The notes below the pieces were generated by a model. It was given only the letters and a program-made list of their open reading frames with translations, ran no database searches and had not been told where the DNA came from. A DNA stretch of 60,246 nt from Altibacter sp. (GTDB taxonomy: Bacteria; Bacteroidota; Bacteroidia; Flavobacteriales; Flavobacteriaceae), in assembly GCA_002696485.1 (NCBI GenBank), contig NZTP01000080.1:1-60246 (forward strand), read 5' to 3'. A program made the position numbers and the translations under genes. Below are positions 1-60,246 of the stretch, in pieces. Position 1 is the first letter of the stretch. Every line of letters starts with the position of its first letter.

Positions 1-1
1 A

Positions 2-925
2 GGTGTTCCTGTGGAAGCCTTTATATTGGGTCAAACGCCAATGTTCTATGTGTCGTCAACGATCATTCTTGTAACAGGATGTATCTTTGCCATGTGGTTG
101 GGTGAGAAGATCACGGACAAAGGGATTGGTAACGGTATCTCTATCCTTATTATGGTCGGTATTATTGCAACCTTGCCATTGTCTTTTGCTCAAGAGTTCG
201 CATCTAGAGTATTGGAGTCGAATGGTGGATTGATCATGATCCTTATTGAATTGGTGATCTGGTTTGTGATTATTCTAGCATCTGTGATGCTAGTAATGGC
301 CGTACGAAAGATCCCGGTACAATACGCCAGAAGAACAGCTAGCGGAGGATACGAAAAGAACATTTTTGGCGCGAGACAATTTATTCCGCTAAAGCTTAAC
401 GCATCAGGGGTAATGCCAATCATCTTCGCACAGGCGATCATGTTTGTACCTTCTGCGGTGGCGAGTCTTTCAGAAAGTGAAACAGCGCAGTCCATTCAGG
501 CTGCCTTTAGTGATATCTTCGGATTGTGGTACAATATCGTATTTGCGGCGTTGATCATTATCTTTACCTATTTCTATACTGCGATTACGGTGCCAACCAA
601 TAAGATGGCAGACGATCTAAAGCGTAGTGGTGGGTTTATTCCGGGGATAAAACCAGGAACAGAAACAGCAGAATTATTGGACCGAATTATGTCACAGATC
701 ACCCTTCCGGGTTCTATCTTCCTAGCGTTGATCGCTATTTTCCCTGCATTTGTAGTGAAGTTGATGGGAATCCAACAAGGCTGGGCATTATTCTACGGTG
801 GTACATCGCTACTTATTATGGTAGGGGTTGCTATCGATACTATGCAACAAATCAATTCGTACTTGTTGAATCGTCACTACGACGGCTTAATGAAGTCCGG
901 TAAAAACAGAAAAGCAGTCGCATAA
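2..925 (+). CDS. secY: Protein translocase subunit SecY, 5' end missing
   Basis: This is the C-terminal roughly 308 residues of the channel subunit of the SecYEG translocon, which passes unfolded proteins through or into the inner membrane. The reading frame is open from base 2, so the gene starts before the window; the GTG at position 11 is an internal valine, not a start. Full-length SecY is about 450 residues, so about a third is missing. The visible part has repeated hydrophobic segments, the cytoplasmic loop with IPVQYARR and a [10 protein letters not shown] loop, and a basic C-terminal tail, all typical of SecY. It sits directly before infA, the usual order at the end of the spc operon. 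Confidence 0.97.
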
Positions 926-927
926 TT

Positions 928-1143
928 ATGGCAAAACAACCCGCAATAGAACAAGATGGAACGATTGTAGAAGCATTGTCTAACGCAATGTTTCGTGTGG
1001 AATTGGAAAATGGTCATATAGTAACTGCGCACATTTCGGGTAAGATGCGTATGCACTACATTAAGTTGTTACCCGGAGACAAAGTAAAATTAGAAATGAG
1101 TCCTTATGATTTGACTAAGGCTCGCATAACTTATAGATACTAA
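928..1143 (+). CDS. infA: Translation initiation factor IF-1
   Basis: IF-1 is a 71-residue single OB-fold protein that binds the 30S A site during initiation. The sequence carries the conserved stretches [25 protein letters not shown] and [14 protein letters not shown], and ends in the typical ITYRY. It begins two bases after the secY stop and ends three bases before rpmJ, so it is cotranscribed with both. The length is that of the family. Confidence 0.98.
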
Positions 1144-1146
1144 GAG

Positions 1147-1263
1147 ATGAAAGTTAGAGCATCCGTTAAGAAAAGAAGTGCCGACTGCAAGATTGTTCGC
1201 AGGAAAGGCAGATTATATGTAATTAATAAAAAGAACCCTAGGTTCAAACAAAGACAAGGATAA
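1147..1263 (+). CDS. rpmJ: 50S ribosomal protein L36
   Basis: A 38-codon gene read directly from the sequence ([20 protein letters not shown] and so on, ending KQRQG). It matches the short zinc-ribbon ribosomal protein L36 in start, size and basic composition. Of the four usual zinc ligands only one cysteine (C14) is obvious and the second pair is replaced, so this looks like the zinc-free (C-minus) type of L36. It lies between infA and rpsM, the standard place, with 2-3 base spacing on both sides. Confidence 0.96.
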
Positions 1264-1265
1264 TT

Positions 1266-1640
1266 ATGGCAAGAATCGCAGGTGTAGATATCCCGAAACA
1301 AAAAAGGGGTGTAATCGCGTTAACGTATATCTTCGGAATTGGTAAAAGCCGAGCGAAAGATATATTGAACAAAGCCGGAGTTAGTGAAGACAAAAAAGTA
1401 AGCGAATGGAACGATGATGAAATCGGGGCTATTCGTGATGCTGTTGGATTCTTCAAGATCGAAGGTGAATTACGTAGTGAAGTCCAATTAAGCATCAAAC
1501 GCTTAATGGATATTGGTTGTTACAGAGGTATTCGTCACAGAGCGGGTCTCCCATTAAGAGGTCAACGCACTAAGAATAACTCCAGAACAAGAAAAGGAAA
1601 ACGTAAAACAGTTGCTAACAAGAAAAAAGCAACTAAATAA
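1266..1640 (+). CDS. rpsM: 30S ribosomal protein S13
   Basis: S13 lies in the head of the small subunit and contacts the P-site tRNA and the L5 bridge. The 124-residue product starts [15 protein letters not shown] and contains [13 protein letters not shown] (helix-hairpin-helix), the [17 protein letters not shown] core motif, and a lysine-rich tail that reaches toward tRNA. It begins two bases after rpmJ and is followed 11 bases later by rpsK, so this is the start of the alpha operon part. Confidence 0.98.
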
Positions 1641-1651
1641 TCCCTAGAGAT

Positions 1652-2053
1652 ATGGCAAAAACTAGCTCAAAAAGTACAAAAAGTACAAAGAAACGCAAGG
1701 TTAATGTTGAGTCTGTTGGTGAGGCACATTTGAACGCTTCCTTTAACAACATCATTATCTCATTAACGAACAAGAACGGAGACGTGATTGCTTGGTCATC
1801 GGCCGGTAAAATGGGCTTTCGCGGATCCAAGAAGAACACACCGTACGCTGCACAATTAGCAGCCGAAGACGCTTCTGCCGTAGCACATGCTGCAGGTTTG
1901 CGTAAAGTAAAGGTGTATGTGAAGGGTCCGGGTAATGGTAGAGAATCTGCTATTCGTTCCATCCACAATGCAGGAATTGAAGTGACCGAGATTATCGATG
2001 TTACGCCAATGCCGCACAACGGATGTCGTCCTCCAAAAAGAAGAAGAGTATAA
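1652..2053 (+). CDS. rpsK: 30S ribosomal protein S11
   Basis: S11 forms part of the platform of the small subunit. The 133-residue product has a Lys/Ser/Thr-rich N-terminus, followed by the family signatures [33 protein letters not shown] and the C-terminal [18 protein letters not shown], which is almost invariant in bacteria. It is spaced 11 bases from rpsM and 83 bases from rpsD. Confidence 0.98.
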
Positions 2054-2136
2054 TTATAAATATCAACCAGAAGGAGCAACAAAGCTAGAGGATAGTTAAG
2101 ACCTTAATTTAGTTTTTCCTTCTAAACAATTTTAAC

Positions 2137-2742
2137 ATGGCAAGATATACTGGTCCAAAAACTAAAATAGCCCGTAAATTCGGCGAGGCTATCTTCGGAG
2201 AAGACAAAAGCTTCGAAAAGAGAAATTACCCTCCGGGGCAACACGGTAACAACCGTCGTCGTGGAAAGAAATCTGAATACGCAATCCAATTGGCTGAAAA
2301 GCAAAAGGCCAAATATACCTATGGTATCTTAGAGCGTCAGTTCAGAAATATGTTTAAAAAAGCAACAGCTGCTCAGGGAATTACCGGGGAAGTATTGTTG
2401 CAATTGGCAGAGTCACGTCTTGATAACGTAGTGTTCCGAATGGGGATCGCTCCTAGCCGTCAGGCTGCAAGACAATTGGTGTCTCACCGTCATATCACCG
2501 TAAATGGTGAAAAAGTAAACATTCCTTCGTACCAGTTACAAGCAGGGGATGTCGTTGCTGTAAGAGAGAAGTCAAAATCTCTTGAAGCTATTCAAAATTC
2601 GTTGGCGAACGCAAGTCATGTCTACGAGTGGATCACTTGGAACGGCGAGAAAATGGAGGGAACGTATGTTTCTATTCCTCAGCGTCTTCAGATCCCCGAG
2701 AACATTAACGAGCAGTTCATCGTTGAATTATATTCTAAATAA
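2137..2742 (+). CDS. rpsD: 30S ribosomal protein S4
   Basis: S4 nucleates assembly of the 16S 5' domain and in many bacteria represses its own operon. The 201-residue product has the N-terminal [17 protein letters not shown], the PPGQHG loop, and a C-terminal S4 RNA-binding domain around residues 90-155 ([21 protein letters not shown], then [15 protein letters not shown]). The 83-base leader between rpsK and this gene is longer than elsewhere in the operon; I saw no defined regulatory structure in it. Confidence 0.98.
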
Positions 2743-2763
2743 TTAAAACACACGAGTCACACT

Positions 2764-3756
2764 ATGGCAGTATTTAGTTTTCAGAAGCCTGATAAAGTTA
2801 TCATGATTAATTCAACCGATTTCGAAGGGAAATTTGAATTTCGTCCTTTGGAACCCGGATACGGATTAACCGTTGGTAACGCATTAAGAAGAGTACTACT
2901 TTCTTCATTGGAAGGATTCGCAATCACTTCGGTACGTATCGAGGGTGTTGATCACGAATTCTCAACGATCGCAGGAGTTGTGGAAGATGTAACCGAGATC
3001 ATCTTGAATTTAAAACAAGTTCGTTTTAAAAGACAAATTGATGAGATCGATAATGAGACCGTTACTATTTCTGTAAGTGGATCTGATCAAGTAGTTGCTG
3101 GAGATTTCCAAAAATTTATTTCAGGATTTCAGGTGTTGAACCCGGAATTGGTGATCTGTAATATGGAAAAGAAGGTGAACCTTAATTTCGAGATCACGAT
3201 CGAAAAAGGAAGAGGATACGTTCCTGCCGAAGAGAACAAGAAAGCAAACGCTCCTCTTGGAACCATCTTTACAGATTCTATCTACACGCCTATTAAAAAT
3301 GTGAAATACAGCATTGAGAATTTCCGTGTAGAGCAGAAGACCGACTACGAAAAGTTAGTTTTCGAGATCGTTACAGACGGTTCTATTCATCCTAAGGATG
3401 CGTTGACCGAAGCGGCCAAGACCTTGATCCATCACTTTATGTTATTTAGTGATGAGCGAATTACGCTTGAAGCTGATGAGATCGCACAAACGGAAACCTA
3501 CGATGAGGAATCATTGCACATGCGACAATTGCTTAAAACAAAGTTAGTTGATATGGACCTTTCGGTACGTGCACTTAACTGTTTGAAAGCGGCTGAAGTG
3601 GATACACTTGGAGACCTTGTTTCGTACAATAAGAACGATCTGATGAAATTCAGAAACTTCGGAAAGAAATCATTAACCGAACTTGAAGAGTTGGTAAATG
3701 TGAAAGGACTAAACTTCGGGATGGATCTTTCAAAATATAAATTAGATAAAGATTAA
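2764..3756 (+). CDS. rpoA: DNA-directed RNA polymerase subunit alpha
   Basis: The alpha subunit dimerises to scaffold RNA polymerase assembly and contacts activators and upstream DNA. The 330-residue product has the N-terminal dimerisation domain (about residues 1-240; [21 protein letters not shown] is the classic motif) and the alpha-CTD (about 255-330; [20 protein letters not shown] and [16 protein letters not shown], with helix-hairpin-helix character). Length and domain order are normal. It is flanked by rpsD and rplQ as in most bacteria. Confidence 0.98.
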
Positions 3757-3816
3757 TACGTCATATTTTGCTCCTCAAAGCGGGTTGTAGCAAGATGATG
3801 ATTAAAAAACAATGTC

Positions 3817-4302
3817 ATGAGACACGGAAAAAAGACAAATCACTTAGGTAGAAAAACAGCGCATAGAAAGTCTATGTTGGCGAATATGGCCTGTTCCCTA
3901 ATTGAGCACAAGCGAATCAACACAACGGTTGCAAAGGCAAAAGCATTGAAGCAGTTTGTAGAACCTGTAATTACGAAATCTAAAGAAGATACCACGCATA
4001 ACCGTCGTATCGTGATGGCAAAACTCCGTCAAAAGGATGCCGTTACCGAATTGTTTAGAGACGTGGCAGTTAAAGTTGGCGATCGTCCGGGAGGATACAC
4101 CCGAATTATTAAATTGGGAAATCGATTGGGAGATAATGCAGACATGGCGATGATCGAGCTAGTAGATTACAATGAGTTGTATAACGCAGGAAAAGCTAAG
4201 AAAACGAAGTCTACACGTCGTAGTCGTCGAGGCGGTAGCTCTAAAGCCGCTGCAACAGCTCCGGCTGCGAAGGCAACTGAAGCTAAAAAAGAGGAAGAAT
4301 AA
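3817..4302 (+). CDS. rplQ: 50S ribosomal protein L17
   Basis: L17 sits near the polypeptide exit tunnel. The core is about residues 1-125 ([20 protein letters not shown], then [16 protein letters not shown]). The product is 161 residues; after the core there is a low-complexity Lys/Ala/Arg/Ser tail ([20 protein letters not shown]), which is usual in Bacteroidota and absent from the 127-residue E. coli protein. A strong hairpin terminator follows, marking the end of the ribosomal operon. Confidence 0.97.
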
Positions 4303-4325
4303 ATGAAGCCTCCTTCATAAAATTC

Positions 4326-4361
4326 AAAAGGGATAAACTTTCAAGGTTTGTCCCTTTTTTT
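4326..4361 (+). terminator. Rho-independent terminator after rplQ
   Basis: A 13-base arm (4326-4338) pairs with 4346-4358 (one G-T wobble) around a seven-base loop, and the second arm runs into a T tract ending at 4361. It ends the spc/alpha ribosomal operon. Confidence 0.88.
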
Positions 4362-4393
4362 ATGCCTGCATTGTACAGGTTTATCTTTTAAAG

Positions 4394-4401
4394 TATTTTT
4401 G
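4394..4401 (+). promoter_or_regulatory. Bacteroidetes -7 promoter element for carA-eno
   Basis: TATTTTTG matches the TAnnTTTG element of the Bacteroidetes primary sigma factor. A TTG at 4371-4373 lies 20 bases upstream, a fitting -33 element. It lies just after the rplQ terminator and 17 bases before the carA start. Confidence 0.65.
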
Positions 4402-4418
4402 CAAAACATTTTTAAGGT

Positions 4419-6823
<2,405 letters not shown>

Positions 6824-6989
6824 ATACGGACTCCTTCCTATTGTAAGGAAAGGAAAGCTTTCAGAAATTATTCTGACACAACACTTATTTAAGGTTTTTT
6901 TAACCTAACAAGTGTTAGTAGTTGTTAAAAATTCGTTCAATATTTTGTAATTTTACAATTCCGAATTTTTATAAAATCAAATTAAGTAT

Positions 6990-8276
6990 ATGTCAAAAAC
7001 TGCCATCCTCGAGATCGACGGAAAAAAGTATGAATTTCCAATTGTTGAAGGTACCGAGAACGAACTCGCTATAGATATAAAATCACTTCGTGGGGACACG
7101 AACGGGATTACAACATTGGATCCCGGATATAAAAATACCGGCTCCTGTGAAAGTGCCATTACGTTTCTTAACGGGGAGGAAGGAATCCTTCGTTATAGAG
7201 GGTATTCTATTGAAGAATTGGCAGAAAAGGCTGATTTCTTGGAAGTGGCCTATTTACTAATTTTCGGAGAATTACCCACTAAGTCTCAATTAGAGAAATT
7301 TCATAATGATATTAAAGCGCAATCCCATGTGGATGAAGATGTAAAGAAGATCATCGATGGGTTTCCAAAATCAGCCCATCCCATGGGCGTGTTGTCTTCG
7401 CTTACTTCGGCATTGGTAGCATTCAACCCTTCTTCCGTAAACGTAGATAGCGAAGAAGAAATGTACAATGCCATAGTTCGTATCCTAGCGAAATTTCCGG
7501 TATTGACAGCTTGGGCCTACAGAAAGCGTGTTGGCCTGCCTTTGGATTACGGTGATGATAATCTAGGCTACGTTGAGAACTTCCTTAAAATGATGTTCAA
7601 AAAACCAAGTGGTGAGTATGTTTCAAATAAAGTAGTAGTAGAATCTTTAGATAAACTGCTAATTCTTCATGCAGACCACGAACAGAACTGTTCTACTTCT
7701 ACGGTACGTATGGTGGGATCTTCGCATGCAGGACTTTTCGTATCAATTTCGGCAGGTATCGCTGCTTTGTGGGGACCACTTCACGGAGGTGCCAATCAAG
7801 CTGTGATCGAAATGTTGGAAGCCATCAAGGAAGATGGTGGAGATACTAAGAAATTCATGGCCAAGGCTAAAGACAAGGACGATCCTTTCCGTCTTATGGG
7901 CTTCGGACACCGTGTATATAAGAATTTTGATCCGCGTGCGAAAATTATAAAAAGATCTGCAGACAATGTCTTGGACGCATTGGGGATCGAGGATCCGGTC
8001 TTGGATATTGCTAAAGGATTAGAAAGAGAAGCATTGGAAGACTCTTACTTTGTGGATCGTAAGTTGTACCCCAACGTCGATTTCTATTCAGGGATCATCT
8101 ACCGTGCATTAGGTATTCCTGTAGAGATGTTCACGCCTATGTTCGCTTTAGGGCGATTACCCGGCTGGATTGCTCAATGGAGAGAGATGAGACTCCGTAA
8201 AGAACCTATTGGGCGCCCTCGACAAGTGTATATAGGAGAAAAACTAAGATCTTTTAAAGACATTAGCAACCGCTAA
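6990..8276 (+). CDS. gltA: Citrate synthase
   Basis: Citrate synthase condenses oxaloacetate and acetyl-CoA at the entry of the TCA cycle. The 428-residue product is the hexameric, NADH-sensitive type I length. It contains LHADHEQNCSTSTVRMVGS, GPLHGGANQAV with a catalytic histidine, GFGHRVYKNFDPRA with the catalytic aspartate region, and the C-terminal MFALGRLPGWIAQW and GRPRQVYIG. An N-terminal beta-rich segment (residues 1-45) is typical of this type. A hairpin terminator follows. Confidence 0.98.
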   Translation: MSKTAILEIDGKKYEFPIVEGTENELAIDIKSLRGDTNGITTLDPGYKNTGSCESAITFLNGEEGILRYRGYSIEELAEKADFLEVAYLLIFGELPTKSQLEKFHNDIKAQSHVDEDVKKIIDGFPKSAHPMGVLSSLTSALVAFNPSSVNVDSEEEMYNAIVRILAKFPVLTAWAYRKRVGLPLDYGDDNLGYVENFLKMMFKKPSGEYVSNKVVVESLDKLLILHADHEQNCSTSTVRMVGSSHAGLFVSISAGIAALWGPLHGGANQAVIEMLEAIKEDGGDTKKFMAKAKDKDDPFRLMGFGHRVYKNFDPRAKIIKRSADNVLDALGIEDPVLDIAKGLEREALEDSYFVDRKLYPNVDFYSGIIYRALGIPVEMFTPMFALGRLPGWIAQWREMRLRKEPIGRPRQVYIGEKLRSFKDISNR

Positions 8277-8300
8277 GACCCTTTGTAATATTATTTTGGA

Positions 8301-8330
8301 ACCATCCGGTAGCAGCGGATGGTTTTTTTT
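8301..8330 (+). terminator. Rho-independent terminator after gltA
   Basis: A perfect 8-base stem (8301-8308 with 8316-8323) and seven-base loop are followed by an unbroken T run to 8330. An ATG inside the stem (8319) is in frame with the next gene but cannot be its natural start. Confidence 0.92.
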
Positions 8331-8342
8331 ATATTTACCATT

Positions 8343-9263
8343 ATGATTCACTTACATATTACAGACGAAATCTCGAGACTTAGAGCTGTTGTTCTGGGAA
8401 GAGCAGACAGTAATGGACCTGTGCCTAAATTGGAAGATGCGTACGATCCTAAATCGGCAGAGCATATCGCAGCAGGTACCTATCCGAAAGATGAGGACAT
8501 GGTAAAGGAAATGGATGCTGTGGCAAAGGTTTTTGAAAAGTATGATGTAAAGGTCTACCGTCCTGATAAAATAGTAGATTACAATCAAATATTCTCACGT
8601 GATATTGCTTTTGTCATCGACGATAAGTTCATTAAGGCGAACATCTTGGAAGACCGATCTCGTGAGATCGACGCCCTTCACCACGTGATCGAACAGATCG
8701 ACGCATCGAAGATCATTGAGTTTCCAGAAGATGCCCATATAGAGGGTGGCGATGTGATGCCTTGGGGCGATTATATTTTTGTAGGTACCTATTATGGGGA
8801 CGATTACTCACAGTATATAACGGCTCGAACCAATATGAAAGCCGTCAGACATCTTCAAACGTTGTTTCCGCATAAAAAGGTAAAATCATTCAATCTCCGA
8901 AAATCGAATACTGTGGCAAAGGACAACGCCCTGCACTTGGACTGTTGTTTTCAACCATTGGGGAAAGGTAAATGCATCATCCATAAAGAAGGATTTTTAG
9001 AAAACGATGAATATGAATGGTTGCTGGATTTCTTCGGAAAAGAAAACTGCTTTCATATTACCAAAGAGGAGATGTATGAAATGAACAGCAACGTTTTCTC
9101 TATAAGCCCAGAAGTAATTATTTCTGAAAAGAATTTCAGCCGCCTCAATAGCTGGTTGCGTTCTCAAGGTTTTACCGTGGAGGAGGTTCCATACGCCGAA
9201 ATATCGAAACAGGAAGGTTTGCTACGCTGTACAACCATGCCTCTAGTTCGCGACCCTCGTTAG
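8343..9263 (+). CDS. Dimethylarginine dimethylaminohydrolase-like amidinotransferase-fold hydrolase
   Basis: A 306-residue member of the guanidino-modifying enzyme (amidinotransferase/arginine deiminase/DDAH) superfamily. Visible catalytic elements are the acidic pair in HIEGGDVM (E134, D137), the histidine in NALHLDCCF (H198) and the cysteine near the C-terminus in LLRCTTMP (C296). These are the Cys-His-Glu triad of enzymes that cleave or transfer a guanidino group. The substrate is unknown: arginine, methylated arginine or another guanidino compound are all possible. I start at ATG 8343 because the earlier in-frame ATG (8319) lies in the gltA terminator. An outer-membrane protein gene and a second family member (10262) follow. 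Confidence 0.85.
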   Translation: MIHLHITDEISRLRAVVLGRADSNGPVPKLEDAYDPKSAEHIAAGTYPKDEDMVKEMDAVAKVFEKYDVKVYRPDKIVDYNQIFSRDIAFVIDDKFIKANILEDRSREIDALHHVIEQIDASKIIEFPEDAHIEGGDVMPWGDYIFVGTYYGDDYSQYITARTNMKAVRHLQTLFPHKKVKSFNLRKSNTVAKDNALHLDCCFQPLGKGKCIIHKEGFLENDEYEWLLDFFGKENCFHITKEEMYEMNSNVFSISPEVIISEKNFSRLNSWLRSQGFTVEEVPYAEISKQEGLLRCTTMPLVRDPR

Positions 9264-9300
9264 TTTGTAACTATCTTTTCGACCTAGCTTAAAAAAGGGT

Positions 9301-10119
9301 ATGAAAAAAGGAATCGGACTTTGCATCGCTTTATTATTAACTTTCACAGTCATTGCACAAGGTAGCATTGATGGTTTTTACCGTGGAAAAGGAAATGCAA
9401 CCTTCGTTCTGGGAGGAGGTTATAAAAAAGGTAACGCCTACTTTGCGGGCAATGACAAGCTTGATATTGGCAGAGAAGAATTCTATGTGAGTCTTTTTGG
9501 TTCCTACGGAATAACAAATATCTTCGACGTACAAGTATCGGTGCCATACACTGAAATTGGCCCTAATAAAGCATTTCAGGATATCAGATTCTTTGCCAAA
9601 TATAGGTTCTATGAACAGCAAAAGAACTCTGCTTCTTTTCAGTTGAGCACTGCCTTGGGATTTTCAACTCCACTTTCAAACTATACCATTGGCGGTCTTA
9701 ATGATATAGGCCAACAAGCTACTTCGTTAGAACCAATAATTATGGGACATTACCAGTTAGACACCGGTTGGTTTGTAACACTGCAAACGGGCTATGCGTT
9801 TAAATTTGACGAGGTTCCCGATGCGTTGCCTACTACATTGAAGCTGGGTAGAGCACTGCAAACGTGGTACTTCGATGGATACTACGAATCACAATATTCT
9901 TTTGGGGGCATTGATTATAGAGGGACGCCGCGACCACAGAATTTTAAGGAATTTGCGGTGGATTATCATAAGATCGGCGGAACAATATTTAAACCCCTTT
10001 TTAAGAATTTTGGGATCTACGGTAGTGTTTCTTACGTGTTCGCCGGGAGAAATATCTTTCAAGGGCCCGGCTACGGATTGGGGTTGGTGTATGATCTCAA
10101 AAAGAATAATGCTGAATAA
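9301..10119 (+). CDS. Predicted outer-membrane beta-barrel protein
   Basis: A 272-residue protein with a clear signal peptide (basic start, hydrophobic core, cleavage after about AQG at residue 20). It has many alternating aromatic strands such as FYVSLFGSYG, FFAKYRFYEQQ and GIYGSVSYVFAGRN, as in small transporter or porin-like barrels. No family motif was recognised. It lies 37 bases after a guanidino-hydrolase gene on the same strand, so cotranscription is likely, and a second such hydrolase gene (ctlX) follows 142 bases on behind its own promoter. A role in the outer-membrane passage of a related compound is possible but unproven. Confidence 0.75.
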   Translation: MKKGIGLCIALLLTFTVIAQGSIDGFYRGKGNATFVLGGGYKKGNAYFAGNDKLDIGREEFYVSLFGSYGITNIFDVQVSVPYTEIGPNKAFQDIRFFAKYRFYEQQKNSASFQLSTALGFSTPLSNYTIGGLNDIGQQATSLEPIIMGHYQLDTGWFVTLQTGYAFKFDEVPDALPTTLKLGRALQTWYFDGYYESQYSFGGIDYRGTPRPQNFKEFAVDYHKIGGTIFKPLFKNFGIYGSVSYVFAGRNIFQGPGYGLGLVYDLKKNNAE

Positions 10120-10243
10120 AAATGAGATGTTACGCAGTAGAACACTAATGTACGTATACGGAATCGAAATAGTGTAAAACTTGCAAGGAAAATATTTGAG
10201 AATTATGTTATGATTTACCACCGATTCCGACTAGAAAAACACG

Positions 10244-10251
10244 TAAATTTG
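10244..10251 (+). promoter_or_regulatory. -7 promoter element for ctlX
   Basis: TAAATTTG followed by CAC matches the TAnnTTTG box. It ends 10 bases before the TTG start of ctlX, so the transcript would have a leader of only a few bases. No convincing -33 TTG was identified. Confidence 0.6.
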
Positions 10252-10261
10252 CACCTTAAAA

Positions 10262-11209
10262 TTGAAACATTTGGCACAGCAGATCACCAATACCATTTTA
10301 ATGATTCGCCCCGTGGCATTCCGTATGAATGAGGAGACCGCGGTCAATAATTATTTTCAGGAAGATATCGACCTGAAGAACAGCGAGATCAATACCAAGG
10401 CTCAAGCCGAATTTGATGCCTTTGTTGCAAAACTGCGTGCGGTAGGGGTTCGAGTGATTGTTGAGCACGATGACCTTAAAATGGATACACCGGACTCCAT
10501 ATTTCCAAACAATTGGGTAAGTTTTCATGAGAATGGTGTAGTGGCTTTGTATCCTATGTTTGCAGTGAACCGGCGGCGAGAAAGACGCGAAGAGGTCATG
10601 GATCGTTTGGAAAGTGAAGGTTTTGTCATTGATGCGTATATGGACTACACCAGTGCCGAAGAAGAGGAACTTTTTCTGGAAGGTACAGGCAGTCTTCTAC
10701 TAGACCGCGTGCATAAAAAAGCATATTGTGCTTTATCGCCAAGAGCCGATGAAGAGCTACTGATAGAATTTTGTGAGGATTTTGATTATTTTCCGGTGGT
10801 TTTCACGGCAAATCAAACTGTGGACGGACAGCGCATGCCTATCTATCATACCAATGTGATGATGGCCCTTGGTGAAAATTTTGCGATTATTTGTTTGGAC
10901 ACTATTGATGATAAAGCTGAGAAAAAGAATGTTGTTCACCATCTGCAAGAGGACGGAAAAGAGATCATCGCCATTACCGAAGCTCAAATGCATCGCTTCG
11001 CAGGAAACATGCTTCAGGTGCGAGGTGCAAACGACTCAAAATATTTAGTTATGAGCAAGGCTGCACACGATAGTCTCACTCCCAATCAAATTCAAGCGAT
11101 CGAGCAATATTGTGAGATATTGAGTAGTGATCTTGAAACTATAGAAACGTGTGGTGGTGGTAGTGCGCGGTGTATGATGGCCGAAGTCTTTCTTCCGGAA
11201 GCGAAATAA
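10262..11209 (+). CDS. ctlX: Citrulline utilization hydrolase CtlX family protein
   Basis: A 315-residue amidinotransferase-fold hydrolase resembling the CtlX family, which is linked to use of citrulline in Francisella and is common in Bacteroidota. Visible elements are TILMIRPVAFRMNEETAVNN at the N-terminus, DSIFPNNW (78-85), E140 in LEGTGSLLLDR, H196 in YHTNVMM, and the nucleophile C304 in GGGSARCMMAE. The start is TTG at 10262: the frame has a stop at 10244 and the next ATG (10301) would remove the conserved N-terminus. The stop lies 13 bases from the convergent SDR gene. The exact substrate is inferred from family only. Confidence 0.85.
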   Translation: MKHLAQQITNTILMIRPVAFRMNEETAVNNYFQEDIDLKNSEINTKAQAEFDAFVAKLRAVGVRVIVEHDDLKMDTPDSIFPNNWVSFHENGVVALYPMFAVNRRRERREEVMDRLESEGFVIDAYMDYTSAEEEELFLEGTGSLLLDRVHKKAYCALSPRADEELLIEFCEDFDYFPVVFTANQTVDGQRMPIYHTNVMMALGENFAIICLDTIDDKAEKKNVVHHLQEDGKEIIAITEAQMHRFAGNMLQVRGANDSKYLVMSKAAHDSLTPNQIQAIEQYCEILSSDLETIETCGGGSARCMMAEVFLPEAK

Positions 11210-11222
11210 GAAATCCCGTTGC

Positions 11223-12653
11223 TTAATTTGCGGCTTCTTTGGCAATATTCCGTATCATCCCTCCGAAGATAAAATAATGAAACGGTAATACCGAATACCA
11301 ATAGAGTCTTCCCCATATCCCCTTGGGTCGGAAGGTGGCTGTTTGATGTAGTATATTTTCGTTGTCAATACAGAATTCAAGCCAGGCTTCGCCCGGTAGT
11401 TTCATTTCGGCAAATAATAGTAATCGGCGTTCGTCTTTATCTGCATAGATCACACGCCAAAAGTCCAATGCATCACCGGCATACAGCTTATTTTTATGCG
11501 TACGGCCACGACGTAATCCCACACCTCCTACAATAAGATCCATAAAACCTCGAATTTTCCACAGCCAGTTCCCGTAATACCAGCCACGGGAACCGCCAAT
11601 TGACCAAATATTTTCAAGAACGGTCTCCGGGTTTGTAAGTTGTATTTTCTTTTCATCCTTCAAACAACCGTATTTGGGTACTTGAATGTATCCCTTTAAG
11701 TTTGTAAACCGGCCGGACACCAAAGCATCCTTCCAGCTTGAGATCACCAGATTTTGCTCGATCTTGATGAAAGCTTTCTTTATGGATTCTTCGTAAGAGA
11801 TAGGCTCGATACCTAATATCTCTTGAAGTTTATTATCCTTTGCTACTACTTCCATTTTCATGCTATCCACTAGATTTACGGCAAGTTTATAGGAGGTACT
11901 GGTTACAAAATACAACCAATAGGAGGAGAGTCTCGGCGACATTACAGGAACTGAGATGATCCACAGCTTTAGTTTACGCACTTTTGCATAGATAAGTAAC
12001 ATTTCTTTGTAGGTGTAGATGTCCGGTCCTCCAATATCAAAGGATTGATCGTAGCAGTTTGGATTGAGGATCACTTCCGACAAGAAGGCAATAACATCAC
12101 GAATCGCAATGGGCTGAATACGGGTCTTTAACCACTTAGGCGCGATCATTATAGGAAGTTTCTCGCAGAGATCCCGTATGATCTCGAAAGATGAGCTTCC
12201 GCTCCCTACAACAATTCCGGCGCGAAGCACGGTGAGATGATACGTTCCTTCGTAAAGAATGTCTTCTACATTTTTTCGAGAGGATAGGTGTTTGGAAAGT
12301 TGCTCTTCATTGACGATACCACTTAAATAGATTACCTGCTTTACTGTGGTGCCGGCCATATATTCGTTGAAATGAGTGGCAGCGGTAGCTTCCATTTCGT
12401 CAAAATTGTTGGTTGAAGCACTCATGGAGTGAATGAGGTAATAGGCGACGTCAATATCTTTTGGAAAGCTACTCGCATTTACAGCTTCCACAAAATCAAC
12501 CTCAACAACTTGTACACGCTTTAACGTTTCGGGATCTATCGAGAGCCTGTTCTTATCTCGTACACAGCAAATAACTTCGTGACCTTTTTCTAAAAGCGCC
12601 GGAAGAAGTCTCATTCCTATATAACCGTTGGCGCCTGTAAGTAGTATTTTCAA
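11223..12653 (-). CDS. SDR-family NAD(P)-binding protein with DUF2867 domain
   Basis: A 476-residue protein. The N-terminal part (about 1-300) is an atypical short-chain dehydrogenase Rossmann domain: MKILLTGANGYIGMRLLPAL carries the GxxGxxG dinucleotide loop, and YYLIHSMSAS and YLSGIV are typical of the NmrA-like/YbjT group. The C-terminal part (about 320-476) matches DUF2867 in character, with IWSIGGSRGWYYGNWLW, FWRVIYADKDERRLLLFAEM and GRLYWYSVLPFHYFIFGGM. The fusion is common in Bacteroidota. The substrate is unknown. A TATCTTTA box lies 10 bases upstream of the start. Confidence 0.85.
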   Translation of the reverse strand: MKILLTGANGYIGMRLLPALLEKGHEVICCVRDKNRLSIDPETLKRVQVVEVDFVEAVNASSFPKDIDVAYYLIHSMSASTNNFDEMEATAATHFNEYMAGTTVKQVIYLSGIVNEEQLSKHLSSRKNVEDILYEGTYHLTVLRAGIVVGSGSSSFEIIRDLCEKLPIMIAPKWLKTRIQPIAIRDVIAFLSEVILNPNCYDQSFDIGGPDIYTYKEMLLIYAKVRKLKLWIISVPVMSPRLSSYWLYFVTSTSYKLAVNLVDSMKMEVVAKDNKLQEILGIEPISYEESIKKAFIKIEQNLVISSWKDALVSGRFTNLKGYIQVPKYGCLKDEKKIQLTNPETVLENIWSIGGSRGWYYGNWLWKIRGFMDLIVGGVGLRRGRTHKNKLYAGDALDFWRVIYADKDERRLLLFAEMKLPGEAWLEFCIDNENILHQTATFRPKGIWGRLYWYSVLPFHYFIFGGMIRNIAKEAAN

Positions 12654-12662
12654 TTTTTTGTT

Positions 12663-12670
12663 TAAAGATA
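12663..12670 (-). promoter_or_regulatory. Possible -7 promoter element (TATCTTTA) for the SDR gene
   Basis: Read on the minus strand the sequence is TATCTTTA, one base from the TAnnTTTG consensus. The same 8-mer stands 10-27 bases before three other minus-strand genes in this window (13407, 29644, 56129). Confidence 0.35.
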
Positions 12671-12765
12671 GATAATTGTGATTAAACAGGTGGTTAAAGT
12701 GTCGTTAACATAAGCTAGGCTATCTATTTAAATGATATCTTGGTATTGTATTTAGTGTAAAGAAT

Positions 12766-12972
12766 ATGAAAATATTGAAGATCGTTTTACTTGTTGTTGG
12801 TCTTATCTTAATAGTTATGGGACTTTATAACGCTTTTGTGCCTCAGGAAGTTTTGGATATCGGTCCGCTGGAGGTTTCGGCCAAGGAAGGATTAAGCAAT
12901 CAAACCTTAGGGATGATTGGCTTAGGCGTATTGGCACTGCTTGCCGGGACGTTCTTGAAAAACAGGCGATAG
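12766..12972 (+). CDS. Small two-TM membrane protein
   Basis: A 68-residue protein with two hydrophobic segments (about 5-24 and 47-63) joined by a short polar loop, and a basic C-terminus (KNRR). It resembles the small DUF3185-type membrane proteins of Bacteroidota in layout. A second protein of similar plan occurs at 38788-38985. No function can be given. The gene is alone between a divergent SDR gene and a convergent hypothetical gene, with a three-base gap to the latter. Confidence 0.7.
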   Translation: MKILKIVLLVVGLILIVMGLYNAFVPQEVLDIGPLEVSAKEGLSNQTLGMIGLGVLALLAGTFLKNRR

Positions 12973-12975
12973 CTT

Positions 12976-13407
12976 TTAGAGGTCTTCCAATCGTGTGGGT
13001 AGCGCCTTGGCTTTAGCGTTAAGAACTTTCAGCATAAAGGAATGGACGGCCGTATCTTTTGATTTGGCTTGTACCTTAACGTAATAATCATCCCGATAGA
13101 TACTGTATTCTTCGGCATTGCCCTTATACAAAACCAATTTGTAATACGGAATGATTAACGCATACGACTCTAATAGGGATCGAAATCCCACAATAATTCC
13201 TCTAGGTCGCAATTCGATATTACATACGTTTCTGTTTGAATCGAGAATAAGTAAATTGTGAATGTGAATGCTAGAGTCGCTGATTAAAAGACGTGGGGAC
13301 CCTATGCCTCTTTGCCTAATTCGCTCTTTCAATGTAAAAGGTTTGCCAAGTTCTTCGTCAATCTTTGTAGTGATCGGTTTGTTATTGTAAGATACATTCA
13401 AGAGCAT
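12976..13407 (-). CDS. Hypothetical protein
   Basis: A 143-residue soluble protein (MLLNVSYNNKPITTKIDEEL) with no signal peptide or membrane segment. It is rich in beta-type strands (LELR-like ILDSNRNVCNIELRPRG, YYKLVLYKGNAEEYSIYRDDYYVKVQ), which would suit a small PH-like or lipocalin-like fold; this is a guess from composition. It lies between a small membrane protein and argS, divergent from argS. No motif was recognised. Confidence 0.65.
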   Translation of the reverse strand: MLLNVSYNNKPITTKIDEELGKPFTLKERIRQRGIGSPRLLISDSSIHIHNLLILDSNRNVCNIELRPRGIIVGFRSLLESYALIIPYYKLVLYKGNAEEYSIYRDDYYVKVQAKSKDTAVHSFMLKVLNAKAKALPTRLEDL

Positions 13408-13426
13408 TCTGTACGTGCTTTTCTTT

Positions 13427-13434
13427 TAAAGATA
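13427..13434 (-). promoter_or_regulatory. Possible -7 promoter element (TATCTTTA)
   Basis: The minus strand reads TATCTTTA 20 bases before the start of the hypothetical gene ending at 12976. It is the second copy of this near-consensus box. Confidence 0.35.
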
Positions 13435-13469
13435 CCATATTACGGGCAATTCAAACGTTAAATTTCTTG

Positions 13470-13477
13470 TATCTTTG
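13470..13477 (+). promoter_or_regulatory. -7 promoter element for argS
   Basis: TATCTTTG followed by CACC is an exact TAnnTTTG box. It would give argS a leader of about 80 bases. Confidence 0.65.
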
Positions 13478-13558
13478 CACCCGAACACCACACATGTGTT
13501 TCCGAAGAGAATCGCGAAAATCACAATGTAGAAAGGTGTTCTTATTGTTCCAAAAGGT

Positions 13559-15334
13559 ATGAACTTACAAGACATTTTAGAAAAGGAAATACAAAAAGCT
13601 GCCGCAGAGATCTACGATGTGACATTGGAAACCGTCGAATTTCAAGCGACTCGCAAAGAATTTGAAGGGGATATCACCGTGGTGGTATTTCCCATGTTAC
13701 GTGTCATCAAAGGAAATCCGGTGCAGATCGGGGAAGCTATTGGAACGTATCTTCAAGAAAAAGTAGCTGCTGTTTCCGGTTTTAACGTGGTGAAAGGATT
13801 TCTAAATGTGGTCTTGAGTGACACGTACTACCTTTCTTTTTTTAATGGTATTGGCGATTTTTCTTCCTTCGGAAGAGTGCCTCAAAGCGATTTTACCATG
13901 ATGGTTGAATATGCATCTCCCAATACGAACAAGCCTTTGCATTTAGGACATATTCGAAATGTATTGCTGGGTTATAGCGTTTCAGAGATCTTAAAAGCGG
14001 CCGGTCGAAAGGTATATAAAACACAGATCATCAACGATAGGGGCATCCATATTTGCAAGAGCATGTTGGCTTGGAAGCGTTTCGGAAACGGGGAAACTCC
14101 CGAAACTACAGGGTTGAAGGGCGATAAACTGGTAGGGAACTACTATGTGAAGTTTGATAAAGAATATAAGAAAGAAATAGCACAACTTGTAGAAGAAGGA
14201 GTTTCAGAAGAGAAAGCGAAAGCAGAGGCACCATCGTTAGTTGCTGCTCAAGAAATGCTTCGCCAATGGGAAGCAGGGGACCCTGAAACGGTAGCGCTCT
14301 GGAAGATGATGAATGGTTGGGTGTACGAAGGATTTGATGCTACGTATGAAGCTATTGGGGTTGATTTTGACAGCTACTATTACGAAAGTGATACCTATTT
14401 GCTTGGAAAGGATGTGATCGCTGAAGGTTTGGAGAAAGGTGTCTTCTACAAAAAAGAGGACGGCTCTGTATGGTGTGACCTTACACCGGATGGCTTGGAC
14501 GAAAAAATCGTTTTGCGAAGCGACGGAACCGCCGTCTACATGACACAGGACATTGGAACCGCCATACAACGAGTGAAAGACTTTCCGGATATTAATGGAA
14601 TGATCTATACCGTTGGAAACGAGCAAGATTATCATTTTAAGGTGCTGTTTCTCATCTTAAAAAAATTGGGATACGACTGGGCCGAAAATCTGCATCATCT
14701 TAGTTATGGTATGGTAGATCTGCCTTCGGGGAAGATGAAGAGCAGAGAAGGTACGGTCGTGGATGCCGATGACCTTATTGCTGATATGTCGAAAACTGCC
14801 CAAGAGATAAGTGAGGAACTGGGTAAGATCGATGATTTTTCCGAAGAAGAAAAAAAGGATCTCTATCACACTATTGGATTGGGTGCTTTAAAATATTATA
14901 TACTGAAAGTCGATCCCAAAAAGCGCATTTTGTTCGATCCTGAAGAAAGTGTCGATTTTCAAGGAAATACCGGTCCGTTTATTCAATATACCTATGCACG
15001 TATACAGTCTATTTTGCGAAAAGCAGGAAGTCTCCCGGAGCAAAGTACTATGTACGGTTATGTGCTTCAGGAAAAGGAAAAGGAAGTCTTAAAGCAGCTT
15101 CAGCTTTTCCCGGAAGTCATTCAGCAAGCCGCCGAACAGTACAGTCCGGCTTTGGTTGCAAATTATACTTATGATTTGGTTCGTCTTTACAATTCATTTT
15201 TTCAGAACGTTCCCATCTTTGGGGCCGATACTCAAGCTGAAAAAGAATTCCGCATACGGCTGTCTCATGCCGTAGGAGCAGTGATAAAAACTGCTTTTGA
15301 GGTATTGGGAATTGCGGTTCCTGACCGCATGTAA
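13559..15334 (+). CDS. argS: Arginyl-tRNA synthetase
   Basis: A class I aminoacyl-tRNA synthetase that charges tRNA-Arg. The 591-residue product has the ArgRS N-terminal Add-1 domain (about 1-90), the HIGH-type motif in NTNKPLHLGHIRN (HLGH at 128-131), and a degenerate KMSKS region, GKMKSREGTVV, as in many ArgRS that rely on other lysines. The C-terminal DALR anticodon-binding domain covers about 470-591 (NTGPFIQYTYARIQSIL, then ALVANYTYDLVRLYNSFF). The stop TAA abuts the stop of the convergent lipoprotein gene with no base between. Confidence 0.97.
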   Translation: MNLQDILEKEIQKAAAEIYDVTLETVEFQATRKEFEGDITVVVFPMLRVIKGNPVQIGEAIGTYLQEKVAAVSGFNVVKGFLNVVLSDTYYLSFFNGIGDFSSFGRVPQSDFTMMVEYASPNTNKPLHLGHIRNVLLGYSVSEILKAAGRKVYKTQIINDRGIHICKSMLAWKRFGNGETPETTGLKGDKLVGNYYVKFDKEYKKEIAQLVEEGVSEEKAKAEAPSLVAAQEMLRQWEAGDPETVALWKMMNGWVYEGFDATYEAIGVDFDSYYYESDTYLLGKDVIAEGLEKGVFYKKEDGSVWCDLTPDGLDEKIVLRSDGTAVYMTQDIGTAIQRVKDFPDINGMIYTVGNEQDYHFKVLFLILKKLGYDWAENLHHLSYGMVDLPSGKMKSREGTVVDADDLIADMSKTAQEISEELGKIDDFSEEEKKDLYHTIGLGALKYYILKVDPKKRILFDPEESVDFQGNTGPFIQYTYARIQSILRKAGSLPEQSTMYGYVLQEKEKEVLKQLQLFPEVIQQAAEQYSPALVANYTYDLVRLYNSFFQNVPIFGADTQAEKEFRIRLSHAVGAVIKTAFEVLGIAVPDRM

Positions 15335-16015
15335 TTATTCGAAGAAGCGAAAGCCAATCACCTTATCTTTACCTTCGGCTTTGTCTATATTAACAAAATA
15401 GCCAATTGTGCCTTTCTCAAAGACCAGATTGGCCTGGAATTGGTAGATCTCACCAATTTCGTCTCTGTCTTCAGACACCCCGAATGGCTGATAAGCCAGA
15501 AGATCGCCGTAGATCATTTCGTTATTTCTAATGGTCTTCTTGACACCGTCACCAATAGAAATGGGGATGTCGGCATCACTTTTTAAAGCATCCAGTTTTC
15601 CAAAGTTTCCGTTGACGATGCTTTCAGAAAAGCGTTTGAAATTACCGGACTTCGTAACGAGACTTTCAAGCAATTCGGAAGGATAGAAATAAGAAGCCGA
15701 ATCTTGTTTACTGTTTATAAGGTCTACACTGATACCGTTGTAGGCTTTTTTTTCTTCTTCGGAAAGACCCTCAAAGACCAGTAATGCGATATTTCCAGAC
15801 GTTACCGTGGGTGGTAGCGTATCGATCATTTTGCTGTTTGATACCACAATGTTGAACTCTTTCTTGGTACCCTGCGCTACGTCAAAGCTACTTTTCTTTG
15901 AATAGGCAGTAGTAGCACCGTAGATTTCTTCTACGGAGTTAAGGCTCTTTTTCTCTGTTTCTGAAGCACAACTTACTTTGATGAGTGCCAAAAGGATAAT
16001 GGTTAATAGTCTCAT
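15335..16015 (-). CDS. Hypothetical lipoprotein
   Basis: A 226-residue protein with a lipoprotein signal (MRLLTIILLALIKVSCAS, lipid-bearing C17). The mature part begins with a Ser/Glu-rich linker and has no recognised domain; it is soluble and mixed alpha/beta in appearance. It is five bases downstream of the response regulator gene and probably cotranscribed with that two-component system, so it could be an output or sensing partner. Its stop is back to back with that of argS. Confidence 0.7.
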   Translation of the reverse strand: MRLLTIILLALIKVSCASETEKKSLNSVEEIYGATTAYSKKSSFDVAQGTKKEFNIVVSNSKMIDTLPPTVTSGNIALLVFEGLSEEEKKAYNGISVDLINSKQDSASYFYPSELLESLVTKSGNFKRFSESIVNGNFGKLDALKSDADIPISIGDGVKKTIRNNEMIYGDLLAYQPFGVSEDRDEIGEIYQFQANLVFEKGTIGYFVNIDKAEGKDKVIGFRFFE

Positions 16016-16020
16016 AACTT

Positions 16021-16665
16021 CTATTTTTTATGTAGTTCGTATTCTAATGCAATGCGTACTAGACCAGCGGTATTTCGTGCTCCGGTCTTAATGAGCATAT
16101 TTCGGCGATGGGTCTCCACCGTACCAAAACTTATAAATAATGTATCTGCGATCTCCTGTGTGGTACATTCTTCGAGGATAAGGAGCAGGATTTCTTTTTC
16201 CCTTTTTGACAATGTTGGGAACGGACTCTCAACGCGTTGTTTGCTTCCGTTCGCTACACTGTTGACCACAATAGCGTTTACGGTATCATCCAAGTACATG
16301 GCACCTCCATGAACGATCTTGATAGCATCTATAACTTCTTCCTGTCCTGCGTTCTTTAGTACATATCCTTTGGCACCGCTGCTAAGCATGAGTTTAATAA
16401 GGCTGCTCTCTTTATGCATGGAAATGGCAATGACCTTAAGGTTTGGAAACTCCTTTAATAAGTGTTTGCACGTCTCTATACCGTTCATTTCCGGCATATT
16501 GATGTCTAAGAGTACCACATCGGTTTTTACCGTAGGAATCAATTGAAGGGCCGCTTCACCACTTAGCGCTGTCCCTACCACTTTAATTCCGGGCTCATCT
16601 TTTAGCAGTAGTTGCATTCCCTCTATGACCATTTTATGGTCGTCTACTATAAACACATGTATCAT
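16021..16665 (-). CDS. NarL/FixJ-family response regulator
   Basis: A 214-residue response regulator. The receiver domain (about 1-120) has the acidic pair D8/D9 in IVDDH, the phosphoacceptor D54 in VVLLDINMPEMNG, and the conserved lysine in AKGYVLKNAG. A LuxR-type helix-turn-helix follows (about 147-210; LSKREKEILLLILEECTTQEIAD and SFGTVETHRRNMLIKTG). Its start overlaps the kinase stop by four bases (ATGA), so the kinase encoded just upstream (16662-18629) is almost certainly its partner. Confidence 0.93.
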   Translation of the reverse strand: MIHVFIVDDHKMVIEGMQLLLKDEPGIKVVGTALSGEAALQLIPTVKTDVVLLDINMPEMNGIETCKHLLKEFPNLKVIAISMHKESSLIKLMLSSGAKGYVLKNAGQEEVIDAIKIVHGGAMYLDDTVNAIVVNSVANGSKQRVESPFPTLSKREKEILLLILEECTTQEIADTLFISFGTVETHRRNMLIKTGARNTAGLVRIALEYELHKK

Positions 16666-18629
16666 ACAATAGGAATATTAATGGTTATGGAAGTTCCTCT
16701 GCCCGGCTGCGTATCCCAATCAATGGTACCATCCAAATATTGAACTCTGCTGTTTATGCTTTTAAGTCCGAGTCCGCCACGCTCGGTAGCTCTTTGTTGT
16801 TCGAAACCTTTACCATCGTCTTCTACAATAATGTTCACATTTCCGTTGTAACCAATTATTTGGATAAGAATTGATTTGGCTTCAGCGTGTTTTCGAATAT
16901 TAGAAATGATCTCTTGCAACAGTCGATAGATCATGATCTCCCGTGTGGGATCCATTTTTTCAGGTAGCTTGTTCAATTCTAAAGTTACTTCATACCCTTG
17001 TTCATGCAATTGTTCACCTATATCTTCTACGGCACCCTTCAACCCGGAGAGCGATAAGGCGTGCGGCATCATATTGTGCGAGATCCTGCGCACTTCCAAA
17101 CAGGCTTCGTCTATGAGCGCATTTGTCTTTCCGGTAAGATTGAGTTGCTCCAATTGTTCTATTTCACGCTGTACGGTTGAGAAATGTGCTTTTACGGTAC
17201 TTAAGAGTCCGCCTAAACTATCATGAAGATCTTTCGCAATACGCAGTCTTTCGGCTTCTTGTCCCTCGATCATGCTACTAAGAGCCAATAATTTATTCTT
17301 TTGTTGAAGTTCTGTGATGCGCTGTGTTTGAAGGGTTTCTTTTTGATGGGCAATGGTCTTTTGATATTTTAAACGCTTACTGAAGAACAAGAAGGAAACC
17401 AACAATAAGATACCTAAGGCGATCAACCCAATTAAGATCTGGGTCTTTTGTTTTGAATCTTTTTCGATCTGAAGGTTTTGCTCTGCAATCTTCCGCTCTT
17501 TGATCTCGGTATCGTATTTTACTTCAAGCTCTGCAATGTTCCTCTGCATCCTTTGTGAAGAGATACTGTCTCGCAATGAAGCTTCTAAGATCTTATAGGT
17601 GTAGGCGTCCTTAAAGTTTGAAGCCGCCACGTTGATTTCCGCCATTTTGGTATACAGATAAACAAGCACTTGTGGTTTTTTAACACGCGTCACCTTTTGT
17701 ATGGCTCCTTCAAGAAAAGGGATCGCAAGTTCGGGCTGTCCCATTTTAGCATAGGTGTCGGCCAAGGCCATGGTGTTGAATGCAAAAGAATTTATGCTGT
17801 TCAAACTGTCACTAATGGTAATGGCTTCCTTTAATCTTGGAATGTTGGACGGATCGGTCCTTTTTTCAAAAATGCTTTTTATAGGCATGTGACCGGCCGG
17901 GGTATTGGGGTGTGCTTCTTCATAATAGGCTGCCAATCGCTCGGTATATTTGGCAAGTTCCAAAGGAGCATCCACTTGTGAGAAGTGGTCCACGAGGATA
18001 TACAGCACAAATCGGTTGGAAGGGGTGTTTCCTGCATCCTCAGTGAGCAATCCCATTTTACGGTAATAGGCTGTTTGGCCTTCAACATCGCCCAACATGT
18101 TTTGAAGCAGACCCTTATGGTAATAGAAGTTCCAGAGAAGGTCCCGATTCTCCGCCTTTTCTGCCATGGGCTGTGCCGCATTGAGGTGAAATAATGCCTT
18201 GTCTGGTAAATTCTGAAAGAGATACGCATTTGCCACCGAAATATGATACTCGATCGTCGCCCGTTGGTCCTGCAATTTTTCTGCCAACTCCAATCCTAAC
18301 AACTTGATCTGTAACGCCTGATCGGTGAGTCCCTTTTGAGATAATTTTTGACTGAATCGCGTATAAAGAACCATACGCCCTAAATCTGTACTGTCCTTAG
18401 AAAGTGCATATTCAAAGAGCGCTTCGGCACCGGAATGATCTTTAAGTATTAAGGAGTTGATAAAATGGTATGCTTCCTTTTTTTCTTCGTAGGGTTTATC
18501 GCTGAGTGTTTGTAATGTGCTGTCTAAACGTTTCTTTATATCTTTCTGCGCCAAAACCAATTGCGGTATTCCGAGGAAAACCGCAATTGGAAACAAAAAA
18601 CGAATGGAAATATTGGCTAGCATACTCAA
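16662..18629 (-). CDS. Sensor histidine kinase, HisKA_3 type, with TPR-rich periplasmic region
   Basis: A 655-residue membrane kinase. It has an N-terminal signal or anchor (residues 7-27), a long helical region with tetratricopeptide-like repeats (about 60-360) expected outside the cytoplasm, and a coiled-coil stretch (about 360-395). A membrane segment follows (397-417), then a second coiled coil, a HisKA_3 dimerisation domain with H469 in RLRIAKDLHDSLGGLLS, and an HATPase domain with DDGKGFEQQ and GGLGLKSINSRV. The TPR-TM-HisKA_3 plan is frequent in Bacteroidota. The ligand is unknown. It is coupled to the LuxR-type regulator by a four-base overlap. Confidence 0.92.
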   Translation of the reverse strand: MSMLANISIRFLFPIAVFLGIPQLVLAQKDIKKRLDSTLQTLSDKPYEEKKEAYHFINSLILKDHSGAEALFEYALSKDSTDLGRMVLYTRFSQKLSQKGLTDQALQIKLLGLELAEKLQDQRATIEYHISVANAYLFQNLPDKALFHLNAAQPMAEKAENRDLLWNFYYHKGLLQNMLGDVEGQTAYYRKMGLLTEDAGNTPSNRFVLYILVDHFSQVDAPLELAKYTERLAAYYEEAHPNTPAGHMPIKSIFEKRTDPSNIPRLKEAITISDSLNSINSFAFNTMALADTYAKMGQPELAIPFLEGAIQKVTRVKKPQVLVYLYTKMAEINVAASNFKDAYTYKILEASLRDSISSQRMQRNIAELEVKYDTEIKERKIAEQNLQIEKDSKQKTQILIGLIALGILLLVSFLFFSKRLKYQKTIAHQKETLQTQRITELQQKNKLLALSSMIEGQEAERLRIAKDLHDSLGGLLSTVKAHFSTVQREIEQLEQLNLTGKTNALIDEACLEVRRISHNMMPHALSLSGLKGAVEDIGEQLHEQGYEVTLELNKLPEKMDPTREIMIYRLLQEIISNIRKHAEAKSILIQIIGYNGNVNIIVEDDGKGFEQQRATERGGLGLKSINSRVQYLDGTIDWDTQPGRGTSITINIPIV

Positions 18630-18666
18630 AAGATATAAAATTTTAACGAGTGTTATTATGAGTCGC

Positions 18667-19206
18667 CTATCGGGACTTCATAGAAACAACCAATGTAAAC
18701 TCACCTTCACTTAGCCCATCTGCTCCAGTAACTCCAATCACAACGCGATACGGATTGTTAATTGCTACCAGATTGGTCACTTTTCGGGTGTGGTCCTGTG
18801 GCGCTTTGCCGCTAAAGTTTCGTTCTTGTTTGTGATCTGCTTCACAGCGAATACATCGCGGCAGATTTGGTACAAGGTAATTACTGTTAACTCCAATCTC
18901 ATAGGCATACACACTAAAATTGGCAGTGGGATCCTTCGGGATTACCGTTACTTCCATTTCACTGTATTTAGGAATGATCCCTGTAAAAAAGAGATGTTTG
19001 CCCGTAAACTTACTTTTCTGAGTTTCAGGAAAACATGCGTTGGAACTGTTCCAAGCCCACGACAGGTCGTCTAGTACTATGCCTTCTGAAAGATCCCCCG
19101 AATAGGCTACCTCTTCATTTGGTATAGGTTCTATGGTATATACCTGAGGTTGTGCCTGAAGTATATAGGTGCCAAGCACCAGTGCAATGATTAATGTTGT
19201 TTTCAT
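18667..19206 (-). CDS. Hypothetical secreted protein
   Basis: A 179-residue protein starting at the ATG at 19206, chosen because it gives a clean signal peptide (MKTTLIIALVLGTYILQAQP). An upstream in-frame ATG at 19245 would put 13 polar residues before it. The mature part is beta-rich (MEVTVIPKDPTANFSVYAYEIG, YRVVIGVTGADGLSEGEFTLVVSMK), like PPC-type beta-sandwich domains, and has a CxxC pair (RCIRCEA). It lies downstream of two other secreted proteins on the same strand. Function unknown. Confidence 0.7.
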   Translation of the reverse strand: MKTTLIIALVLGTYILQAQPQVYTIEPIPNEEVAYSGDLSEGIVLDDLSWAWNSSNACFPETQKSKFTGKHLFFTGIIPKYSEMEVTVIPKDPTANFSVYAYEIGVNSNYLVPNLPRCIRCEADHKQERNFSGKAPQDHTRKVTNLVAINNPYRVVIGVTGADGLSEGEFTLVVSMKSR

Positions 19207-19251
19207 ATACAAAGGATTAGGGAGCGTTGCCACTCCCGGTTGCATGCTGCT

Positions 19252-19803
19252 TTATGCTTTTTTCCCGTTGATTCGGTATTTGAACTTATTTCCTACCGAA
19301 AGGTTCTTCATGGCGACAATAATGATCTTTCCACGAACATTGTTTAGGGTAAAGGTTTTTACCTTTCCGTTTTTGTCGTTTGGAAATTCGTAAGTTGCTT
19401 TTTGTGTGGTTACACCATCGCGGCCTTGTACGCAAATTACGACACCGGTTTTCGCCTTTCCGTCGTATTTATTAATGGTGATCTTTACCGAATCGTCAAA
19501 GGATGGTGGAGAGACAAAGGTACTTTTGGTCTGCCCGGCAATGCTTCCGGTTTCATTTCCGCCATCCAGTTCCAAAAGTCGGGGCCCGATGGTTGCACCG
19601 CCATTGGCAGCGATCCAATTCCATACATTCTTGATCTTTTGCACTTCGGCCTTAAAAGGGATGAGTTGGATGTTGGGTTTCCAAGGGCCCCATTTTTCCC
19701 AGGTCTTTTCGGCCAATTTTACTCCCTGATTACAATTTTGTGCTGTCGTTTGCATATTGAATGCCAAGAGTGCGATGATAATGATGATACTTGCTTTTTT
19801 CAT
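19252..19803 (-). CDS. Hypothetical secreted protein, paralogue of 19943-20482
   Basis: A 183-residue protein with a signal peptide (MKKASIIIIIALLAFNMQTTAQ). The C-terminal half (about residues 95-180) aligns with the neighbouring protein at 19943-20482: VKITINKYDGKAKTGVVICV, VKTFTLNNVRGKIIIVAMKN and the closing KFKYRI have matching positions there. The N-terminal halves differ after a shared CN(Q/E)G start. The fold looks like a beta-sandwich. No known family was recognised. It probably belongs to the secreted output of the nearby sigma/FecR/TonB system. Confidence 0.7.
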   Translation of the reverse strand: MKKASIIIIIALLAFNMQTTAQNCNQGVKLAEKTWEKWGPWKPNIQLIPFKAEVQKIKNVWNWIAANGGATIGPRLLELDGGNETGSIAGQTKSTFVSPPSFDDSVKITINKYDGKAKTGVVICVQGRDGVTTQKATYEFPNDKNGKVKTFTLNNVRGKIIIVAMKNLSVGNKFKYRINGKKA

Positions 19804-19942
19804 GATTGCTTTAATTTAATGGTAATTAATGGTTTAAGGTATTTTAAAGGTAACGTGTCCGGCAAGAATTTCTATCTTAGAATTCTGAGAGGAGTTTAAA
19901 ATGTATGAATTCCGATAGCTTGCTTTCTTTCGATCGCGGCCG

Positions 19943-20482
19943 TTAAAATGCTGCGATCTGAAATTCAAATTTTTCCGAAGCCTCTTTGTTCTTGATGGCT
20001 ATACTTATAATTTTTCCTTTGACCGCTTCCAGAACAAAGGTTTGGTCGCTTTCTTCACCGGTAAAATGAAATTGATGCATATTTTGAGTCGCACCTGTTT
20101 TGTCGTGAGCGCAGATCACCACCTCGGCTCCAGCACGGTGTTGTGTATTTTGTATGGTGATGGTAATGGATTCCTTCGGAACAAGAGAAGTGATGTACAC
20201 GCGCTTTTTAAGACTCTTAATGGTTCCTCGTTTTTGTTTCCCATTTATAAAAAGTAGCTTGGGAGCATCGCTTTTAAATGATAAGGAAGTGAGTGAGTTG
20301 CTTAATGAACCTTTCAAGGTGTTGAATTCGTCCATTACAGCGTCGGGGTTGGTAAGTACCTGTTCCAGTGTTGCTTTTTCCAAAAGGGAATTGACCATGT
20401 CCAAACCTTCATTGCATTCCTGCGCACTGGTGGTAACCGAAAATACCAAAATAATGATTGTAACAAATAATGCCTTTTGCAT
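19943..20482 (-). CDS. Hypothetical secreted protein, paralogue of 19252-19803
   Basis: A 179-residue protein; the ATG at 20482 is used because it starts a proper signal peptide (MQKALFVTIIILVFSVTTSAQ). The ATG at 20545 would add 21 unlikely residues with cysteines. The mature protein begins ECNEGLDM and ends with a beta-rich domain (ITITIQNTQHRAGAEVVICA, FVLEAVKGKIISIAIKN, KFEFQI) that mirrors the neighbour at 19252. It lies 124 bases downstream of the TonB receptor. The function is unknown. Confidence 0.7.
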   Translation of the reverse strand: MQKALFVTIIILVFSVTTSAQECNEGLDMVNSLLEKATLEQVLTNPDAVMDEFNTLKGSLSNSLTSLSFKSDAPKLLFINGKQKRGTIKSLKKRVYITSLVPKESITITIQNTQHRAGAEVVICAHDKTGATQNMHQFHFTGEESDQTFVLEAVKGKIISIAIKNKEASEKFEFQIAAF

Positions 20483-20606
20483 GCTGTGAGATTTACAGGT
20501 GTAACATAGTGCTAAATTACTGTGTATCTTCATGTAAGGCATCAAAGAATTCTACTAGCAATTTAAAATATATGATTTCAGGGAGAGCTTTTGAAAAGAA
20601 TGGTAC

Positions 20607-23165
20607 TTAGAAGAGAACTTGTACAGATAGATTGGGTGTAAAACCTAAGGAGACTTCCTTTACTTGATTGATCCGTGCGTTGCCGTTGGAATCGGTATCC
20701 AAGGCATAGCGAATGTTTAAAGTGTTTTTTTGATCTAGCAAGTTCAAGACAGCGAGATTGAGCTTTGCATCGACCCCTTCGGAAAGTTCCCAGAGATACT
20801 CGGCAGAAACATCGGTGCGATAATAATTCGAAAGACGTTCTGCATTGGGTGCTGCATAGAGAATCGTCTCGTCTCCATCAATGATCTCAATGGCATCTGT
20901 GGCCCGCGGGAAAGTATTTGGCTTCCCTGTTCGATAATGAAAGCCTACGGCAAATTTCAGCTTGTTTAATGTATACGAGCCTGCCGCTGTTAGCGAATGT
21001 CGAATGTCGAGGTTGTGGGGAAAAGGATTGGGATCGAGCGTTGCAAAAGTATAATCGTTTTTCATATACAAATAGGTGAACCAAGCACTAAAGCGATTTG
21101 TCTTTCTATTTAAAGTGAATTCGGCTCCTTTTGAGGCATAACTACCTTGTGCGCTTACAAACTGAAATTGATTTTGAAACCCTTGATTTGATGCTGTGAT
21201 GCCTTCTACCTTTTTGTAAAACCCTTCCAGATTAACAAACCACACATTCTTTTTATACAGCAATCCTACCGATAGTTGCTTGCTTTGTATAATAGGTGTT
21301 TCCGTCTCATCGGCCAAGACCCAGCGGCGCTTTTCTACACCTAGAAAATCACTGTCGAAATCGATACGCTGTGTGACGGCCTGGCTTTTCAATTCGCCCA
21401 AAGCTTCCAGCGCAAAGCCGCCTCCCAATTTCTGATGTATACTAAATCTGGGCTCCGGAAGAAATCGATCGAACTTTTCATAATAATTGGCGCGTAAACC
21501 ACCTCTTAGAATAGAATTCTTATTGGAGGAGGTATAGATGAGGTCTGAGAACAGCACATGGGACCGTAATACTTTCTTTTCGTAGATTCTGAAACGAGGT
21601 AAATTAACATCTTGTAGATTGGCGATCCCTATTTCCGAAAAATGATAACCTCCCTTTAGCTGAAGCACGTTATCTAAGCTATAGGCAGCATCTAGTTTTA
21701 AACCGGCATCGATCACTTCATTTTCCTGTTGTTGAACTTGGGTGGTAAAGATGTCGTTATTGGTTGCGTCTAAAAGATAATAACTACCATAGACCAGTGC
21801 CGTGGTCTCAAAGTAGGCTGTCCAATTTCGGGTCCAAGCAATACCTGCCAATACGCTTCTTTGTTCTAGATTACTCGTTTTGGAGTTAGCAGCAGATTGT
21901 AACGTTTCGGTAAAATCTAGCTTATTGTCTGCCGTGAATGTGGTGAACCGTATTTTATCCTTTTCTGAAAGGTCCCATAGAAATTTGGCACTGAGATCGT
22001 AGAAGCTAAATGTTTCGGACAAGGATAAGGTTCCCGGCGCAGAAGGATTCTCCTGATTGGTGATTTCAGTATCCTGGAAGATTCTTTCAGAATAGGTCTT
22101 ATAGACGGGAGTTTCAAAAAGGGAGTTAATAGAATGCCTTCCTGAGAGTTGCACAGAGCTCCTATAAGAAGTTGGAATGTCCAAGTAAAAGTTACCGTTG
22201 ATCAAGTTCACGCCTGCTCCGCCTTCAAATTTTGAGGTGATCTTGTCTTTGGAGCGCATGTCGATCAGCCCAGAAACACCTTCGCCATACCGGGAAGGCG
22301 TTCCATTTTTATACAGTGTCACCTTTTTTGTAAGATCGGGATTGAATGCAGAAATAAGTCCGAAGAAATGGCCGCTCTGATACATTTTTATATCCTCGTA
22401 CAGAATTAGATTCTCATCATGCGTTCCGCCGCGAATATTGATGTTGGAAATGGTCTCGTCTGCACTTTCAACACCGGGAAGTGCCTGTGCAATCTGTAAC
22501 ACGTCATTTTCTACCTGTCCGGGGAGCAGTCCAAAATTATCGGTGTTTAGAACGATGGCTCCCTGAGTTGTCTTTTGGATACCTTGGGTGAACAAGGTCT
22601 CTAAGGTGATGGCATTTAACGCTGTTACCGAAGGAACCAACAGAATGCTGTAACAATCCTCAGTAAGCCGATTAGTACTTATTTCGGTGGTCTCGTACCC
22701 CACATGAGAGATCTGAAGTGAGGTATTCGAGTATGTTTCGGCTACATAAAAAATACCTTCGTTGTTGGTAACTACGGCAAAACTTCCGTCTATGGTCTGT
22801 ATCGTGACGTCCGGGAGCGGTAGGCCTGTTTTGGCATCGTAGATCTTTCCGCAGTAGGAGGCTTCCTCATTTTTAAGCGTGGCAGTAATATAACGATCGT
22901 CGATGCGGGTAAAACGCAAGGGGGTGTTTTGGGTAAGATAGTCTAGGGTGTTTTCCAACGAGTTCCCCTTGGAAGGCGGAATGATAACAATTCCTGTAAC
23001 GTCTGAAGTAGCATAGGAAATACTCACATTGTAGGTTGTCTCTACCTGCTCGATCACCGCTGTCAAGGAAATTTTTTGTGTATCTTGGGAAAGCACTCGT
23101 GAACACCACAAAAGTGCTAGGACTGTAAGCAATGCAATGTTCTTTCTACTGACTGCCTTGTGCAT
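20607..23165 (-). CDS. TonB-dependent receptor with STN signalling domain
   Basis: An 852-residue outer-membrane receptor. In order: signal peptide (about 1-27), STN/secretin-like domain (about 30-95; ISLTAVIEQVETTYNVSISY), carboxypeptidase-regulatory-like beta-sandwich (about 104-180; GKIYDAKTGLPLPDVTI), plug (about 215-320; LPGVESADETISNINIRGGTHDENLILYE in part), then a barrel ending LSVQVLF with a terminal phenylalanine. STN domains talk to FecR anti-sigma factors, and fecR overlaps this gene by 20 bases. No SusD partner is present. The ligand is not evident; small secreted proteins follow downstream. Confidence 0.92.
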   Translation of the reverse strand: MHKAVSRKNIALLTVLALLWCSRVLSQDTQKISLTAVIEQVETTYNVSISYATSDVTGIVIIPPSKGNSLENTLDYLTQNTPLRFTRIDDRYITATLKNEEASYCGKIYDAKTGLPLPDVTIQTIDGSFAVVTNNEGIFYVAETYSNTSLQISHVGYETTEISTNRLTEDCYSILLVPSVTALNAITLETLFTQGIQKTTQGAIVLNTDNFGLLPGQVENDVLQIAQALPGVESADETISNINIRGGTHDENLILYEDIKMYQSGHFFGLISAFNPDLTKKVTLYKNGTPSRYGEGVSGLIDMRSKDKITSKFEGGAGVNLINGNFYLDIPTSYRSSVQLSGRHSINSLFETPVYKTYSERIFQDTEITNQENPSAPGTLSLSETFSFYDLSAKFLWDLSEKDKIRFTTFTADNKLDFTETLQSAANSKTSNLEQRSVLAGIAWTRNWTAYFETTALVYGSYYLLDATNNDIFTTQVQQQENEVIDAGLKLDAAYSLDNVLQLKGGYHFSEIGIANLQDVNLPRFRIYEKKVLRSHVLFSDLIYTSSNKNSILRGGLRANYYEKFDRFLPEPRFSIHQKLGGGFALEALGELKSQAVTQRIDFDSDFLGVEKRRWVLADETETPIIQSKQLSVGLLYKKNVWFVNLEGFYKKVEGITASNQGFQNQFQFVSAQGSYASKGAEFTLNRKTNRFSAWFTYLYMKNDYTFATLDPNPFPHNLDIRHSLTAAGSYTLNKLKFAVGFHYRTGKPNTFPRATDAIEIIDGDETILYAAPNAERLSNYYRTDVSAEYLWELSEGVDAKLNLAVLNLLDQKNTLNIRYALDTDSNGNARINQVKEVSLGFTPNLSVQVLF

Positions 23166-24054
23166 ATATTAGTACTTCCCCATTAGTTACCGTATACTGT
23201 AATTGTAGCGGTTCACACACCGATTTTAATGCAAGCTCCAGATCTGAGTGTGTAAAACTACCGGTGAACCGTTGTGACAGATCGATCTTCGCTGCATTCA
23301 CCTTTACGGGATAATACCGCTCAATTTCTTGTAAAATAACACCAACAGGCATGTTCTCAAAATGACTTTCGTCAGTTATCCAAACAGGTGCTGTTGCATT
23401 GGTAGGTGTATGTACTACTAACGTTCCGTTCTCGACTTTTAGTTTATTGCCTGCGGGCAATTTAATGAGTGTGTCGTTATAAGCAACACTCACTAGACCT
23501 TCATAACATTGTACATGAAATAACGAGTCGCGTGAGAAAACGTTGAACTGTGTTCCCAGTACAGTGACCACACCTTGCGAGGTATTCACAGAAAAGGTAC
23601 TGCCTTTAGAAACTTTAAAATAGGCTTCCCCACTAAGAGAGAGGGAGCGCTCACGCTTCCAATCACTCTTGTTATAGGAAAGTTGTGAATCGGCATTGAG
23701 TAGTACTTCCGAAGCATCGGGTAACACAATAGACTCTTTTTGGGCAATCCCTGTGCTTACAGTAGTATCCAGCGTATTTAGATATAGATAACCCGCGCAG
23801 ATCACGGCTACAACCGCTGCGATCTTTAAGAGTGTCTTTACAGGGTTGAGTTTTTTGACGGAAACTTGTGTATCTCGTTTTGAAAGAATAGCTTGATACG
23901 TGCCGGCACTATCAAACTGCGGTGCCTCAAAACCCAAAGCCGCTTCCGAGATCTCCACATAGGAAGCATATTCGGGAGAGGACCTAAGAATCTGGATCTC
24001 TTCTGCGCTGGCTTCGCCATTCAAATATTTATGTAATATGTAATTTTTATCCAT
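23146..24054 (-). CDS. FecR-family anti-sigma factor
   Basis: A 302-residue inner-membrane regulator. A short cytoplasmic N-terminal region (1-70, MDKNYILHKYLNGEASAEEI) binds the sigma factor, one membrane segment lies at about 72-90 (LLKIAAVVAVICAGYLYLNTL), a periplasmic FecR domain at about 98-195 (IVLPDASEVLLNADSQLSY, LSGEAYFKVSKG, VLGTQFNVFS), and a C-terminal DUF4974-like domain at about 235-300 (GVILQEIERYYPVKVNA) resembling an STN fold. It lies between its sigma factor and its receptor gene, overlapping the receptor by 20 bases. Confidence 0.93.
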   Translation of the reverse strand: MDKNYILHKYLNGEASAEEIQILRSSPEYASYVEISEAALGFEAPQFDSAGTYQAILSKRDTQVSVKKLNPVKTLLKIAAVVAVICAGYLYLNTLDTTVSTGIAQKESIVLPDASEVLLNADSQLSYNKSDWKRERSLSLSGEAYFKVSKGSTFSVNTSQGVVTVLGTQFNVFSRDSLFHVQCYEGLVSVAYNDTLIKLPAGNKLKVENGTLVVHTPTNATAPVWITDESHFENMPVGVILQEIERYYPVKVNAAKIDLSQRFTGSFTHSDLELALKSVCEPLQLQYTVTNGEVLIYAQGSQ

Positions 24055-24115
24055 GATTTGCGTATATCATACCTACTAATAGAACAGGGATCATCGCATT
24101 TACCCTACCCTTAAT

Positions 24116-24625
24116 TTAAATTTTCTCGATATCGTTTCGCAGGGCAGCCAGCGCCTGACTCATACGTTTTTCTACAGCTTTCACCGAAATATCCAAAATC
24201 TCGGCGATCTCTTTATACTTTTTGCCTTCAATTCGGTTCATTAAAAAAGCGGTGCGTTGTGCTTCGGTAAGCCCTGCGATGGCATTCTCTATTTTTTTGA
24301 GATATTGTTTTTCCTCCAATAGGAATTCCGGAGATTGATCATTAACCTTCATGGGCTCAAGAGCAGCATGCTTTAATACCACCTTTTTATGTGCTACCTC
24401 ATTGAGAAACGCATTGTTCGTAACGGTATATAAAAAGGATTTTGCTTTCGACAAAGGGACCTTGGCACAATTTTGCCATAATTTTATAAATGCATCCTGC
24501 ACAAGATCATCTGCCTGAGCCGTATTGCCACATTTAAAGTAAATGAAGTTCCAGATCTGTTTACTGTAATCTTCATATACTTTCGTAAAATTATGCTCCT
24601 TACAAACGTTTTCGTTTTCTTCCAT
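24116..24625 (-). CDS. ECF-type RNA polymerase sigma factor
   Basis: A 169-residue extracytoplasmic-function sigma factor. Region 2 covers about 15-75 (YSKQIWNFIYFKCGNTAQADDLVQDAFIKLWQN, in two parts) and region 4 about 115-169 (LTEAQRTAFLMNRIEGKKYKEIAEILDISVKAVEKRMSQAL, in two parts). I start at ATG 24625. A longer frame with TTG at 24646 is possible, but that TTG is the end of a perfect TATCTTTG promoter box. The sigma factor should be held by the FecR protein encoded 61 bases downstream and drive the TonB receptor gene. Confidence 0.93.
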   Translation of the reverse strand: MEENENVCKEHNFTKVYEDYSKQIWNFIYFKCGNTAQADDLVQDAFIKLWQNCAKVPLSKAKSFLYTVTNNAFLNEVAHKKVVLKHAALEPMKVNDQSPEFLLEEKQYLKKIENAIAGLTEAQRTAFLMNRIEGKKYKEIAEILDISVKAVEKRMSQALAALRNDIEKI

Positions 24626-24643
24626 ATAGGGTGAGGTCTTGCC

Positions 24644-24651
24644 CAAAGATA
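24644..24651 (-). promoter_or_regulatory. -7 promoter element for the ECF sigma gene
   Basis: The minus strand reads TATCTTTG, an exact match to TAnnTTTG, ending 18 bases before the ATG at 24625. It is a housekeeping-type promoter, which suggests the sigma factor is made constitutively at a base level and held by FecR. Confidence 0.65.
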
Positions 24652-24733
24652 TTTAAAAACTTTTTTTATATACAACGTAGGGTATTTTAAAAGTGAATTG
24701 TTCTATACATAAAGACCCCAAAAAAATAGTGCA

Positions 24734-26533
24734 ATGAAAAATTTACTTAGAATTCACTTCCTGATCCTTCTCGTATTAACGTTGCTTTTTGGCGCCTGTC
24801 AAAAAGAAGAAGAAGAATTTATTGATGAAACCGAAGAAGAGACCATTACGGCTAATTCAACAGCGACCCAACTTCTTATTCGATCTTCCGAAAACGCAGG
24901 AGATTTTGATGACATTATCGACGGAAACAGTTGCGCAAGTGTTGTCTTGCCGGTTACCGTAGTTGCAAATGGCCAAGAAGTAGTAATTAATAGCGAAGAC
25001 GATTATGATATCGTTGAAGCAATTTTTGACCAATTTCCAAACGATCAAGATACGCTCGAGATCCAATTTCCTATCACCATCCTCCTGGAAGATTTTACCC
25101 AGATCGTTATTAATGATCAAACCGAACTGGATGCTATCATCGCGGCTTGTGACGCAGATATTGATGACTCTATTGGCTGTGTAGATTTTGTTTACCCTAT
25201 CACGTTCTTTATCTACAATTCCAATCAGCAGCAGATAGGCACGAACACCGTGCATAGTGATGTAGAACTTTACCAGTTCTTGAGCAATTTAAGCAGTGAC
25301 GAATACATAAGTATCGATTTTCCAATTGCCGTGATCGTGAACGGAGTGCAATTTCCGGTGGCAAATACCCAAGAGCTTATTGCTATTATAAGCAGTGCCA
25401 ATTGTGACGATGATAGTAACCATGATCCTATCGATAACACTCAATTTACAGAGGACCTTACGACTGGGGTTTGGTACATCACATATTACTTTGATGATTA
25501 CGATGAGACTTCAGATTTTAATGGCTACGAGTTCGATTTTGCATCAGATAATACCGCAACTGCCACCAGTGGAACTACCACAGTAAATGGTACTTGGAAT
25601 TTGACAGGCAGCAGTTCTCCGGACTTGGTTCTTTTCTTCGGAACGAATGATCCTTGGGACGAACTGGACGAAGACTGGGACATCATTGAAGCAACCTCAG
25701 AAATCATTCGCCTACGTGATGTAAGTGGTGGCGATGGAAGTACCGATTATTTAACCTTTGAGCGTACACCCAACGACGGGGGATCCAATACAGATGTCAA
25801 TGAACTTATTACGCAATTGACAACCGGAGATTGGTACGTGAACCTTTACGATGATGAAGGCGATGATGAGACGTGCGATTATGTCGATTATACTTTTACG
25901 TTCAATACCAACGGAACTGCAACTGCCCATAGTAATTCAACTACCAAGAACGGCTTTTGGAGTGTGGAAATTAGCAGTGACAATACCTTAGACCTAATCC
26001 TGAATTTTGAATACGACAATGAGGACGATCCTTTTGAGGACCTTAATGACGATTGGGATGTACTAGGTTTTGATGCCACTTTTATCAACCTCCGTGATAT
26101 TAGCGGCGGAAACGGCGGCACCGATCTCCTTAATTTTGGAAGAACGCCTTACGACGACTGCAACGGCGGTGGTGGCGGGGGAGATGATCCCGACCCACAA
26201 GAACTTCGGGACATTATGGAAACAGGTACTTGGTATGTAGACACCTATTTAGATGATGGTGATGATGAAACCGCAGATTATTCAGGATATACCTATACTT
26301 TTTATTCCAATCAAACAGTATTGGCTACAAACGGTTCCGAGAATGTGCAAGGGATATGGATTGTGACTGTGGTTGCAGCAGAACTCAATTTTGAGTTCGA
26401 TATGGACAGCCCTGTTAACGGTACCGATGACGACGAATATAAAGTAACAGCATTTTCCAATAACTCCGTGACGTTTATAACAAGGGATAGCAGTGGCAAT
26501 GTGGAAGACACTTTAATAATTAAGAGAAACTAA
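24734..26533 (+). CDS. Large acidic repeat lipoprotein
   Basis: A 599-residue, strongly acidic protein with a lipoprotein signal (LLFGAC, lipid-bearing C22) followed by QKEEEEF, a signal of the sort that sends Bacteroidota lipoproteins to the cell surface. Two N-terminal repeats of about 75 residues (66-140 and 149-226; pattern PIT-x-n-V-x-n-ELxxII) are followed by three C-terminal repeats of about 110 residues (238-346, 356-472, 489-599; pattern GxWY-x-DDETxDYxGYTFTF and LRDxSGGxGxTDxLxFxR). Each looks like a small beta-barrel or lipocalin-like domain; Asp-rich loops could bind calcium. It is divergent from the sigma factor. The function is unknown. Confidence 0.8.
   Translation: MKNLLRIHFLILLVLTLLFGACQKEEEEFIDETEEETITANSTATQLLIRSSENAGDFDDIIDGNSCASVVLPVTVVANGQEVVINSEDDYDIVEAIFDQFPNDQDTLEIQFPITILLEDFTQIVINDQTELDAIIAACDADIDDSIGCVDFVYPITFFIYNSNQQQIGTNTVHSDVELYQFLSNLSSDEYISIDFPIAVIVNGVQFPVANTQELIAIISSANCDDDSNHDPIDNTQFTEDLTTGVWYITYYFDDYDETSDFNGYEFDFASDNTATATSGTTTVNGTWNLTGSSSPDLVLFFGTNDPWDELDEDWDIIEATSEIIRLRDVSGGDGSTDYLTFERTPNDGGSNTDVNELITQLTTGDWYVNLYDDEGDDETCDYVDYTFTFNTNGTATAHSNSTTKNGFWSVEISSDNTLDLILNFEYDNEDDPFEDLNDDWDVLGFDATFINLRDISGGNGGTDLLNFGRTPYDDCNGGGGGGDDPDPQELRDIMETGTWYVDTYLDDGDDETADYSGYTYTFYSNQTVLATNGSENVQGIWIVTVVAAELNFEFDMDSPVNGTDDDEYKVTAFSNNSVTFITRDSSGNVEDTLIIKRN
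24929..25411 (+). repeat. Two N-terminal domain repeats in the acidic lipoprotein
   Basis: Residues 66-140 and 149-226 of the 24734 product share the order P-I/V-T, a variable hydrophobic strand, then ELDAII or ELIAII followed by a cysteine (AACD, SANCD). The repeat is seen at protein level only. Confidence 0.55.
25445..26530 (+). repeat. Three C-terminal lipocalin-like domain repeats
   Basis: Protein repeats at residues 238-346, 356-472 and 489-599. Shared landmarks are TTGVWYITYY / TTGDWYVNLY / ETGTWYVDTY, then GYEFDF / DYTFTF / GYTYTF, then NGTWNL / NGFWSV / QGIWIV. The first two end RDVSGGDGSTDYLTFERTP and RDISGGNGGTDLLNFGRTP. A fourth copy is the whole mature part of the next gene. Confidence 0.75.
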
Positions 26534-26543
26534 TAAATACACT

Positions 26544-27026
26544 ATGAAAAAAATGAAAAAGAAAATGATCCGTCTGGTTGTAGCAACCTCTCTATTAACT
26601 GCTGTAATCGCTTGCAGTCCTTCCAACGACGACTCCTCGTCTAATGATGCAAGTGCCCAACAAACGGCAGCGATTGCCCGAAACGGCACCTGGGAAATCA
26701 CCTACTTCTATGACACAGACCAAGAAGAAACCGGTAATTTTAGTGGCTATAGTTTTAGTTTCAATGAGAACGGAAGCTTAGTTGCGGTTAATGGCAGCAC
26801 TACAGTTACCGGTACCTGGTCTGTAACGAATTCCAGTAATTCCAGCGATGATGATGGAAGTAATGACGATGATGATGACTTCAACATCTTTTTCGCGTCT
26901 CCGCGTGAGTTCGAAGAGCTAAGCGACGACTGGGACATCATTTCGGTTACCGAAACCAAGATCGAATTGATCGATGTGAGCGGAGGAAACGGAGGAACCG
27001 ATTATTTAACGTTTGAAAGACAGTAA
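26544..27026 (+). CDS. Small acidic lipoprotein, single copy of the 24734 repeat domain
   Basis: A 160-residue lipoprotein (lipobox VIAC, C24, then SPSNDDSSSND). The mature part is one repeat unit of the upstream protein: GTWEITYFYDTDQEETGNF, GYSFSFNENGSLVAVNGSTT, GTWSVTNSS, and LIDVSGGNGGTDYLTFERQ. A run of aspartates (DDDGSNDDDDDFN) is inserted in the middle. It starts 10 bases after the large protein and shares its operon and terminator. It looks like a duplication of the last domain that gained its own signal. Function unknown. Confidence 0.78.
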   Translation: MKKMKKKMIRLVVATSLLTAVIACSPSNDDSSSNDASAQQTAAIARNGTWEITYFYDTDQEETGNFSGYSFSFNENGSLVAVNGSTTVTGTWSVTNSSNSSDDDGSNDDDDDFNIFFASPREFEELSDDWDIISVTETKIELIDVSGGNGGTDYLTFERQ

Positions 27027-27057
27027 CTCCTCCATGATTGTTTTTGCCCCAAAGAGC

Positions 27058-27087
27058 CGGCTGGAATTTTTCCGGTCGGTTTTTTTA
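27058..27087 (+). terminator. Rho-independent terminator after the acidic lipoprotein pair
   Basis: An 8-base stem (27058-27065 with 27073-27080) with G-T wobbles and one mismatch is followed by seven Ts to 27087. Confidence 0.75.
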
Positions 27088-27106
27088 TGCTGAAAATGTT
27101 CCTTGC

Positions 27107-27514
27107 TCAATCGGGGCGCAGCGAAGCTAATAATGTTTCCAAAGTTTCCCTCGCTTCGGAAGGAGCCAAAATTACACTGCGTCTACTTCCATTTTCGGTG
27201 CTGCTAAGTATGGCAGTACGCATCGCTCTCTTTGTGCGATGTGTTTCTGAAGCATCCAGTAAACTTTCAGCTAAGGAAGCGATCTGAAGAAAGGATTTTT
27301 CAGAAAGGATACACGCAAAAGGTGTTCCGCCACTATAATACCCCGATGAACTTTCCGAAGCCGTCACAGGATCGAAACGAACCTTATTCCCCGAAATGTG
27401 ATAGGTATTGTTGTTCATGTCGGTGTAGGTATACACAATCGAAGTTTTAAAGGAAGCACATCCCGTGTTTGCGATCGAAAATAATAGGAGCATCATGACT
27501 ATGGTTCCTCTCAT
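27107..27514 (-). CDS. Small hypothetical lipoprotein
   Basis: A 135-residue protein with a lipoprotein signal (LLLFSIANTGCAS, C19). The mature part has a beta-rich start (IVYTYTDMNNNTYHISGNKVRFDP), then a helical Ser/Arg-rich region (SLAESLLDASETHRTKRAM). No domain was recognised. Its start is two bases after the stop of the M28 peptidase gene, so it is the last gene of that minus-strand operon. Confidence 0.7.
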   Translation of the reverse strand: MRGTIVMMLLLFSIANTGCASFKTSIVYTYTDMNNNTYHISGNKVRFDPVTASESSSGYYSGGTPFACILSEKSFLQIASLAESLLDASETHRTKRAMRTAILSSTENGSRRSVILAPSEARETLETLLASLRPD

Positions 27515-27516
27515 CT

Positions 27517-28998
27517 CTATTTTTTATAAAGTTTTTTCCCTGCTTCTTCATATTTGTCGCCTGCTGTCCAGAAAGGGGTCACGGGATCATTGGCGATCTT
27601 ACGACCGGACAATACATAGGCACTAAAAAACTTGAGGAGATAGTCGTAATCCAGGCTTTCTGCCTCGTCCCCCGGGCGATGATAATATTGGGTAAGTGTT
27701 CCATCAAACGCTGTAAAACCTAAACTAAAGGTAGGTGCTGGTATCCCCTTGGCGGCAAATTTTACATTATCGCTACGGTCAAAAAGTCCTTGCTCGGGTG
27801 CAGGGTCATCTACGGCGGTAAGTCCAAATGCTGTGGCTGCTTCTTTTATGTGTGAACCAGCAGAGGTCCGGTTCAAACCAATAATGGTGGCAAGGGAAGT
27901 ATCGTTATACCCTGCATTATCACTGTTAAAGCAATAGACCATCTGCTCTAGCGGAAGCACGGGGTTCTCCACGTAATATTCACTACCTAACAATCCTTTT
28001 TCTTCTCCGGTGAACAGAATGAACAAGGCACTTCGTTTTGTAGGGTACTTGGCCAGATTTTGTGCCATGCTCAATACGGTTGTGATACCCACAGCATTGT
28101 CTCGCGCACCATTATAGATAGTATCTCCTGTCTCATCCGGTGTTCCAATACCCACGTGATCGTAATGACCCGAGTAGATAATGTATTCATCTTTCAACAT
28201 AGGATCTGTGCCCTCCACCATGCCTACCACGTTTTGGGTTGTAATAGTTTCGGTGACAGCAGCCTCCATTTTCAATGTACTCTTTACCGTATTTTTTTCG
28301 CTAAAAATTTTTGAATAGGATCCAGTTTCGTCCCACACCCAAATATAAGGCAGGCCGTTTGACTTAGGTGCCTCTTTAGCTTCGTTGGTGGCAAGACTAA
28401 TTCGTGAGTTGGTAAAATTATGATCAATGAATCCCCACAGGTTCTCGTCGGTAGAAAGCAGTTCGATCACACCCGCTGCTCCTGCTTTTTTCGCCAAAGC
28501 CATTTTCTTGTCACGATATCCAAATGCGCTACGGGCATCTGTGGCATCGGGCCCTCCGGCCTTCATTACTACAACTTGGTTTGCCACATTCTTTCCTGTA
28601 TAGTCTGCTTCAAGTCCATATCCAACAAAGACGACATTTCCGGTATATTCTAAGGGTACCGCTTCAATAGCCACTTTATGACGAACCGATACTCCATCCA
28701 ACGTAAGGTCTGTGTGTTTTGGTGGGCTCACTCTTTGCATTGGGATATTTTGGTAGAAAGTTCCTTCCTTCGATGCCGGTTGTACTCCATAGCCCCGCAT
28801 TGTATTTGCCAAATAGGAGGCGGCGATCTTGTTCTCTGCGGTTCCCGTTTCTCTTCCTTTTAGGAGATCATCTGCCAAAAAGTAGATATGGCCTTCTATG
28901 GCACTCTTGCTAACGGTATTTTGGACTAGCTCTTTATCGGTTTGTGCTAAAATAGTGATGCTGCATACAAAGAGCAGCGAACTGAACATTAATTTCAT
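27517..28998 (-). CDS. Secreted M28-family zinc aminopeptidase
   Basis: A 493-residue exported metallopeptidase with a signal peptide ending about LAQ (residue 19). A protease-associated-like insert (about 100-215, GNVVFVGYGLEADYTGKNV) precedes and interrupts the catalytic domain. Zinc-site elements visible are SGHYDHVG, NGARDNAVG, TGEEKGLLGS (catalytic glutamate), NSDNAGY and the late histidine in YYHRPGDE. This is the pattern of a co-catalytic two-zinc M28 enzyme that removes N-terminal amino acids. It lies 16 bases after the carbonic anhydrase gene. Confidence 0.92.
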   Translation of the reverse strand: MKLMFSSLLFVCSITILAQTDKELVQNTVSKSAIEGHIYFLADDLLKGRETGTAENKIAASYLANTMRGYGVQPASKEGTFYQNIPMQRVSPPKHTDLTLDGVSVRHKVAIEAVPLEYTGNVVFVGYGLEADYTGKNVANQVVVMKAGGPDATDARSAFGYRDKKMALAKKAGAAGVIELLSTDENLWGFIDHNFTNSRISLATNEAKEAPKSNGLPYIWVWDETGSYSKIFSEKNTVKSTLKMEAAVTETITTQNVVGMVEGTDPMLKDEYIIYSGHYDHVGIGTPDETGDTIYNGARDNAVGITTVLSMAQNLAKYPTKRSALFILFTGEEKGLLGSEYYVENPVLPLEQMVYCFNSDNAGYNDTSLATIIGLNRTSAGSHIKEAATAFGLTAVDDPAPEQGLFDRSDNVKFAAKGIPAPTFSLGFTAFDGTLTQYYHRPGDEAESLDYDYLLKFFSAYVLSGRKIANDPVTPFWTAGDKYEEAGKKLYKK

Positions 28999-29014
28999 GC
29001 GTATGTTTTAAGGG

Positions 29015-29644
29015 TTATTTCTCTAAATGGTAGATTTCCATGATATCTTTAAGTATGTTGTTGAAATCGATCTTTAGGTCTATTATTTTTCCGGTATGTA
29101 TATCGAATACCCAACCATGTACCCGAAGGTCTCTCTTTCGATAGGCTATTTGGACATCGGCTGTTTTAATGACGTTCACGCATTGTTCTTGAACATTGAG
29201 TTCAACCAAACGGCGGTATTTTTCCTCTTCATCTTCAATGGCGTTTAGAGCAACACGATGAAGTCGGTAAACATCTCTAATGTTGCGTAACCACGGATTT
29301 AAAATACCGAGGTCTTGTGATTGCATAGCAGCTTTAATACCACCGCAGCCGTAGTGTCCGCAAACAATAATATGATTTACTTTAAGAAAACGTACGGCAT
29401 AATTGATCACAGACATGGCACTTAGATCTAAGTTGGAGACCATATTGGCAATATTTCTTAGAATAAATGCTTCACCGGGTTTTGCTCCCATAAGTTCTTC
29501 GGCTGTCACTCGGCTATCACTGCACCCAATATAAAGTACTTCGGGGTGTTGCCCTTCACTTAAGTTTCTGAAATAGTTAGGGTCAAGTCCTAGCTTTTCG
29601 TTAACCCAAGCTTGATTGTTCTTAAAGATCTGATCAATATTCAT
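29015..29644 (-). CDS. Beta-carbonic anhydrase
   Basis: A 209-residue cytoplasmic beta-class carbonic anhydrase interconverting CO2 and bicarbonate. The zinc ligands are visible: C41 and D43 in GCSDSRV, H97 and C100 in CGHYGCGG. The length and N-terminal helix (DQIFKNNQAWVNEK) fit the family. It may share a transcript with the M28 peptidase; a TATCTTTA box stands 27 bases upstream. Bicarbonate is a carbamoyl-phosphate synthetase substrate, though carA is far away here. Confidence 0.95.
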   Translation of the reverse strand: MNIDQIFKNNQAWVNEKLGLDPNYFRNLSEGQHPEVLYIGCSDSRVTAEELMGAKPGEAFILRNIANMVSNLDLSAMSVINYAVRFLKVNHIIVCGHYGCGGIKAAMQSQDLGILNPWLRNIRDVYRLHRVALNAIEDEEEKYRRLVELNVQEQCVNVIKTADVQIAYRKRDLRVHGWVFDIHTGKIIDLKIDFNNILKDIMEIYHLEK

Positions 29645-29670
29645 ACGTAGATTTCGTGATCAATATTTTT

Positions 29671-29678
29671 TAAAGATA
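29671..29678 (-). promoter_or_regulatory. Possible -7 promoter element (TATCTTTA) for the carbonic anhydrase gene
   Basis: The minus strand reads TATCTTTA 27 bases before the ATG. It is one base from the TAnnTTTG consensus and is the third copy of this variant. Confidence 0.35.
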
Positions 29679-29731
29679 GGTAAACTTTAAAAATAGAAGC
29701 ATGAGCCATCGTTAACTTTTTCAGAAAACAG

Positions 29732-29761
29732 AAGGCCGGTTCCCAATATAGAACCGGCCTT
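29732..29761 (-). terminator. Terminator of the NTF2-like lipoprotein gene
   Basis: A perfect 11-base inverted repeat (29732-29742 with 29751-29761, eight-base loop). On the minus strand it follows the gene at 29796-30332 and is followed by a broken T-rich stretch; on the plus strand it is followed by TTTG. Confidence 0.8.
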
Positions 29762-29795
29762 TTGTAATAGTGAGATGTATCTTATTGAAAGTTAC

Positions 29796-30332
29796 TTATT
29801 CCATTTCTGTATCTTCCTCCATGCTTGCTTCTTCTTGCGCTGCCTGCATTTCCATTTGTGCTAGCACGATTGGGCTGCGATCGTAATAAGCATACTCTTT
29901 AACTACCTTGCCATCTATAAATTGCGCAGTAAGGTGTACCGGCATCTTGTACGTTTGATTGTTCGCTGTCATGGTACCTTCCCATACACCCCAAAAATTT
30001 ACCCAAGTTTCACCATCATCAGTCACGACCATTTCAATATCGCCTTCATCTTTCACGAATCCGTAAGATGAGTAGGCAGCCGTTGTTTCCTTAAATGCAT
30101 TTGCATTGTCTGCAGCCGATAAAAATTTATCAGAAGTATTGTGGTAGATCTTTGCCGTATCGGCATAATGACTCTTGTATCCTTCCCAGTCCCCGGCTTC
30201 ATACGCCGCCATTGCAGCTTTTAAAGAATCGATCTCCGGTGAAGTTTGCGTGTATCTTTCGGGTTGTTCTTGGCAGGCCGTAAACATTAAAAGTGTTAAG
30301 AATAAAATTCCTGCGTTTTTCATTGTTTTCAT
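29796..30332 (-). CDS. NTF2-like/SnoaL-type lipoprotein
   Basis: A 178-residue lipoprotein (MKTMKNAGILFLTLLMFTAC, C20). The mature part starts with helices (IDSLKAAMAAYEAGDWEGYKSHYADTAKIYHN, in two parts) and continues in beta strands (TWVNFWGVWEGTMTA, VHLTAQFIDGKVVKEYAYYD). That pattern is typical of the cone-shaped NTF2-like/SnoaL fold. A Glu-rich tail (EEASMEEDTEME) closes it. Such proteins may bind small ligands or act as enzymes; the role is unknown. It has its own terminator. Confidence 0.78.
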   Translation of the reverse strand: MKTMKNAGILFLTLLMFTACQEQPERYTQTSPEIDSLKAAMAAYEAGDWEGYKSHYADTAKIYHNTSDKFLSAADNANAFKETTAAYSSYGFVKDEGDIEMVVTDDGETWVNFWGVWEGTMTANNQTYKMPVHLTAQFIDGKVVKEYAYYDRSPIVLAQMEMQAAQEEASMEEDTEME

Positions 30333-30527
30333 ACGATAGTTAGTTAGTTAATATTGGTTTGAAAATTATAGTAGTATAGCACAGCAGGAGACTAAGTGAG
30401 AGAAGGAGGCATATGTATTTGAAATACAACACTTTAAATATACATATTTTTAGAATAGTATTTCTACGTATTACTACGTATTCTGTTATTATTGTTAAAT
30501 ATAAAGGGCTAGCGCACTAATTAAACA

Positions 30528-30535
30528 TATCTTTG
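30528..30535 (+). promoter_or_regulatory. -7 promoter element for the DEAD-box helicase gene
   Basis: TATCTTTG, an exact TAnnTTTG box, followed by TGCAAC. It predicts a leader of about 50 bases before the ATG at 30589, long enough to hold cold-dependent regulation as in other DEAD-box genes (inference). Confidence 0.6.
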
Positions 30536-30588
30536 TGCAACATAAAGAAATGACGTTACTCTAAATTGTCATTTTATAAACAATTTAT

Positions 30589-31848
30589 ATGTCATTTAAA
30601 ACGCTTGGGCTTTCCGATGCCCTGTTGAGGTCCATCAGCAAAAAGGGATACACTTCCCCGACGCCTATCCAACAAAAAGCCATCCCCAATATTTTAGAAC
30701 GCAAGGATATCTTAGCCTCGGCACAAACCGGTAGCGGAAAGACCGCTGCTTTTGCTTTACCAATGCTTCATATATTAAACAATCAGACACAATTAAGACA
30801 GCGCCCGGTACGCGCCTTGATCCTAACCCCAACCCGAGAATTGGCAGCACAAGTGTATGAAGAATTTAAAGAGTATGGGGAGTTCACATCCTTACGCGCT
30901 ACCGTCATCTTTGGAGGTGTTAATGCGAATCCGCAAATAAGAACCCTTCGGCAAGGCGTAGATATTTTGGTCGCTACCCCCGGCAGATTGTTGGATTTAC
31001 AAAATCAGCGGGCCGTGACTCTTTCAAATGTTGAGATTCTTGTACTGGATGAAGCAGATCGTATGCTAGACATGGGATTTCTTAGGGATATAAAAAAAAT
31101 TATTGCCTTATTGCAGGGGAAGAGACAAAACCTGCTTTTTTCGGCAACCTTTTCAAAAGAGATAAAGGAATTGGCAAACACTTTTTTGCACCAGCCCGTG
31201 CAAGTGGAAGCCACTCCTGAAAATACTGCGGTAGAGATCATCGATCAAATTGTGTATCGAACCGACAAGAGCAAGAAGACCGACCTTGTAATTAAGCTGA
31301 TATCGGAAGGAGACTGGCAACAAGTCCTCATCTTTACACGAACAAAACACGGTGCCAACAGATTGTGTCAAAAACTAGATAAGGCAGGGATTAGTGCTGC
31401 GGCAATTCATGGAAATAAAAGTCAAGGGGCACGCACCAAGGCGTTGTCTGGTTTTAAAAGCGGGAAGGTACGTGTGCTCGTTGCAACCGATATTGCTGCA
31501 CGTGGGCTCGATATACCTTTATTGCCGCATGTAATCAATTATGAGCTCCCTAACGTTCCTGAAGATTACGTGCACCGAATAGGTCGTACCGGAAGAGCAG
31601 GAGCCTCCGGAGAAGCGATATCTATTGTAAGCGTAGATGAGAATGAGTATGTGGCCGGTATCGAAAAGCTGTTAGGAGAACCCCTACAAAGCGAAACGCT
31701 CCCCGGTTTTGAAATCACCGAAACCCTTACAGAAGTTCTGGAACGTAAAGCAGAGAATAAAGCACAAAACCAACGCGGTCGCCAAAACAATACTAAAAAG
31801 AAACCTCAGCCCAAAGGCGGAGGTTATAAACGCCGCGGAAGACGTTAA
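30589..31848 (+). CDS. rhlE: DEAD-box ATP-dependent RNA helicase, RhlE type
   Basis: A 419-residue RNA helicase. The Q motif ([14 protein letters not shown]), Walker [56 protein letters not shown] and [10 protein letters not shown] are all present in order across two RecA-like domains (about 1-205 and 215-370). A basic, Gln/Asn-rich tail ([16 protein letters not shown] and [11 protein letters not shown]) is the RNA-binding extension typical of RhlE. The likely role is ribosome assembly or RNA decay, especially in the cold. Confidence 0.95.
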
Positions 31849-31869
31849 CATCAATACCGGATCATCTCT

Positions 31870-32643
31870 CTACTTCGTTCCTGCCGGAATATAAGAAAGG
31901 TCTCTCCTCATATAGCCATTGAGCGTTTCAACACGAATGATCGAACTCAAGAGTTGCTCATATATCTTGTTGCGTTCTTCGGCTAACAATTCTTTGTTTT
32001 CCTTGCGGATACGCTCGTAATCTTCCGGACTTTTAGCAGAAATTGCTACCAAAATAAATTGCCCGGGAGCCCCGAAACCACTACGGTAAACGCGATAGTG
32101 TTCAGGTGAATTTTTCTTAGCGTAAAGCTGTTTGAACTGCATAGCCAGATCCAATACCTTATTAAAATTTTGCGGGGTGGTATACCAGAATTCTAATTTT
32201 CTAAATTCCAAGCCGTCTTCGGCAATATCCACGCCTCCCGGCATATAGGAAAGCTCATTATCCAGGTGGATGATGTAGTCGCTGTGAGTATCATAACAGT
32301 TGTCGAAATTATCGAACAATTGATTGAACTCCTGTTCTCCCATCTTACTCTGAAGCCCCGAAAATCGGCTCTTATCAAGATCGGCCATGTTGTCTATCGG
32401 AGATAAGTGAAAATACCGTAAATCGTCGGTGGAAACGGTATACCAATGGGCAGTGTCAATATTAAATTTCTTACAGTTGTTTGCAAGAATGCTGCAGTAC
32501 TCTTCATAATCGGCTACCTTAGCCGGATATACCGGGTCTTCATGAACCCAAAAGGCCTGTGAATTCGTATCCTGTGCATAATGTGCTTCAGTAACAAACA
32601 GTAGTGCGATCAATACTAAAATAATGGATTTTGGTGATTTCAT
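31870..32643 (-). CDS. Hypothetical secreted protein
   Basis: A 257-residue protein with a signal peptide (MKSPKSIILVLIALLFVTEAHYAQ). The mature protein has two alpha/beta halves resembling ABM/NIPSNAP-like ferredoxin folds (WYTVSTDDLRYFHLSPI and RVYRSGFGAPGQFILVAISA), which is only a fold guess. It has two nearby cysteines (C52, C59). It is convergent with rhlE across 21 bases and followed upstream by the long gene-free stretch. Function unknown. Confidence 0.68.
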   Translation of the reverse strand: MKSPKSIILVLIALLFVTEAHYAQDTNSQAFWVHEDPVYPAKVADYEEYCSILANNCKKFNIDTAHWYTVSTDDLRYFHLSPIDNMADLDKSRFSGLQSKMGEQEFNQLFDNFDNCYDTHSDYIIHLDNELSYMPGGVDIAEDGLEFRKLEFWYTTPQNFNKVLDLAMQFKQLYAKKNSPEHYRVYRSGFGAPGQFILVAISAKSPEDYERIRKENKELLAEERNKIYEQLLSSIIRVETLNGYMRRDLSYIPAGTK

Positions 32644-32859
32644 ATGCTTCGAATTAGTGTTGGTGTGGTAGTGCTACAATCCGAGTGTAACAAATAGTAA
32701 AAAGCATTCTGTGATGAACCTTATATACCGTCAACCTTTAAGTGACGTCTTCTATCCTGTGCTATTTTTGAATGATACATCCTTTTTTTAGGCTGTATTG
32801 CAAGGTAACTTCCTATTAAAGATACAAAAGATTTATATATGCGGCATGTTTGTAAAAGA

Positions 32860-32891
32860 AGGAGTTGTATTTTCTTCGGAAGAAACCTCCT
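32860..32891 (+). ncRNA. Possible structured RNA element with UUCG loop
   Basis: A nested hairpin: AGGAG (32860-32864) pairs with CTCCT (32887-32891), and inside it the TTTC/GAAG arms close a TTCG loop (32875-32878). C(UUCG)G tetraloops are very stable. It is not followed by a T tract. The evidence is one structure only, so this is tentative. Confidence 0.25.
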
Positions 32892-33265
32892 AATAGCATT
32901 CTTATAGCAGTTAAAGATCAGTCACACCAAGGTCTTTAAAGCCAAATTGTAAAAAGCGGAGCGAAATAAGGATTTCTGAAGGATTTATTACGGCATGGCA
33001 CCTGCTTGTTAAGTATTAGGTTTATGGGATTTTACCGTTTATATGTGTTGAAGAATATTACTGTTTTCTTAATTCTTATTCATAAATGAAAGCGACCTCG
33101 CGTAATTTTTTAACGACAAAGACCATGAATTTAAATCAACTGTTGAAAGAGGGGGTATAAAGTCAATCTTTACGAAAAAAGTGATAACATGAGGTAGGTC
33201 TATTATTTTTAATTACGCGTTTTATCTTTCCATACTTCCTACTTTGTAACTCCCTTGTCAATTAG

Positions 33266-33273
33266 TATCTTTG
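33266..33273 (+). promoter_or_regulatory. -7 promoter element for ffh
   Basis: TATCTTTG followed by CACC, with TTTG at 33243-33246 and a 19-base spacer, a good fit to the full Bacteroidetes promoter. The leader would be about 53 bases. Confidence 0.7.
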
Positions 33274-33331
33274 CACCTCCAAACACCCAAGTCAAGGAAG
33301 CGGGTGGATTGCAACCCTAAAGAGAAAGAGT

Positions 33332-34660
33332 ATGTTCGATAATTTAAGTGATAAATTAGATAAAGCGCTACACGTACTAAAAGGCCACGGAAGCATTACC
33401 GAGGTAAACGTTGCGGAGACTTTAAAAGAAGTTCGCCGTGCACTGCTTGATGCCGATGTTAACTTTAAGATCGCTAAAGAATTTACAAATACTGTCAAAG
33501 AAAAAGCCTTGGGTCAAAATGTATTGACGACTTTACAGCCGGGACAATTGATGGTGAAACTGGTAAAGGACGAGCTCACTGAACTCATGGGGGGTGAAAC
33601 CGCCGGTATCAACTTGCAAGGTTCACCAAGTATAATTTTGATGTCCGGACTTCAAGGTAGCGGTAAGACCACATTCTCGGGGAAATTGGCAAATTATCTA
33701 AAAACAAAAAAAAGCAAAAAACCATTATTGGTCGCTTGTGATGTTTACCGTCCGGCTGCGATCAATCAGCTGCATGTTGTAGGCGATCAGGTTGGGGTAG
33801 AAGTGTATAGTGAAGAGGGGAATCTGAACCCTGTGGAGATCGCACAAAATGCGATTGCGCATGCCAAAGCGAACGGACATAATGTAGTTATTGTGGATAC
33901 GGCAGGACGTTTGGCCGTAGATGAGGAAATGATGACCGAGATTGCCAATGTTCATAAAGCGATCCAGCCTCAAGAAACATTGTTTGTGGTAGATGCGATG
34001 ACAGGGCAGGATGCTGTTAATACTGCGAAGGCCTTTAATGAACGGTTGAATTTTGAAGGTGTAGTTCTTACAAAATTAGATGGAGATACACGAGGAGGTG
34101 CCGCTATCTCTATTAAGAGCGTGGTAGATAAACCCATTAAATTCATTGGTACCGGCGAAAAGATGGATGCGATTGATGTGTTCCACCCTGCTCGTATGGC
34201 CGATCGTATATTAGGGATGGGAGACGTTGTTTCCCTTGTAGAACGTGCCCAAGAGCAATTTGATGAAGTGGAAGCGCGTAAGCTTCAGAAGAAAATTGCA
34301 AAAAACCAATTTGGGTTTGACGATTTTATAAAGCAGATCCAACAGATCAAAAAGATGGGAAGCATGAAGGATCTGGTAGGGATGATCCCAGGGGCCGGAA
34401 AAGCGTTAAAGGATGTGGATATCGATGATGATGCTTTTGTTCATATTGAAGCGATTATTCATTCCATGACCCCCGAAGAGCGAAGTACACCTTCTGTAAT
34501 CAACGGAAGCAGAAAAAAGAGAATTGCCAAGGGGAGTGGAACATCGGTGACTCAGGTGAATCAACTGTTGAAACAATTTGATCAAATGAGTAAAATGATG
34601 AAGATGATGCAAGGGGGCGGAGGTCGCAAGATGATGCAAATGATGGGCAAGATGAGATAA
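33332..34660 (+). CDS. ffh: Signal recognition particle protein Ffh
   Basis: The GTPase that binds signal sequences on ribosomes and delivers them with FtsY to SecYEG. The 442-residue product has the N helical domain (1-85), the G domain with GLQGSGKTTFSGKLA (P-loop), DTAGRLAVDEEM and TKLDGDTRGG (about 100-295), and the Met-rich M domain (about 325-442; MGSMKDLVGMIPGAGKA, FDQMSKMMKMMQGGGGRKMM) that binds the signal peptide and SRP RNA. The SRP RNA itself was not recognised in the window. Confidence 0.97.
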   Translation: MFDNLSDKLDKALHVLKGHGSITEVNVAETLKEVRRALLDADVNFKIAKEFTNTVKEKALGQNVLTTLQPGQLMVKLVKDELTELMGGETAGINLQGSPSIILMSGLQGSGKTTFSGKLANYLKTKKSKKPLLVACDVYRPAAINQLHVVGDQVGVEVYSEEGNLNPVEIAQNAIAHAKANGHNVVIVDTAGRLAVDEEMMTEIANVHKAIQPQETLFVVDAMTGQDAVNTAKAFNERLNFEGVVLTKLDGDTRGGAAISIKSVVDKPIKFIGTGEKMDAIDVFHPARMADRILGMGDVVSLVERAQEQFDEVEARKLQKKIAKNQFGFDDFIKQIQQIKKMGSMKDLVGMIPGAGKALKDVDIDDDAFVHIEAIIHSMTPEERSTPSVINGSRKKRIAKGSGTSVTQVNQLLKQFDQMSKMMKMMQGGGGRKMMQMMGKMR

Positions 34661-34690
34661 TAAATAAAAAACAACCATATATATACGCCC

Positions 34691-35572
34691 ATGACCATAC
34701 TTGACGGAAAGAAAGTATCCAACGACATTAAAAACGAGATCACTGCCGAAGTGGCTAAAATGAAAGCCAACGGTGAAAAAGTACCCCATCTTGCCGCAGT
34801 GATCGTGGGTGATGACGGGGCAAGTCTAACGTATGTGGGCAGTAAAGTGCGATCCTGCGAACGTGTTGGTTTCGAGTCGACCATGGTGCGACTACCACAC
34901 ACAACGAGCGAATATGAATTGCTTCAAAAAATTAAGGAGCTTAACGAAAATGACGACATTGACGGTTTTATAATTCAACTGCCACTTCCGCCGCAAATCA
35001 ATACGCAAAAAGTATTGATGGCAGTGGATCCAAGTAAGGATGTGGATGGATTTCATCCGGAGAATTTTGGGAAAATGGCCTTGGACATGAGTACTTTCAT
35101 ACCGGCAACTCCATTTGGGATATTGGAACTTTTAGAGCGGTATGATGTTGATACTAAAGGGAAACATACAGTAGTCATAGGCAGAAGTCACATCGTGGGG
35201 AGACCCATGAGTATTCTAATGAGTCGTAAAGGGTGGCCCGGTAATAGCACCGTTACGCTCACGCACAGTAACACAAAAAATATTGCGCAAATCACTACGC
35301 AGGCGGACATTATTATATCAGCCTTGGGTGTGCCCAATTTTCTGAAAGCAGAGATGGTCAAGGATGATGCGGTGGTGATAGATGTTGGTATTACGCGTGT
35401 AGCCGATGAATCTCACCCAAAGGGATACGTGATTACCGGAGATGTTGATTTTGAGAATGTGAGTAAGAAAGCAAGCTTTATTACCCCGGTTCCAGGTGGT
35501 GTAGGGCCTATGACGATCGCAATGTTATTAAAGAACACTCTGCTCGCCAGAGAACAACGTAAATCGAATTAA
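34691..35572 (+). CDS. folD: Bifunctional methylenetetrahydrofolate dehydrogenase/cyclohydrolase
   Basis: FolD interconverts methylene-, methenyl- and formyl-tetrahydrofolate, supplying one-carbon units for purines and formyl-Met. The 293-residue product shows VGDDGASLTYVGSKVRSCE with the catalytic Tyr and Lys, QLPLPPQINTQKVLMAVDP, KDVDGFHPENFGKM, the NADP loop VVIGRSHIVGRPMS, and TPVPGGVGPMTIAMLL. It begins 30 bases after ffh. Its stop shares four bases with that of the convergent DUF1232 gene. Confidence 0.97.
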   Translation: MTILDGKKVSNDIKNEITAEVAKMKANGEKVPHLAAVIVGDDGASLTYVGSKVRSCERVGFESTMVRLPHTTSEYELLQKIKELNENDDIDGFIIQLPLPPQINTQKVLMAVDPSKDVDGFHPENFGKMALDMSTFIPATPFGILELLERYDVDTKGKHTVVIGRSHIVGRPMSILMSRKGWPGNSTVTLTHSNTKNIAQITTQADIIISALGVPNFLKAEMVKDDAVVIDVGITRVADESHPKGYVITGDVDFENVSKKASFITPVPGGVGPMTIAMLLKNTLLAREQRKSN

Positions 35573-36003
35573 ATTCCCTTTCCTTGTTGGAGTTTCCAGT
35601 CCAGATAGCGATGCAAATCGCTTTCAATCCATCCAATCCCAATAGAGAGGATTGCCAGATCATCCAAATACCCTATTCCGGGAATGAAGTCGGGAACAAG
35701 ATCCATAGGATTCAATACATAGAGGAGCGCCATAACAATGGTGGCAATGGTAAACCAAGGAACATTGCTATAGTTCCCATTTTTCATGTCCTTCACCATG
35801 GCCATCATGAGCTTTCCAATTTCCAAATACTTGCTTAAGGGGCTGGCATTACTAAGTTTTTTCGAAATAGCCTCTTGATTTTCCATTAGAATTTCAACAT
35901 CACCATCCTCAACCTTGGTGATTTTCTCTTTGGCGTACGATTCGGCCGCATCGTTTGAAGCTTCGGTCTTGGATTTATTTTTTCTGAATAGCATAAGTGT
36001 CAT
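35569..36003 (-). CDS. DUF1232 (YkvA-like) membrane protein
   Basis: A 144-residue protein with a charged N-terminal half and a C-terminal DUF1232 domain (about 85-135). VPWFTIATIVMALLYVLNPMDLVPDFIPGIGYLDDLAIL is the family's hallmark, seen here in two pieces around the PMDLVPDFIPGIG core. The hydrophobic stretch suggests membrane association. The start may be ATG 36003 or 35994 (MLFRKNKSK); I keep the former. No function is known for the family. The stop overlaps that of folD. Confidence 0.85.
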   Translation of the reverse strand: MTLMLFRKNKSKTEASNDAAESYAKEKITKVEDGDVEILMENQEAISKKLSNASPLSKYLEIGKLMMAMVKDMKNGNYSNVPWFTIATIVMALLYVLNPMDLVPDFIPGIGYLDDLAILSIGIGWIESDLHRYLDWKLQQGKGI

Positions 36004-36097
36004 TGTTAGTTCAAGAAAGGTACTTGAATTGCTTTAGAAATTATTTTAAAGAAACGTTATAAAATTTCGAAAAGAGCCAAAATTTTGTGAACAAAAA

Positions 36098-37129
36098 TTA
36101 GAGCCGTTCTTCTCCGTTGCCCACTTCTTTCCCGTATTCATTTTTGTAGATACGAAGGACGATAAGGAATAAACTAATAAGTAAGGGGCCGAATATTAAT
36201 CCAATAAAGCCAAAGAGAGGTACCCCAACAATCACCCCTATTAAAGTAATTAACGGATGGACATTGTCGAGTTTTTTTAATACATACAGTCGTATGATAT
36301 TGTCGGTAGAACCAACAATTACAAAGCCATAGATTAGAATTCCCCATGCCTGGAAAGTATCCCCGGACGAAAGGGTTAGGATAAACACCGGCAAGATGCC
36401 CAATAATGTACCTACAAATGGAATCATGGAGCCAATGGTGACAATTACGAACCAAAACAACGGATCCTCAATTCCAAAAATTAAAAAGCCTATAAGAGCA
36501 ACGATACCTTGCGCTAAAGCCACCAATGGAATTCCCAAAGCATTGGACCTTACCATCATTTGGACTTCTTTGCCTATGGATTTTAGATTTTTTCGATTGA
36601 TGGGAATGTATTCGTAAAGCGATTCTTTTAGCTCACTTCTGTTGGTAAACATATAGTATAGAAGAAAATACATAAGACCAATAGAGATGAACATGTTAAA
36701 GGTTCCCCCGGCAAAACTCTGCAAATTTTCTGAAAGCCAAGAGGATACGGCGCCCGCATCGATTTGCGAATTGAGATCATACCCTACTTTTTCTTCAATG
36801 GATGTCAATTGCTCTTTAAAAGCTTTCACTACCCGTTCCGAATTTTTAACGGCATTGCTTATCTTGTTGGTAAGCATAAGGACGATCCCTGTGACGGGAA
36901 TTAAAATTCCAACAAAGGAAAGAAACATTAAAACCCCGGCAGCCAGATCGGGATGCCATCCTTTTCTCACTAAGCGAGCCATCCATTTTCGCATGAGCAC
37001 GTAGATGGTGATAGCGCCTAACACGCCCGATAAATAAGGCAACATCTCCCTAAAAATTAGTCCGCCCATAAGAAGGATGAGCAGCAGGACAAAGATTTGT
37101 CGGATGATTTTCGGGTTGATAGATCTCAT
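36098..37129 (-). CDS. AI-2E family (PerM/YdiK-like) transporter
   Basis: A 343-residue polytopic inner-membrane protein. Paired hydrophobic segments at the N-terminus (about 10-42, 60-85), a large soluble loop with an amphipathic helix (about 90-145), then further segments from about 150 to 330. PFVGTLLGILPVFILTL and FGFIGLIFGPLLISL are the conserved AI-2E family stretches. Family members export varied small molecules; a role in autoinducer-2 export was proposed for one, so the substrate is open. The gene lies six bases after the VOC gene on the minus strand. Confidence 0.88.
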   Translation of the reverse strand: MRSINPKIIRQIFVLLLILLMGGLIFREMLPYLSGVLGAITIYVLMRKWMARLVRKGWHPDLAAGVLMFLSFVGILIPVTGIVLMLTNKISNAVKNSERVVKAFKEQLTSIEEKVGYDLNSQIDAGAVSSWLSENLQSFAGGTFNMFISIGLMYFLLYYMFTNRSELKESLYEYIPINRKNLKSIGKEVQMMVRSNALGIPLVALAQGIVALIGFLIFGIEDPLFWFVIVTIGSMIPFVGTLLGILPVFILTLSSGDTFQAWGILIYGFVIVGSTDNIIRLYVLKKLDNVHPLITLIGVIVGVPLFGFIGLIFGPLLISLFLIVLRIYKNEYGKEVGNGEERL

Positions 37130-37135
37130 ATTATT

Positions 37136-37555
37136 TTATTTCGCAAACAATTGATCAAGGTTCTTGAATGCTTTAAATGCTAGTGCATTTCCCGAAGGGT
37201 CCTTAAAGAACATGGTAGCTTGCTCCCCGGTTAGCCCTTTAAATCGAATGTAAGGTTCAATGATAAAAGTAATGTTATTTTTTTTGAGTTTTTCTGAAAA
37301 GGCCGTGAAAGTTTCCATGTCCAATACAACCCCAAAATGAGGAACCGGAACATCTTTTCCGTCCACCAAATTTGTTATCGCTTCTTCTGAAGCACCCTCC
37401 TTGTAATGGATCACCAATTGATGCCCGAAGCAATTAAAATCCACCCAATGATCACTACTGCGTCCTTCAGAGAAACCAAGCACATCTCTATAAAAAATTC
37501 TACAGGTGTTGAGGTCGTGTACAGGGATTGCCAAATGGAATGGTGCTACTGTCAT
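37136..37555 (-). CDS. VOC-superfamily (glyoxalase-like) protein
   Basis: A 139-residue protein of two beta-alpha-beta-beta-beta modules. FHLAIPVHDLNTCRIFYRDVLGF gives the first metal-ligand region (H7), VIHYKEG and GVVLDMETFTAFSEKLKK follow, and EQATMFFKDPSGNALAFKAF gives the final acidic-ligand region. This fits metal-dependent dioxygenase or isomerase folds, with the substrate unknown. It is 16 bases downstream of a lipoprotein gene. Confidence 0.85.
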   Translation of the reverse strand: MTVAPFHLAIPVHDLNTCRIFYRDVLGFSEGRSSDHWVDFNCFGHQLVIHYKEGASEEAITNLVDGKDVPVPHFGVVLDMETFTAFSEKLKKNNITFIIEPYIRFKGLTGEQATMFFKDPSGNALAFKAFKNLDQLFAK

Positions 37556-37571
37556 TTGTACTAATTAAGGA

Positions 37572-38282
37572 TTAAGAATAGTTGTTGGCCTTTAAAAAAG
37601 CGGTTATAAATAGTTTCGTATTTTTTTTAATGGCGTCTATGGAAGTGTCATCTTCATAGTCTAAATAATACGTTACAAAAATAAGCCGGTCCCTAACAAG
37701 TACTGCAGTCATAGAAACGCCCATGGTACGAGCTTCATTTTCATTCGCTATGTTCATAAGTAGGATAAGGGTCGAGGACCTACTGTTCAATTTGTATTTT
37801 TCGATAAGCGTAGGTTGACTCACTTCAATTTTCTTTTCTGAAAATGCAGCACTGTCATTTACTGCTTCCATGGTCTTGTCTAAGAAGCCGCTGGTCATCA
37901 TGGTCATGATCTGGTTCATCTCATCCGCCGTCATGTGGTAGTTCTTTGCCATGTTCGCAGCATAGATCTGATAATAATTATCGTAGGAGACATTTCCAAA
38001 GGTCGAAGCATTCTTACACAATGTGTCTTCAATATAATACCCCAAAATTGTATTCTCTGAATCGTTGAACTGATCCACAGCAGCGCGTACATTAGGATTG
38101 TCATAGCATTCACTAAGACCTGAGATTTCTGGGAAGCATACACTTAGATCCCCAAAGGTCGCTTGACTCTCACAGTGGGGTGCATCTTGAATGGCTGTTG
38201 GCGATGCATTGTTCTTTTCCGAAGGGTCTTTACAACCTACCAAAGTAGCGAGCAATAAAAGAAGTAAGATGGTTTTTTTCAT
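37572..38282 (-). CDS. Hypothetical lipoprotein
   Basis: A 236-residue lipoprotein beginning at ATG 38282 (MKKTILLLLLLATLVGCKD, C17), preferred over an ATG three codons upstream. KDPSEKN after the cysteine is an acidic/basic sorting-type start. The mature part has four cysteines, two near the N-terminus, a mixed alpha/beta core and a terminal strand-rich region (LIFVTYYLDYEDD). No domain was recognised. It is followed by the VOC and transporter genes on the same strand. Confidence 0.7.
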   Translation of the reverse strand: MKKTILLLLLLATLVGCKDPSEKNNASPTAIQDAPHCESQATFGDLSVCFPEISGLSECYDNPNVRAAVDQFNDSENTILGYYIEDTLCKNASTFGNVSYDNYYQIYAANMAKNYHMTADEMNQIMTMMTSGFLDKTMEAVNDSAAFSEKKIEVSQPTLIEKYKLNSRSSTLILLMNIANENEARTMGVSMTAVLVRDRLIFVTYYLDYEDDTSIDAIKKNTKLFITAFLKANNYS

Positions 38283-38505
38283 GACCCCCAATTTTAATTT
38301 TTGTAAGGGTGATGAAGTTTCGTTGTAATACTTACTGTGTTCATACTACGCCCTTAAAGCAGTTGCGCCATATTGTTTGTAGAGGTTTTCTTGGACACAT
38401 TTTTGCTACATCCTTTAAAAACAGCTAAGACGAAATACACGGCATAACCGCTTGACTATTCGAAGGTACAAAATTATCTCTAACACTACTTTATTCAGAC
38501 ATACT

Positions 38506-38745
38506 CTAATTAGAGCGCAGCGACTTAATGAGTTGCTTTTTATTCATTGTAGAGCGTCCATCGATACCAACCTTCTTCGCTTGTTGGTATAGTTCCTTTT
38601 TCGTCCACGCTTCATACGGTTGTGCTTTTCCCCCTTTTTTCCCGGCATCAGGCGTATTTGCGATACGGGCAGCCTTTTCTTTGCTGTATCCTTTATCGCG
38701 AAGTGCTTCGTACTGGTCTTCATTTTTAATTCTTGGATCTGGCAT
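38506..38745 (-). CDS. Small DUF7218/Rho-N-like protein
   Basis: A 79-residue basic protein. The N-terminal half (MPDPRIKNEDQYEALRDKGY, then SKEKAARIANTP) is the DUF7218-type segment found in many stress-inducible bacterial proteins. The C-terminal half (YEAWTKKELYQQAKKVGIDG, then KKQLIKSLRSN) is a SAP/Rho-N-like helical module that often binds nucleic acid. Nothing in the sequence fixes its role; a DNA-associated function is an inference from the second module. Confidence 0.8.
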   Translation of the reverse strand: MPDPRIKNEDQYEALRDKGYSKEKAARIANTPDAGKKGGKAQPYEAWTKKELYQQAKKVGIDGRSTMNKKQLIKSLRSN

Positions 38746-38754
38746 AGCAATTAA

Positions 38755-38780
38755 ATTTAAAAACCCTCACAAGGAGGGTT
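38755..38780 (-). terminator. Terminator after the 65-residue membrane protein
   Basis: On the minus strand, a 7-base stem (38762-38768 with 38774-38780, five-base loop) is followed by TTTTTAAATTT. It ends transcription of the gene at 38788-38985 before the next gene. Confidence 0.75.
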
Positions 38781-38787
38781 CATGTTA

Positions 38788-38985
38788 TTAATTATTAGAT
38801 TCGGCTACATCGGTATCCTTTCTGTATTTCAGCAAGCCTATTCCTGCAAAAAAGAATACAACGCCTAAAATAATAAGGGCCCAAGGGCTAAGTCCTACAT
38901 TCGCACTTCCAAAAGCGCCTAAGACGCCCATGACCAAGGAGATTCCGCCTCCTATTGTTAGAATAAATCCTAAAATCTTAATCAT
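38788..38985 (-). CDS. Small two-TM membrane protein
   Basis: A 65-residue protein with two hydrophobic segments (about 4-25 and 34-54) and a charged tail (KYRKDTDVAESNN). It resembles the 68-residue protein at 12766 in plan (short glycine-rich helices with GVVFFFAGIGLL) but not clearly in sequence. Its own terminator follows. Small proteins of this type are often stress-induced; no function can be assigned. Confidence 0.7.
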   Translation of the reverse strand: MIKILGFILTIGGGISLVMGVLGAFGSANVGLSPWALIILGVVFFFAGIGLLKYRKDTDVAESNN

Positions 38986-39082
38986 AATTTTCAGGTTTGG
39001 TGGTTAATACGATTAAAATTAGGAGATAAGAATTACATGCCGAAGGAACTTAACAAAACCTTGGTATAGTTTTTAGAGAACT

Positions 39083-39646
39083 TTAATCTTCGGCATCCCA
39101 ACCGATCATAAAATACTTAAAGGTCGCCTCATCCGGAATTTGGGTCACTTCGATCTTTGCATTGGAGTCATACCTTAAATTTTCGGGAAGTTGTTTTTTA
39201 TCGATGGTTATAAAAATATCACTGTTCTCTAAAAAAACGACCACTGAATTTATAGTTGATTCAATATCTGCGATCGTATAATTCTCTTTTACCGTTTTAA
39301 ACGTACTGTTCATGTTAAGCCCCTTATCTGTCTCGTAGCGCTCATCGAACACCTGAACATTGGTGATCACCGAGGTTGGGTCGCTTTCATTATCGGGGGA
39401 TAGCAATAGTAATTTCTTGCCTCCTTTTTCATATATCTCTACTTCCCCTTGAGTTCCTAGAGCATCGGCTATAGGGTTTAACCGCACAATGGAATCTTGT
39501 GCAAAAATAGAATCGATCTGCTTCATCTGTACATCTTTGGTAAGATTGCCAATAGCCCCTTGTTTAATGAGGAAAGGGTCGTTGTCTTTTCCGCATTGTA
39601 CAAATAAAAGGGTGAGTAATGCTCCTAAAAATAGAGTCTTTTTCAT
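39083..39646 (-). CDS. Hypothetical lipoprotein
   Basis: A 187-residue lipoprotein (MKKTLFLGALLTLLFVQCGKDND, C18; the glutamine before the cysteine is unusual). CGKDND resembles the surface-export signal of Bacteroidota lipoproteins. The mature domain is soluble and mixed (GEVEIYEKGGKKLLLLSP, TIADIESTINSVVVFLEN, then ATFKYFMIGWDAED). It lies 25 bases from the HerA-like gene at its upstream side. Function unknown. Confidence 0.7.
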   Translation of the reverse strand: MKKTLFLGALLTLLFVQCGKDNDPFLIKQGAIGNLTKDVQMKQIDSIFAQDSIVRLNPIADALGTQGEVEIYEKGGKKLLLLSPDNESDPTSVITNVQVFDERYETDKGLNMNSTFKTVKENYTIADIESTINSVVVFLENSDIFITIDKKQLPENLRYDSNAKIEVTQIPDEATFKYFMIGWDAED

Positions 39647-39671
39647 ATAAAGTTTGGTTCTTTTTGAGTTA

Positions 39672-41204
39672 TTAACGCATCATTTTTCCGAGAATTCCCA
39701 ACACGCTGCGTATTACAGTTGGGCTCGTAAGGGTTTTTACCAAAGGATTTTGAGGAGCACGGCGGCGTCTGCTGGTTGTAGTTCTGGACGAACTTCGTTC
39801 GACAGCTTCTTTCTCCCGTCGTGCTTTTTCTTTAGCTTCTTCTTGATCAGCAAGTTCTATCTTCTCATTGAGAAGTTCATAAGCACTTTCCCGATCGATG
39901 GTTTCGTTGTATTTTTTAATTAATTTGGAATGAGCTGTCAATTCTTCCAACTCGCTATCTTCAAGCACGTCCATACGCGACATGGGTGCACGCAGCAGGG
40001 TAGCGGCAAGCGGTGTAGGGATCCCTTTTTCATTTAAAGCCGAAACAAGGGCTTCTCCAATTCCCAGCGAAGTGAGTACTTCATCGGTCTTATAAAAGGT
40101 GGAAATGGGATAATTTTCGGCCGTAAGCTTGATCGCTTTTCGGTCCTTAGCTGTAAATGCCCGAAGGGCGTGCTGCACCTTCAATCCCAGCTGACTCAAT
40201 ACAGCATCGGGTACATCGGTAGGATTCTGGGTAACGAAGTACAATCCAACGCCCTTTGAGCGAATGAGCTTAACGATACTTTCAATTTGATTTAACAAGG
40301 CTTTGCTCGCTTCGTTGAAGATTAAATGTGCTTCATCAATAAAGATAATTAACTCGGGTCTTCCCGTATCTCCCTGTTCGGGAAAAGTAGCGTAGATCTC
40401 AGCCAAGAGCGATAACATAAAGGTGGAGAACAGTTTAGGGCGGTCTTGTATGTCTGTTAACCTCAGTATGTTGATATAACCGAAACCATTCTCGTCGATA
40501 CGCAAAAGATCGTCTGTATCGAAGGATTTTTCACCAAAGAACAGATCTCCGCCTTGTTGTTCCAATTCCACGACCTTTCGAAGGATCGCTCCCGTAGATG
40601 CCGAAGAGATCCTGCCATAATCTTTGGCAAGCTCTTCTTTTCCTTCCTCGGTGGAGTATTGAAGTATTTTTTTAAAATCCTTCAGGTCTAGTAATGGCAG
40701 CTTGTTATCATCGCAATATTTGAAGATGACCGAAACGATTCCCGATTGGGTATCGCTCAAATCTAAAATACGGGACAGAAGCACGGGCCCAAATTCACTC
40801 ACGGTAGCTCGCATGCGAACCCCTTTTTGTACAGAAAGGGATAAGATCTCCACAGGAAACTTCTTTGCTTCAAATGGGATTCCTATTTTTTCATGACGTT
40901 CATCGATCTTGGCGTGTCCGGGACTGGGTTGCGCGATACCGCTAAGGTCTCCTTTCATGTCCATTAAAAGTACTGGAATGCCTTTTTCTGAAAGATTTTC
41001 GGCCAGTACTTGAAGCGTTTTTGTTTTTCCGGTACCCGTAGCTCCGGCAATAAGTCCGTGACGGTTCATGGTCTTTAAGGGAACTTTTACCAATGCATTT
41101 GTAATGGTTTCTCCGTCCAGCATGGCCGCACCTAACGTAATGGCATCTCCCTTAAAGGTATTTCCTTCAGTAATATGGTCAAAAAATGTCTGTTGATCTG
41201 CCAT
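39672..41204 (-). CDS. HerA/DUF853-family ATPase
   Basis: A 510-residue cytoplasmic ATPase of the FtsK/HerA class. Walker A GATGTGKTKT is at about 54-63, with MDMKGDLSGIAQP soon after. Walker B LIIFIDEAHLIF and the sensor VTQNPTDVPDAV lie at about 285-330, followed by an arginine finger region. The tail is basic and low in complexity (RREKEAVERSSSRTTTSRRRRA). It is annotated elsewhere as helicase HerA-like. A DNA repair or defence role is only suggested by the fold; no nuclease (NurA) gene is nearby. Confidence 0.9.
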   Translation of the reverse strand: MADQQTFFDHITEGNTFKGDAITLGAAMLDGETITNALVKVPLKTMNRHGLIAGATGTGKTKTLQVLAENLSEKGIPVLLMDMKGDLSGIAQPSPGHAKIDERHEKIGIPFEAKKFPVEILSLSVQKGVRMRATVSEFGPVLLSRILDLSDTQSGIVSVIFKYCDDNKLPLLDLKDFKKILQYSTEEGKEELAKDYGRISSASTGAILRKVVELEQQGGDLFFGEKSFDTDDLLRIDENGFGYINILRLTDIQDRPKLFSTFMLSLLAEIYATFPEQGDTGRPELIIFIDEAHLIFNEASKALLNQIESIVKLIRSKGVGLYFVTQNPTDVPDAVLSQLGLKVQHALRAFTAKDRKAIKLTAENYPISTFYKTDEVLTSLGIGEALVSALNEKGIPTPLAATLLRAPMSRMDVLEDSELEELTAHSKLIKKYNETIDRESAYELLNEKIELADQEEAKEKARREKEAVERSSSRTTTSRRRRAPQNPLVKTLTSPTVIRSVLGILGKMMR

Positions 41205-41285
41205 CCTTCAAATTTTCGATAAAAATAACAATTGTCACACTGCCAGTGAAATATTCCGTACTTTAAAATTCTAATTTTATAACAA

Positions 41286-41783
41286 ATGAAACAATTATTG
41301 ATGCACTTCGTTTTGTTTTTCCTTTTCTTCGGAATGGCAAGTTGTAATTTTTCAGAAAAAGATAGAGAATCGCTCCCTGTTTCCGAAGCAGAAAACATAC
41401 AAGAGATCGTTTTTCATCCTTCTCACGAATCGGCAAAGGCAAATGTTCCCTTTAGTGATGTCGTACAGGTAGGTAATTTTTACTTTCTTTCGGGTCAAAT
41501 TGGTATGGACCATAGTACGCGCGAACTGGTTCCGGGTGGGATCGAGAACGAAACAGTACAAACCTTAGCGAATATAAAAGACGTGTTACAGCAACATGGT
41601 TTGGACTTAGGAGATGTTGTAAAAGCGACGGTCATTCTGGAAGATATGGAAGATTTTGAGGTTTTTAATCGTATCTACAGTCAATATTTGCCGCAAAAAC
41701 CGGCACGCACGACTTTTGCAGCAAAGGGATTAGCAAGAGCGGCAAAGATCGAAATAGAAGTGGTCGCTGTTAGAAAGGATTGA
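41286..41783 (+). CDS. RidA-family protein with a lipoprotein signal
   Basis: A 165-residue protein. The first 20 residues form a lipoprotein-type signal (MKQLLMHFVLFFLFFGMASC, C20). The rest (about 35-165) is a full RidA/YjgF domain: QVGNFYFLSGQIGMD, VQTLANIKDVLQQHGLDLGDVVKATVIL (in part), and the active-site arginine in PARTTFAAKGLARAAKIEIEVVAV. RidA enzymes deaminate reactive enamines and imines made by PLP enzymes in the cytoplasm. An exported copy is unusual, so its substrate should be extracytoplasmic, or its function different. Confidence 0.88.
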   Translation: MKQLLMHFVLFFLFFGMASCNFSEKDRESLPVSEAENIQEIVFHPSHESAKANVPFSDVVQVGNFYFLSGQIGMDHSTRELVPGGIENETVQTLANIKDVLQQHGLDLGDVVKATVILEDMEDFEVFNRIYSQYLPQKPARTTFAAKGLARAAKIEIEVVAVRKD

Positions 41784-41821
41784 ATTACCGTAAGGTTAGA
41801 TCACTTAGAAAAAATAGACTG

Positions 41822-42559
41822 CTAATTTATCTTCTCAATGTATAGATTGGACGATCCCACAGAACGTAATACCGCCGCATTTGAAGCACCCGATTCGATA
41901 ACCTTTACGGTAATAATATCGTTGGCATTGAGGGTGAAGATTTCATTGAGATGTAACGATGATTGTTCATGGTTGTTGGCAAGTCGTATATAACCGGTAG
42001 AGGCATAAGCGCCCATTCGATTTCCGTTAACGGCAAAATAGATCTCAGGAGCCTTTCGTCCGTCGTTTGAGGAACTTGCAATCGAAATATTTACATTTAG
42101 TTTATACCTTCCGCTTTCGTTGATCTGTAAACGATTTCCCGAAACCCGGAACAAGCTTGCATTGTCGTTCCATTCCTCATTTCCGAAGATAGGAAGATCG
42201 ATCACCATCGCAGGATTGATGTCTGTGGTGATATTGGTATTGGAATACTTGGCCGACTGACCAAGATCTGAGGTTCGCGTACTGCGATCGTGAACGGATA
42301 TCCAGCTCGGTATGACTGGAGTTCCTTCGTTATAATCGAATGTATTGGTAGAATTATTGTAAATAAAGAGCCCTTTTGCAGGAAGCAGAATAAGGTTGCG
42401 TTGGGTAGTGGTCATGCTTGGAATCAACATACCTTCAGAAACAGATTCAACTTGTAAAATGGCAGAATTGTCTACGGTCTCGGTGCCAATTCCAATTTGT
42501 GAAATTCCGAAGAAAGAAAGAAACAAGAAGCAAATTGTGAGGGAGCGCGTATGTTTCAT
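41822..42559 (-). CDS. Secreted surface protein with C1q/TNF-like C-terminal domain (copy 2)
   Basis: A 245-residue protein; ATG 42559 gives a normal signal peptide (MKHTRSLTICFLFLSFFGIS) while an earlier ATG (42604) would add 15 residues and overlap the neighbour. After VGIG-type IGIGTETVDNSAILQVES (a segment common in flavobacterial tail-fibre-like proteins) comes MLIPSMTTTQRN, then a beta-rich C-terminal domain (about 130-245; YKLNVNISIASSSNDGRKAPEIY, YIRLANNHEQSSLHL). This looks like a trimeric jelly roll. It is a paralogue of the next gene upstream. Confidence 0.75.
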   Translation of the reverse strand: MKHTRSLTICFLFLSFFGISQIGIGTETVDNSAILQVESVSEGMLIPSMTTTQRNLILLPAKGLFIYNNSTNTFDYNEGTPVIPSWISVHDRSTRTSDLGQSAKYSNTNITTDINPAMVIDLPIFGNEEWNDNASLFRVSGNRLQINESGRYKLNVNISIASSSNDGRKAPEIYFAVNGNRMGAYASTGYIRLANNHEQSSLHLNEIFTLNANDIITVKVIESGASNAAVLRSVGSSNLYIEKIN

Positions 42560-42560
42560 C

Positions 42561-43301
42561 TTATAATTTCTTTTCAACGTAGAAGGTTGTGCTTCCGGCA
42601 TCACGTAGTAGGACAGAACCCGTATTAGCTGCTCGAAAAATTCTTACGGTTACTATATCATTGGCATTTAATTGTAGCACCTCCCTGAGGTGCAGCGATG
42701 TTTCTTCATGATTATTGGCGCTTCTAATGTACCCTGTGGAAGCGTATGAGCCAACGGCGACACCGTTAACAAACAGTCGCATTTCAGGAGCATTCCGGTC
42801 GGTCGAACCGTTATTGGCTATGGAAGCGTTAACAATAAACTCGTATCGTCCGCCCTGCGTAATAGTCAATTGATGTCCTGAAACCACATACAGTCCAGTA
42901 TCATCGTTCCATAGCGCGTTCCCGAATACAGGAAGGTTAATGGCACTCGCTTGATTCACATTGGTGGTAACATCTGTATTGCTGTATTTAAGAGAGCTGC
43001 CCGGGACGCTTGAAGAAGTGCTCGTTAAGCTCAGCGCTCGCCACACAGGCGTTGAGGGAGTATTTGCATTGTATTGAAATTCATCCGAATCGGTATTATA
43101 GATCATTAGTCCGTTGGCAGGATTGCTAATCGTATTTCTTTGCGAAGTGGTCATGCGCGGCACCAACATCCCTTTATTCGTGGAGAAGACGTCGAGTGCT
43201 GAGGACGCGTCCGGAGTGGTCGTGCCTATGCCAACTTGAGCGAGAAAAGAATTGGTAATAAAAAGAAGAGCTATTAGTGAGGAGAATGTGTTTATTTTCA
43301 T
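42561..43301 (-). CDS. Secreted surface protein with C1q/TNF-like C-terminal domain (copy 1)
   Basis: A 246-residue protein with a signal peptide (MKINTFSSLIALLFITNSFLA). The layout equals the neighbour: VGIGTTTPDASSALDVFSTN, MLVPRMTTSQRNTI, then a jelly-roll-like domain (YEFIVNASIANNGSTDRNAPEMRL, SYASTGYIRSANNHEETSLHL, ending FYVEKKL). Its stop is one base from the neighbour's start (42559 and 42561), so the two are cotranscribed tandem duplicates. Such proteins may be adhesins or fibre-like complexes; none is proven here. Confidence 0.75.
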   Translation of the reverse strand: MKINTFSSLIALLFITNSFLAQVGIGTTTPDASSALDVFSTNKGMLVPRMTTSQRNTISNPANGLMIYNTDSDEFQYNANTPSTPVWRALSLTSTSSSVPGSSLKYSNTDVTTNVNQASAINLPVFGNALWNDDTGLYVVSGHQLTITQGGRYEFIVNASIANNGSTDRNAPEMRLFVNGVAVGSYASTGYIRSANNHEETSLHLREVLQLNANDIVTVRIFRAANTGSVLLRDAGSTTFYVEKKL

Positions 43302-43551
43302 GGCGCGGGGGAGCGATGTGTTTAAAAATATACGTAAAAATAGAGTTGTAGGTTTTTACTTGAAAACAAGATTGATTTTTTTCGTTTAAAGGGGATTATT
43401 TAGGGATGACCGACATTAGGGGATCATTTTTTTTATGATATTTTGTAAGAATTCCAGAAAATATCACGGGAGTTTTTTATTGCAGAAAAATAGTGATACC
43501 GGCCTATTCAGTTTTTTTTATTTCGGCTACCTGTCCAAGCACTTAAAAATG

Positions 43552-43559
43552 TACCTTTG
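43552..43559 (+). promoter_or_regulatory. -7 promoter element for queE
   Basis: TACCTTTG followed by CACC. A TTG at 43557-43559 is the tail of the box, so the first in-frame TTG is not a start; the ATG at 43566 is six bases beyond the box. The transcript would be leaderless or nearly so. Confidence 0.65.
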
Positions 43560-43565
43560 CACCCT

Positions 43566-44195
43566 ATGCAAAATGAGATTCAAGTACAGGTAGAACAGGG
43601 AGTCATGCTTCCGTTGATGGAAGAGTTCTATACCATTCAAGGGGAAGGATTTCACAAGGGAACTGCGGCTTATTTTATACGTATTGGTGGCTGTGATGTG
43701 GGATGCCATTGGTGTGACGTAAAGGAGAGTTGGAACGCTGCCATTCACCCGCCCACCTCCATTGATGCTATTGTTAAAAATGCAGAATTGCATTCTAATA
43801 CGGTAGTTGTAACCGGAGGGGAGCCGCTCACCTGGAATATGGGTCCCTTAACTCAATCCTTAAAGAATAAGGGGCTGCAAACACATATTGAAACTTCCGG
43901 AGCGTATCCGCTCACGGGTCAATGGGACTGGATCTGTTTGTCGCCTAAAAAGATCAAACTTCCTAAGGACGAAATCTATAAAGCGGCAGATGAGCTCAAA
44001 GTGATCGTCTATAATAAAGATGATTTTCGTTTTGCCGAAGCACAAGCCGCTCAAGTTTCTTCAACATGTATCCTGTATCTGCAACCGGAGTGGAGCAAAC
44101 GCGACACTGTAATTCCTTTAATTGTAGACTATGTCATGGCAAATCCCAAATGGAAGGTTTCCTTACAAACACATAAGTACTTAAATATTCCCTAG
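43566..44195 (+). CDS. queE: 7-carboxy-7-deazaguanine synthase
   Basis: A radical SAM enzyme that turns carboxy-tetrahydropterin into 7-carboxy-7-deazaguanine on the way to queuosine. From ATG 43566 the product is 209 residues. The iron-sulfur ligands are in GGCDVGCHWCDVKESW (C43, C47, C50; CX3CX2C), preceded by LMEEFYTIQGEGFHKGTAAYFIR. SAM-binding VVTGGEPLTW and a C-terminal QTHKYLNIP complete the family pattern. I reject the TTG three codons earlier because it is part of the promoter box. Confidence 0.95.
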   Translation: MQNEIQVQVEQGVMLPLMEEFYTIQGEGFHKGTAAYFIRIGGCDVGCHWCDVKESWNAAIHPPTSIDAIVKNAELHSNTVVVTGGEPLTWNMGPLTQSLKNKGLQTHIETSGAYPLTGQWDWICLSPKKIKLPKDEIYKAADELKVIVYNKDDFRFAEAQAAQVSSTCILYLQPEWSKRDTVIPLIVDYVMANPKWKVSLQTHKYLNIP

Positions 44196-44212
44196 ATAAC
44201 GAAGAGTGCCTC

Positions 44213-44758
44213 TTAAAGCGACTTGAACGGAATTTCTATGTACGTACTATCCCAGCCGATCATAAGGGTCGTGCCATCGGGATCGGGGCGAAAGACCATG
44301 GACAATGATTCTGTGGGTGCCACGGTTTCTCTGGCAGGAACATTAATTCGGGCAATATCCTTTTCTTTTTTGTAGCTGTAAGCACCCCAGGCGTTGGTAT
44401 CACTGTTTATGATCACGGTCCAGATTTCTTTACCCGGAATGGTATACAGGGTGTATGTACCCGGTTGTAAGGTATGGGTACCGAACAGCATAGGCTTGTA
44501 AAGGGTAAGCTCGGTTGCTTCATTGGCTCCGGTGCGCCACACCTTATCAAAAGGGACCAGATCACCAAAAATCACGCGACCTTTCTTAGAGGGGCGGCTG
44601 TATATTACACGCGCCATAGGAGGCGCATTTCTGTCGGCTCTGGCGATCGCAAGATCCATGGGGCTTGCATCCATTTTCGGAAAGGCTTGTGCCTCTAAAG
44701 ATTGAGAGAACGATAAGGTGGTGAATGTGAGAAAAAGAATAGAATAGAATGTTTTCAT
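44213..44758 (-). CDS. DUF2911-family secreted protein
   Basis: A 181-residue protein from ATG 44758 (MKTFYSILFLTFTTLSFSQS, a standard signal peptide), chosen over an ATG 18 codons upstream that lacks a signal. The mature part is the DUF2911 domain: VIYSRPSKKGRVIFGDLVPFDKVWRTGANE (in two parts), LYKPMLFGTHTLQPGTYTLYTIPGKEIWTVIIN, and a C-terminal GWDSTYIEIPF. The family is common and extracytoplasmic in Bacteroidota, with no biochemical function known. It is convergent with queE, 17 bases apart. Confidence 0.9.
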   Translation of the reverse strand: MKTFYSILFLTFTTLSFSQSLEAQAFPKMDASPMDLAIARADRNAPPMARVIYSRPSKKGRVIFGDLVPFDKVWRTGANEATELTLYKPMLFGTHTLQPGTYTLYTIPGKEIWTVIINSDTNAWGAYSYKKEKDIARINVPARETVAPTESLSMVFRPDPDGTTLMIGWDSTYIEIPFKSL

Positions 44759-44982
44759 AAAATGGCGTTCAATTTTTTTTTGATTGAATAAAAGCAACGG
44801 ATAAAAAACCACAACTTTAGTGCCAATATAACGCTAAAAATACAGTTTAAAGTATACAATGCGCAAGCGAGCATTTCATATTTAATTTAAAGCATTCAGG
44901 AGCCGTATTTTTTTCACAAGAATTTGTTAATAACTTGATGCCTATAAATGGCCGAATCCCCATATTTTAATAGGGGTTTTGT

Positions 44983-44990
44983 TATATTTG
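44983..44990 (+). promoter_or_regulatory. -7 promoter element for gyrB
   Basis: TATATTTG, an exact TAnnTTTG match, 38 bases before the gyrB ATG. No clear -33 TTG at the right spacing was found. Confidence 0.6.
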
Positions 44991-45001
44991 TTCGTTATTA
45001 A

Positions 45002-46969
<1,968 letters not shown>

Positions 46970-46993
46970 TTATTTTTAGTTAAAATGAGCAAG

Positions 46994-47018
46994 CGCCCGG
47001 AAATCTTCCGGGCGTTTT
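46994..47018 (+). terminator. Rho-independent terminator after gyrB
   Basis: A perfect GC-rich 9-base stem (46994-47002 with 47006-47014) with a three-base loop, then TTTTGTTTTT. Confidence 0.9.
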
Positions 47019-47059
47019 GTTTTTAAGAGAATCTTATTCCATTTTAAAACAGATAATTG

Positions 47060-47067
47060 TACTTTTG
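47060..47067 (+). promoter_or_regulatory. -7 promoter element for mdh
   Basis: TACTTTTG followed by CACG. It gives a leader of roughly 60 bases before mdh, clear of the gyrB terminator. Confidence 0.6.
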
Positions 47068-47131
47068 CACGACATTTCGAAAACGATCTTTTCAGAAGGA
47101 AAAACAATAACCATATAAAAAATCTATTTAC

Positions 47132-48058
47132 ATGAAAGTAACAGTTGTAGGAGCAGGTGCGGTAGGCGCAAGTTGTGCCGAATACATTGCAATTAAGAAT
47201 TTTGCCAGTGAAGTGGTGCTTTTGGATATTAAGGATGGCTTTGCCGAAGGAAAAGCAATGGACCTTATGCAAACAGCATCTTTGAACGGTTTCGACACCC
47301 GTATTGTGGGGACGACCAATGAGTATTCAAAAACGGCCGGAAGCGATATCTGTGTCATCACCAGCGGGATTCCTCGTAAACCCGGAATGACGCGCGAAGA
47401 ATTGATCGGGATCAATGCGGGGATCGTAAAGGAAGTGGCTTCTAACCTTGAAAAACATTCTCCCGACATGGTATTGATCGTGGTGAGCAATCCTATGGAT
47501 ACCATGACCTACTTGGCCCACAAAGCCACAGGACTTCCGAAAAACCGAATTATAGGTATGGGAGGCGCATTGGACAGTGCGCGTTTTAAGTATCGCTTGG
47601 CGGAGGCATTGGATGCGCCTATTAGCGATGTAGACGGAATGGTGATTGGTGGACACAGTGACACCGGTATGGTGCCGTTAACACGCCTGGCAACGCGAAA
47701 CAGCGTGCCGGTCTCCCAATTCATGTCCCAAGACAGGTTACAACAAGTTATGGAAGATACCAAAGTTGGTGGCGCAACGCTTACGAAGTTATTAGGAACT
47801 TCGGCTTGGTATGCTCCGGGAGCAGCTGTTTCTTCCTTGGTTCAAGCCATCGCATGTGACCAAAAGAAAATGTTCCCTTGTTCCGTAATGCTGGAAGGGG
47901 AATACGATATGAACGATATTTGTATTGGAGTACCGGTTCTCTTAGGAAAGAACGGAATTGAAAAGATCGTAGAGATCGAATTGAATGCTGAAGAAAAAGC
48001 GCATATGAAAGAAAGTGCCGAAGGCGTTCGTAAGACCAATGATTTATTGGAAGTGTAG
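47132..48058 (+). CDS. mdh: Malate dehydrogenase
   Basis: NAD-dependent malate dehydrogenase, which oxidises malate to oxaloacetate in the TCA cycle, the substrate of the citrate synthase at 6990. The 308-residue product is the LDH-like tetrameric MDH: VTVVGAGAVGASCAEYIA for NAD binding, VITSGIPRKPGMTREELIGINAGI with substrate arginine, MGGALDSARFKYRLAEAL, and a catalytic histidine region GGHSDTGMVPLTRLA. A perfect hairpin terminator follows 23 bases on. Confidence 0.97.
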   Translation: MKVTVVGAGAVGASCAEYIAIKNFASEVVLLDIKDGFAEGKAMDLMQTASLNGFDTRIVGTTNEYSKTAGSDICVITSGIPRKPGMTREELIGINAGIVKEVASNLEKHSPDMVLIVVSNPMDTMTYLAHKATGLPKNRIIGMGGALDSARFKYRLAEALDAPISDVDGMVIGGHSDTGMVPLTRLATRNSVPVSQFMSQDRLQQVMEDTKVGGATLTKLLGTSAWYAPGAAVSSLVQAIACDQKKMFPCSVMLEGEYDMNDICIGVPVLLGKNGIEKIVEIELNAEEKAHMKESAEGVRKTNDLLEV

Positions 48059-48081
48059 ATCGATAAGGCTTTGTATATCAG

Positions 48082-48113
48082 TCCTCATGAGATGCTTCTC
48101 ATGAGGATTTTTT
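48082..48113 (+). terminator. Rho-independent terminator after mdh
   Basis: A perfect 10-base stem (48082-48091 with 48098-48107) and six-base loop followed by six Ts. It separates mdh from the copper-uptake locus. Confidence 0.92.
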
Positions 48114-48170
48114 GTATGATGCAAACGCATCGGTATGACGAATATCAGTTTTTAAAAGAAGGGAGCGACG

Positions 48171-48178
48171 TAATTTTG
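48171..48178 (+). promoter_or_regulatory. -7 promoter element for the copper-uptake locus
   Basis: TAATTTTG matches the TAnnTTTG box and ends only four bases before the ATG at 48183. With the normal spacing to the start point, the transcript would begin at or one to two bases from the ATG, so the first gene is probably leaderless. No -33 TTG is evident. Confidence 0.55.
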
Positions 48179-48182
48179 TCGC

Positions 48183-48554
48183 ATGAAATTGATAGTCCTA
48201 TTTACTGCACTCTTAATTCTTGCCAAGCCATTATGGCCTGTAGCAGAGTATGTAATGAATTATGATTTCATCGTGGAGCGCTTGTGCGAAAACCGTGGCA
48301 AACCTGAAATGGAATGTAACGGGAAGTGCTACCTTTCCAAACAACTTTCCAAAGAAGCGGGAGATTCACAAAACAATCCCTTCGAAAAATCATCTGCAAA
48401 AGACTTTCTACAACAATGGGTACGTTTTGAAGAACGTGCCATTTTCCAATTCCTTAACCTCGTTTCAAAAACAAAAAAAACAATACACTTTAGGGCAAAA
48501 CCTGTTCATTCCGGTCTGTTTGCCTTCGCACTCCCAAAACCCCCGGAAGTTTGA
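48183..48554 (+). CDS. Small three-cysteine membrane-anchored or secreted protein of the copper locus
   Basis: A 123-residue protein with a hydrophobic N-terminus (residues 2-24, MKLIVLFTALLILAKPLWPV), which could be an uncleaved anchor. Next to it lie three cysteines, C35, C45 and C49 (CENRGKPEMECNGKC), with CxxxC and nearby M43, fit for binding Cu(I) (inference). The tail (LSKQLSKEAG onward) is charged then aromatic. It is the first gene of a set ending in a TonB receptor and a Met/His-rich lipoprotein; 75 bases separate it from the receptor. I recall related proteins beside such receptors in other Flavobacteriia but cannot name a family. Confidence 0.7.
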   Translation: MKLIVLFTALLILAKPLWPVAEYVMNYDFIVERLCENRGKPEMECNGKCYLSKQLSKEAGDSQNNPFEKSSAKDFLQQWVRFEERAIFQFLNLVSKTKKTIHFRAKPVHSGLFAFALPKPPEV

Positions 48555-48629
48555 TATTTTTCATCTGCCTTTTCATGCATTGCATCGAAATAAGGTCTTA
48601 CTGAATAATCAATATCAAAATTTCAACTC

Positions 48630-50684
48630 ATGAACATTGCTAATAACAGGCCGCTCCCGCTATGGGATCCCGGCAAGATGTCTGGTGTCATCTTATGGGT
48701 GCTCGTGCTATGCGTGTTTTGTTCTAAATCACATGCACAGGAAATTTCTGTAGATAGTTTATACATACTTCCTGTCGATTTGAACGAAGTGGTCATTCTG
48801 GGAGCCAAAAAGCGCCTCACACATCAAAAACAACACAAACCGTTGTCTTCTTTAGACGAATATTTAGAGACCGCGCAAAAGATAAATCTCATTAAAAGGG
48901 GAGCCTATGCGTGGGAACCCTCCCTAAATAATATGACTTCAGAAAGGCTTGCTGTTACAATAGACGGGATGCAGATCTTTGGAGCTTGTACCGATAAAAT
49001 GGACCCTACCACCTCCTACGTGGATGTTTCTAATCTGGAAGAGGCACAAATTCAGTCGGGTCAACAAGGTGCTCTGTTTGGAAATACCATTGGTGGCGGT
49101 ATCAATATGAAATTGGGTCACAGTCGCTTCAAGGATAAGGGCTGGTACGGAAGCGTGGAAAATGCTTATGAAAGCAATAATAATTTACGCATTGTTGGTG
49201 CCGAGTTGAATTATTCCAAACCTGAATTTTACATCGACGGTGATATTATCTATCGCAAGGCTGACAATTATTTTGCTGGCGATGGTGAAGAGGTGGTATT
49301 TTCACAATTCGAAAAATACAATATTTCTTTGAACAGTGGAATTCAATTTTCCGAAGGGAAAAAGCTGGCAACCACGCTCCTTTTCGATCAAGCAAACGAT
49401 GTAGGGTATCCTGCTTTACCTATGGATGTATCTCTCGCGAGGGCTGTAATTACTTCGGTGAGTTGGCAGCAGGATTCTATTACAGGAAATTTTAAAGATT
49501 GGGAGACAAAAATCTATTACAACAACATAAAACATGTAATGGATGATACAAAACGCCCCAATGTGCCCATTCACATGGACATGCCGGGTTGGTCAACAAC
49601 TGCTGGAGTTTATTCTCAAATGGAGCGAATAAGCGGGAAACATGCACTTTTATTCAAGATCGACGGATTTTATAACAGGTCCTTGGCAGAAATGACTATG
49701 TACCCCAATGACCCAAATGAGAATGAGATGTTCATGCTTACGTGGCCCGATGTTCGTACAACCAATACCGGAATATATTTGGCAGACATCATAGCGCTTA
49801 AATCGTTTACGGTAGCGCTTTCTGGACGTCTTGGGCTTCAAAATACAAATGTGGCAGATGATTTTGGATTCAACAGTTTAAAGATCTTCTATCCTGAAAT
49901 GGAGCGTTCTAATACCCGTTTTCTGAAAAGTTTTTCGGTGACTTTTAGCAAGGATCTAAATGCTTTTAGCATGAGTTTGGGCGCAGCTTATGGCGAGCGA
50001 GCTCCTTCGGTTTCTGAAGGATTTGGGTTTTATTTGTTCAATAGTTTCGATGCCCATGATTATATAGGCAACCCAAACCTTACGAATGAACAATCGTTGG
50101 AGACGAACGCGAAAGTATCCTACAAAAAAGAAAAACTTTCTGTTTCGGCAGAAGTCAATTTCTTTCACATTCCTAATTATATAATCGGTGTTCTCGATTC
50201 AAACCTATCGCCTATGACTATTGGAGCTGCCGGTGTTAGGGTGTATACAAATTTGGAGTACGCACAGGTGTTCAATTCGGCTATGTCTGCGAAATATCAA
50301 TTGCTCAAGGGAATTCATTGGAGCGCCGGACTGTCGTGGCATCGTGGAACCGATAACGAGGGCGAAAACCTTCCGCTCATTAGTCCTTTGACATACAATT
50401 CGAGTCTCAGCTATACAGGGAAACGAACTTCCGCATCAATTTCCGTCTCAGGAAATGGAGTGCAGGAGAACTTTAGTGTCCGGTACGGCGAGGATCAAAC
50501 AAATGCCTATACGGTCGTGTCGGCTACATTAGGACGCCGCTTGGTGATCCACAAAAACGACCTCTACGCAAAAGCCGGGATCGAAAATATATTTGACACT
50601 TCGTATTCTACTTTTTCCGATTGGAACAACATTCCAAGAATGGGACGCAACATCTTTATGTCTCTTTCTTATTCAATTAATTAA
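48630..50684 (+). CDS. TonB-dependent receptor, OprC/NosA-like copper receptor
   Basis: A 684-residue outer-membrane receptor. After a signal region (about 1-36; a shorter start at ATG 48678 would begin it cleanly) come a TonB box region, plug (about 50-165; SLNNMTSERLAVTIDGMQIFG) and a 22-strand barrel ending FMSLSYSIN. The plug holds GACTDKMDPTTSY, i.e. CxxxM at C120/M124; the barrel holds KHVMDDTKRP, i.e. HxM at H302/M304. As I recall, OprC of Pseudomonas aeruginosa binds copper with CxxxM and HxM about 180 residues apart; here the distance is 182. There is no STN domain. A Met/His-rich lipoprotein follows. Confidence 0.9.
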   Translation: MNIANNRPLPLWDPGKMSGVILWVLVLCVFCSKSHAQEISVDSLYILPVDLNEVVILGAKKRLTHQKQHKPLSSLDEYLETAQKINLIKRGAYAWEPSLNNMTSERLAVTIDGMQIFGACTDKMDPTTSYVDVSNLEEAQIQSGQQGALFGNTIGGGINMKLGHSRFKDKGWYGSVENAYESNNNLRIVGAELNYSKPEFYIDGDIIYRKADNYFAGDGEEVVFSQFEKYNISLNSGIQFSEGKKLATTLLFDQANDVGYPALPMDVSLARAVITSVSWQQDSITGNFKDWETKIYYNNIKHVMDDTKRPNVPIHMDMPGWSTTAGVYSQMERISGKHALLFKIDGFYNRSLAEMTMYPNDPNENEMFMLTWPDVRTTNTGIYLADIIALKSFTVALSGRLGLQNTNVADDFGFNSLKIFYPEMERSNTRFLKSFSVTFSKDLNAFSMSLGAAYGERAPSVSEGFGFYLFNSFDAHDYIGNPNLTNEQSLETNAKVSYKKEKLSVSAEVNFFHIPNYIIGVLDSNLSPMTIGAAGVRVYTNLEYAQVFNSAMSAKYQLLKGIHWSAGLSWHRGTDNEGENLPLISPLTYNSSLSYTGKRTSASISVSGNGVQENFSVRYGEDQTNAYTVVSATLGRRLVIHKNDLYAKAGIENIFDTSYSTFSDWNNIPRMGRNIFMSLSYSIN

Positions 50685-50706
50685 CAACAACTTTAAAACA
50701 TAAAAA

Positions 50707-51564
50707 ATGAAAACTATAAAAAACATATTATTTCTACTGCTTGCAATAATGGCAGTAACCTCTTGTTCAAAAGACGATACCGAAATCATTGAAGAGACCG
50801 TTGATCCCATGGCAACCTATAATCTGATCAAAGCATTGGATTATACAGATCATGTGATAGAGATCTATTCTGAAAAGGAAGCACTCACCGTGGGCTACAA
50901 TCCAATGTTCATTCGAATAAAGGATAAAATTGCTGGAAGCTATATCTCAAACCCGAACCTTTCTTGGAAACCCATGATGCACATGGAAACGATGATGCAT
51001 TCGGCTCCTGCTTCAGAAATATCCGGAAGCGCGTATCCTACGGTTTTTTCAGGCTATATTATTTTTCAAATGCCCGGAAATGCTACCGAGTATTGGGACA
51101 TTACCTTAAATTATACTGTGGCAGGTGTCGATATGACCAAAACAGTACGTATTGATGTTGTAATGCCTTCCGACGGTCTGAAGAAATCACAGGTATTTAT
51201 GGGAAGCGACGATGTGCGATATATTTTGGCGTATGTGGATCCAAAAATGCCTCAAGTGACGGTCAATGACTTTACGGCTGTTCTATATAAAATGGAAGAC
51301 ATGTTGACTTTTAGCGTGGTCGAAAATTATAAAATTGCGGTAGACCCAAGGATGCCGGGTATGGGGAATCACTCTTCACCCAACAATCAGGATCTTACAT
51401 ATATGGATGCGGACAAGATGTATCACGGTAAACTTTCCTTAACCATGACGGGATACTGGAGGATTAATCTTAAACTCATGAATGAGGCGGGAGATGTCTT
51501 AAAAGGAGAAGATGTTACAGATACCAACACCGAAAGTAGTTTGTATTTTGAATTGGAATTATAA
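50707..51564 (+). CDS. Lipoprotein with two YtkA-like copper-binding domains
   Basis: A 285-residue lipoprotein (lipobox TSC, C20) followed by SKDDTEII, an acidic start typical of surface-exported Bacteroidota lipoproteins. The mature part shows two similar domains. The first (about 45-150) has WKPMMHMETMMHSAP (87-101) before GYIIFQMPGNATEYWDI; the second (about 165-285) has PRMPGMGNHSSPN (214-226) before GKLSLTMTGYWRINL. MxM/MxH clusters followed by a GK/GY-strand and a Trp are the plan of YtkA/FixH-type copper proteins. It starts 22 bases after the receptor gene and has its own terminator. Confidence 0.85.
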   Translation: MKTIKNILFLLLAIMAVTSCSKDDTEIIEETVDPMATYNLIKALDYTDHVIEIYSEKEALTVGYNPMFIRIKDKIAGSYISNPNLSWKPMMHMETMMHSAPASEISGSAYPTVFSGYIIFQMPGNATEYWDITLNYTVAGVDMTKTVRIDVVMPSDGLKKSQVFMGSDDVRYILAYVDPKMPQVTVNDFTAVLYKMEDMLTFSVVENYKIAVDPRMPGMGNHSSPNNQDLTYMDADKMYHGKLSLTMTGYWRINLKLMNEAGDVLKGEDVTDTNTESSLYFELEL

Positions 51565-51581
51565 TCTTAGTACAGACACCC

Positions 51582-51612
51582 AAAAAAAGGCCGCCATAAA
51601 CGGTCTTTTTTT
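51582..51612 (+). terminator. Rho-independent terminator after the copper locus
   Basis: A stem of A7GGCCG (51582-51593) with CGGTCT followed by Ts (51601-51612), one G-T wobble and a seven-base loop. Confidence 0.85.
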
Positions 51613-51659
51613 GTTAAACAATTAAAAAGAAAATAATTGTCATTTCTTTTTTGAAAACC

Positions 51660-51667
51660 TATATTTG
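51660..51667 (+). promoter_or_regulatory. -7 promoter element for secDF
   Basis: TATATTTG followed by CACG, with a TTG at 51637-51639 and a 20-base spacer, a full Bacteroidetes promoter. The leader is about 25 bases. Confidence 0.7.
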
Positions 51668-51699
51668 CACGTTTTTAAAATTATTTAAACATTCATAGA

Positions 51700-54600
51700 A
51701 TGCAAAACAAAGGACTAATTACAGTATTTGCGATATTATTTGGATTGGTGAGTTTGTACCAACTTTCCTTCACATACATTGCAAACAAGGTTGAAGATGA
51801 AGCGAAGGTGTTTGCAGATGCCAAGTACCCTAAAGAGCAATCGGAGGAGAGAGATGCGGCCGAGGTTCAATACCTGGATTCTGTGGCGCAGGAGCCTGTT
51901 TTCTTAGGGATTGATTACAAGACCGCAAAAGAAAAGGAGCTTAACAAAGGACTGGATCTAAAAGGAGGGATCAATGTGATCTTACAGATCTCTGTAAAAG
52001 ATATCTTGAAAGGTCTTGCAAACGATTCTAAAGATGCCGCTTTCAATCAGGCGTTAGCTAACGCTACCGAGCTTCAGAAACAAAGTCAGGATACGTACTT
52101 AGAATCTTTCTTTACTGCATTCGAAGCCCTACCGGGGGATAACCGATTGGCTTCTCCAAGCATCTTTTTCAACAAGAACTTAGAAGAAGAGATCGATGCC
52201 AATATGACCAATGATGAGGTAAAAAGCGTGATCGAGAAAAAGATTGATGAGGCGATCGTCTCTGCTTTTGAGGTATTGAGAAAACGTATCGATAAGTTTG
52301 GTGTAACACAACCCAACATTCAGCGTATAGGAAATTCTGCTCGTATCTTAGTGGAACTTCCGGGAGCGAAAGATATTGAAAGAACCAAAGATCTTCTTCA
52401 GAAAACAGCACAACTCGAATTCTGGGAAGTCTATAAAAGTGAAGAGATGGCAGGTTTCTTAATAGAAGCCGAACAAAAAGTGGTGGAGCTTACAAAAGCC
52501 GAAACTCCCGAAGAAGAAGCACAAGATAGTACAGCTACCGAAGATGACGAGATCAACGAGCTGTTGAAAGGAGAGGATGTAACCGAGACCGAAGGGGATG
52601 GAATAAAGACCAATCCTATCCAAGCACGAATTATTTCACCGGGATTCCAAGGGACACCTATCATTGCAACTTTTACATTAAAGGACACAGCGGTTATCAA
52701 CAGCTACTTGCGCATGCCTCAGGTGAAGAATGTGCTTCCAGCCGATAAACGTACTACTCGTTTTGTATGGGGAAAACCGGAATTCAATGAGCAATTAAAT
52801 CAGGACGTTACTTCTTTATATGCTTTAAAGGTTGGTAAAGATGGAAAACCACCATTAAGTGGAGGAGTCGTTGTAGATGCGGCACAATCATACGATCAAG
52901 TAGGACGTGTTGCGGTAGATATGCAAATGAATGGTAAGGGAGCAAAGACTTGGGAAGAAATGACGGGTAAAGCGTTCAATACGCAAAGTCAGATCGCCAT
53001 TGTGCTGGATGATATCGTATATTCTGCTCCCGGTGTAACTTCGGGTCCTATATCCGGAGGACGTAGCTCTATTACCGGAGATTTTACAATTACCGAAGGG
53101 CAGGATCTTGCAAACGTTTTACGTGCGGGTAAATTACCTGCTTCCGCAGAGATCATCCAAGGAGAGGTCGTAGGACCAACCTTAGGGCAAGAAGCTATTG
53201 ATAGTGGAATCATTTCTTTCGTGTTGGCATTGGCATTCGTATTGTTATGGATGATCGGGTACTACGGCAAAGCAGGTCTTTTTGCAGACGTTGCATTGGC
53301 AGTGAATATTCTATTCATATTTGGGATCTTGGCAGGACTTGGAGCGGTGTTAACGCTTCCGGGAATCGCGGGTATCATTTTGACCATTGGTATGTCTGTG
53401 GATGCGAACGTGCTTATCTTTGAGCGTATCCGAGAGGAACTCGACAAAGGTAAAGCTCAAAAAGATGCGATCAAGGACGGTTTCAATAATGCCTTGTCTT
53501 CTATTTTGGATGCAAACATTACAACAGGTCTTACCGGTCTTATCTTATTGGTCTTCGGAACAGGACCTATTCAAGGTTTCGCAACCACCTTATTGATAGG
53601 TATTCTTACCTCTCTGTTCACGGCGATCTTTATTACGCGCTTGTTCATTGACAGCTATACTAAGAACGGGAAACCGCTACCTTTCTCAACAGGAGTTACT
53701 AAGAATCTATTTAAAAATGTAAATATTAAGTTCCTTGAGAAACGTAAGATCGCTTACGTGATCTCCGGAATTTTGATCTTGATTAGTTTGGGATCCTTAT
53801 TTACTGTAGGACTGAACCAAGGTGTTGATTTCGTTGGAGGTCGCACATATACAGTTCGTTTTGCACAAGATGTAGACGCTGTTGCGGTTCAAGAAGATCT
53901 TATCGAGGTGTATGGAAGTGCCGAAGCAAAGACCTACGGTGGAGACAACCAATTAAAGATCACTACAAAGTATAAAGTAGACGACAGCGGTAATGAGGTT
54001 GATCAAGAGATCGAGCAAATGTTGTATCAGGGATTGCAGCCGTACCTTCCTGCTGATATGACCTTTGAGGACTTTACTTCAGATCAGGAAGATAAGACCG
54101 TAGGTAGAATGGAATACTATAAAGTAAGCCCTACCATTGCAGATGATATTAAAAAATCATCTTTTTGGGCAGTACTGGGATCTTTGATCGTGGTTTTCCT
54201 ATACATCCTATTGCGCTTTAGAAGATGGCAATTTAGTTTGGGAGCCGTTGCTGCGGTATTCCATGATGTTCTAATTGTATTGGGGATCTTCTCTCTTACG
54301 TACAGGATCATGCCATTTAGCATGGAGATCGATCAATCGTTCATCGCAGCTATCCTAACGGTTATTGGATACTCGCTCAACGATACGGTGGTTGTTTTTG
54401 ACAGAATTCGTGAGTATTTCAACGAACATAGTACTTGGAAAATGAACCGAGTGATCAACGCTGCATTGAACAGTACTTTGAGTCGTACGTTAAATACATC
54501 CTTAACCACCTTGATCGTATTGTTATGTATGTTCTTTATTGGAGCAGAATCAATACGCGGATTGCTATTTGCCATCATCGTAGGAATTGTGGTAGGTACA

Positions 54601-54705
54601 TATTCATCTTTGTTCATTGCAACACCGGTGATGTACGATACTGTGAAGAAAAAAGGTATCGACCTTTCCGATAAGAAAAAAGAAGAGCCTGTAGAAACAG
54701 TGTAA
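51700..54705 (+). CDS. secDF: Fused protein translocase subunit SecDF
   Basis: SecD and SecF use the proton gradient to pull proteins out of the Sec channel; here they are one 1001-residue chain, the Bacteroidota norm. SecD half: TM1 (about 8-26), a large periplasmic region with GLDLKGGINVILQI and a Glu-rich insert (about 250-300, in ETPEEEAQDSTATEDDEINE), then TM segments with SAPGVTSGPISGGRSSITG, GIILTIGMSVDANVLIFERIREE and LTGLILLVFGTGPIQGFATTL. SecF half starts about 670 (GVDFVGGRTYTV) and ends with IGYSLNDTVVVFDRIREYF. A strong terminator follows. Confidence 0.97.
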   Translation: MQNKGLITVFAILFGLVSLYQLSFTYIANKVEDEAKVFADAKYPKEQSEERDAAEVQYLDSVAQEPVFLGIDYKTAKEKELNKGLDLKGGINVILQISVKDILKGLANDSKDAAFNQALANATELQKQSQDTYLESFFTAFEALPGDNRLASPSIFFNKNLEEEIDANMTNDEVKSVIEKKIDEAIVSAFEVLRKRIDKFGVTQPNIQRIGNSARILVELPGAKDIERTKDLLQKTAQLEFWEVYKSEEMAGFLIEAEQKVVELTKAETPEEEAQDSTATEDDEINELLKGEDVTETEGDGIKTNPIQARIISPGFQGTPIIATFTLKDTAVINSYLRMPQVKNVLPADKRTTRFVWGKPEFNEQLNQDVTSLYALKVGKDGKPPLSGGVVVDAAQSYDQVGRVAVDMQMNGKGAKTWEEMTGKAFNTQSQIAIVLDDIVYSAPGVTSGPISGGRSSITGDFTITEGQDLANVLRAGKLPASAEIIQGEVVGPTLGQEAIDSGIISFVLALAFVLLWMIGYYGKAGLFADVALAVNILFIFGILAGLGAVLTLPGIAGIILTIGMSVDANVLIFERIREELDKGKAQKDAIKDGFNNALSSILDANITTGLTGLILLVFGTGPIQGFATTLLIGILTSLFTAIFITRLFIDSYTKNGKPLPFSTGVTKNLFKNVNIKFLEKRKIAYVISGILILISLGSLFTVGLNQGVDFVGGRTYTVRFAQDVDAVAVQEDLIEVYGSAEAKTYGGDNQLKITTKYKVDDSGNEVDQEIEQMLYQGLQPYLPADMTFEDFTSDQEDKTVGRMEYYKVSPTIADDIKKSSFWAVLGSLIVVFLYILLRFRRWQFSLGAVAAVFHDVLIVLGIFSLTYRIMPFSMEIDQSFIAAILTVIGYSLNDTVVVFDRIREYFNEHSTWKMNRVINAALNSTLSRTLNTSLTTLIVLLCMFFIGAESIRGLLFAIIVGIVVGTYSSLFIATPVMYDTVKKKGIDLSDKKKEEPVETV

Positions 54706-54727
54706 TTCTCTTTTCTAATACTGAAAC

Positions 54728-54762
54728 AAAAAATCCCTTCGATCTTCGAAGGGATTTTTTTT
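54728..54762 (+). terminator. Rho-independent terminator after secDF
   Basis: A 15-base symmetric stem (54728-54742 with 54746-54760) with a three-base loop; both A and T tracts are present, so it can also end the minus-strand DUF192 gene (stop at 54808). Confidence 0.92.
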
Positions 54763-54807
54763 ATGTTGTAATTATTTTTTCTGAAGCAATAAGTGCTTAC
54801 ACCATCC

Positions 54808-55302
54808 TTATTGTTCCAATCGGCTCCAGTCAATGCTGTCTCCTTTTTCAAGCCCCCACGTATCACTAAGTCCGGCATTGACCTCCAGTACATAAATAGC
54901 TGGTGCTTCTGAAGGTAGAGAGGTTTCGTCAAAAGGTTGTGCATTTTTCCTAATAGTAACGATCTCATTGTTCTTATTGATAAAGAGGATGTCCAGTGCA
55001 AACTCGGTGTTCTTCATATAGAATGCGCGACGTTGTTCATTTTCAAAAACAAAGAGCATCGCCTGCGAATCGGGCATTGATTTTCGATACATCAGTCCGG
55101 TTTCAGTTTGGTAGGCGTCATCGGCGATTTCGATATCCAGTCGTGCCACGACCGAGTCTGTTTCAGCCTTACGTAATGTGAGCTCTCCTTCTTTGGTAAA
55201 TGTAACCTCTTTGGTAAGTACTTTTTCTTCGGTTTTTTCTTTGCAGCTAAGCGGCAATACGAGCATTCCCGCTATTGCCATGGTGATCCAATATCGTTTC
55301 AT
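54808..55302 (-). CDS. DUF192-family lipoprotein
   Basis: A 164-residue lipoprotein (MKRYWITMAIAGMLVLPLSC, C20, then KEKTEEK) starting at ATG 55302; the ATG at 55374 would lie deep in lgt and lacks a signal. The DUF192 domain covers about 60-164: VVARLDIEIADDAYQTETGLMYRKSMP (in two parts), AMLFVFENEQRRAFYMKNTEFALDILFI (in two parts), and AIYVLEVNAGLSDTWGLEKGD. The family's role is unknown. The start overlaps the lgt stop by four bases, so it is coupled to lgt. Confidence 0.88.
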   Translation of the reverse strand: MKRYWITMAIAGMLVLPLSCKEKTEEKVLTKEVTFTKEGELTLRKAETDSVVARLDIEIADDAYQTETGLMYRKSMPDSQAMLFVFENEQRRAFYMKNTEFALDILFINKNNEIVTIRKNAQPFDETSLPSEAPAIYVLEVNAGLSDTWGLEKGDSIDWSRLEQ

Positions 55303-56129
55303 TGGGTATAAGGCTTTTTTGAGGATTGAATCATAAAATAGATTCCGGCAATTATGAATGGAATACTTAACCATTGTCCCGTAGACAAAGCGTTTCCAAG
55401 AGCACTTTCAAAGCCGCCCTGACTCTCCTTCACGAACTCTACAAGAAAACGAACGGTCCACAACAAGATTAAAAAGACGCCAAAGATATACCCCAAAAAA
55501 TTTCGTTTGTCCGTCTTCCAATAGATGTACCACAATAGTAAAAAGACAATAATATAACCTGCAGCTTCATATAATTGAGCAGGATGGCGGGGGAAATCTT
55601 CATTCAATTGCTTAAAGACGACACCATAATTGCTATGAGTTGCATCCCCAATAATTTCAGAATTGATAAAATTCCCGATACGCACAAAAATACCACCACA
55701 GGCCACGGCAATTACCACGCGGTCCAAGATCCAAAGTACCGGTTTCTTCAATACTTTCTTACTGTAGATGAACATGGCGATGATAATGGCAATGGCGGCA
55801 CCGTGACTTGCCAATCCTCTAAAGCCCGTGAATTCAAATTCAGGAACCGTTTGAAAGGGCAAAAAGACCGAAAGGGGATCTTCATTGAAGATTTCAGGTT
55901 CATAAAAGATCACATGGCCTAAACGAGCCCCTACCAGTGTGGCGATGACCGTATAGATAAAAAGACTGTCCAATTTTTCCAGCGGAATGCCTTCATTCCT
56001 GAAGATTCGTTTCATAATGAACCAACCCAACGTAAAGGCGATCACGAACATTAGACTGTAATAACGGATCATGAAAAAACCAAGATCGATCCCTTCACTC
56101 GGATCCCAAACAAAACTTAAATACTGCAT
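55299..56129 (-). CDS. lgt: Prolipoprotein diacylglyceryl transferase
   Basis: Lgt attaches diacylglycerol to the lipobox cysteine of prolipoproteins, the first step in the maturation of the many lipoproteins of this window. The 276-residue product is a multi-pass membrane protein; LASHGAAIAIIIAMFIYSKK carries the catalytic histidine, and VRIGNFINSEIIGDATHS the invariant R-x-G-N-F-x-N-x-E stretch. Seven hydrophobic segments are visible. It follows yidD by 60 bases, with a possible own promoter (56153), and overlaps the DUF192 gene. Confidence 0.96.
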   Translation of the reverse strand: MQYLSFVWDPSEGIDLGFFMIRYYSLMFVIAFTLGWFIMKRIFRNEGIPLEKLDSLFIYTVIATLVGARLGHVIFYEPEIFNEDPLSVFLPFQTVPEFEFTGFRGLASHGAAIAIIIAMFIYSKKVLKKPVLWILDRVVIAVACGGIFVRIGNFINSEIIGDATHSNYGVVFKQLNEDFPRHPAQLYEAAGYIIVFLLLWYIYWKTDKRNFLGYIFGVFLILLWTVRFLVEFVKESQGGFESALGNALSTGQWLSIPFIIAGIYFMIQSSKKPYTQ

Positions 56130-56152
56130 GGTTTTCTATTAAAATTGCCCGA

Positions 56153-56160
56153 TAAAGATA
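56153..56160 (-). promoter_or_regulatory. Possible -7 promoter element (TATCTTTA) for lgt
   Basis: The minus strand reads TATCTTTA 24 bases before the lgt start, fourth copy of this near-consensus box, in the 60-base gap after yidD. Confidence 0.35.
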
Positions 56161-56189
56161 ACAAAATAGGTGAGGGAAGCTAAGTGGTT

Positions 56190-56432
56190 TTATGTATTTT
56201 CTTTTTCTGAAGAGGGTACGGGATCATAACCCGAGCCCCCCCATGGATGACAGCTTGCAATACGTTTTATAGACAACCACCCGCCGCGTAGTAGTCCGTG
56301 TTTTTGCAAGGCTTCAACAGTATAATGAGAACAGGTAGGCGTGTATCTGCAACTGGAAGGTAGCAGTGGAGAGATAAAGGATTGATACCCGCGAATCAAA
56401 AGTATGAATGGGTATGTAAGATACCGTTTCAC
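56190..56432 (-). CDS. yidD: Membrane protein insertion efficiency factor YidD
   Basis: An 80-residue protein with a GTG start (GTG at 56432-56430). [36 protein letters not shown] (in two parts) holds the conserved cysteines of the DUF37/YidD family, and [17 protein letters not shown] the C-terminal motif. In other bacteria YidD sits beside rnpA and yidC; here it sits between cysS and lgt. It is adjacent to the cysS stop with no gap and is probably translated with it. Confidence 0.94.
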
Positions 56433-57917
56433 CTAGTTCAAAGAAAAAGATGTACCTTCTTTACCGTCATTGAGTTGAATGCCTACTGCGGCAAGTTCAT
56501 CACGAATTCGGTCACTGGTGTCAAAATCCTTGTTGGCACGCGCTCTGTTACGCAATTCAATGAGCAATGCTACGGCACCATTTAGTTTTTCGGTTACTTC
56601 CGAACCCTCGTTCGAAGCATCTTCCAGACCCATTACATCAAAAATAAAGTCGCGCATTGTTTCTTTGAGCATTTTCTTATCTGCTTCGGAAATGGTTGCA
56701 GAGCCGTCTTTAACTGCATTGATAAATTTCACCCCTTCAAACAACTGTGCAATTAGGATAGGACTATTGAAATCGTCATTCATGGCATCATAGCACGATT
56801 GCCGCCATTCAGAAATACTTGTACTGCTTGGGGCAGAAGTAGGCAGCGCATCAATAGCATGATACGCTTCCATCATTCGATGAAACCCCTTTTCTGAAGC
56901 AAGTAATGCTTCATTGGAAAAATCCAGAATGCTTCGGTAGTGTGCTTGATACATAAAGAATTTAGCCACTGTGGGAGAAAACGCTTTGCTTAAGATATCG
57001 TTGTTGCCGGAGAACAATTCGTTGGGTAGTATATTATTTCCGGTCGATTTTGACATCTTCTTGCTGTTCAGTGTTAACATATTGGCATGCATCCAATAAT
57101 TTACAGGTGTTTGTTGCGTAGAAGCCTCCGCTTGTGCGATCTCACATTCGTGATGCGGAAATTTTAGGTCCATCCCGCCGCCGTGAATATCGAACTGATT
57201 TCCCAGGTATTTTGTACTCATCGCCGTGCACTCGAGGTGCCAACCCGGAAAACCGTCACTCCAAGGAGATGGCCAACGCATGATGTGTTGAGGCTCTGCT
57301 TTTTTCCAGAGTGCAAAATCCTGTGGATTCTTTTTTTCAGATTGGGCCGCTAATTCTCGCGTATTCGTGATCATATCTTCCAGCTTTCTTCCGCTCAATT
57401 TCCCATAGGCGTGTTCTTCATTGAATTTCACCACGTCGAAATACACAGAGCCGTTCTTTTCGTAGGCGTACCCTTGAGCAATGATCTTCTCCACTATTTG
57501 AATCTGCTCAATGATATGGCCTGTCGCAGTGGGTTCGATACTTGGAGGTAAGGCATTGAATTGTGCCATAATGGTATGGAAGTCTACCGTATATTTTTGA
57601 ACCACTTCCATAGGCTCCAATTTTTCAATTCGGGCTTTCTTTAAAATGGGATCATCCCCGCTTTCACCGTCATTTTCCAAATGGCCCGCATCTGTAATGT
57701 TGCGCACATACCGAACGGTATATCCCAAATGTCTCAGATAGCGAAAAACAAGGTCGAAAGACAAGAACGTACGGCAGTTTCCCATGTGGACATTACTGTA
57801 AACAGTAGGACCACAGACATACATTCCCACGGCTCCGGCATGGAGCGGGACGAATTTTTCTTTGGTCTTACTAAGGGAATTGTAAATATAAACGTCCTGT
57901 TGCTCGTAACCTTTCAT
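56433..57917 (-). CDS. cysS: Cysteinyl-tRNA synthetase
   Basis: A class I synthetase that charges tRNA-Cys. The 494-residue product shows zinc-site C34-region [20 protein letters not shown] with the HIGH motif HMGN, further zinc ligands in [10 protein letters not shown] and [12 protein letters not shown], and KMSKSTGN. The C-terminal half has the DALR-type helical anticodon domain ([10 protein letters not shown], then [26 protein letters not shown]). The stop directly precedes the GTG of yidD; folE lies 18 bases upstream. Confidence 0.97.
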
Positions 57918-57935
57918 TCGGTGCGTTTAAATCAA

Positions 57936-58619
57936 TTAAAATTCGGTATCTAAATGGATATAATCTAAAAATTCTCGTCTTGTTTGCGGGTCTTTAAACT
58001 TCCCTCCAAACTCGCTGGTGACTGTACTGCTGTCAATGTCACGGATGCCTCGGGAATTCACACATAGATGTTTTGCATCGATCACGCAGGCAACATCTTC
58101 GGTGCCGAGCACTTTTTGTAATTCTTCTACGATTTGCATGGTAAGACGCTCCTGAACCTGTGGGCGCTTTGCGAAATAGTCGACCACTCGGTTCATTTTC
58201 GACAAGCCCACCACGGTACCGCTAGAGATATAGGCAATGTGTGCTTTACCCACGATGGGTAGTAAGTGATGTTCGCAGGTAGAGTATAAAGTAATGTTTT
58301 TTTCTACCAACATTTCACCGTATTTGTATTTATTCTCAAAGGTAGAAGCTTTTGGCTTTCGATCGGGGTGCAATCCGCCAAAGATCTCTTGAACAAACAT
58401 TTTTGCCACACGAGTGGGTGTCCCTTTTAGACTGTCGTCTGTTAGATCTAACCCAAGTGTGTTCATGATGTTTTGAACATCTTTTTTAATAAGGGCAATC
58501 TTTTCAATATCACTAAGCTCAAAAGCATCGGGGCGCAATGGGGTATCTGTTGAAGACCCAATATGGTCGTCTCCTTGTGCTTCAATCGCTCTAAGCTGTT
58601 TTTCTAGATCCATATACAT
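57936..58619 (-). CDS. folE: GTP cyclohydrolase I
   Basis: FolE opens GTP to dihydroneopterin triphosphate, the first step to folate and, with queE at 43566, to queuosine. The 227-residue product has zinc ligands in TLYSTCEHHLLPIVGKAH and CVNSRG (CEHH plus a later Cys), GTPTRVAKMFVQEIFGGL, and GLSKMNRVVDYFAKRPQVQERLT. The start may be ATG 58619 or 58613 (MDLEKQ); I keep the first. It heads the operon with cysS, yidD, lgt and DUF192. Confidence 0.96.
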   Translation of the reverse strand: MYMDLEKQLRAIEAQGDDHIGSSTDTPLRPDAFELSDIEKIALIKKDVQNIMNTLGLDLTDDSLKGTPTRVAKMFVQEIFGGLHPDRKPKASTFENKYKYGEMLVEKNITLYSTCEHHLLPIVGKAHIAYISSGTVVGLSKMNRVVDYFAKRPQVQERLTMQIVEELQKVLGTEDVACVIDAKHLCVNSRGIRDIDSSTVTSEFGGKFKDPQTRREFLDYIHLDTEF

Positions 58620-58633
58620 AATGATTCAGCATG

Positions 58634-58656
58634 CAAAAATACAAGGGGCAAAGATA
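58634..58656 (-). promoter_or_regulatory. Two overlapping -7 promoter candidates for folE
   Basis: On the minus strand, TATTTTTG (58641-58634, followed by CAT) and TATCTTTG (58656-58649) both match TAnnTTTG. The nearer one leaves a leader of about 10 bases before the ATG at 58619. Confidence 0.55.
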
Positions 58657-58760
58657 CGCATTCAGCGAATGCTATAAAAGATTTCAATGTCACTATTTTT
58701 AAAACTAAAGGGATAATTTCATAATATTTTCTTAATTTTCAGACCTTTTAATTTATTATA

Positions 58761-60246
58761 ATGAAAAATAACTATTCCCCATTTTTAATACTACTTTTTG
58801 TTCTTACATTTTCTTTTTCAGGATTTTCACAAGGCGGCGTATGTGCCGACATTGAACCTTTTTGTGCGGGAGATCAAGCCTTGATTTTTCCAAATTGTAA
58901 TAATGTAGACCCTAATTGTAATAACTCTGCTGAATTAGGACCGGATTATGGCTGTTTAATAACTCAACCATATCCCGCATGGTTCTTTTTGCAAATAGAT
59001 CAGGCAGGTGACCTTGACTTCCAAATAATACAAAATACATCTTTCGATGTTAATGGAAATCCTACAGGAACAGGGTTGGATGTTGATTTTATTTGTTGGG
59101 GACCTTTTAATCAAGGTGATGATCTCTGTGATTATTCTCAGCTGCAATCTTTTAATGAAATTGACTGCAGTTTTTCTATTGCTCCTGTTGAAAATTTTAC
59201 GATTCCGGGAGCAGTTCCGGGACAGATTTATGTATTGGTCATAACAAATTACAATCAGAGCCCCGGATTTATTAGTTTACAACAAACAAATGCGGGAACT
59301 CCCGGTTCCGGTTCTACAGATTGTTCTATTCTTACCACTCAAATAGGTTGTGAAGGAGACGTATTCACGTTGGATGCAACTACCTTAGGAGCATCAAATT
59401 ATTTATGGGAATATGATGATGGCACAGGGTATGTAGTTATATTTAATGGAAATTTCCCAAGTATAAACGTAACTCAACCGGGAGATTATAGAGTTACTAT
59501 AAGTTTCAATTTAGGTACCGATCAAATTAGAGAATTTGAAGTTATAATTTATCCGCAGCCCGTAATCGCCTCTCCTCCCAATAACCTCTTTCAGTGTGCC
59601 GATACCGGTACAGGCATTTTTGATTTGACGGTAAACACACCCCTTGTTCTAGGTGGTCAAAATCCGGCTGATTATAATATTACCTATCATACTTCACAAG
59701 CCGATGCAGATTCCGGCGCAGCTCCGATTGGAACTCCCGGTGCCTATCTTATTGCCACTCCACCTGTAGAAACTGTTTATGTACGTATTGAGGATCTTTC
59801 AGGAACGTGTTTCGCTACAGATTCGTTTACTATTACATTCGCAACGGTGACCTCTGGTCCCGTCACTCCCAATCCGTTTATTATATGCGATCAAGATAAC
59901 AATGGAATGGAGGTCATCAATCTTTCAGCGGTTTTCAATCCTATGGTGCTTGCCGGACAAAATCCCTTGGATTTTACAGTAAGTTATCACACAAGCCAAG
60001 CCGATGCCGATAACGATGTTGCGCCCTTGCCAACATCCTATATCGTCACAACGGCAAATGCAGGTTCAACGATTTATATTCGAGTTGAGAATAATGACGA
60101 AACGACTTGTTTTGATACCAGTCAAAATTTTGTCATTAACATGGATACACCTCCTGTTGTCAATCCAATGCCGGACCCTTTGGTAGTTTGTGATGATGAC
60201 AATAATGGATTGGCTATGTTCACTTTGCATGATGCTGATATGGATA
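58761..60246 (+). CDS. Large secreted repeat protein, 3' end beyond the window
   Basis: The frame is open from ATG 58761 to the window end (495 codons and counting), with no stop. Residues 1-23 form a signal peptide (MKNNYSPFLILLFVLTFSFSG). Residues about 25-190 are cysteine-bearing and beta-rich (FFLQIDQAGDLDFQIIQNTS, GAVPGQIYVLVITNY). An immunoglobulin-like segment follows (about 190-260). From about 264 come 100-residue repeats with GQNPADYNITYHTSQADAD, VYVRIEDLSGTCFATDSF and their copies exactly 100 residues later. This repeat is typical of flavobacterial proteins exported by the type IX system, whose sorting domain would lie beyond the window. Confidence 0.88.
   Translation, partial: MKNNYSPFLILLFVLTFSFSGFSQGGVCADIEPFCAGDQALIFPNCNNVDPNCNNSAELGPDYGCLITQPYPAWFFLQIDQAGDLDFQIIQNTSFDVNGNPTGTGLDVDFICWGPFNQGDDLCDYSQLQSFNEIDCSFSIAPVENFTIPGAVPGQIYVLVITNYNQSPGFISLQQTNAGTPGSGSTDCSILTTQIGCEGDVFTLDATTLGASNYLWEYDDGTGYVVIFNGNFPSINVTQPGDYRVTISFNLGTDQIREFEVIIYPQPVIASPPNNLFQCADTGTGIFDLTVNTPLVLGGQNPADYNITYHTSQADADSGAAPIGTPGAYLIATPPVETVYVRIEDLSGTCFATDSFTITFATVTSGPVTPNPFIICDQDNNGMEVINLSAVFNPMVLAGQNPLDFTVSYHTSQADADNDVAPLPTSYIVTTANAGSTIYIRVENNDETTCFDTSQNFVINMDTPPVVNPMPDPLVVCDDDNNGLAMFTLHDADMD
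59595..60246 (+). repeat. 100-residue tandem repeats, continuing past the window end
   Basis: Landmarks repeat at a period of 100 residues: YHTSQADAD at 309 and 409, TCF at 349 and 449, GQNP at 299 and 399. A third unit starts at C477 (VVCDDDNNGLAMFTL). DNA identity between units is low, so this is an old protein repeat. Confidence 0.85.

Follow-up and report, generated by a model that had tools for sequence, protein, structure and literature searches.

What does the small gene do that stands in front of an OprC-like TonB-dependent receptor gene and a lipoprotein gene in Altibacter sp.? The three genes occupy positions 48183-51564 of the window, that is, of the whole stretch of 60,246 nucleotides that was analysed (contig NZTP01000080.1, positions 1-60,246, forward strand), and a sequence-only reading of this DNA had taken them for a copper-uptake locus in which the small protein receives the metal inside. 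The present analysis points to a different role for the first gene, hereafter the leader: with a probability of roughly two in three, the set is a low-oxygen-induced copper-acquisition operon whose import is gated by a copper-sensing nascent chain. The features on which this reading is built are collected in Table 1.

Table 1. Features of the locus, with positions in the window
Feature	Position	Strand	Description
Palindrome TGACGAATATCA (TGAY-N4-RTCA)	48136..48147	+	Centred 41.5 bases 5' of the leader ATG; putative activator site of the CRP/FNR family
TAATTTTG, Bacteroidota-type -7 promoter box	48171..48178	+	Ends 4 nt 5' of the leader ATG
Small leader gene	48183..48554	+	ORF, 123 aa, three Cys
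Pro-Pro codons (CCC CCG)	48540..48545	+	Proposed arrest site; invariant in 67 aligned members
Predicted stem, 48545-48558 pairing with 48611-48624	48545..48624	+	By folding; just 5' of the receptor ATG at 48630
OprC-like TonB-dependent receptor gene	48630..50684	+	ORF, 684 aa; ligands C120, M124, H302, M304
Lipoprotein gene	50707..51564	+	ORF, 285 aa; Cys20 followed by S-K-D-D; beta-sandwich domains, the second carrying DPRMPGMGNHSSPNN and CrdA/YtkA-like

Arrangement, linkage and promoter of the locus

The succession of the three genes on one strand proved to be real, their open reading frames being confirmed on the + strand, and the terminator proposed upstream of the set was found by the terminator scan at 48080-48109. 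The one proposed downstream stood in part only: a weak element is present there and is called on the - strand only (51603-51591). Since a near-identical element precedes secDF in a genus-mate that yielded none of the three genes, the downstream terminator belongs to the mdh-secDF junction. In this genus-mate mdh and secDF are adjacent with a 136-bp gap, and in a related genome (L092) the set lies directly 5' of secDF and downstream of mdh. Insertion of the set into the window genome was considered and rejected, loss in the genus-mate being simpler given that L092 carries the set between mdh and secDF.

The proposal of a linked copper-uptake locus, made of an OprC-type receptor and a lipoprotein of copper-binding type, is supported by the relatives, in which unlinked genes would have counted against it. 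The receptor gene and the small gene adjoin the lipoprotein gene in 40/40 lipoprotein loci examined and, when the 80 best named loci were taken from the at least 583 that were found, the receptor accompanies the lipoprotein in 80/80 and the small gene does so in 77/80. In one locus (L351) receptor and lipoprotein are present and no leader was found. In a sample of 247 genomes spanning the phylum Bacteroidota, 99 have the leader family. No description of the three-gene set or of the leader family was found in the openly licensed PMC literature, and the family may fall within the CutF-like list D of PMC9973294.

The box in front of the leader follows TAnnTTTG, which we take to be the Bacteroidota promoter consensus (-7 box). 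Its distance to the ATG makes plausible the earlier term "leaderless", if read as a statement on the mRNA, whose 5' end probably lies at or beside the ATG. Among the relatives, a box of this type is located 2-9 nt before a start in 53/141, against 1.2 in shuffles, and 88/141 are without it. The palindrome stands 38-46 nt before the start in 40/72 operons in which an OprC-like receptor or the lipoprotein comes next after the leader and in 0/69 others; as written, it is missing in 32/72 OprC-like operons, including every one of the 8 with one receptor type and of the 8 with one lipoprotein type. At the same spacing to TAnnTTTG it recurs in eight other places of the genome (0 in a reversed-pattern control), and such a spaced site lies, in the window genome, ahead of hemN, of nadA and of the cytochrome c-NosZ genes. 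Counted from the presumed transcription start, the site would thus be placed near -41.5 and shared with low-oxygen genes, as in a CRP/FNR regulon. HTH_Crp_2 has two matches in the genome, one in a receiver-cNMP-HTH_Crp protein beside a PAS histidine kinase and the other in a gene with an internal stop codon.

Neither the CRP/FNR-type promoter site nor a tie to nitrous oxide reductase had been part of the sequence-only reading. NosZ is present in 32/40 lipoprotein genomes versus 57/159 others (p 6.6e-7), being absent or below threshold in the remaining 8/40, and nos-type genes were found in the fetched flanks of 16/39 lipoprotein loci. The genus-mate G101 has NosZ and no match to leader or lipoprotein. 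In the parts of PMC7477175 used here, nosZ-L-D-F-Y only are named.

The leader family and its pairing with the next start region

The leader of the window has a hydrophobic N-terminus, C35, C45-x-G-x-C49, a variable middle and Pro120-Pro121 two residues before its end. In the alignment of 67 leaders, invariance is limited to the three Cys, one Gly, one Leu and the Pro-Pro near the end, and residues 54-115 show little conservation (mean majority fraction 0.26). The pattern C-x8/9-C-x-G-x-C is present in 141/141 leaders and Pro-Pro near the end in 140/141, the exception being L192, with a Cys-to-Pro spacing of 68.4 (sd 2.2). The arrangement of CruR and CutF, in which a metal-binding Cys motif keeps a nearly constant distance to a Pro motif at the C-terminus, is found in 140/141. 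When leaders were identified with residues 1-60 alone, Pro-Pro was recovered in 139/140, against 9/959 other genes. Its context is never RAPP (0/140); FHPP (32) and TPPP (22) are commonest and the window has K-P-P. Membership of DUF2946 (PF11162) found no support in Pfam, which gave no match for the 67 members even with E allowed up to 1 and none in 199 genomes (0/67 and 0/199), and NCBIfam assigned no consistent family to the leaders.

The next gene after the 141 leaders encodes a TonB receptor (59), a lipoprotein (28), MbnP (27) or a Phenol_MetA_deg-type protein (16), the rest being a small lipoprotein (4), another leader (2), a gene with no family assigned (4) or none (1). Each of the 28 lipoprotein genes is then followed by a receptor gene. 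Among the 59 receptors, 44 are OprC-like with CxxxM and 15 are without CxxxM, so that not all leader-fronted receptors are OprC-like; 14 of these 15 are followed by PepSY_TM, and the single CxxxM-less receptor tested gave its best score as a siderophore-type one. An OprC-like receptor, a lipoprotein or MbnP thus follows 99/141 leaders, a count outside which the 15 CxxxM-less receptors and the 16 Phenol_MetA_deg-type genes stay. A same-strand gene lies upstream of the leader in 82/141 (median gap 100) and, therefore, it is not certain for each leader that it comes first in its transcript.

Pairing between the 27 nt after the Pro-Pro codons and the next start region amounts to -7.67 kcal/mol for matched and -4.61 kcal/mol for mismatched combinations (n=131), the best of 2000 permutations reaching -5.19 kcal/mol, and shifts of the arm by -30, +12 or +24 nearly abolish it (n=131). 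Only 54/131 matched pairs are in the top 5% of their own row, and in the Phenol_MetA_deg class the pairing is weak (p 0.018). Unrelated neighbour gene pairs also favour matched pairing, with an advantage of -1.22 vs -2.79 for leaders (p 4e-5). By this matched/mismatched comparison, an RNA stem joins the end of the leader to the next start, as in CutF, in part as a feature common to control gaps. Compared with gap-shuffled copies, the folding energy of leader gaps is not different from that of control gaps (p 0.13); because this comparison did not separate them, the folding excess of leader gaps over full shuffles (with class means of z from -1.5 to -3.6) is not counted as evidence. Between leader and receptor gene of the window, the terminator scan gave no intrinsic terminator.

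On sequence grounds, the leader of these marine flavobacteria appears to act as a copper sensor during its own synthesis, switching the importer on and off. A CRP/FNR-family protein bound at the palindrome would turn on the leaderless transcript under oxygen shortage, and the first gene would yield a small exported or membrane-inserted chain. With copper scarce, the ribosome would halt at the C-terminal Pro-Pro and cover the 5' arm of the predicted stem, which would then stay open over the receptor start region and let receptor and lipoprotein be made. Copper bound by the three Cys of the nascent chain would relieve the halt, the ribosome would leave, the stem would close and import would stop. 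The Pro-Pro motif, its position and the pairing are read directly in these genes, whereas for the arrest, the copper response and its direction we infer by analogy with CruR.

Extended to the family, the reading is one to which we would give even odds: a large group of Bacteroidota arrest peptides, with no profile kinship to DUF2946, whose nascent chains would sense copper on behalf of several acquisition sets (OprC-like receptor with or without lipoprotein, receptor with PepSY_TM, MbnP/MbnH), Pro-Pro arrest opening a stem that hides the start. The CRP/FNR-type site would add oxygen sensing at the OprC-like operons only, so that copper import there would need both low oxygen and low copper.

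Alternatively, transcription could be ended by Rho in the gap once the ribosome has left, the stem being incidental, as Bordetella pertussis CruR does ahead of a TonB receptor in the account drawn on from PMC9426467. This is judged unlikely here, since the pairing depends on the position of the arm and involves the next start region specifically, and since the gaps are short (medians of 87 nt before receptor genes and 117.5 nt before lipoprotein genes, against 162 nt in CruR).

The small protein could also act in trans, accepting or chaperoning receptor-imported copper at the membrane or in the periplasm; this would be the inside receiver first proposed, shifted to the periplasm. Three invariant Cys (C-x9-C-x-G-x-C) beside a copper receptor and a hydrophobic N-terminus are in keeping with such a role. 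Its probability is nevertheless put well below an even chance and rated poor, since residues 54-115 vary so much while the near-terminal Pro-Pro is invariant, the RNA pairing begins at the Pro-Pro codons and the small gene also precedes MbnP-MbnH genes without a receptor. An internal acceptor as the main role was rejected on the narrow set of invariant positions, and the inside receiver is not supported; a regulatory leader fits better, as hydrophobic N-terminus, three Cys and Pro-Pro at the stop codon are conserved in front of several unrelated gene sets. A leader with sensing and acceptor roles together is possible.

Receptor, lipoprotein and their cargo

The OprC-like ligand set announced for the receptor was confirmed by alignment to PDB 6fok, in which C120/M124 and H302/M304 fall, with an offset derived by hand, on C143/M147 and H323/M325 of OprC (numbering from the portion of PMC8610252 used). 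The four residues are invariant in 42 receptors with identity to that of the window down to 23%. OprC is the nearest PDB entry both by sequence (8.6e-14) and, for a model with pLDDT 77.7, by fold (6fok, E 1.4e-35, TM 0.81 by target), ranks 1-27 of the PDB search being all OprC and ZnuD the best fold match outside it. The score for the TIGR01778 equivalog, 108 bits, is below the cut-off of 472, a cut-off exceeded in 0/199 genomes. By sequence and by fold, the receptor of the window is OprC-like.

Two Met/His-rich YtkA domains had been claimed for the lipoprotein, and the second half alone gave a Pfam YtkA (PF13115) match, at 20.3 bits under the gathering score of 25.9; two relatives' lipoproteins that were tested pass the cut-off with 29.1 and 36.8 bits. 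In the AlphaFold model (pLDDT 90.2) the signal helix is followed by beta structure throughout. Foldseek matched it mostly to Ig-like or other beta-sandwich proteins with low TM, and also to Helicobacter pylori CrdA, apo and silver-bound, with TM 0.65 and 0.71 by target, for which the sequence match is weak (E 0.26). M216, M219, H222 and M247 are invariant in 40 lipoproteins, and the prediction of a copper-binding type is supported. The protein is probably on the cell surface; the comparison of the pair with SusD/SusC holds as functional likeness only, no SusD family match to the lipoprotein being among Pfam hits up to E 1. Copper bound by its Met/His ligands would be handed over to the OprC-like receptor, which would deliver it to the periplasm for copper enzymes, e.g. 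N2O reductase and cbb3 oxidase.

Another cargo, e.g. a copper-loaded chalkophore or zinc, would agree with the low TIGR01778 score, with ZnuD as best fold match outside OprC and with the MbnP and MauG-type genes of nine/39 lipoprotein loci, which PMC9426467, in its part used here, also places in methanobactin clusters. It is thought a little less probable again than a protein acting in trans, as the four copper ligands of OprC are invariant in 42 receptors and Met-rich ligands favour copper.

Comparison with known systems

A close likeness in layout is with CruR-bfrG(crtA)-bp2921 of Bordetella pertussis (mBio 2022, PMC9426467), compared here from part of its text: the first gene, ahead of a TonB receptor, encodes a small protein with Cys and with Pro-Pro at its end, the Cys motif lies at near-fixed spacing from the end, and the partners of CruR homologues (OprC-type receptors, PepSY_TM, MbnPH-like genes) are those found here. 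The systems differ in that spacing (45 in CruR, 68 here), in the end motif (RAPP there, xPP here), in DUF2946, to which the present leaders have no similarity, and in control, by Rho there and probably by start-region pairing here, instead or besides; the window adds the lipoprotein as a third member.

CutF of Rhodobacter capsulatus (mBio 2023, PMC9973294), from the sections of that paper used, likewise has a CxxxC motif, a Pro-rich end and a stem-loop hiding the next start, with a spacing of 45 instead of 68; no Pfam DUF2946 match is found here. Copper there turns on a detoxifying oxidase, whereas the present leaders front importers, and the Pro-rich end of CutF alone gave no arrest in a LepB assay. 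That the locus is an ordinary copper-uptake operon with an already listed CutF-like leader, copper prolonging the stall and turning the operon on, has the lowest probability given to any alternative, since copper turning on an importer would be counter-productive and CutF guards a detoxifying oxidase, even though CutF has the features just named and list D of PMC9973294 is 40% Bacteroidota when normalised and 19% otherwise.

OprC of P. aeruginosa and NosA of P. stutzeri share the receptor fold, the CxxxM-HxM ligands and the low-oxygen tie, and NosA also the N2O reductase tie (both in the part of PMC8610252 used); the operon partner of OprC is a FoxB-like membrane protein, in place of lipoprotein and leader. 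BtuB-BtuG and other Bacteroidota pairs, in the partial descriptions used, also join a TonB receptor to a neighbouring, probably surface, lipoprotein, for vitamin B12 or iron. H. pylori CrdA (PDB 9ll2 and 9ll4, apo and silver) is by title a copper-resistance determinant, a small beta-sandwich to which one domain was matched; it has ~110 residues and is annotated for copper resistance, in contrast to two domains and a receptor partner here. Another OprC-like receptor from a flavobacterium, TBDT BZARG_1494 of Bizionia argentinensis (PMC11213822), has CxxxM-HxM and a proposed role in copper uptake; YtkA is absent from the main text of that paper (0 occurrences), and leader and lipoprotein do not appear in the part used here.

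Copper uptake and sensing in Bacteroidota are little described in the openly licensed PMC literature. A 2025 survey of RAPP/RGPP leaders (PMC12992588), in its part used here, has the class fronting TonB receptors throughout Gram-negatives and the class fronting copper factors missing in Bacteroidota. If the proposed reading is true, this gap is filled by leaders that end in another Pro-Pro motif, a handle is gained on how marine bacteria supply nitrous oxide reductase with copper, and many "hypothetical proteins" become one testable mechanism.

Linkage and conserved parts of the receptor and the lipoprotein

The three ORFs were found where the sequence-only reading had placed them, between mdh upstream and secDF downstream (both named by the appearance of their translations), in a flavobacterial-type genome of 94 contigs. 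The proposed linkage of the small gene, the OprC-like receptor gene and the lipoprotein gene was borne out in relatives: the lipoprotein was present in 40 of 199 same-family genomes (41 matches), and both other genes adjoined it in 40 of 40 loci examined, namely 39 fetched loci and the window, the 41st match (25% identity, partial) lying outside this sample. The order was small gene-receptor-lipoprotein in 11 loci and small gene-lipoprotein-receptor in 29. A scan of named genomes gave at least 583 lipoprotein relatives; among the best 80, which were used here and which are skewed toward the window's order because they are the closest relatives, the nearest was from an Altibacter MAG (72% identity), and the window's order was found in 76, the other order in one and no small gene in three, two of these being cut near a contig end and one (L351) not.

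In the genus-mate G101, mdh directly adjoins secDF with a 136-bp gap (locus L152), and searches for the leader and the lipoprotein gave no match there, though NosZ is present. A stop codon splits the receptor gene of one relative, and another TonB receptor of the window, with FecR-type and sigma-factor-type genes upstream, appears from the look of the translations to be a separate signal-regulated receptor locus.

The OprC copper ligands C143, M147, H323 and M325 (PMC8610252) align with C120, M124, H302 and M304 of the window receptor, the offset being derived by hand. These four residues were invariant across 42 receptors with identities down to 23% (42 of 51 receptor ORFs, the omitted ones being two pieces of one broken receptor and seven others). 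Pfam recognised the Plug domain alone and TIGR01778 scored 108 bits (cut-off 472); all six matches of a PDB sequence search at E 0.01 were OprC, and OprC chains took fold ranks 1-27 for the predicted receptor structure (mean pLDDT 77.7).

Lipobox Cys20 of the window lipoprotein is followed by S-K-D-D, and acidic residues following this Cys, resembling the surface-export signal of Bacteroidota lipoproteins, are common among its relatives. Invariant residues include M216, M219, H222 and M247 among 40 lipoproteins, and also M91, M93, H98, M122, M196 and M199 among 75 closer ones. The sole PDB sequence match was CrdA, at an insignificant E of 0.26; Foldseek with the predicted model (mean pLDDT 90.2) returned mostly Ig-like or other beta-sandwich proteins with low TM, and Helicobacter pylori CrdA in apo and silver forms with TM 0.65 and 0.71 by target.

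The putative leader family and the genes that follow it

The small gene belongs to a family of putative leaders found in 114 of 199 family genomes (150 matches, counted by hand) and in 99 of 247 genomes sampled across the phylum. The set analysed held 141 distinct members, 140 of the 150 matches lying in fetched loci plus one found in locus L118, the remaining 10, for the most part weak or situated at contig ends, being left out. C-x8/9-C-x-G-x-C was present in all 141 and Pro-Pro with 2-14 residues after it in 140, the third Cys preceding Pro-Pro by 68.4 residues (sd 2.2). The sole invariant columns of 67 aligned leaders were C35, C45, G47, C49, L51, P120 and P121, and the mean majority fraction reached 1.0 at Pro-Pro and 0.70 around the Cys residues and fell to 0.26 in the part between them. 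With residues 1-60 alone as query, 140 leaders were found, 139 with Pro-Pro in the last 16 residues compared with 9 of 959 comparison genes, a test that is only partly independent since the loci were picked with the full-length query.

The next gene encodes a TonB receptor in 59 cases, the lipoprotein in 28, MbnP in 27 and a Phenol_MetA_deg-type protein in 16 (a label resting on Pfam of one example); the rest comprise a small lipoprotein of unknown kind (4), another leader (2), unassigned genes (4) and no gene (1). Since a same-strand gene lies upstream of 82 of the 141 leaders (median gap 100), the leader may not come first in every transcript. CxxxM was present in 44 of the 59 receptors: 11 are of the window's type, and two further types account for 25 and 8, their tested examples scoring best with TIGR01778 (260 bits each). 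PepSY_TM follows 14 of the 15 receptors without CxxxM, and the single one tested scored best as siderophore-type. All 28 lipoprotein-first operons continue with a window-type receptor, and 26 of the 27 MbnP genes with a MauG-type MbnH (Pfam, one example).

At loci L131, L142-L147 and L150 the leader precedes MbnP-MbnH(MauG-type)-C11 without any receptor, C11 being a protein of about 332 aa with CDxCGCGSSGGSMGYGT near its start and, for the one example searched, no Pfam match. A small lipoprotein of about 144 aa with an HDExMPKM-like motif recurs near leaders at three loci; the Pfam matches of one example were weak and unconvincing.

Coordinates of features in the window and in fetched loci of relatives (L numbers)
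Feature	Position	Remark
Pro-Pro codons of the leader	48540-48545	window
Predicted stem	48545-48558 with 48611-48624	window
Receptor start	48630	window
Separate TonB receptor locus	20607-24646	window
Split receptor gene	L103:4718-6718	genome G130
Leader-receptor-PepSY_TM locus	L148:5323-8919	14 similar loci
Small lipoprotein	L145:5019-5456	
Small lipoprotein	L148:8925-9344	
Small lipoprotein	L151:6818-7252	
Receiver-cNMP-HTH_Crp regulator	L274:9141-10199	window genome (G000) C68:148640-149698; within low-oxygen gene island

RNA pairing and promoter sites

Pairing was computed in silico between the 27-nt stretch directly downstream of the Pro-Pro codons and a 30-nt segment spanning the start codon of the next gene (n=131), and averaged -7.67 kcal/mol for matched versus -4.61 for mismatched arms, the best of 2000 permutations (sd 0.171) reaching -5.19. 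By class, p was <4e-5 for each of receptor (56), lipoprotein (26) and MbnP (27), and 0.018 for the Phenol_MetA_deg-type (15). Moving the 5' arm by -60, -30, +12 or +24 nt left an advantage of at most 0.44 kcal/mol, and moving it by -12 nt kept most of it. In 69 named loci the means were -8.48 versus -5.90, and 19 of these loci ranked among the top 5% within their row. Inter-arm pairs in MFE folds numbered 8.26 in 99 leader gaps, 3.29 after gap shuffling and 4.65 in control gaps (200 of 283). Two results weigh against this signal: control gene pairs share a pairing advantage (-1.22 versus -2.79, p 4e-5), although one that is not bound to that position, and leader gaps and controls could not be told apart by total folding energy (p 0.13).

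In 53 of 141 leaders (1.2 in shuffles) an in-frame start has the Bacteroidota-type -7 box TAnnTTTG 2-9 nt upstream of it. The palindrome TGAY-N4-RTCA, a candidate CRP/FNR-family site, occurs 50 times in the upstream sequences (1.56 in shuffles), and for 35 of these the centre is 41 or 42 nt upstream of the start. At 38-46 nt it was found in 40 of 72 OprC-like operons, namely 7/11 of the window's type, 14/20 and 0/8 of the lipoprotein-first types and 19/25 and 0/8 of the two further CxxxM types, and in 0 of 69 others (receptor-PepSY 0/15, MbnP 0/27, remaining kinds 0/27). Among named loci, 48 of 77 carry the palindrome.

The complete site, in which 23 nt separate palindrome and box, occurs nine times in the window genome and not once in the reversed control. 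Seven sites share one contig, which also carries nosZ and ccoN, and six of those lie <18 kb from nosZ. Sites on this contig precede hemN (about 35 kb from nosZ), nadA, Usp-type genes (one call by Pfam, the others from first residues) and a cytochrome c gene that lies ahead of nosZ. The ninth is upstream of an FAD oxidoreductase gene on another contig. A receiver-cNMP-HTH_Crp protein, encoded beside a PAS histidine kinase on the nosZ contig, is a candidate regulator, and a two-component route may possibly lead from this pair to the CRP/FNR-type sites.

Copper enzymes, proposed mechanism and known leaders

NosZ (at least 500 bits; 89 of 199 genomes, counted by hand) was present in 32 of 40 genomes with the lipoprotein versus 57 of 159 others (p 6.6e-7, kinship ignored). 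The fetched flanks of 39 lipoprotein loci held two or more out of five nos-type gene clusters in 16 cases, MbnP and MauG-type genes in 9 and a ccoG-type gene, named by sequence appearance, in 4.

Linkage, ligands, Pro-Pro, spacing, pairing and promoter palindrome are all read directly from sequence. In the proposed mechanism the leader would sense copper and the ribosome would arrest on it. Copper would turn the operon off; this direction is preferred since an importer is the cargo and CruR acts that way. The lipoprotein may be exposed on the surface and hand copper over to the receptor, and the copper would be delivered to NosZ.

Leaders of this kind are defined by CruR (PMC9426467) and CutF (PMC9973294). 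As list D of the CutF authors holds many Bacteroidota members (PMC9973294), such leaders are not new there as such, and the present family may be among them. In a later survey, RAPP/RGPP leaders of copper-factor genes are missing in Bacteroidota and those of TonB receptors are not (PMC12992588). An OprC-like receptor had already been noted in a flavobacterium (PMC11213822), and a search of openly licensed PMC papers found no description of the three-gene set. The layout of leader, receptor without CxxxM and PepSY_TM resembles Bordetella cruR-crtA-PepSY_TM, of which the L148 locus and its 14 similar loci would be flavobacterial look-alikes. The Cys to Pro-Pro spacing differs, with 68 residues in the present leader versus 45 in CruR and CutF, so that at the halt the Cys motif would, at a guess, lie well outside the ribosome and perhaps beyond the membrane.
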